Shown here: one piece after another, positions 1-24,863 of the stretch
Numbering within the stretch: position 1 is the first letter of the stretch
Layout of the letters: each line of letters begins with the position of its first letter
IMG/VR virus record: IMGVR_UViG_3300019776_000386
Location: 1 to 24,863 of that record
DNA length: 24,863 bases
DNA from: a virus
Strand: one strand, 5' to 3'
Made by a program: the position numbers and the translations under genes
Notes under the pieces: generated by a model
What the model was told of the DNA's origin: nothing
Databases searched by the model: none
The model's input: the letters and a program-made list of their open reading frames with translations, nothing else

Positions 1-138
1 AAACTCTTTAACATCAAGAATAGGGAAAAATATAGGCAAAAAAACATACACTATCATAACGTGAAACGATACGAAAGCCATCACCCTCTTATGTGCCCAA
101 CGACCGTTAATCTTTAATGTATCGTTTACTAACTTCAC
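1..138 (-). CDS. Small membrane protein, holin-like (partial, runs off the window)
   Basis: Partial gene whose 5' end is inside the window. It starts at GTG (138-136), which overlaps the TGA of the upstream gene as GTGA, so the two are translationally coupled. The visible 46 residues begin MKLVNDTLKINGRWAHKRV, a basic patch, followed by a hydrophobic stretch rich in F, V, I and P (about residues 20-40), so it is a membrane protein. Position after the tail genes and next to two other small membrane proteins fits a lysis role. The pattern of a WxHKR patch before a membrane helix reminds me of putative holins in Bacteroidetes phages, but that is recollection, not a search. The rest of the gene lies beyond coordinate 1. 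Confidence 0.5.
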   Translation of the reverse strand, partial: MKLVNDTLKINGRWAHKRVMAFVSFHVMIVYVFLPIFFPILDVKEF

Positions 139-473
139 TGCTTAACCTCTTTTTTGTATTGTTGTTTTTCTTCTCTATTTGCCACTACCATATTATTAAA
201 CACATATTGTGAAACCATACCGATAACAAATATAATAACGGGTTTAACAACTGAATTTAAGTATCTATTTTCGGCTTTTTCCAACTCCATAGCATGAACT
301 TTCTCGGGTATTTTATCCATTTTAACAAGTAGCTGTTTCATGCTTAAATTTAAGTCTAACAAACCCACATCGATATTGTCCAACCTAGCTTTAAATTGTT
401 TCTCATGCCTATCTAAGGCTTCAATTTGTCCGTCTATTTTGGTGAACTTAATTTCGATTTCTTGTTTTGTCAT
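135..473 (-). CDS. Coiled-coil protein with a C-terminal membrane helix
   Basis: 112 aa. Residues about 1-70 are charged and heptad-like with no proline-rich breaks, predicted as coiled coil. Residues about 76-97 (VVKPVIIFVIGMVSQYVF) form one membrane helix, followed by a short basic tail. This layout (coiled coil, then C-terminal anchor) is like small phage lysis-associated proteins of the XhlA type, but I see no direct sequence match. It sits between the tail fibre genes and a holin-like gene, which supports a lysis or membrane role by position only. Its start overlaps the end of the 37-aa membrane gene at 448-561 by 26 nt, and its stop overlaps the next gene's GTG start. Confidence 0.6.
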   Translation of the reverse strand: MTKQEIEIKFTKIDGQIEALDRHEKQFKARLDNIDVGLLDLNLSMKQLLVKMDKIPEKVHAMELEKAENRYLNSVVKPVIIFVIGMVSQYVFNNMVVANREEKQQYKKEVKQ

Positions 474-561
474 CTCTTAAATCTTTAATAACAAAGTTAA
501 TAATAATTGCTACATTTATAATAAAAGCTACTATTAAAAATATTGCTAGGGTTGTGTTCAT
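448..561 (-). CDS. 37-aa single-helix membrane protein
   Basis: A tiny gene: ATG at 561-559, TAA at 450-448. It starts one base after the stop of the upstream 120-aa gene (TAA-A-ATG), which is the coupling pattern seen across this operon. The product begins MNTTLAIFLIVAFIINVAI, so residues 5-27 form one membrane helix with a short N-terminus and a charged tail (KDLRDDKTRNRN). The 3' end overlaps the next gene in another frame. Tight coupling and a clean helix make it a likely real gene. Function unknown; a spanin- or holin-type role is possible by position. Confidence 0.5.
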   Translation of the reverse strand: MNTTLAIFLIVAFIINVAIIINFVIKDLRDDKTRNRN

Positions 562-562
562 T

Positions 563-925
563 TTATTCTGTTGGCAAAAAATCAGGAAAATAACATTCTA
601 AAGTTAAAGGAATGTATCCTATATTGTCCTCCCAATAATTTAATAATTGGTCAAAAGTAGAAATTTGAATTTCAGAATTTGAAATAATTTGAACATCCAA
701 AATAAATGAATTTTCACTCATTCCAACAACATTAAACAATTGTTTATTTTGAGGACAAAAGAAATCAACCATACCCTCAAAAGCATTAGGAATAGTCAAA
801 ATATATTTACCACTTCTTTCTCTAACTGAATCTGTAATAGTCCCTAATTCATTTTCAAATTGATTTAGAGTTAATGCCCCCTCGCTTTGTTGGTAAATGT
901 TTGCTTTAAATGTTTTTTTTATCAT
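563..925 (-). CDS. Hypothetical phage protein, 120 aa
   Basis: Not recognised. The 120-aa product is soluble, mixed alpha/beta, with no signal peptide or membrane segment and a single cysteine pair (FFCPQ near residue 57 and LECYF near 111). It lies directly after the fibre-type proteins and before the small membrane proteins, with a 16-nt gap to the upstream gene. By position it may be a minor tail component or a fibre-assembly factor. The ATG start at 925 is the only good one. Confidence 0.55.
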   Translation of the reverse strand: MIKKTFKANIYQQSEGALTLNQFENELGTITDSVRERSGKYILTIPNAFEGMVDFFCPQNKQLFNVVGMSENSFILDVQIISNSEIQISTFDQLLNYWEDNIGYIPLTLECYFPDFLPTE

Positions 926-941
926 TTTATTTAGTTTTAAA

Positions 942-1751
942 TTAATCTTTAATTTCTATCAATACAGGTGTTCTATCTAAAATTGAGTTTGATAAAGAGC
1001 CTGATGTATCAATGCTCGTTATTTGCAAATACCCCGATTGTAATTTTATTCTTGACTTGCCAATATTATCGCTTACATCGTCAGATTGCTCATTTATAAC
1101 ATACCAAGTTTTAGTATCATCAAACGAATCTGTTTTTTCTGCAAAATATAAACCTGTAGTTTGATAGGTAAACCAAAACGGATAGCTACTATAATTAGAT
1201 ATTTGAGCGTAAATATAAGGAGCACCACCATTCCACCCCAACTCACTACCATTGCTCCAAGTCGGAGCAGTACCGTTAGCTATCCATTTCGTACCTACAT
1301 CGTTATTAGGTGCGCCACTAGGTGTGAAATCGTCGCCAGTTTCAATACTTAATATCTCATAAGTTACCCCTTGCGTTAAACTTCCGCTCGTTGCTGTTTG
1401 GGGGTCATCGCCTCCTGATTGTGATAGTAGGAATTTGTATTGTTTTACTTCACTTGATGGAGTTTGTCCAATATAAGGAGTATAACCCAACTCAATCAAT
1501 CTTAATCTTAATACCTCAACATTTGCAAATGTTTCTTCTATACTTCCATCCGTTTCATCAATTACAATAATATCAAAAACATCAACTGAAAACGATGGCA
1601 CATTCGAGCCGTTAGGCATCTGAATTGAGAATGTTTGGCTAAATGAATCTAAAACAATTTCAAAATCAGATAGATTTACTTCCTTTGAATTGTTATTATA
1701 GACGTGCCAAAAGTTCCCAGTTCCTTTTTTTATTATTTTAAAAGTTCCCAT
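942..1751 (-). CDS. Modular tail fibre / receptor-binding type protein
   Basis: 269 aa. Residues 1-95 form an N-terminal domain ending in a leucine-rich segment (LRLRLIELGY). Around 105-120 is YKFLLSQSGGDDPQTA, a motif I associate with Bacteroidetes phage tail proteins, whose usual second half (TTGLYFAEKTDSFDDTKTW) appears at about 198-216. Between them, residues about 122-178 are a Gly/Asp/Thr/Trp-rich module (VTYEILSIETGDDFTPSGAP, then GTAPTWSNGSELGWNGGAP) that looks inserted. Such modules are shared between phage fibres and are expected to be beta-structured and surface exposed. The ATG overlaps the end of the 281-aa gene by 14 nt. Family names come from memory, so the role is an inference. 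Confidence 0.6.
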   Translation of the reverse strand: MGTFKIIKKGTGNFWHVYNNNSKEVNLSDFEIVLDSFSQTFSIQMPNGSNVPSFSVDVFDIIVIDETDGSIEETFANVEVLRLRLIELGYTPYIGQTPSSEVKQYKFLLSQSGGDDPQTATSGSLTQGVTYEILSIETGDDFTPSGAPNNDVGTKWIANGTAPTWSNGSELGWNGGAPYIYAQISNYSSYPFWFTYQTTGLYFAEKTDSFDDTKTWYVINEQSDDVSDNIGKSRIKLQSGYLQITSIDTSGSLSNSILDRTPVLIEIKD

Positions 1752-2583
1752 ATTTTATTGTTTTTAATTTATAAACCCCACTAGCTGGATTTACACTTGA
1801 ACCGCTATGGTTATGAATATTAAATTTTACAGTATTTTCAGCAGTAGCAACTGGTATTCCTACCATTAACCCCGATTCAATCAATGCGTATGGAGGTACT
1901 ATTTGAATATAATCACCAACGGAAGCCTCGTTAAAAGTTACCGTTGCTGTATAAGTATCATTACTTGGAATATTAGGAACGTCTAATGTGATTTCAGTTT
2001 CGATAGTTCTTTCTATTATTTCAGCTTCCCGATACACATTTAAAGGCGATAATTCTCTATCGTTAAACAGTAGACTCATTCCGTCAAAATGCAATTGACA
2101 AGCTGTTGTATCGCTTTGAGCGGTAAAACTAAAATCTATAATGTCTCCATCGTTTAAGTTTAATACTTGTGTGTAAGCGTTCCAGACCCCATCCGTAAAA
2201 CCGCTTGTGGAATATAAATTTTGTTCAATAATATTCACATCGTATAAAACGCTATTAACGTAAACATTTACTTTAAAAGTTATATCTGATGCAGGGTCTG
2301 ATTTGAAAAAACGATAACTTAAAATATATTGCCCTGTTTTTTCAATAAATACCTCCATTGACGAATCGCCAGTATTGAAAGTAACTTCACCAGTTCCAGT
2401 GAAAGCTATTTCAACTGATTTGTTACCAGCATAAACACGTCCTTGTGTGTTTGTGATAACTGCATTACTACCCCCACTTACTTTATTCCAAGTTCTAATG
2501 TCATTGAAATTTGCTACTATTGGAAGTAAATTTAATGCATATTTTGGTGATTCATTTGTTTGTTTTACTGATAAAGTACTCAT
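1738..2583 (-). CDS. Beta-rich tail protein, carbohydrate-binding-like
   Basis: 281 aa. The first ~185 residues alternate short polar and aromatic strands (GNKSVEIAFTGTGEVTF, QYILSYRFFKSD, DGDIIDFSFTAQ, CQLHFDGMSLLF), the pattern of a jelly-roll such as a carbohydrate-binding module. The C-terminal ~90 residues (from IERTIETEITLDV) form a second beta domain with the short motif FNIHNHSGSSVNPASGVYKL, typical of phage structural proteins. There is no catalytic motif. In the fibre gene cluster this suggests binding to host surface glycans. It is 1 nt downstream of the 150-aa gene and overlaps the 269-aa gene. The role is inferred from fold pattern and position. Confidence 0.55.
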   Translation of the reverse strand: MSTLSVKQTNESPKYALNLLPIVANFNDIRTWNKVSGGSNAVITNTQGRVYAGNKSVEIAFTGTGEVTFNTGDSSMEVFIEKTGQYILSYRFFKSDPASDITFKVNVYVNSVLYDVNIIEQNLYSTSGFTDGVWNAYTQVLNLNDGDIIDFSFTAQSDTTACQLHFDGMSLLFNDRELSPLNVYREAEIIERTIETEITLDVPNIPSNDTYTATVTFNEASVGDYIQIVPPYALIESGLMVGIPVATAENTVKFNIHNHSGSSVNPASGVYKLKTIKYGNF

Positions 2584-2584
2584 G

Positions 2585-3037
2585 TTAATCTTGTGTTATA
2601 TAAGTTTTAAAATCAAAAGTAATTGTTTGGTTTGCCCCAAGAGAATCCTCAATACTTAATACAGAATTATTCATAAATAATTTTTTATTATTTCCTGATT
2701 CATCTACTCCTAAAAAATATAAGCTTGTATCGCTATTAGGCGTAAATTCATTGTTTAACCAACTAAAAACAGCCCGATTTGATATTAAAAACCCATTGTC
2801 GTTATATATGCTTCCAGATATGTGTGATATATTCCCACTTTTTATTATAGAAACAGAATAATCAATATTATTCCCCCCTATTGCCTCTGTATAGATTTCT
2901 GTTATATTGCTATCTGTTACCGTATTAGGATAAATTTCATCAACTACAGTAGCCATACTAGAACGGTGCTTTGTTTGAGTAATGATAGCAGTAATAAAAC
3001 CGTTTATTGTTGCTAATATTCCTGATTTAGTTGCCAT
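2585..3037 (-). CDS. Tail or fibre-associated protein, 150 aa
   Basis: Not recognised with certainty. The N-terminus (MATKSGILATINGFITAIIT) is a short amphipathic helix, and the rest is beta-rich with many Asn, Ser and Ile residues. It includes YSVSIIKSGNISHISGSIYN, which reads like the C-terminal fold repeated in phage fibre proteins. Gaps are 5 nt to the upstream gene and 1 nt to the downstream one, so it belongs to the same transcription unit as the other fibre-type genes. There is no membrane segment or catalytic motif. Confidence 0.55.
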   Translation of the reverse strand: MATKSGILATINGFITAIITQTKHRSSMATVVDEIYPNTVTDSNITEIYTEAIGGNNIDYSVSIIKSGNISHISGSIYNDNGFLISNRAVFSWLNNEFTPNSDTSLYFLGVDESGNNKKLFMNNSVLSIEDSLGANQTITFDFKTYITQD

Positions 3038-3042
3038 ATTTT

Positions 3043-3366
3043 TTAATTTAATAAATATTCATTATTATAATTTTCGCTATCATATTCTCCGTTTACTATG
3101 CTAAAAGTCCAAAAAGTAGGATTTGTAATTCCTTTATAAATTTCTCCTAAATCACTAATAAACAAACCACTTGTAAAAGTAATAAAATAATTTCCATTAT
3201 TTGGAAATAAATTAGTTACATCGATAAAAAATTGATTATTTACAATAGTTATATTTTCTTGTGTAAAAGTTAAAAACAAAACATTATCTTTATAAACTTT
3301 AAGATTTCCAACTCCTAAAATTATATTTCTATTAAATGTGCCTGATATTTCGTTTGGGAAATTCAT
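3043..3366 (-). CDS. Small Ig-like (SbsA-type) tail protein
   Basis: 107 aa. The sequence follows the strand pattern of the bacterial SbsA Ig-like domain (Big_5): a turn with G-NLKVYKDN, a strand pair with FFIDVTNLFPNNGNYFITF, then a closing aromatic strand TFWTFSI. The usual first strand block is short, so the domain seems trimmed at its N-terminus. Such domains decorate phage tails and S-layer proteins and bind surfaces weakly. The start overlaps the stop of the 173-aa gene as TAATG. The family call is from pattern memory and is moderate at best. Confidence 0.5.
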   Translation of the reverse strand: MNFPNEISGTFNRNIILGVGNLKVYKDNVLFLTFTQENITIVNNQFFIDVTNLFPNNGNYFITFTSGLFISDLGEIYKGITNPTFWTFSIVNGEYDSENYNNEYLLN

Positions 3367-3887
3367 TATAAAGTTATTTGAACATAAGTTACATAAACAT
3401 CTATACTTCCAGTTCCTCCTGTTGGATTTGCTGTACTTGCTTTTAGTTTATAAAAATTACTTTTAATATCTGATGAAGATGTTTGAGCAGTCCCAGTAAG
3501 AGCACTTACAAAACCATTAGAAGTATTTGTTAGTAATGAAGCGGATAATGTAGCAACGTTAGTATTAAATTCGTTTACTAAAAATAAAAAAACACTTGCA
3601 AAAGAATAAGCACTTCCAGCACTTCTTTTAATATAAATAGATATTGGAATATTCACAATTCCGCTTGTTGATGAATCTAAAACTGTAATAGGAGTTGCAA
3701 ACAAATCTAATATTTCAGCACTTGATATAGTTGTTTTTTGAACTTTATAAATAGATTGTTCTGTTGTATAATCAATAGTATCTTTCATTCTGCTTCCAAC
3801 CTCATTAGGGGTTATTGCAAAATCAACGGTTTCGTTTGTTATTTGCGTATCAATTAACGCTTTTAAGGTTGTTGGATTTATTGGCAT
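3366..3887 (-). CDS. Tail fibre-type structural protein, 173 aa
   Basis: Residues 1-45 (MPINPTTLKALIDTQITNE, then VGSRMKDTIDYTTEQ) form a helical N-terminal anchor like that of several Bacteroidetes phage tail proteins, which attach by an N-terminal helix. The rest is Ser/Thr/Ala-rich and beta-like, with few charged residues, ending in VYVTYVQITL. The gene sits 11 nt after the 300-aa tail protein, and its TAA overlaps the next ATG. Likely a distal tail or fibre protein. No enzyme motif is visible. Confidence 0.55.
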   Translation of the reverse strand: MPINPTTLKALIDTQITNETVDFAITPNEVGSRMKDTIDYTTEQSIYKVQKTTISSAEILDLFATPITVLDSSTSGIVNIPISIYIKRSAGSAYSFASVFLFLVNEFNTNVATLSASLLTNTSNGFVSALTGTAQTSSSDIKSNFYKLKASTANPTGGTGSIDVYVTYVQITL

Positions 3888-3898
3888 ATCTTTATATT

Positions 3899-4801
3899 TT
3901 AATTACTTCCAAATATATTTGAAAACTTATTGTTAAATGTTTTTGTTACTGTTTCTTGACTTGTATAATATCCGTTAGGGCTAAAAATTATTAATTCAAA
4001 ATCAGGAAATATTTGACCATTTGCAGTTAAAGTTTCATTTTGTGGATTTACTAAAAATTCAGCGTTCATCCAATTTGTATCGCCTTGTCTTTCGTTAGGT
4101 TTGTATTCACTTACTACAACCCTTTCATAGTTTAAATAAACAGTTTGGTGTGCAAATAATACTTCTAACCTGTCGTTTATAGCATAATCTAAAGAATCGA
4201 CTAAATATTGTCTTAAAAAAGTCGGTATAGTTCTATAATTTACTTGTTTGCCTTGTGAGGTTATATATTGCTTAACTTCTCGCTTGTTTTGTGGTGAATT
4301 ATCGTAGCAATTCGCTATTCTAATTGATTGAACATAAGGTTTAATATCATAACTAATATTGTAGATTTTAGTTTGATTAAAGTAGTCAAAACGAGATGAA
4401 ATATTAGTTAAATAATCAGTGATTAAGAATGCATTTGAATAGTAAACGTTTCCATTTGTATCATCTGTAATTCTTAAATATAGCTTTTTTAACCAATAAT
4501 CAATATTAATTTTACCAAACTCAAAAGTTATTTGTTCAATACCGTTACTATCTGTAAAATTATCGTAATAAAACCTATCGTTAATATTTTGAATTATATT
4601 ATTACTACAATCAATTAAATCAACTGTAATTCCTCCAACAAAAGCAATATTAACACTTGAATTGCTAATTTGTAAAAATGTCTCGTTGGGTTTTTGAACT
4701 ATAAATGTTTGACTATTTAAAGTTGAAACAGGCGGATTGTCATAACTTTTTGCCTTTGCAAAGTCATTCAAATAAAGCCTTATAAAAGAGTAGTCAATCA
4801 T
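3899..4801 (-). CDS. Distal tail / baseplate protein, 300 aa
   Basis: 300 aa, no membrane helix or catalytic motif. The sequence is rich in Tyr, Asn and Ile with regular strands. It contains a conserved-looking middle region (IRIANCYDNSPQNKREVKQY, IPTFLRQYLVDSLDYAINDR) ahead of a beta-rich C-terminus (DFELIIFSPNGYYTSQETV). The start ATG overlaps the stop of the 889-aa protein as ATGA, so the two are probably made in fixed ratio. Two large proteins following the tape measure are expected to form the tail tip (distal tail protein and tail-associated protein analogues). The assignment rests on gene order. Confidence 0.6.
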   Translation of the reverse strand: MIDYSFIRLYLNDFAKAKSYDNPPVSTLNSQTFIVQKPNETFLQISNSSVNIAFVGGITVDLIDCSNNIIQNINDRFYYDNFTDSNGIEQITFEFGKINIDYWLKKLYLRITDDTNGNVYYSNAFLITDYLTNISSRFDYFNQTKIYNISYDIKPYVQSIRIANCYDNSPQNKREVKQYITSQGKQVNYRTIPTFLRQYLVDSLDYAINDRLEVLFAHQTVYLNYERVVVSEYKPNERQGDTNWMNAEFLVNPQNETLTANGQIFPDFELIIFSPNGYYTSQETVTKTFNNKFSNIFGSN

Positions 4802-7467
4802 AGTGATAAAAGTGCGTCAATTAATTCCGCTTTTGAATTATACACAATTCCGTTCAAATTTACAAAATTATACCGATAAAAATTACACAAAGGTTTGTTT
4901 TTATTATCGTAAAATTTAAAATAGTCATTTTCTGCTTTCCACCACTCGGAATTACCCTCTAAATTATAAATAACATCGTTAACGGTTAAAACTCCATCAG
5001 AATACTCTAATATTAAATATTCCGTTTCAAATAACTCCTCAATATCTAATTTCAAACCATTTTCACTCCAGTTGTGATTTAAGTCTTTTATAAATCCCTT
5101 GATAACACGACCGTTACTATCGTAAGTTCTAACAAATCCACGTGTACTATTATAAGTTGTTAAATAATCTAAAATAGTATTAAATTCAGCATAAGCAGTT
5201 AAATGATATACTTTTGGAGCGATATATGGATTTGGTAAACTATTATAAGTTATAGTAGCGTTTTCTATTAATGCAGTTGTTTCAGTTGTTAACTGACTTT
5301 CATAAGTGCCATTTGATTTGAAATAACTATTAATTATATCTTTTTTAGCGTACAATAAACACGCTTTTAAATAACTACCAAAATATTTAAGATTACGTTT
5401 AATAGAATAGGCTTGATTAGGGAATTTTCCAACAGTAACCCCCTCGTTTGTTCTTGAAGTCCAAAACACATTAGTATAGAAATATTTTAACTTAATAAAT
5501 CCATCTCCTTGAAATGTTATTGACGTTCCTACGTTTGGAGTTAATGTTAGAATATTTCTTGTAACAGTTGTTACTGTATAATTTCCTATATTTTCACCCT
5601 CTGTTATAAACATTGTTGCTCCAACTCCAAACCCTAAAGTTGTCCAATTTGTTACCGCACTACTTCCAGTATCGCTATTTCGGTTTAATATTTCTAAATT
5701 ACCCTCACTAATACGCATCAACAAAACTATTCCAAACTCATTAAACGAACTCGGTGCTAATTGTGTAACGTTTGAAATATAAACTTTGTCATCTTCTTCA
5801 GTTGATGTTGTTGGTTCTTTAATTTCTAAATCAATAACTTTTTGTATTGAAAGAGGGTCTCGCACAAATTCAATAGAAATATCTTTTTTATTCTCAACGT
5901 TATCATTTTGTATTAACCATTCTGTATCTGTGTGTATTGCTAAATCAGTATTTTGCGTTGTGCGGTCTTGTTCAAATGTTTTGTATTTGTAAGTAAGTTT
6001 ATTAATACTTAAACGCTCATTTTCATCTATGCTAAAATCCTCACTTGGTATTATTTGAAAGTTCCCTATTTCTACATTTCTATAAAAATCTGATTCATGT
6101 CCTATAAATATTTCGTTTTCATTTGGCTCATAATCGCAATTTACTTCCTCAACTGATTCTAATGCGTTTTTAGGCGTGCAATAAAAGCTATCAATGTTTT
6201 GGCTAATCATACGACGATTAAAAACCATATTGTTGTAATGCGTTCCGTTTACATCAAATAAAGACGCATTAATAGTTAAACCGCACGAAAATAAAGAGGC
6301 TTGTTTTATTAAATCAATCCATCTACACGCTTTTATTACGGTATCAAGTGATTTTTCTGTTACTGAAATATCTATTGTATATTGTGATACTAAATTATCA
6401 CTTCCAACCTCGCCCCCTAAACTACTTGATTGTCTACAAAAAGATTCCATAAATATAAATATGTAAGCACCAGCAGGAACATAAGCAATATTAAAGGTAT
6501 CATCTATTATATCTATTCTACTATTACCATCAAATATCTGATTATTAAACACATCGATAAACCCTAACGGGCTTTCAGCATCAGTACCCCAACAAATAAC
6601 GAATTTATTTATAACATAACCATTTCCGCCTCCAGCAGAATACACGTCTTGACTCCAACTAAAATTAGATATTTTAATTTTTACATCAAATAATTCTTTT
6701 GTAGCCTTTATGTATTTAAAATCATTTGGTAAAGAGGCATCAATGTCATTAAAATTATTAAAGTCATTTAAAAATGTTAATGTATCAGATATTCCATCAA
6801 TTACAATATTTTTAGAGTTATTCCATCGATAAGTACGTTGGTCTGTACCTAGTGTTGATAGCGCATAAGTAGTTAAATCAAAAACTCTTGGGCTATTCCA
6901 ACTACTACTTTTAGGAATAACCAAACCTTTTAACAATAGATTTTCAGTTGATATTGGTGTTATCGTTTCTTGTTTGGCATTTTTAGTTCCAAAAGCATTA
7001 AATTTATCGTCTAATCGCCTTTTTAAATCAGCTACTTTATTTTTTTGTATTAGTTTGCAAGTAACATAAGTATAACCATCGGTAATGTCTTTATCAGTAA
7101 AATCTAACATTCCATAAGCAAAAATAACACCTGATTTTTCTAAATAATACTCAACTTTGCTCTCAAATCCAAACCCATTGTAAATTGATAAAAGCCATTG
7201 CAAACCATAATCTAAATAATTACTACTATCTCCTTGTGGATTTATAATTTGTGGCGTATTTCTATATTCACCAACTGCATCAACAAACTTCAAACTATCT
7301 ACTGCTCCAAATTCAGTTGAACGTGCATAACGTTTTGATTCTTGTTTCTTTACAAAGTTTGCGCCATCAAAAAAAATTGGCTCACAAATTTCGTATAAAT
7401 CTGTTTTGCCTAATGAAATAAATTTTAGGTAGTGTCTAAACTGTTGAGTATCGATTGGGTTGTTCAT
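4798..7467 (-). CDS. Large tail-tip / baseplate protein
   Basis: 889 aa, directly after the tape measure gene and coupled to it by TAATG. That is the position of the distal tail / tail-associated hub in siphophages. The sequence is mixed alpha/beta without transmembrane helices. It carries an N-terminal block (about 1-170) like tail hub proteins, a long Asn/Asp-rich middle and a C-terminal part with ILDYLTTYNSTRGFVRTYD and GRVIKGFIKDLNHNW (about 770-800), which may be the host-facing segment. No lysozyme or peptidase motif could be picked out. The call is from synteny and size. Confidence 0.65.
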   Translation of the reverse strand: MNNPIDTQQFRHYLKFISLGKTDLYEICEPIFFDGANFVKKQESKRYARSTEFGAVDSLKFVDAVGEYRNTPQIINPQGDSSNYLDYGLQWLLSIYNGFGFESKVEYYLEKSGVIFAYGMLDFTDKDITDGYTYVTCKLIQKNKVADLKRRLDDKFNAFGTKNAKQETITPISTENLLLKGLVIPKSSSWNSPRVFDLTTYALSTLGTDQRTYRWNNSKNIVIDGISDTLTFLNDFNNFNDIDASLPNDFKYIKATKELFDVKIKISNFSWSQDVYSAGGGNGYVINKFVICWGTDAESPLGFIDVFNNQIFDGNSRIDIIDDTFNIAYVPAGAYIFIFMESFCRQSSSLGGEVGSDNLVSQYTIDISVTEKSLDTVIKACRWIDLIKQASLFSCGLTINASLFDVNGTHYNNMVFNRRMISQNIDSFYCTPKNALESVEEVNCDYEPNENEIFIGHESDFYRNVEIGNFQIIPSEDFSIDENERLSINKLTYKYKTFEQDRTTQNTDLAIHTDTEWLIQNDNVENKKDISIEFVRDPLSIQKVIDLEIKEPTTSTEEDDKVYISNVTQLAPSSFNEFGIVLLMRISEGNLEILNRNSDTGSSAVTNWTTLGFGVGATMFITEGENIGNYTVTTVTRNILTLTPNVGTSITFQGDGFIKLKYFYTNVFWTSRTNEGVTVGKFPNQAYSIKRNLKYFGSYLKACLLYAKKDIINSYFKSNGTYESQLTTETTALIENATITYNSLPNPYIAPKVYHLTAYAEFNTILDYLTTYNSTRGFVRTYDSNGRVIKGFIKDLNHNWSENGLKLDIEELFETEYLILEYSDGVLTVNDVIYNLEGNSEWWKAENDYFKFYDNKNKPLCNFYRYNFVNLNGIVYNSKAELIDALLSL

Positions 7468-10115
7468 TATATGCTTTTACCTACAAAATTAATACGTCTG
7501 TTCATATTTTCAATAACTTCGTTTGCTTTTTTGCGTTTCATTATTAAATCTAAACCATCGTAGTTTAATATTAACGATTCTTTATTGTTTATGCTGTTTA
7601 CAATTCTATTTACTTGGTCATCTGATATTCCGCTATTATTAACTTCTATTTTAGGTGATGAAATACCATTATCAGTTAATATTGAATTTAGATTGTCGTT
7701 AAACATTAATAAATCCATTGTTTTATCAGCGTTGAATACTTTATCTCCTTTATTCAAATACGTTAATTGTGCACCTTTATTTGACCCCATAGACTTAATA
7801 TTCCCTTGTTTATCGGTTATAATCTCACGCCCTCGCTCTTGTGTCAATGCTAATCCCTCTGGAGCGTTATCCGTACCAGTCCAAAACTGGGGCACTTCTT
7901 GGCTATTTACAAGTGCTAATTGTGCTAAGCCGATTAATCCTATTGTTACAGATAGAGGGATGTTAGGGAGTGCAGAAACAACCGCTTGCGCTGTATCAAT
8001 AGCAATATTAAACAACGCTTGTTTCTTTTTAGCTTGTGCTTCTTTGTTTGCTATTTGTCGTTTACGCTCTTCATATTGGGATTCAATATTAGCTTTTGCA
8101 CTTGCAGTATCTCCAGCAAATAATAATTCTGTTTCTTTTTGCTTTTCTAACATTGCATACTGTTCTGCAAAATTATCACCCATATTTTTAGTAATAAAAT
8201 TAAATGCTTCTTGTGCGCTTTCTGCTATTGCTACAAATGTAGTTTGAAAATCTTCACCGAATCCATCAATACGACCTTGCAAAATATCAAAAGTACCTGT
8301 CAATCCAGCACTACTAGCAAAGTCATCAATAAAACTTTGTAAGTACTGACTAACTTTTTTTAATTCCTCGGCTGGTTGAGTTGGAAAATGTAGTTTTTGA
8401 AATTCGTCGGTTGCTTTCTTTGCGCTATCTTCTAAATCTGTGTTACCTTTGGTTAAATAATCAATAGCTTTTTGAACCATGTCAATTCGCTCTTGATAAA
8501 AAGCCCATTCTTTACGACTGTTAGAAGTTTGTTTTTGCAATTCAATCATTGATTTTTTATTGTCTTCTAATGTTTCTAACAATCCCTTAGTTTTGGAAAT
8601 GGTTAAATCAATGGCTTTTATATCTTCTCTTTTTGTATTTACTTTATCTTTTTTTACTTTTTCTTCTTTATAATCAAGTAATATAGCTTCTTTTTGTCTT
8701 TCTATTGCGTAAGTACTTAATCTATTATTTATAGCGTTCAAATCTTTTATTTCTACATCTATATTTTTTAATTGTGATTTAGCCCTAGTAAGTCTTGTTA
8801 ATGCTGTTGTTTCTAAATCATAAGTTCCAGCTACAGTACCTCCTCCAGTTGTTTGTGATTGTGTTTGTCTTGCAGTATTTACGTCTTTTTCTGCTTGAGC
8901 AAGTCTTTTTTGTACTTCGATTCTTTTTTCTTCTAAATCAATAATTTTAGATTGATTTTCGGTTATTTTTTCAATTGAAGCGTTTGCTTTTGCTCTTGAT
9001 AAAATAGCGTTTGTTAATTCTTTTTCTGCTTGAGTAGTTTCTCCAGCTAATATTTTTTCTTTACTTAAATTTCCTAAATATGCAGGATATGTATCTTGTA
9101 ATTCTTTGACCGCAACCATTCTTTCTTTATAAGTCAAAGATGCGTCTTTTGCAATTGCTAAAAGAGATTTTAAATTTAAAGTTTCTTCTACTGCGTTTTT
9201 TTGTCCTTGCTTTGATATTTCATTAAGTTGTTTTTGACTTTCTTTTAACGTATCAATTGCTTTTACGCTTTTAATTAAACTACCCGCGAACTCAACTATA
9301 TCTTTTCCATAAATAGTTAATAAAGTAACAGCAACACTTAATGCAGTTCCCCAACTAAATAAACTTGTTGCTAATTGACTTAATACTGATTGCGTTGGTT
9401 TGCCTTCTGCTCTTAAATCTGCATTTGCTTTTTTTATACCACTAATTGCATCAAAAAATATAGGCAAGTTATTTGAAATAGCCATAAATCCAGTTTGAAC
9501 TGAATTAGCAAATGCTGGCATTTCACGAGTTAATTGATTTATAGAGTTTCCTAACGGATTAAAAGCACTTGCATAGTTACCTACATTGCGTTGGTATTTA
9601 CCCATAGAAGCATCAACTGCTTTTAATGTAGTATCGTATTTTGTAATTTTACCAGCTAAAAAATCATAACGTTTAGATTCTGCATCTGTTAAACGCCCTG
9701 TTAATTCTTTTTGTACTGCAAGTTGTTTGTATTCGTTTGATAGTGCATTTAATTTAGCTTGAACTTTATTATATAAAGACTGTGAGGCATTTAGTTTAGC
9801 TTCTTCACGTTCTAATTGTCTTAAACTTGCCTCACGTTGTCTATTTAATGCTTGTCTATTTCGTGTTTCTTCTTCAAGAACTTTTAATTTCTTTTTTATA
9901 GCTAAATTAACGTCATTCTCGCTTTTAACTACTTTCTGATTAACAACTGCAATTTCATTAACAGTTTTAACATATTCACTTGGTAATTTGGCATAATTGG
10001 AATTTAAAGCAATAACTTTACTGTTTAACTCATTAGCGGAATTAATTTGTTTATCAATAGCGAGTGTAATATCATCAATCGCTTTTTTAGTTTCTATAAA
10101 ATTACTCTTTGCCAT
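7467..10115 (-). CDS. Tail tape measure protein
   Basis: 882 aa from ATG 10115; an in-frame TTG one codon earlier is less likely. Residues about 1-170 are coiled coil. At about 183-232 lies the block MGKYQRNVGNYASAFNPLG followed by NQLTREMPAFANSVQTGF and ISNNLPIFFDAISG, which I recognise as the hallmark of Bacteroidetes phage tape measure proteins. Residues about 258-278 form a hydrophobic helix. A long coiled coil with low-complexity charged stretches follows. The C-terminal third has an Ala-rich helix and a hydrophobic segment (about 700-745) before GTDNAPEGLALTQERGREII, typical of tape measure C-termini. It sets tail length and helps DNA entry. It overlaps the 90-aa gene by 14 nt. Confidence 0.92.
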   Translation of the reverse strand: MAKSNFIETKKAIDDITLAIDKQINSANELNSKVIALNSNYAKLPSEYVKTVNEIAVVNQKVVKSENDVNLAIKKKLKVLEEETRNRQALNRQREASLRQLEREEAKLNASQSLYNKVQAKLNALSNEYKQLAVQKELTGRLTDAESKRYDFLAGKITKYDTTLKAVDASMGKYQRNVGNYASAFNPLGNSINQLTREMPAFANSVQTGFMAISNNLPIFFDAISGIKKANADLRAEGKPTQSVLSQLATSLFSWGTALSVAVTLLTIYGKDIVEFAGSLIKSVKAIDTLKESQKQLNEISKQGQKNAVEETLNLKSLLAIAKDASLTYKERMVAVKELQDTYPAYLGNLSKEKILAGETTQAEKELTNAILSRAKANASIEKITENQSKIIDLEEKRIEVQKRLAQAEKDVNTARQTQSQTTGGGTVAGTYDLETTALTRLTRAKSQLKNIDVEIKDLNAINNRLSTYAIERQKEAILLDYKEEKVKKDKVNTKREDIKAIDLTISKTKGLLETLEDNKKSMIELQKQTSNSRKEWAFYQERIDMVQKAIDYLTKGNTDLEDSAKKATDEFQKLHFPTQPAEELKKVSQYLQSFIDDFASSAGLTGTFDILQGRIDGFGEDFQTTFVAIAESAQEAFNFITKNMGDNFAEQYAMLEKQKETELLFAGDTASAKANIESQYEERKRQIANKEAQAKKKQALFNIAIDTAQAVVSALPNIPLSVTIGLIGLAQLALVNSQEVPQFWTGTDNAPEGLALTQERGREIITDKQGNIKSMGSNKGAQLTYLNKGDKVFNADKTMDLLMFNDNLNSILTDNGISSPKIEVNNSGISDDQVNRIVNSINNKESLILNYDGLDLIMKRKKANEVIENMNRRINFVGKSI

Positions 10116-10374
10116 CAAATTCAGGATTAAGTATTAATTCGCCTCTTTTTATCATTCCAATTAACCTATATAAATAAGAAAAACTGATAAAATTACTATC
10201 TGTATTAAATCCATCTTCATTATATGGTAGTTGTTTACAATCACTTTTAAACAATTCTTGAACGAATTTAGAATCTATGCAATAAGTTGTTGCTAATTCT
10301 TCATCAATTTTTAACCTAACTAATTCATTAATTTTTTCAAAGGTTCTAAAATCTTCTTTAGTAAATGCATCCAT
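10102..10374 (-). CDS. Small protein before the tape measure, possible tail assembly factor
   Basis: 90 aa, helical, acidic, with two cysteines and no membrane segment. It lies between the chaperone-like frames and the tape measure gene, overlapping the tape measure start by 14 nt and starting 4 nt after the previous stop. In many siphophages this slot holds the second part of the tail assembly chaperone. Here it has its own ATG at 10374 and only about eight open codons upstream in its frame, so a fusion to the upstream frame is not obvious. I do not recognise the family. Confidence 0.55.
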   Translation of the reverse strand: MDAFTKEDFRTFEKINELVRLKIDEELATTYCIDSKFVQELFKSDCKQLPYNEDGFNTDSNFISFSYLYRLIGMIKRGELILNPEFDGKE

Positions 10375-10378
10375 GATA

Positions 10379-10932
10379 TTAATTTTTAGTATTTTTCTTT
10401 ATTGCTAATCGTTCATAACTCAAAAATTCTGCTACCGAAATAGTTTGAATATTTAATGGTAATTGTAAAGCTGTTGCAACTCCAGCAACCACATCAAAAC
10501 TATTTATAATTTCTTCCTCTCCTTTACTTCTAACTTCGTTATTTAACTTTTCAATATTATTTTCAAAGTTAACTATTGACGATTTAATTTTAACTAAAAA
10601 ATCAGAATACTCACAAAAAATATTTACTTTATTTTTAGTTTGTTTTTGGTATAACTCAATTAATTGTTTTTTTTGTTCAAATGTTTTTTCGTTTTGCTCA
10701 ATAGTTGCCAATGAAATAACTGCATTATGAACCGTATAAAGTATATTTAACTTTGTTCTTAAAATTAATAATTCATTTTCTTTGCGTAACATTAATTTAG
10801 CTAACGAATTATTTTTTAATCTCCAAAATTCATCATATAATTTAATCCAATGACTTTCTAGTTCTTTTTTGTTTGCTTTTTGGTTTAATAAATTCAGGTT
10901 CTTTGTCTGTAGTATTTTCAAAAACGTTATCA
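10379..10932 (-). CDS. Tail assembly chaperone-like frame (downstream part of a possible frameshift pair)
   Basis: The reading frame is open from 11020 to 10379. The coding-like part begins near the end of the upstream 107-aa gene (KKELESHWIKLYDEFWRLK) and ends with SFDVVAGVATALQLPLNIQ and SVAEFLSYERLAIKK, a pattern I associate with tail assembly chaperones in Bacteroidetes phages. Residues before that point are out-of-frame readings of the upstream gene. No ATG, GTG or TTG lies close to the upstream stop; the nearest upstream ATG in frame is at 10932, deep inside the other gene, and the next one downstream cuts into the conserved part. This suggests entry by frameshifting at the A6 run (10865-10870) rather than an independent start. 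The stated start at 10932 is only the best conventional choice. A +1 shift would give a fusion of about 261 aa. Confidence 0.6.
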
Positions 10933-11165
10933 TTGGTAGCGTTTCCAAACTCGGCAATATGACACCATTCAGCCCCAACATTCTCTTTAATCTTTGGTAA
11001 AATACTTTTAAAACTTGCATCGTCTGAAATTTTTATTTGTCCATTTTCTGATTCTCTATAAAACCAGAAAGATATTCCTTTTTGTTCGTATATCCTTTTG
11101 TGTAAAGATAATAATTCTTTTGTGGTTTGCGGTGCGTTTTTTTGGCAACTAAAACATTCTTTCAT
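10842..11165 (-). CDS. Tail assembly protein, upstream frame of the chaperone pair
   Basis: 107 aa. It starts MKECFSCQKNAPQTTKELL, with a CxxC pair at residues 4 and 7, and continues with a compact domain (ISFWFYRESENGQIKISDD, GAEWCHIAEFGN). A Lys/Arg-rich, probably unstructured tail follows to residue 107. The basic tail overlaps the next gene in a frame offset by +1. The start overlaps the 146-aa gene stop as ATGA. It lies between the major tail protein and the tape measure, the usual place of the lambda G/GT chaperone pair. Function is inferred from this position. Confidence 0.6.
   Translation of the reverse strand: MKECFSCQKNAPQTTKELLSLHKRIYEQKGISFWFYRESENGQIKISDDASFKSILPKIKENVGAEWCHIAEFGNATNDNVFENTTDKEPEFIKPKSKQKRTRKSLD
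10865..10870 (-). other. Candidate +1/-2 frameshift (slippage) site
   Basis: On the coding strand this is an A6 run inside CAA-AAA-AGA, read in the frame of the 107-aa gene 24 bases before its stop codon. tRNA-Lys on the AAA codon (K100) can re-pair perfectly after either a +1 or a -2 move, and both lead into the long open frame that continues to 10379. RNA polymerase slippage on the same run is an alternative. This is a structural reading, with no experimental support here. Confidence 0.4.
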
Positions 11166-11602
11166 AATACATATTTTTTATATAACAATTCTATTGTTAA
11201 GGTTGATATTTCGTCAATTAATTCTTGTTCTTCTTTGTCGGTTATATTGAAATTATCCTCTCCATACTTTAAACTGATTTCGCTATACTTCCAATCACTA
11301 GAAAATATTTCTATTCCTTTTGATGTGTTAAAAATTTCAATTCCTTTCCATAATGCGCCAGTATCAATCAAATCTACTTCTCCCCCTGCTAATGGATTTT
11401 TAAAGTACTTAAAATCTTTGTATTCCGTATCTCGATAAACTCCTATTTTAGTTCCATCGGGTCTTTTACCTAATAACCAACGTTTGTGTATTAATTCTCT
11501 AATATTTGGCTCTTGTTCTAAAAATAAAGCATTGAAAGTACTATCAATATTTATTTTAACATTTTTTAAATCCTTTGCTAATATATCAGAGTATAATTCC
11601 AT
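11162..11602 (-). CDS. Tail/neck assembly protein, 146 aa
   Basis: 146 aa, alpha/beta. The middle part (GKRPDGTKIGVYRDTEYKDF, NPLAGGEVDLIDTGALWKGI) resembles phage virion-morphogenesis or tail-completion proteins in which a conserved DLxDTG turn follows a basic loop. It is the first gene after the major tail protein and overlaps the next gene by ATGA. A terminator-like hairpin (11608-11636) lies directly before its ATG, so its expression should be lower than that of the major tail protein. Family call moderate, from motif memory. Confidence 0.55.
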   Translation of the reverse strand: MELYSDILAKDLKNVKINIDSTFNALFLEQEPNIRELIHKRWLLGKRPDGTKIGVYRDTEYKDFKYFKNPLAGGEVDLIDTGALWKGIEIFNTSKGIEIFSSDWKYSEISLKYGEDNFNITDKEEQELIDEISTLTIELLYKKYVL

Positions 11603-11607
11603 CTTAT

Positions 11608-11636
11608 AAAAAACCCCCTCGTTAATGAGAGGGTTT
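11608..11636 (-). terminator. Intrinsic terminator after the major tail protein gene
   Basis: On the minus strand, a 10-bp stem (AAACCCTCTC pairing with GAGGGGGTTT, one G-U pair) closes a 6-nt loop (ATTAAC) and is followed by a T-rich tract (six Ts). It lies between the 300-aa major tail protein gene and the 146-aa gene, 5 nt before the latter's ATG. A partial terminator here would set a high ratio of tail tube protein to downstream assembly proteins. Confidence 0.8.
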
Positions 11637-11663
11637 CATTTGTTTAACTAGGTTAAGTTAAGA

Positions 11664-12566
11664 TTAATCTACGATTGTTAGAATGTTTGATGAACCTCCG
11701 TAAAAAGCTCCATCAATTTCAACTGATTCAAATCCGCTTTCAGCTATTTTCACTCCAAAAGTGTTACCATCTACAGTTGGTGCAACTAAATCTATAGTAT
11801 AACTTCCGTTTCCGTTAGCTGTAATAGCATCGATTGAAGATGTATTAATTCCTAAAACGCCCCATGAACTTGTAGAAGTCAATCCCTCAATAGGATTTCC
11901 TGAACATGAATCCGTTACTATTGCAGTAAATTGTGATAGTGATACCAAAGTCAACACAATTTTAGCTTCGATAATTCCTTTCAATTCTTTTACTTCGGCT
12001 AATGCATCGGTAATAGGTATTAAAGTCATTCCCTCGTTGTATTGGGTTGAACTTCTTAATTGTGCTTTTAAAGTTTTCATTTGCAAGTCTGCACCTTGTT
12101 TCAATTTAGTGCTTTCTGCGTGTAAAACGTTTAAATCAAACCCCACAAAGTTACCATTTGGTGCAGTTGCACAAATAATAGCATTTTCAAACACGTGCCA
12201 CAAATCCCAATTGTTAGATGTGTTGTTAATCTTTGAAATTGCTTTTGCCTCACAAATTGAAGCTGTAATATCAATCTCAAACATCGGTTTTCCTAGTCTT
12301 TGAAGTTGCATATTTCCAATACTGGAAGTGTTGACTTGGTTTTCTTCATGGTTGTTTCTATAATCGTATCCAGCAAATGGAATAAGATTGTTTTTTTTGA
12401 TAGCTTCTTTTAGTTGTGCTAAAAAAGTATCGTTGTTAGGTACAGATGTTCCTTTTTTAGAAACATAAGAACCTACATAATCGCCAGTGTTATAATTTCC
12501 ACATTCAGTTACGCCTGTAAAAATTTGCCCTTGGTCGTTGCAGTTGATAATTGTTAAATCTGCCAT
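11664..12566 (-). CDS. Major tail (tube) protein with C-terminal Ig-like domain
   Basis: 300 aa. The N-terminal ~200 residues lack cleavage signals and carry the segment FLAQLKEAIKKNNLIPFAGY and GNMQLQRLGKPMFEIDIT, similar in style to Bacteroidetes phage tail tube proteins. Residues about 203-300 (from IVLTLVSLSQFTAIVTDS, through WGVLGINTSSIDAITANG, to SNILTIVD) read as an added Ig-like beta domain rich in Gly, Thr and Ser. Such domains decorate the tails of many phages. The gene lies between the connector/completion genes and a strong terminator, as expected for a highly expressed tail tube. It forms the tube through which DNA passes. Function is from synteny and size. Confidence 0.75.
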   Translation of the reverse strand: MADLTIINCNDQGQIFTGVTECGNYNTGDYVGSYVSKKGTSVPNNDTFLAQLKEAIKKNNLIPFAGYDYRNNHEENQVNTSSIGNMQLQRLGKPMFEIDITASICEAKAISKINNTSNNWDLWHVFENAIICATAPNGNFVGFDLNVLHAESTKLKQGADLQMKTLKAQLRSSTQYNEGMTLIPITDALAEVKELKGIIEAKIVLTLVSLSQFTAIVTDSCSGNPIEGLTSTSSWGVLGINTSSIDAITANGNGSYTIDLVAPTVDGNTFGVKIAESGFESVEIDGAFYGGSSNILTIVD

Positions 12567-12578
12567 TTTTTTATTTTT

Positions 12579-13121
12579 TTAATTTATACATTTCGGTTTT
12601 ATTCGTAATTTAAAATCAACAATAATACAGTCTATCAAATCGATTTGAATTGATTTTTCTTTACTATTGTTCAAGTTTTTCAAGTCGTTTGAATCAGTAC
12701 TTATTCCGTAATTAGGCTCGGTTCTTAGTTTGAATCTAGTTTGTAAATCATTTCCCATTATCTCAACAAAGTTAGAAGATGTTAATTTTGATTTTACTAC
12801 TTGCCAAACTGGTTCTAAAATACCCTCGTAACTATTGCTATTTCTCCAGTCGTTCATTTCTTGCAGTCTTGTATCTTGCATTATTACAAGTTTAGCATCC
12901 GTTTCATACCATTCTTTATATTCAGTATATTCATTTAAAACGTACCAAACCAAAGGATATTTATCTGGACTGCTTTTTGTATTTTGCGCTGTTATCCATG
13001 CAATTAACTCTTTTTGGTCTCCATACCAATACTTAACAGTAACAGTTTTATCAGTTCCTAGCAGTCTAATATTTGCTGTTGCTCCAGCGAATAATCTCTT
13101 TAAAGCATTTGCAATTATCAT
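12579..13121 (-). CDS. Tail terminator / tail completion protein
   Basis: 180 aa. The central part (KYPLVWYVLNEYTEYKEWYE, KLVIMQDTRLQEMNDWRNSN, GILEPVWQVVKSKL) has the alpha/beta pattern seen in Bacteroidetes phage proteins encoded just before the major tail gene; this is the usual slot of the tail terminator. The ATG at 13121 overlaps the stop of the connector gene as ATGA. No membrane segment. The call relies on position and a recalled pattern. Confidence 0.6.
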   Translation of the reverse strand: MIIANALKRLFAGATANIRLLGTDKTVTVKYWYGDQKELIAWITAQNTKSSPDKYPLVWYVLNEYTEYKEWYETDAKLVIMQDTRLQEMNDWRNSNSYEGILEPVWQVVKSKLTSSNFVEIMGNDLQTRFKLRTEPNYGISTDSNDLKNLNNSKEKSIQIDLIDCIIVDFKLRIKPKCIN

Positions 13122-13741
13122 AATCCTAATGAATTTGAATTAGCTGTTAACTCAAAAGTATAAAGTTGAGGTGTTGGATAGTCTGTGGGATTATCGATTA
13201 AGAATTGCAATAAACTTACATAATTACTGTTTTGTTGCCCGTTAAAATAATCAACGAAAGTAGCTCCGTTAAAATATGATACTCTAGGGAAATTAATAAC
13301 ATTCAAGCCTTGATACATTTCTAAAAACTTATTCCAAACATTTACAAGATTGCTAGTAGGATTTATATTATCAGCGTTTTTCGCTTGTGTTTGATAGTTA
13401 CTTGAATCTAATTCATTTACCCAAAACCAATACGTATAATACGCTAATAACGAAACCTTAAAACTCCCTTCTTCATAGTTCAATCCTTTCCAAACTTTAC
13501 CGTCGTACTCTTTACCGTTTACTAAGTCTTTCCATTTCTGGTCTGCTCCTGAATCTAACACTCCATCTGTTACTTGTGAATCTAACTCACTAAAAAGAAC
13601 ATTTCCTAAAGCCATTTGTAATAACAAACGAGGCTTTTCATCTGCGTATAAATTCAATCTTTCAGCGTTACCGTTTTGGGAACTTGTTAAGTTCGGCACT
13701 GAAATTTCACGTGTAAAATTAGCCTCGTTTATTAAATACAT
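13118..13741 (-). CDS. Head-tail connector / neck protein
   Basis: 207 aa. The sequence is helix-rich with aromatic residues (FKVSLLAYYTYWFWVNELDS) and no enzyme motif. The N-terminal part (MYLINEANFTREISVPNLTS) and the position directly after the capsid genes match the adaptor or connector that caps the portal (gp6-like). Its start is 2 nt after the stop of the 55-aa gene, and its stop overlaps the tail completion gene by ATGA. Role inferred from gene order. Confidence 0.65.
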   Translation of the reverse strand: MYLINEANFTREISVPNLTSSQNGNAERLNLYADEKPRLLLQMALGNVLFSELDSQVTDGVLDSGADQKWKDLVNGKEYDGKVWKGLNYEEGSFKVSLLAYYTYWFWVNELDSSNYQTQAKNADNINPTSNLVNVWNKFLEMYQGLNVINFPRVSYFNGATFVDYFNGQQNSNYVSLLQFLIDNPTDYPTPQLYTFELTANSNSLGL

Positions 13742-13743
13742 TT

Positions 13744-13911
13744 TTACTTAGTTTTTTTTGTTTTTTTTACTTCTTCAATTCCTTTTAGTTTAGCTACTTT
13801 CAAATCATTAACAAAAATTTTTGAAATATCTCTACTAAAAGTCCTTACTTCTCCTTTTTTTACATTTTCAAAATCGGAAGTAAATTCTACTTCAATGTCT
13901 GATTTTGCCAT
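13744..13911 (-). CDS. 55-aa head-region protein
   Basis: Short gene: ATG at 13911, TAA at 13744, in the gap between the major capsid gene and the connector (10 nt and 2 nt away). The product starts MAKSDIEVEFTSDFENVKKG, continues as a small beta-type domain, and ends in a Lys-rich tail (EEVKKTKKTK). Many siphophages encode a small protein of about 55-60 aa with a VKKGE-type turn at this place, apparently linked to head completion, but its role is not known. Coding support comes from the tight fit between neighbours. Confidence 0.7.
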   Translation of the reverse strand: MAKSDIEVEFTSDFENVKKGEVRTFSRDISKIFVNDLKVAKLKGIEEVKKTKKTK

Positions 13912-13921
13912 ATTGTAAATA

Positions 13922-15115
13922 TTAAGACGCTAAGGTAGCCAAAGCGGTTGTAATGTTAGTACATTTTAAGAATCCAGTTTTGTCAACATTTCTGATTAAG
14001 AATAACAGTCTTGCGCGTGCTTTGATAGTTTTCATATCACCTACAAATTGTCCGTCGTTATAACCTTCTGAAAGCACAACTCCTCCTTTTTCGTAAATAG
14101 TACCAAAACGACCATCTCCTACAACTAATGTATTATCAGCTAAATTGTTATCTTCAACAATCGCCAAACCAGCAATAGTTCCTGTTTCTGCATCAAACAT
14201 ATAGTTATTATTAGCATCTTTTTTCAAGAAATATCTATCAATCGTATCTGAATTAGCAGTTACAAAGTTAGGAGAATATTTTGAACCTCTTGTTTTAACG
14301 ATTGCAGTTCTCATTTTACGAACCAAGTCTTTAATGTTAGCATCTGTAATTCCGCTTGCTACTGGTGTATAAGCTGGAGATGCTGTATAAAGACCCTCAA
14401 TGTCGTTTGAACCTCCAGCACCTACTGCAATTTTTGTATCAATTACTGTATTAACGTTGATTCCTACAAATTTTGCAAGTTCAGAACTAGCTAAAACTTC
14501 ATCTTCCATGAACTCCTCTGTTACTGGCAAAGTATCACCAATCTTTTGAAGTTTTTTAGTGTATTCAGCAAATTTTGCAGTACTTTCTGGAAAAGTTCCG
14601 CCTTCTGCAACAACTGCAGCAGCTCTAACTGTTGTAGATTCATCCCAGTCAATGTAAGCAATAGTTCCGTTGTGATTACCGTCTCCAACTTGTACTTTTG
14701 GAAAAAAATCATACAAAGCACGTCTTTTAACTCCTAATTGACCAATATCAGTTAGTCTTATTGCTTCAGTATTATTAGCAATGGATGCTCTGTTGGTTAG
14801 GGCTTTAATTTCTACTTCGGTAGATTTGTCACCGTTTGCAATAGCTTTAATCGCTTCTTTATTTTCGGTGATTTCTTCTACTAATGTTTTGGTATTTTCT
14901 TTACCTTTTTTATTAGCATCAACAATCTGTTTTGCAATTTCATCAGCTAAGAAATTTTTCAACGCTTCTTGGCCTGCTGTGATTTGAGCTTTTACCTCTT
15001 CGGTAATAGTTGTTTTTAAAAGCGAATCTTCGTGCGCTTTCATTTCTGTTTTGTATTGGTCTAACTGCTCTGGAGTTAGTTTTTCCAATTCTTCTGTTTT
15101 TTTGTAAACAAACAT
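13922..15115 (-). CDS. Major capsid protein, HK97 fold
   Basis: 397 aa. Residues 1-~110 are a coiled-coil delta-domain (EELEKLTPEQLDQYKTEMKA onward), which in HK97-type phages acts as scaffold and is removed by the protease. The mature region has the usual markers: the beta-hairpin/E-loop region near VGDGNHNGTIAYIDWDE, the P-domain stretch GDTLPVTEEFMEDEVLASSE (about 193-212), and the C-terminal A-domain with NTLVVGDGRFGTIYEKGG and KARARLLFLIRNVDKTGFL. The preceding gene encodes its protease. This is one of the firmest calls in the window. Confidence 0.93.
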   Translation of the reverse strand: MFVYKKTEELEKLTPEQLDQYKTEMKAHEDSLLKTTITEEVKAQITAGQEALKNFLADEIAKQIVDANKKGKENTKTLVEEITENKEAIKAIANGDKSTEVEIKALTNRASIANNTEAIRLTDIGQLGVKRRALYDFFPKVQVGDGNHNGTIAYIDWDESTTVRAAAVVAEGGTFPESTAKFAEYTKKLQKIGDTLPVTEEFMEDEVLASSELAKFVGINVNTVIDTKIAVGAGGSNDIEGLYTASPAYTPVASGITDANIKDLVRKMRTAIVKTRGSKYSPNFVTANSDTIDRYFLKKDANNNYMFDAETGTIAGLAIVEDNNLADNTLVVGDGRFGTIYEKGGVVLSEGYNDGQFVGDMKTIKARARLLFLIRNVDKTGFLKCTNITTALATLAS

Positions 15116-15128
15116 AGTTTTTAGTTTT

Positions 15129-16037
15129 TTAGATTATACTTAATTTTCTTTTACTTGTTTGAAGTGATTTCTCGGCTTCTAATTCTGAAAGTGATTTCTC
15201 GGCTTTCTTTTTATTTCCACATTTTTTGCAAACAATTTCTCCGTTTTCAGCTTCAAAATCTTCTGTTTCTTCATCGCATGAATCACATTTTGAGGTAGAT
15301 TTTTCAACTTCTGACTTTTGGTATATTACTGGAGTTGCATCATTAGAACCAAATAAAACAAGGCTTCCCTCTTTTTCTATACTTGCCTCGTCTATGCACC
15401 ACATATAACCATATTCTTTAGCTACATCTTTATTGGCTACTTCATCAATTCTAGCATCCCATAAGGCTTTTTGCTTTGCGTAGTCACTAGAAGTTGAATC
15501 AATTGCTAGTTGTACTTGAATATAACGCATTTTAACACTATTCTCAAAACTTATTTGTTCGTCAAATAGTTTTGCTATTTTTTCAATTTGAATTTTATTT
15601 TTAGGTATTTCAAAAATCAATGCTTGCGTAGTTCCGTTGTAATCACGTCCTAAATCGCTCCAGTTAACATTTTTAACAAATGCATTTACATCGTTAGGAA
15701 ATGCAATAACAGAATCAACTTCCAATTCATGTTCTAATACGTAAAATATCTTTTTTGATTTATCTTTTAAAGACTTATTCCAAAGATTAGGGAAGTGAAC
15801 ATCTCCATGACTGTCAAAGTAATTAGTAGTATTAATTATTGGATAAACAAAACCCTCTTTTACAAAAGATAATGCTTTCGTTCTTTCTGTTTCTTTTAAC
15901 CCAAATAATGAAACTGGCGGAGTATTTTTAATTGTAGCTTTTTTAAGTTCAATTATACTTTTTTCATTTTTTACTAATTCCTTAAAAAGTTTCTCTTTAC
16001 TAGAAAATTCTTTTTTCAATTCTTTGCAATAAATCAT
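15129..16037 (-). CDS. Prohead protease with C-terminal zinc ribbon
   Basis: 302 aa, directly before the capsid gene. The N-terminal domain fits the HK97-type prohead serine protease (S78): NYFDSHGDVHFPNLW, then the likely catalytic histidine in VLEHELEVDSVI (H103), and FENSVKMRYIQVQLAI with a candidate nucleophile Ser167. It would cut the delta-domain of the capsid protein during maturation. The C-terminal tail carries two CxxC pairs (C251/C254 and C270/C273, CDSC and CKKC), a zinc ribbon not usual for this enzyme. The start overlaps the 42-aa gene stop as ATGA. The active-site assignment is by eye. Confidence 0.8.
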   Translation of the reverse strand: MIYCKELKKEFSSKEKLFKELVKNEKSIIELKKATIKNTPPVSLFGLKETERTKALSFVKEGFVYPIINTTNYFDSHGDVHFPNLWNKSLKDKSKKIFYVLEHELEVDSVIAFPNDVNAFVKNVNWSDLGRDYNGTTQALIFEIPKNKIQIEKIAKLFDEQISFENSVKMRYIQVQLAIDSTSSDYAKQKALWDARIDEVANKDVAKEYGYMWCIDEASIEKEGSLVLFGSNDATPVIYQKSEVEKSTSKCDSCDEETEDFEAENGEIVCKKCGNKKKAEKSLSELEAEKSLQTSKRKLSII

Positions 16038-16162
16038 TTCTTAACTATTTTATTATTAGTCAATATGTCTCTTTTTTCTTTTAAGCTAGCTTTAAATTTA
16101 GGGTCTAAATCCTTTCTTTCTAACTGCTTATTTATTTCGTTTAATGAAATTTTAGTACTCAT
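16034..16162 (-). CDS. 42-aa basic helical protein
   Basis: ATG at 16162, TGA at 16034. The product begins MSTKISLNEINKQLERKDLD and is a lysine-rich helix. It sits between two genes with TAATG (upstream) and ATGA (downstream) overlaps, which strongly suggests a translated, coupled gene. Its first codons copy the start of the 56-aa gene before it (an 11-bp repeat at the two starts). Role unknown; by position it may assist portal or protease assembly. Confidence 0.65.
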   Translation of the reverse strand: MSTKISLNEINKQLERKDLDPKFKASLKEKRDILTNNKIVKK

Positions 16163-16332
16163 TATCTAATAGTTATTAGAGTTATAATTTTTTCGTTTGA
16201 TTCTGGTTTTATTTTATTATAACCTGATTTTTTTCTTAATTCTAACCATAAAATTAACTGGTCAATATATATTTCTTTTTCTAAATCAATATAAATATTT
16301 TCCAAGTCAATATTATTAAAATTAGTACTCAT
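16162..16332 (-). CDS. 56-aa hypothetical protein after the portal gene
   Basis: ATG at 16332, TAA at 16162. The product (MSTNFNNIDLENIYIDLEKE, then QLILWLELRKKSGYN) is a small helical acidic-to-basic protein. It overlaps the last codons of the portal gene by 11 nt and the next ATG by one base (TAATG), so it is part of the portal-protease-capsid operon. No known family was recognised. Confidence 0.65.
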   Translation of the reverse strand: MSTNFNNIDLENIYIDLEKEIYIDQLILWLELRKKSGYNKIKPESNEKIITLITIR

Positions 16333-17515
16333 AAATTTGTTTTAATTTAGTTTGTATAATTGAATCATCAACTCCTAATTCTTTAGCCAGTTTTAAACTT
16401 TCTAATTCAACTTTCCGATTATTAATTTTATCAACTTCAAAAACTGAATTAAAAGGCAAATGTTTAAGCGAACCTCTTAAATCTTGTTCACTCAATATGA
16501 CTTCATATGTATCTGTCATTTGTTGAACTTTAGGCAGTTCATTATAGTTAATAAATTTACCTAATGATTTTTCTTGGTTCTCATACGTGCTACCTTTAGA
16601 TAAAATATCAATAACGTCTTTAGGTATTCCGTACATATTAGCTACTTTGATTAAATCGCTTTCAAATGCTTCATCAAGTTTTAATTGTTCTAAATTAGAA
16701 ACCATTTGTTGCATTTCAACTTTTGATTTAGTAGCATTAATTTTACGACCGTACTCTAAACTGTTTTCAATACTGTTTTTTTCTGTTTCTGCCATTGGTT
16801 TTGATGTTGTATCTTTAACATCATGTTGACCGTTTACTAAGAACTTTTCAGTGTATTTTAAATTTGTGCCTTTACTTGTTAATGCTAAATCAGAATTTAT
16901 AGCTATTTGATACAAAGCATCCATTCTGCTATTACCTACTAACCAATTTCCCGAAACTCCACCGCTTAAATCAGTAAATACATAAAGATTTTCAAAATTC
17001 AACGTATCTACTTGACCGTTAGGGTTTGTATATTTAAACGTTCCTTTTTGCAAATTTTTTTTGTACTGACTACTAAATGAAATTTGACTAAATGCATTTA
17101 TTTGTTCAGTAGTAAAATTCAATCCCATTGGACGTAAATAATAATAAACTCCTTTAAAAACGTATAGATAAGCATTTCCACTTGCTAACCAAAATCTATG
17201 TTCCCAAAATAAATCAGTCCATGTTTGCCAGTCGTTTGGTGTTTTTTGAACTGAATATAAAAAATCTTTCTCAATTAATTTATCATTAAAATATTTGTCA
17301 ATTTTTACTTGACTGTATGTATCTGCTAAAAAACAAAACACTTTTAATATTGCTGGATTTGATAATATAACATCTAACTTTGACTGCTCTGATTTGAATC
17401 CTTTTCGTTTTCCAAAAAAACCATCAATAAAAGAATAAAACCAACTACCATCGCTATTTCTTTCGACGTAATTTGGTAAATTACTACTATAACCTATATT
17501 AAAATTAAATCCCAT
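16322..17515 (-). CDS. Portal protein (HK97 type)
   Basis: 397 aa, a usual size for HK97-type portals. Portal markers include the LASGNAYLYVF stretch at about 110-120, LVGNSRMDALYQIAINSDLA in the clip/stem region, and MYGIPKDVIDILSKGSTYEN toward the C-terminus. It lies between the large terminase and protease genes, the expected place. The dodecameric portal is the DNA entry channel and binds terminase. A terminator-like hairpin (17524-17562) ends 8 nt before its ATG, so its transcription is likely set by readthrough or an antitermination event. Confidence 0.9.
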   Translation of the reverse strand: MGFNFNIGYSSNLPNYVERNSDGSWFYSFIDGFFGKRKGFKSEQSKLDVILSNPAILKVFCFLADTYSQVKIDKYFNDKLIEKDFLYSVQKTPNDWQTWTDLFWEHRFWLASGNAYLYVFKGVYYYLRPMGLNFTTEQINAFSQISFSSQYKKNLQKGTFKYTNPNGQVDTLNFENLYVFTDLSGGVSGNWLVGNSRMDALYQIAINSDLALTSKGTNLKYTEKFLVNGQHDVKDTTSKPMAETEKNSIENSLEYGRKINATKSKVEMQQMVSNLEQLKLDEAFESDLIKVANMYGIPKDVIDILSKGSTYENQEKSLGKFINYNELPKVQQMTDTYEVILSEQDLRGSLKHLPFNSVFEVDKINNRKVELESLKLAKELGVDDSIIQTKLKQIYEY

Positions 17516-17591
17516 ATAATGACAAAAAACCTTTGCCAGTCGTAGAGAATAGCAAAGGTTTTGATTTAAAATGTGTTGTTTTTACGTTCAT
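17505..17591 (-). CDS. Possible 28-aa leader peptide across the portal hairpin
   Basis: An open frame from ATG 17591 to TAA 17505 encodes 28 residues (begins MNVKTTHFKSKPLLFSTTGK). It runs through both arms of the terminator-like hairpin and ends inside the first codons of the portal gene, in another frame. If it is translated, the ribosome would melt the hairpin and allow readthrough into the portal gene. It may also be chance, since it is short and largely set by the hairpin sequence. Confidence 0.25.
   Translation of the reverse strand: MNVKTTHFKSKPLLFSTTGKGFLSLYGI
17524..17562 (-). terminator. Terminator-like hairpin in the portal leader
   Basis: An 11-bp perfect stem (AAAACCTTTGC with GCAAAGGTTTT) closes a 15-nt loop; on the minus strand it is followed by more Ts (TTTTTT run). 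It is close to symmetrical, so it could act on both strands, but only the minus strand has genes. It lies between the large terminase gene and the portal ATG. Confidence 0.75.
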
Positions 17592-17598
17592 TTGTGAT

Positions 17599-17618
17599 AT
17601 AGTGCAACTTCACACTAT
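17599..17618. promoter_or_regulatory. Dyad (possible operator) in the terL-portal gap
   Basis: Perfect inverted repeat ATAGTG-(8 nt)-CACTAT. It lies 13-33 nt downstream of the candidate -7 box at 17632-17639, near the expected transcription start, a place where a regulator could bind DNA, or where the RNA could form a small hairpin. Function not shown. Confidence 0.35.
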
Positions 17619-17631
17619 TTAATATTAAAAG

Positions 17632-17639
17632 CAAATATA
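17632..17639 (-). promoter_or_regulatory. Candidate -7 promoter element for the portal operon
   Basis: TATATTTG on the minus strand matches the Bacteroidetes -7 consensus TAnnTTTG. No clear -33 TTG is seen at the usual spacing, so this is a candidate only. It would drive the portal, protease and capsid genes separately from the terminase genes. Confidence 0.4.
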
Positions 17640-17660
17640 TAAATATATTTTTATATTTTG

Positions 17661-18938
17661 TTAATTATTTTCAATAAATCTTCTACCGTATCGAATAGGG
17701 TCAATAATATCATCGAATGCTTTTATAACTTCATCATCAACTACTCCTAGCCTATCATTAGCATAAGAATAATTTTTAAACTCCAAATCAATTCCATCGC
17801 TAACATCTGTATAAACTACATTTGTTGACTGAAGTAATGTAATCCCAGCCATTACCGAGCCTTTTGGCTTGTCAATTCCTATTGCATATTCCCAACCATA
17901 ATCACGCAATAATAAAATATTATCAGGTACAGCACTATCGCAAACTATATCGGCATCGTATGGAATACCTAATTTTCTGAATGTATGAATAATAATACCA
18001 CCCTCGTTATTAATATTAGCTAATTCAATTGGTTCTAGTTTTGCTAATAATTCATTTTCACTAAAATAGTTTCGTTGATGGCAATAAAGGGTATTATTGT
18101 AACTATCGTATTTTAACTCAACTATTCCAAACTTATGGTTTTTACCCCAGTCAACTCCAAAAAATGATTTGAAAGGTAGTTTTATGAAATGTTCATAACT
18201 GCATCGTGTCCAATTAGTAAAAACACGTCCCTCAACTGCTTCTGTCCAACCTCCTAAAACAACTTGATTGTATTTTTTTTCATCTTTCTCTTTTAATTGT
18301 TGATAGTAACTAACGATATTATCTGCTAAATATTCACGCTCTACATCTAAATAACTTGTATGAATGTAACAAATATTATCTTTTATTAAATTACTACCAG
18401 CCTCAACATTCATTCCACTAAAAAAATGTCTAAATATCCAGTGATGGACACTAGCAGGATTTAATATAAGTATTGTTAAATTACGTTTATCTTTACTTCT
18501 AATAGACAAAAATACTTTTTCATAAGTTTCATAGTCTGTTAACTCTTCAGCCTCATCAACAACAAAACAATTAAAACCAAATAATGATTTTAAATTTGCT
18601 GTTTGCTGTTTTGAACCTGTTTTTATCCCTTTAAATGCTATTCTGTTTCCGTTGTTTTCAATATGCGTATTAGTTGAATTTACATATTTTTCATAATTCA
18701 ATAATTCTATTTTATCGTCAACTTCTGGCTTGATTGAATCTACAATAGAAACATTTGTAAAACGAGTATAAAGAACATTCCATTTATGTTGAACTAATGC
18801 TATCAAAGAAAATACTGAAATAACAAATGATTTTGCACTTCCTCTACCTCCCGTAATAATAACGGTGTCAACTTCTGGATATTTACCGTTTAATATTTCA
18901 AATAAAGGTTTGTATTTCTTTGAGAATTTAATCTGCAT
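17661..18938 (-). CDS. terL: Terminase large subunit
   Basis: 425 aa. The ATPase domain shows a Walker A GGRGSAKS (residues 30-37) and a Walker B FVVDEAEEL (D128-E129). The nuclease domain has the first acidic residue in FFGVDWGKNHKFG (D263), a second in IVCDSAVPDN (D334) and a C-terminal pair in KAFDDIIDPIRYG (about D409-D413). It cuts and pumps the DNA into the prohead. It overlaps the small-subunit gene by 11 nt and is followed by a non-coding gap before the portal gene. The gene symbol follows function; no specific known gene is implied. Confidence 0.93.
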   Translation of the reverse strand: MQIKFSKKYKPLFEILNGKYPEVDTVIITGGRGSAKSFVISVFSLIALVQHKWNVLYTRFTNVSIVDSIKPEVDDKIELLNYEKYVNSTNTHIENNGNRIAFKGIKTGSKQQTANLKSLFGFNCFVVDEAEELTDYETYEKVFLSIRSKDKRNLTILILNPASVHHWIFRHFFSGMNVEAGSNLIKDNICYIHTSYLDVEREYLADNIVSYYQQLKEKDEKKYNQVVLGGWTEAVEGRVFTNWTRCSYEHFIKLPFKSFFGVDWGKNHKFGIVELKYDSYNNTLYCHQRNYFSENELLAKLEPIELANINNEGGIIIHTFRKLGIPYDADIVCDSAVPDNILLLRDYGWEYAIGIDKPKGSVMAGITLLQSTNVVYTDVSDGIDLEFKNYSYANDRLGVVDDEVIKAFDDIIDPIRYGRRFIENN

Positions 18939-19368
18939 TATCAGTGTCTAAAAATACTATTGTTGGAGGTGTGTTTATAGTTTGACCATTTGAGGTAATA
19001 TCGGTTTTTGATGGAGCTTGAACTCCTAATATTCCAGCTATTGCTAATAATACACTCTTACATTCTCTGTAATCTTCTAAAGCATAGTTTTTTTGATATA
19101 AATCATAAAATTGATTTAAAACTTCATTTTTTTTATTTGAAGTATCGCAATCAATATTTGATTTTATTATTTCTCTTGCTTTACCTAAATATTCATCCGT
19201 TTGTCGTTCTCCTATTTTAAAGTTTTCGGAACAATACTGAATAATTTGTTTTCTTTGGAAACCTTGTAGTAACATTAAATAAATAGTGTTTACTCGTTTT
19301 TCCATTTCTGAACTATCAGATTTGTAAATATTAGTATTTCTTTTAGTATGTTTTTTATTAGTTTCCAT
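18928..19368 (-). CDS. terS: Terminase small subunit
   Basis: 146 aa. The first part is helical with an HTH-like segment (NTIYLMLLQGFQRKQIIQYC, then ERQTDEYLGKAREIIK), followed by a coiled-coil-like helix (NQFYDLYQKNYALEDYRECK) for oligomerisation and an unstructured acidic tail. This fits a DNA-recognising small terminase. Directly upstream of and overlapping terL. Family call from layout and position. Confidence 0.8.
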   Translation of the reverse strand: METNKKHTKRNTNIYKSDSSEMEKRVNTIYLMLLQGFQRKQIIQYCSENFKIGERQTDEYLGKAREIIKSNIDCDTSNKKNEVLNQFYDLYQKNYALEDYRECKSVLLAIAGILGVQAPSKTDITSNGQTINTPPTIVFLDTDNAD

Positions 19369-19378
19369 TATTTTTTAA

Positions 19379-19486
19379 TTAAAAAGGCACTGCGCCAGAA
19401 TCAAAAAAACTTTGTTGAGATGGAATATTTCTTCTACTTGCTGTTGTTCGTCCTCTAGTCGAACCTCCTTTTTTGCTTCTTGACAT
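19379..19486 (-). CDS. 35-aa Arg/Ser/Gly-rich protein
   Basis: ATG 19486, TAA 19379. The product starts MSRSKKGGSTRGRTTASRRN and ends with FFDSGAVPF. It is basic and likely unstructured in its first 20 residues, so it could bind nucleic acid. The gap to terS is 10 nt and to the upstream gene 4 nt, so it fills the space between two real genes in the same direction. The final residues recall the PF tip of the SSB-like protein in this phage. Function unknown. Confidence 0.55.
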   Translation of the reverse strand: MSRSKKGGSTRGRTTASRRNIPSQQSFFDSGAVPF

Positions 19487-19490
19487 AATT

Positions 19491-20291
19491 TTATTTTATT
19501 AAATTAAACAATTTTTTATCTCTTATACTTTTATTTATTGTTTTATATTTTTCAATTATTTTATTTTGATAATCTTTATTGAAATTGTATAAATCTTCGT
19601 TATCTTCAATTACAAATTGTTCTAAATTAGAACTTGACCTCATATTTACAGACCCATGTATAATTATATGTTTTCCTCCACTTGTTTTAATTTGATATGT
19701 TTTACAATGCGTTCCAGCAACTGCTAATTGAAAAATATCATTTTTATCTAGTTGAGAATATGTATTTTTTATTAGATTACTTCTTTCGTGTGCAAAGAAA
19801 TAATCTGAAACAATTAAATCTAATTTTTTAATATAATTAGCGTTTATTAAATTTTCTAAACTATCAATATTGTCTTGCGAATAAGATAACGTTGAAATAA
19901 TCATTTCTTCAACTAAAATATTATTTTCAACTATAAACGCTTCTATAAAATCTCCAAAAATAAAATTTCCACTTACTAAACAAAAAACTCTATCCAAATT
20001 TTTGAAATCAATATCTTTAACTAAATCAACTGCTTTTTCATATTTGAGTTTTTTGTATGGAATATCTTTTGTTTTAGGCGGTTTAATGTATCTGTTTTCA
20101 AAATTGTTGTTTAAATTAATACTTAATTTTGAAAAAGAATTGTTAAAGTTAAATTTTTTTTCATTAAATTCTATTTTTTCCATTTTCTCACTATAAGTCG
20201 CACATATTCTATCTAAATTATGATATTTTCTATTATACCATTCATTAACTGCTGGGTATGAAATAGGTTTTTGATTTATTTCAAAAAACAT
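19491..20291 (-). CDS. Phospholipase D-like (single HKD-type) protein
   Basis: 266 aa from the first ATG. Residues 195-197 (HCK) and the following GSVNMRSSSNLEQ block (213-225) fit the HxK...GSxN signature of the PLD superfamily, with E224 in the usual acidic place. The usual second HKD is absent, so it would act as a dimer, as do the short PLD nucleases. The N-terminal half is Asn/Lys-rich (YPAVNEWYNRKYHNLDRICA). The frame stays open and protein-like for about 36 codons upstream of this ATG without a standard start, so the true N-terminus may be longer. Related proteins occur in tailed phages with unclear role. Confidence 0.65.
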   Translation of the reverse strand: MFFEINQKPISYPAVNEWYNRKYHNLDRICATYSEKMEKIEFNEKKFNFNNSFSKLSINLNNNFENRYIKPPKTKDIPYKKLKYEKAVDLVKDIDFKNLDRVFCLVSGNFIFGDFIEAFIVENNILVEEMIISTLSYSQDNIDSLENLINANYIKKLDLIVSDYFFAHERSNLIKNTYSQLDKNDIFQLAVAGTHCKTYQIKTSGGKHIIIHGSVNMRSSSNLEQFVIEDNEDLYNFNKDYQNKIIEKYKTINKSIRDKKLFNLIK

Positions 20292-20410
20292 TTCATCAAT
20301 TTTAACTTTTAATGTTTCAAATTCAGCATCGCAATTTATTTCACATGATATGAATAAAAAAGTATAATTAAATATTTCATAGTTTTCAAAATTACAAAAT
20401 TAAATTAATA

Positions 20411-20623
20411 TTAAACAAAGTTAGGGTTATTTATTTTAGAATGATATATTTTATATCCTTTATTTTCAAATTCAAGTTTACCATTAAAATATAAATCTAG
20501 CTTGTGAGTAACATTAATAATACTACATCCTACAACCTCTGCAATTACTCTCATTGTATTATCATTTGAATTAAAATACAAGTCTAGTATTTCTTGATTC
20601 TTTTTGTCTGATAGTTTATTCAT
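20411..20623 (-). CDS. Small HTH protein
   Basis: 70 aa. Residues about 10-45 (EILDLYFNSNDNTMRVIAEV, then VGCSIINVTHKLDLYFNG) show a helix-turn-helix pattern with VIAEVVGCSIINVTHKL as turn and recognition helix. It probably binds DNA and may control neighbouring genes, or act as a small terminase-like or packaging factor. Its ATG overlaps the stop of the nuclease gene as ATGA. Confidence 0.6.
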   Translation of the reverse strand: MNKLSDKKNQEILDLYFNSNDNTMRVIAEVVGCSIINVTHKLDLYFNGKLEFENKGYKIYHSKINNPNFV

Positions 20624-21216
20624 ATCTGATAAGCATTATAATTATACTTACTATTCTTTTCTAAACTCATCCACTGTGCATAAGTCATAATTTGTTCAAA
20701 CTCTTTAAGTGTTTCTTTATGTGTTGCAACTACTTTGAGTTTAACGTCTGCGGATAACATTTTATACTGTTCCATAAATTCATCAAATGTTTTTGTGATT
20801 AAATAAATTCCACCAGCTTTGATAACTGATTTTTCGTATTGTTTCTGGGCTTGTGACTGTCTATCTTTACCTATTTTAATTTCAATTTTAACAGATTTAC
20901 CGTTAATAGTTGCACTTATATCCGCTGTTCCATTTGTGCTAGTTCCTTTAATATATTTAACACTCCCTATTGTTCTTTGCCTACCTAATACATCTGTTGA
21001 GATTTTAGTATTATCTATCACACGACCAGTTGAGCTAATTCGTTCCGCTTGATGTCCAGATAAATTAAGAAAATCAATCACGCATTTAGTCAATCCATTT
21101 GCAGTACTATCTGAATATTTAGGTTGTGGAATAGCGTGTTCTGGAAAAGTTGGATATTTAGCCTTTAAATCTTGTAAGGCTAAATTGGTTAGTATTTGTT
21201 TATTGTGTTTATTCAT
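20620..21216 (-). CDS. VRR-NUC nuclease (PD-(D/E)XK type)
   Basis: 198 aa. The catalytic core lies at about 95-135: GTADISATINGKSVKIEIKI, with D99, E112 and K114 as the D...ExK metal site, and a conserved glutamine region RQSQAQKQYEKSV after it, as in VRR-NUC enzymes. The N-terminal part has a small helical domain. Phage VRR-NUC enzymes are thought to act on branched DNA during replication, recombination or packaging. The gene is the first after the non-coding repeat block. Confidence 0.85.
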   Translation of the reverse strand: MNKHNKQILTNLALQDLKAKYPTFPEHAIPQPKYSDSTANGLTKCVIDFLNLSGHQAERISSTGRVIDNTKISTDVLGRQRTIGSVKYIKGTSTNGTADISATINGKSVKIEIKIGKDRQSQAQKQYEKSVIKAGGIYLITKTFDEFMEQYKMLSADVKLKVVATHKETLKEFEQIMTYAQWMSLEKNSKYNYNAYQI

Positions 21217-21235
21217 GTTAGTTTAAAATTAGTTT

Positions 21236-21335
21236 GGTTTACTAGTTTAGGTTTAAACCCTATTATATATAGGGTTTTAAACCATTAAACCAATTTAGTG
21301 GTTTAGTATACTGGTTTAATATAAACTAAACCACT
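21236..21335. repeat. Cluster of eight GGTTTA/TAAACC repeats with long dyads (candidate origin or operator array)
   Basis: Four forward copies of GGTTTA (21236, 21250, 21300, 21313) and four reverse copies TAAACC (21254, 21278, 21286, 21327) lie within 97 bp. Two large dyads overlap them: an 11-bp arm pair AGTGGTTTAGT / ACTAAACCACT (21297-21307 and 21325-21335), and AAACCCTA-(7 nt)-TAGGGTTT near 21255-21277, extended by outer GGTTT/AAACC with one bulged base. An 8-bp palindrome AGTATACT is at 21305-21312. The whole gap (21217-21364) is very AT-rich, has no gene and no clear promoter, and lies next to the ATPase gene. The layout recalls iterons of replication origins. Confidence 0.6.
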
Positions 21336-21364
21336 TTTTAACATTAATATTCTTATATTTAATA

Positions 21365-22447
21365 CTAAAAAAATACATTTTCTTCATCAATTTTAGTTCC
21401 TAAATAATATTTATTATCTGTTTGGCTTTTAAGTATATAAGACGTTTCAATTAACTCTTTAATATAATCTTTTGCGTTATTATCTCCTATACTTTCAGTA
21501 GATTTATTTAAAAAAGCTCTTTTAAAGTGGTCTAATAGTTGACCATATCCTATACCTATGTCGCTTGAAGTATTATATATATCGGTTAATATTTCAATTT
21601 TATAGGTTTCAAATAACTCTTTTTTTGATAGTTTTTTTAGTGGTTTATTGTTTATTTCAAAATCTGAAATATAAGGTATTCCATTATTGTCAATTTCAAA
21701 AGCAAAAGATTGAGGCTCTAAATTCCTACACATTTCAGGAGCAACTATTGAAACCATTTCATTATCTGTAGATTTACTAATACTAAGTACAGTTTCAGCC
21801 TTGTTATTTAATTCTGTACCAATATGACCCCTAGCATTATTATCACCTTTATTTTGATGTAAAACAGTTGTTATTAAAATGTTTCTTTCCTCACTCCATT
21901 TCATTAATTTAGAAACAATCATTGTAGCTTGTTCTTCATCATTAATAGAAGTTATAAGGTCTTTAATACCATCTATAAAAACAATTCCTAAATTTTCTGT
22001 GTTATAAATAGCATATTCAATCAATTCTAATCTTTCTATAGGATTTAATGAGCGCAAACCGTAAACATGTAAATTTGTAGGCTCTTTAATTCCAACAAGC
22101 GTACAAATACGTTTTAAAGCCATTTGAACGTGATATTTGCCTTGTTCCGTATCAAAGTATAAAACTGAATTTTTATTAGCTGGTAACTCATTTTTAAATA
22201 AATTAAAAATAGTATCTTTTGATATTGAAACGGAAATAGCCATTGTTATAAAAAAAGACTTTCGGCTTTTAGCTTTTCCAATAATTGATAAAATATTTCC
22301 TAGAGTTCCAATAGTTGCATTTCCGACACTCAAAGCAATTTCTGGATGTGGTATAACATCAGTTGCTTTAATCTCGTATTGAGATAATTTTATAGATAAA
22401 TCAGGTTTTTGATTTTCTTCTTTATGTATTATAATTGGTTCAAACAT
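21365..22447 (-). CDS. RepA/DnaB-like replication ATPase (AAA_25 type)
   Basis: 360 aa. The RecA-type fold is seen in order: a Walker A variant GKAKSRKS (57-64) in which the last Gly is replaced by Arg62, a conserved acidic pair after YFDTEQG (E101), Walker B in LGIVFIDGIKDL (D159), and TVLHQNKGD (H197-N199) as motif 3. This is the RepA-like/helicase-type ATPase family found in phages and plasmids, where it opens or loads on the origin. The C-terminal region (about 275-360) has a winged-helix-like pattern. It follows the 170-aa gene by an 8-nt overlap and lies directly before the repeat block. Confidence 0.8.
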   Translation of the reverse strand: MFEPIIIHKEENQKPDLSIKLSQYEIKATDVIPHPEIALSVGNATIGTLGNILSIIGKAKSRKSFFITMAISVSISKDTIFNLFKNELPANKNSVLYFDTEQGKYHVQMALKRICTLVGIKEPTNLHVYGLRSLNPIERLELIEYAIYNTENLGIVFIDGIKDLITSINDEEQATMIVSKLMKWSEERNILITTVLHQNKGDNNARGHIGTELNNKAETVLSISKSTDNEMVSIVAPEMCRNLEPQSFAFEIDNNGIPYISDFEINNKPLKKLSKKELFETYKIEILTDIYNTSSDIGIGYGQLLDHFKRAFLNKSTESIGDNNAKDYIKELIETSYILKSQTDNKYYLGTKIDEENVFF

Positions 22448-22952
22448 TATTTTTAAAGTTTTGAATTGATAAATTAATGTTTGTTTCTAAATTGTAAATT
22501 ATAGATTGTTTATCCCAATTATTACCACATTTAGCAAATTCAATTGAATTAAGTTGAGGTAAAGTATCTAAATATCTTTGATGTACTTCTTCTAATTCTT
22601 TAACTGTTTTATCTTTTAAAAAAGGGTCAAGTATTCGTTTTCTTTTAAAGTAGTTTCTTAATTCCATTTCTTTTGCTTTAATTAAAAGATATTCAATTCT
22701 TAAATCTATTGGTTCTGAAAGTATTTTATTAACTTCCTTGTTTGCCCTATCTAAATCAGTATAATGATTTGTAAATTCAGATAAAACAAAAGCATATAAT
22801 TTAGCAAATAATAAATTTTCTTGAATAACGTCAGTATTTTGCTTTTCAAAATATTCAGCTAATTTATTAAAAGCTTCAATATCTGTTTGATTTGGTTTAT
22901 TTTGTTTTGAAATAGTAAATTTCAATCTGTCGAAAGCTTGTTTAAGTTTCAT
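22440..22952 (-). CDS. Replication-region protein of unknown function, 170 aa
   Basis: 170 aa from ATG 22952; an in-frame TTG two codons earlier is less likely. The protein is almost all helical and rich in charged residues (KLAEYFEKQNTDVIQENLLF, LIKAKEMELRNYFKRKRILD), with no known motif. Its 3' end overlaps the ATPase gene by 8 nt, and it shares the same promoter. Such genes next to phage helicases often encode loaders or adaptors, but no family was identified. Confidence 0.6.
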   Translation of the reverse strand: MKLKQAFDRLKFTISKQNKPNQTDIEAFNKLAEYFEKQNTDVIQENLLFAKLYAFVLSEFTNHYTDLDRANKEVNKILSEPIDLRIEYLLIKAKEMELRNYFKRKRILDPFLKDKTVKELEEVHQRYLDTLPQLNSIEFAKCGNNWDKQSIIYNLETNINLSIQNFKNNV

Positions 22953-22960
22953 AATCAATA

Positions 22961-22999
22961 AAAAGAGAAAACCCCTAACTGTGGTAGTAGTTAAGGGTT
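22961..22999 (-). terminator. Terminator-like hairpin in the leader of the replication genes
   Basis: On the minus strand, AACCCTTAACT pairs with AGTTAGGGGTT (11 bp with one U-G), loop ACTACCAC, followed by TTTTCTCTTTTT. It ends about 9 nt before the ATG at 22952. The loop holds CTACCAC, the complement of a segment upstream in the same leader (23044-23050). It may act as an attenuator. Confidence 0.75.
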
Positions 23000-23009
23000 G
23001 TTCTCAGTG

Positions 23010-23050
23010 TTTAGGTTTGTAGCCTAAAATATCTTTAAACAATCTACCAC
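23010..23050 (-). promoter_or_regulatory. Leader segment able to pair with the terminator loop, with an internal hairpin
   Basis: GTGGTAG (minus strand, 23044-23050) lies 11 nt after the -7 box and is fully complementary to the loop of the downstream terminator. Between them, TTTAGG and CCTAAA (23010-23015/23023-23028) form a 6-bp hairpin. Together they make an attenuator-like or pseudoknotted leader. Confidence 0.45.
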
Positions 23051-23061
23051 GTTTGTTTTGT

Positions 23062-23069
23062 CAAATATA
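23062..23069 (-). promoter_or_regulatory. Candidate -7 promoter element for the replication genes
   Basis: TATATTTG on the minus strand fits TAnnTTTG. A T-rich tract is upstream; no good -33 TTG is visible. The expected start of transcription is near 23055, about 100 nt before the coding start, and it follows the terminator of the upstream operon, as a promoter should. Confidence 0.45.
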
Positions 23070-23070
23070 C

Positions 23071-23126
23071 AAAAAAATAAATAAACCGCCCCATGTTCAT
23101 AAACTTAATTACGAACCGAAGCGGTT
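23071..23126 (-). terminator. Terminator after the SSB-like gene
   Basis: On the minus strand AACCGC pairs with GCGGTT (23121-23126 with 23084-23089), with a 31-nt loop that holds a smaller AACCG/CGGTT hairpin, followed by TTTATTTATTTTTTT. It would end the recombination operon just before the next promoter. The long loop makes it weaker than the other terminators here. Confidence 0.5.
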
Positions 23127-23139
23127 GTTTTATAGTACA

Positions 23140-23475
23140 TCAGAAAGGCAAATCTGGAGTACTATCAGGAACTTGACCGCTAGGTGTTGATGATGTAGTT
23201 ACTGATTGACTTAATTTTTCAATTTTCCAACCTTGAAGATTTACATACCATTTGCCTTGATATTCATTTCCTCGAATATTAACGTTAATTTTAACCTCAT
23301 CATTTAGATTGTATTTATCTAATATTTCGCATTTATCCTGTACAAAATCAACAGGTATTTGTTGACTGTATTGCTCATTTGTAGCAATTACAATTAATCT
23401 TTTTTTGAAAGTTCCAGCACTTCCTACTACTTCTGTGTTACCAATATGGATAACTTTTCCAATTACTTCGCTCAT
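23140..23475 (-). CDS. DUF3127-type ssDNA-binding (SSB-like) protein
   Basis: 111 aa. An OB-fold pattern (VIGKVIHIGNTEVVGSAGTF, RLIVIATNEQYSQQIPVDFV, NDEVKINVNIRGNEY, KWYVNLQGWKIEKL) matches what I know of DUF3127, a short SSB-like family of Bacteroidetes. The C-terminus is a flexible Ser/Thr/Pro linker ending in PDLPF, which is the SSB acidic-tip pattern used to recruit partner proteins. It likely coats ssDNA made by the exonuclease encoded just before it (gap 2 nt), so it joins the recombination module. Confidence 0.8.
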   Translation of the reverse strand: MSEVIGKVIHIGNTEVVGSAGTFKKRLIVIATNEQYSQQIPVDFVQDKCEILDKYNLNDEVKINVNIRGNEYQGKWYVNLQGWKIEKLSQSVTTSSTPSGQVPDSTPDLPF

Positions 23476-23477
23476 TT

Positions 23478-24089
23478 TTAAAACTGTTTATTATTAATTA
23501 AATACTCTTTAAACTCTTCTTTTAATTTAGTAGCATCTTCAATACGACTTTTAATCAAATTAATTATATTTTCGTCTCTTTCAACTACTATTTCGTGCCA
23601 CATCTCTTTGCCATTAAATATTAAATAATTAAAGAAATGCGCTTTAATTGAATTAGTACACATCATTTGCATTTGCATTTGATAAATATAGTCTTTATCA
23701 ATTATGCTATCTTTAACTAATTTAAAAAACTTTGTATTTCTAGGACATTTAATCTCTAAAATAGCATCGTTTGAAACCAAACCATCAGGACTAGCACCAG
23801 CATTTTGACCGTAAACAAAAAAAGAACACTTTTGAACATCTATAAATTCTAATTCTTTAATTGATTTAAACTTTTCAAAAGCCATTGGTTCTAAATTAAT
23901 ACCTCGTTGCATATCATAGGATATGAAATCGCTATCCTCTTCAATTCCAAAAACCTCTTCACAAGCTAATTCAAAAGCATAATTTTCACCAGTTAACCCT
24001 AATCCTTTAACTCCCATTAATTCACTAATCCTAGAAGCTGTAAACCTACCTTTTCGGATATCATACCATTCTTTACTTCGTTGTTGCAT
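23478..24089 (-). CDS. YqaJ-type exonuclease of the recombination module
   Basis: 203 aa. Signature motifs are RFTASRISELMG near residue 15, GINLEPMAFEKF (E67), the metal site GASPDGLV (D102) with AILEIKCPR (E112, K114), and YIYQMQMQMMCT (Q137-Q141), in the order found in YqaJ / lambda exonuclease-type enzymes. It would resect double-stranded ends 5' to 3' for single-strand annealing during replication or recombination. It overlaps the upstream gene by 17 nt and precedes the SSB-like gene, so it forms a recombination operon with both. Confidence 0.9.
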   Translation of the reverse strand: MQQRSKEWYDIRKGRFTASRISELMGVKGLGLTGENYAFELACEEVFGIEEDSDFISYDMQRGINLEPMAFEKFKSIKELEFIDVQKCSFFVYGQNAGASPDGLVSNDAILEIKCPRNTKFFKLVKDSIIDKDYIYQMQMQMMCTNSIKAHFFNYLIFNGKEMWHEIVVERDENIINLIKSRIEDATKLKEEFKEYLINNKQF

Positions 24090-24570
24090 AACTTAAATAT
24101 AAAGATTCAATTTCGGGCGAAATGGTATAAACTTCTTTAATTTGTTCAATAGAAATTCCTTTCTCAAAAGTAGCTTTTATTTTATCTTCAGTAAAAATTG
24201 GTTTAACTTTATTTATTATCGGTTGTACTGGTTTTATACGAATACCCCCTACAACTTCACCTTTCATTTTTACAGATTCATCGCAATACAATTCAATTAA
24301 AACGTTTTCCCAGTCCTCAACAAACGAACTTCCTGTAAACGCTTTAATTTGTTTCGCGTTGGTTGCATTTAAAACCATTGGTTTAATCGGCTCCACAAAA
24401 TAGGCTATGTTAGCATCTATTTTTTTGCCAGCAACAGAAACCCCTAATTGCTGTTTAACTTCTTTAACTGTAAAGATAAGTTTTTTACCCTCTTCAATTA
24501 AATCTTCTAAATCTGCGATACCTAAATGGTCGCTTTTGTACACTTTTCTGAAATGATGTTTTTCACTCAT
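24073..24570 (-). CDS. Conserved phage protein of the recombination module, 165 aa
   Basis: Start taken at ATG 24570 (MSEKHHFRKVYKSDHLGIAD); a longer frame from TTG 24606 would translate the leader hairpin and is rejected. The middle (KPMVLNATNAKQIKAFTG, VEDWENVLIELY, KGEVVGGIRIKPVQP) resembles a short phage family usually found next to phage exonucleases or RecT, in which NxTN, a tryptophan and IRxxP form a beta-type core. No annealase motif was identified. The C-terminus is helical with a KGISIEQIKEVYTISPEIE stretch. The first gene of the operon, it overlaps the exonuclease gene by 17 nt. Confidence 0.65.
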   Translation of the reverse strand: MSEKHHFRKVYKSDHLGIADLEDLIEEGKKLIFTVKEVKQQLGVSVAGKKIDANIAYFVEPIKPMVLNATNAKQIKAFTGSSFVEDWENVLIELYCDESVKMKGEVVGGIRIKPVQPIINKVKPIFTEDKIKATFEKGISIEQIKEVYTISPEIESLYLSYATTK

Positions 24571-24583
24571 AATTCTATAAATT

Positions 24584-24643
24584 AAAAATCCCTCAATGAC
24601 CGCCAAGACAAAGAGGGATAGTTAATATTTTTATCTTTGGCGG
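24584..24643 (-). terminator. Leader with terminator hairpin and alternative pairing
   Basis: On the minus strand, ATCCCTC (24613-24619) pairs with GAGGGAT (24588-24594), an 18-nt loop between, followed by TTTTTAATTT: a terminator 13 nt before the ATG. Its loop contains CTTGGCGG, complementary to CCGCCAAAG upstream (24635-24643; one bulged A). The two pairings interlock, so they either compete or form a pseudoknot. Confidence 0.6.
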
Positions 24644-24653
24644 ATTTGTTATG

Positions 24654-24661
24654 CAAATGTA
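24654..24661 (-). promoter_or_regulatory. Candidate -7 promoter element for the recombination operon
   Basis: TACATTTG on the minus strand fits TAnnTTTG. It lies after the stop of the methyltransferase gene and 10 nt before the first segment of the leader structure. There is no clear -33 TTG. Confidence 0.45.
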
Positions 24662-24676
24662 ATACTTTATTTTGAA

Positions 24677-24863
24677 TTAAAAAAGAGTTGTTTCTGTTTT
24701 ATTGATTAAAGTTTTAGCAAAACCAAATTCTTCAATATCACTTAATTTTTGGTATTCTTGTTCAATCCAATTTTCGGCAAGTTTGTGAAAGTTTTTTTTA
24801 ATTTCAAATCCAAAACATTTTCTTTTTAATTCTTGACCAGCTATTAAAGTGCTTCCACTTCCA
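24677..24863 (-). CDS. DNA methyltransferase (C-terminal part; partial)
   Basis: The last 61 residues of a gene that begins beyond 24863. They start GSGSTLIAGQELKRKCFGFE, which matches the AdoMet-binding FxGSGxT motif and the xRxxxGxEI strand that close N4/N6 (beta-type) DNA methyltransferases, followed by a helix (KKNFHKLAENWIEQEYQKL). Phage enzymes of this type protect DNA from host restriction. The stop TAA is at 24677-24679. The catalytic DPPY-type motif would be in the missing part. Confidence 0.85.
   Translation of the reverse strand, partial: GSGSTLIAGQELKRKCFGFEIKKNFHKLAENWIEQEYQKLSDIEEFGFAKTLINKTETTLF

Follow-up and report, generated by a model that had tools for sequence, protein, structure and literature searches.

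ColE1 replication is controlled through an intermolecular kissing complex between RNA I and RNA II. The repC gene of the staphylococcal plasmid pT181 has a transcription attenuator in which the kiss is made with an antisense RNA in trans (PMC4878617), and T4-type homing endonuclease genes (I-TevI, segB, mobE) are controlled by RNA hairpins (PMC2988022). The regulation of transcription in Bacteroidota phages has been little explored. We describe here phage leaders in which two loops of one RNA, one of them a terminator loop, are predicted to kiss ahead of the gene.

The DNA analysed (the window), a virus record, comprises 24,863 bases, and all of its main genes lie on the minus strand. At the DNA level, the cultured phages closest to it belong to the Lillamyvirus/Muminvirus group of Flavobacterium phages; for the large terminase, the nearest cultured relative is Olleya phage Harreka_1 (83% identity). 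The window encodes a portal protein (PF04860), a 146-aa tail protein (phrog_6195), a DUF3127/SSB-like protein, a YqaJ nuclease adjoining a 165-aa gene, and an AAA_25 protein downstream of a 170-aa gene. The intergenic region (21217-21364) that separates the AAA_25 protein from the gene next to it is rich in GGTTTA/TAAACC repeats and holds a large AT-rich palindrome of the GGTTTAAACCCTATTATATATAGGGTTTTAAACC type; similar repeats occur in the relative L041. This region is possibly a replication origin.

Four hairpins ahead of start codons

According to the original prediction for this DNA, terminator-like hairpins stand just before the portal, 146-aa, 170-aa and 165-aa genes; all four were found, on the minus strand. 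They do lie close to the ATG, though at about 7-17 nt rather than the 5-13 nt claimed (portal, 10 nt; 146-aa gene, 7 nt or more; 170-aa and 165-aa genes, 17 nt each). We judged the hairpins real on the basis of their folding z-scores (tail -5.3, portal -3.8, 170-aa -2.3, 165-aa -1.9) and their conservation in relatives. A simple count of terminator-like sites (7 found, 3.9 expected, sd 2.2) was near chance and was dropped as evidence; the long loops of the portal and 165-aa hairpins kept them out of that scan.

As also predicted, TAnnTTTG boxes precede three of the hairpins (17639-17632, 23069-23062 and 24661-24654), the 146-aa tail gene being without one. In these three cases, relatives preserve the whole set: the box, a short leader, the terminator and the start codon. 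Premature termination, which had been proposed for several modules, is therefore well supported for the portal, 170-aa and 165-aa genes, but not for the 146-aa gene, which is preceded by an ordinary post-gene terminator. The four hairpins are three different things: a plain terminator, a late portal leader and two kissing leaders. The features of the first two classes are as follows.

11610-11637 (core 11633-11616), minus strand: ordinary terminator separating the 300-aa gene from the 146-aa tail gene (ATG at 11602)
17632-17639, minus strand: TATATTTG box of the portal (late) leader
17599-17618, minus strand: 5' hairpin ATAGTG[TGAAGTTG]CACTAT of the portal leader, with conserved GTGAAG and a covarying stem
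17526-17562, minus strand: terminator hairpin of the portal leader (portal ATG at 17515)
17505-17591, minus strand: short ORF beginning ATGAACGTA, which overlaps the portal start and whose stop position differs among relatives

The terminator ahead of the 146-aa gene lies directly 3' of the stop of the 300-aa gene, whose product is probably the major tail protein, and hairpins are present at the equivalent place in relatives L011, L004 and L013. It would reduce the expression of the downstream tail genes.

The portal leader, common to at least 13 relatives, is a separate late-gene class with its own 5' hairpin. Both sides of the stem of this hairpin changed, in a compensating manner, in 4 of 6 pairs, with GTGAAG constant, and the terminator covaries as well. 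Distant relatives keep the box before the portal gene but not the hairpin. No loop pairing was found in the portal leader. The covarying stem and the conserved GTGAAG are observed features; the loop, GAAGnn, may resemble lambda boxB. The start of the short ORF (ATGAACGTAAACAC; MNVNTN/MNVKTT) is conserved and the ORF extends into the terminator; it may encode a leader peptide or reflect conservation of the RNA itself.

Complementary loops in the 170-aa and 165-aa leaders

The strongest feature of the locus, missed by the original prediction, is a complementarity between two loops, GTGGTAG/CTACCAC in the 170-aa leader and CCGCCAA/TTGGCGG in the 165-aa leader. Only these two of the four sites have this kissing architecture, and their pairing sequences differ. 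We call the 5' hairpin P1, the terminator hairpin P2, and the complementary loop segments A and A'.

170-aa leader
23062-23069, minus strand: TATATTTG, a Bacteroidota-type -7 box, at a constant distance before A in relatives
23037-23058, minus strand: P1, 5' hairpin AAACAA[ACGTGGTAGA]TTGTTT, 6 bp, kept in L041
23044-23050, minus strand: A, GTGGTAG, in the P1 loop, exact complement of 22987-22981
23010-23029, minus strand: middle hairpin TTTTAGG..CCTAAA in the long linker
22970-22999, minus strand: P2, 11-bp terminator hairpin followed by a T-rich run, ending 17 nt before the ATG (22952)
22981-22987, minus strand: A', CTACCAC, complementary to A, in the 8-nt loop of the terminator
22443-22952, minus strand: 170-aa protein of unknown function, without Pfam or PHROG match

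165-aa leader
24654-24661, minus strand: TACATTTG box
24633-24645, minus strand: weak P1 (ATC..GAT) around A
24637-24643, minus strand: A, CCGCCAA, exact complement of 24606-24600
24588-24619, minus strand: P2, terminator hairpin ATCCCTC..GAGGGAT followed by a T-run, ending 17 nt before the ATG (24570)
24600-24606, minus strand: A', TTGGCGG, in the terminator loop, exact complement of A
24076-24570, minus strand: 165-aa protein, phrog_21613, unknown function

In relatives L109, L112, L114 and L121, P1 of the 165-aa leader is stronger (AAT[CCGCCAAG]ATT), and the leaders of orthologues carry other complementary pairs instead: CCGCCAAG/CTTGGCGG, GGTCAGA/TCTGACC and AAGTAGTGAG/CTCACTACTT. On the plus strand, TAnnTTTG boxes are present inside both kissing leaders of the window (23012-23019 and 24632-24639); these might be antisense promoters, as in plasmid attenuators, or could be due to chance.

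Three tests were used to compare the complementarity with chance. In the first, 99 leaders were selected by box, terminator and following ORF alone, complementarity being unused. A complement of at least 7 nt between the early transcript and the terminator loop was present in 49 of them, as against a mean of 1.96 and a maximum of 7 when loops were swapped between leaders (300 swaps), and none for direct repeats. The second, a strict scan of 2.05 Mb, gave 58 matches versus 0-1 in each of ten dinucleotide shuffles; the same scan gave no match in five control phages. In the third, we scanned the collection for TATATTTG followed by GTAGA-N7-CTAC. This is an independent prediction test, since the loop sequence was left unspecified. 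Among the matches listed, at least 65 distinct sites had enough downstream sequence. An exact complement of N7 was found 33-56 nt downstream in 59 of these 65 listed sites (swapped control, 0.27; upstream control, 0). Among the same listed matches, all 59 complements lay in a hairpin followed by a T-run, and an ORF followed in 58 of the 59. The 6 listed sites of 65 without an exact complement resemble coding sequence. Loop sets of related phages do not count as independent events. The combination of box, 5' hairpin and complementarity to the terminator loop is a widespread architecture in Bacteroidota phages.

In an alignment of 54 leaders from the third test, which took only exact complements and from which G-U kisses would drop out, the kissing helix was 99.7% paired (shuffles, 74.5%; slid partners, 24-54%), with both-sided changes in 6 of 7 pairs, 85 double-change cells and no one-sided change. 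A second, small alignment showed the same pairing pattern. Covariation extended to the terminator stem and to the short apical stem that carries the kissing loop, indicating that all helices are conserved together. Cultured sister phages provided a compensatory double change, GTGAGACG/CGTCTCAC in lillamy and snork corresponding to GTGGAACG/CGTTCCAC in mumin and snusmum. Two complementary hairpin loops with covariation, as expected of an RNA kissing complex, are present. The P1 and P2 loops are thus firmly predicted to form an intramolecular kissing complex.

The order of elements is the TAnnTTTG box, P1, an A-rich linker, P2 with A' in its loop, a T-run and, 6-50 nt on, the start codon. A begins mostly 8-14 nt past the box, which places P1 at the extreme 5' end of the transcript; a -35-type element is weakly visible (TTG at 18-22 nt in 22/49). 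Both loops commonly consist of A plus 7 nt (about 8 nt) and are closed by a stem. A RAANAYWTT-like motif recurs in the linker (30/67, versus 8.5 shuffled). P2 exists in two forms. One, seen in the 170-aa leader, is a continuous long stem tipped by the kissing loop, in most cases with a long linker that contains an extra hairpin; in the other, found in most leaders, a purine-rich internal loop separates the terminator stem from a short apical stem. Median linker length was 37 with unbroken P2 (n = 9) and 24 otherwise (n = 117; p 0.005). A G+C-containing stem followed by a T-run, as in intrinsic terminators, was found in all 59 leaders of the independent set. The terminator is located between the promoter and the gene start and the whole is conserved as a unit, the arrangement of a cis attenuator as read from sequence.

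Sequestration of a Shine-Dalgarno sequence by the stem was not found, the stem stopping before the T-rich spacer and the start codon. Shine-Dalgarno sequences are mostly not used in Bacteroidota. Three other ideas were abandoned: general pairing between A' and the start of the gene, 6-7-mers being at chance level (5/67); a simple H-type pseudoknot or pure antiterminator for all leaders, A and A' lying in the loops of conserved small hairpins; and a protein operator or DNA palindrome, A differing among the leaders of one phage and the terminator stem containing G-U pairs.

Proposed mechanism and alternatives

We propose that the kissing leader acts in cis as an attenuator and that the kiss aids closure of the terminator, a reading to which we assign a probability of about 0.6. 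Transcription would start a few nt past the TAnnTTTG box and P1 would fold first in the nascent leader. On leaving RNA polymerase, the P2 loop would kiss P1, the terminator stem would close more readily, and termination at P2 would release a leader RNA of roughly 65-105 nt. If the kiss failed, was outrun, or was broken by a phage or host factor, the polymerase would continue into the gene. The proximity of P2 to the start codon may additionally hinder translation. As to the direction of control, it is most likely that the kiss helps rather than hinders termination. We favour kiss-assisted closure on two grounds: the helices are all conserved together, and each hairpin loop is closed by a stem of its own. 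The loops of about 8 nt and the longer linkers associated with unbroken P2 also suggest that kiss and terminator coexist. Against this reading stand the faintness of the -35-type element, the weak P1 of the 165-aa leader, the nested fold of the latter and the linker geometry.

The last two points bear on the possibility that the kiss is instead an antiterminator. A:A' would form while the 3' arm of P2 is still to be transcribed and would delay or block closure, so that read-through would be the default and capture of P1 would switch the gene off. A:A' is indeed made before P2 can close. In the best nested (pseudoknot-free) fold of the 165-aa leader, an extended A:A' helix replaces the terminator; this minimum free energy fold would be hard to combine with the terminator, and because of it the antiterminator keeps some weight. 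Some linkers look short for a full rod (8/122 under straight-rod geometry), and in a ring-closure test of rod versus linker, the linker shortened as P2 grew, a sign opposite to that expected. Loop pairing in cis activates translation in some plasmid rep leaders. Yet the extension of A:A' is not kept in relatives L114 and L121, and the conserved short stems that flank both loops fit two coexisting hairpins, so that we consider the antiterminator improbable, though the most serious competitor of kiss-assisted closure.

A still less probable reading is that termination is incidental and that the leader chiefly yields a stable small RNA, or else shields the 5' end of the readthrough mRNA and adjusts its translation. 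The stretch from start to terminator forms a single compact module, the 5' end of which lies in P1, and every kissing leader of the independent set has a terminator. However, the ORF that directly follows the module in nearly all of this set favours control in cis. Furthermore, loops differ within one phage (6-mers shared in 0/19 pairs versus 74/2192, not significant), which argues against a common trans target and is consistent with orthogonality of the loops within a phage. Lastly, following the original prediction, which suggested a possible shared phage factor, a single phage antitermination factor could act at all four hairpins. Box, leader and terminator do recur in three leaders, and the portal loop may resemble boxB; the sites belong, however, to three unlike classes and no candidate antiterminator protein was found, leaving the idea of a factor common to four operons unsupported and very unlikely.

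A broader reading can be put forward, tentatively and with distinctly less confidence. The leaders would be a class of switch RNA restricted to phages, with the intramolecular kiss between P1 and the terminator loop as the regulatory contact. The address would be free to drift or be diversified, many orthogonal copies per phage would have spread with homing endonucleases, and a common phage or host signal would read the conserved linker and internal loop.

Occurrence and relation to known systems

The genes following the leaders often encode homing endonucleases, helicases and replication or recombination proteins. Among 97 downstream proteins were about 28 HNH (NUMOD4) endonucleases, 7 GIY-YIG endonucleases and 6 DEAD/ResIII helicases, the others including primases, replication proteins and the 165-aa family. 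Cultured carriers include Lillamyvirus, Muminvirus, phage 11b and Olleya phage Harreka_1; Cellulophaga phi10:1 also carries a kissing leader, with a weaker box. The element precedes an HNH endonuclease in 34 database records of Flavobacterium sp. LMO6 and LMO9 phages. When HNH relatives were sampled gene first, it was present in 3 of 13, two of them near-identical. In 299 genomes of the host genus, the box-plus-P1 pattern occurred in one contig, plus once by apparent chance. Kissing elements were not found in the crAss001 half-genome or in B40-8.

Some variants were observed in passing. In L129 (Riemerella phage PJL1), the complementary segment of a leader at 30229-30400 is 15 nt long (TGTTAAACCATCGTG). 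Of these nucleotides, 12 are found again at the next gene's start codon, and the terminator loop could therefore pair with either partner; this is possibly a start-codon-sequestering variant. L090 has at 18885 (minus strand) a leader-like sequence whose loop complement measures 12 nt and whose terminator stem is very long, with no ATG ORF right after it. A family of small proteins of 60-77 aa (MAKFELKF...LDKSTAIKFAKTLRTEIN; phrog_33177) often begins 41-52 nt after the leader (L029, L041, L051, L053, L061, L067, L118 and L128), several members being preceded by a conserved TTAATAGTTTATCGGTAATCTTAA-like spacer. In L041 a member of this family separates the leader from the 170-aa homologue; the window has lost it.

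The covariance models of Rfam 15, riboswitches included, gave no family match at gathering score. No description of a kissing-loop leader was found in the open literature searched, and the words terminator, promoter, hairpin and transcription are absent from the paper on the LMO6/LMO9 phages. The element can be detected from sequence alone with high precision and is present in cultured phages; as its loops can be changed independently while pairing is kept, its role is directly testable. It ties the control of free-standing homing endonucleases to that of replication genes.

As in pT181 repC, an intrinsic terminator lies in the leader ahead of the gene, and the outcome would be decided by kissing between loops together with flexible interior loops. 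In pT181, however, the antisense kiss occurs in trans and a separate antiterminator sequesters a terminator arm, whereas here both loops belong to one RNA and one of them is the terminator loop. As with the T4-type endonuclease hairpins, phage homing endonuclease genes have their own promoter and a strong hairpin just 5' of the start codon; yet the T4-type hairpins sequester the ribosome binding site, no terminator or kissing loop has been described for them, and their hosts and sequences are unrelated to those of the kissing leaders. Metabolite riboswitches also combine a cis leader, a tertiary loop contact and a terminator. In contrast with them, the loops of the kissing leaders vary freely, complementarity alone being kept, and the downstream genes are phage DNA-metabolism genes. 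A 7-bp loop-loop helix between two hairpins is likewise found in ColE1 RNA I/RNA II, but in the kissing leaders it is intramolecular and coupled to a terminator. Both attenuators and kissing loops were already known (PMC4878617); what appears to be new is an intramolecular kiss with a terminator loop, recurring ahead of phage genes in copies whose sequences drift, which would add an intramolecular kissing-loop design to the known attenuators, as well as a natural set of orthogonal RNA parts.
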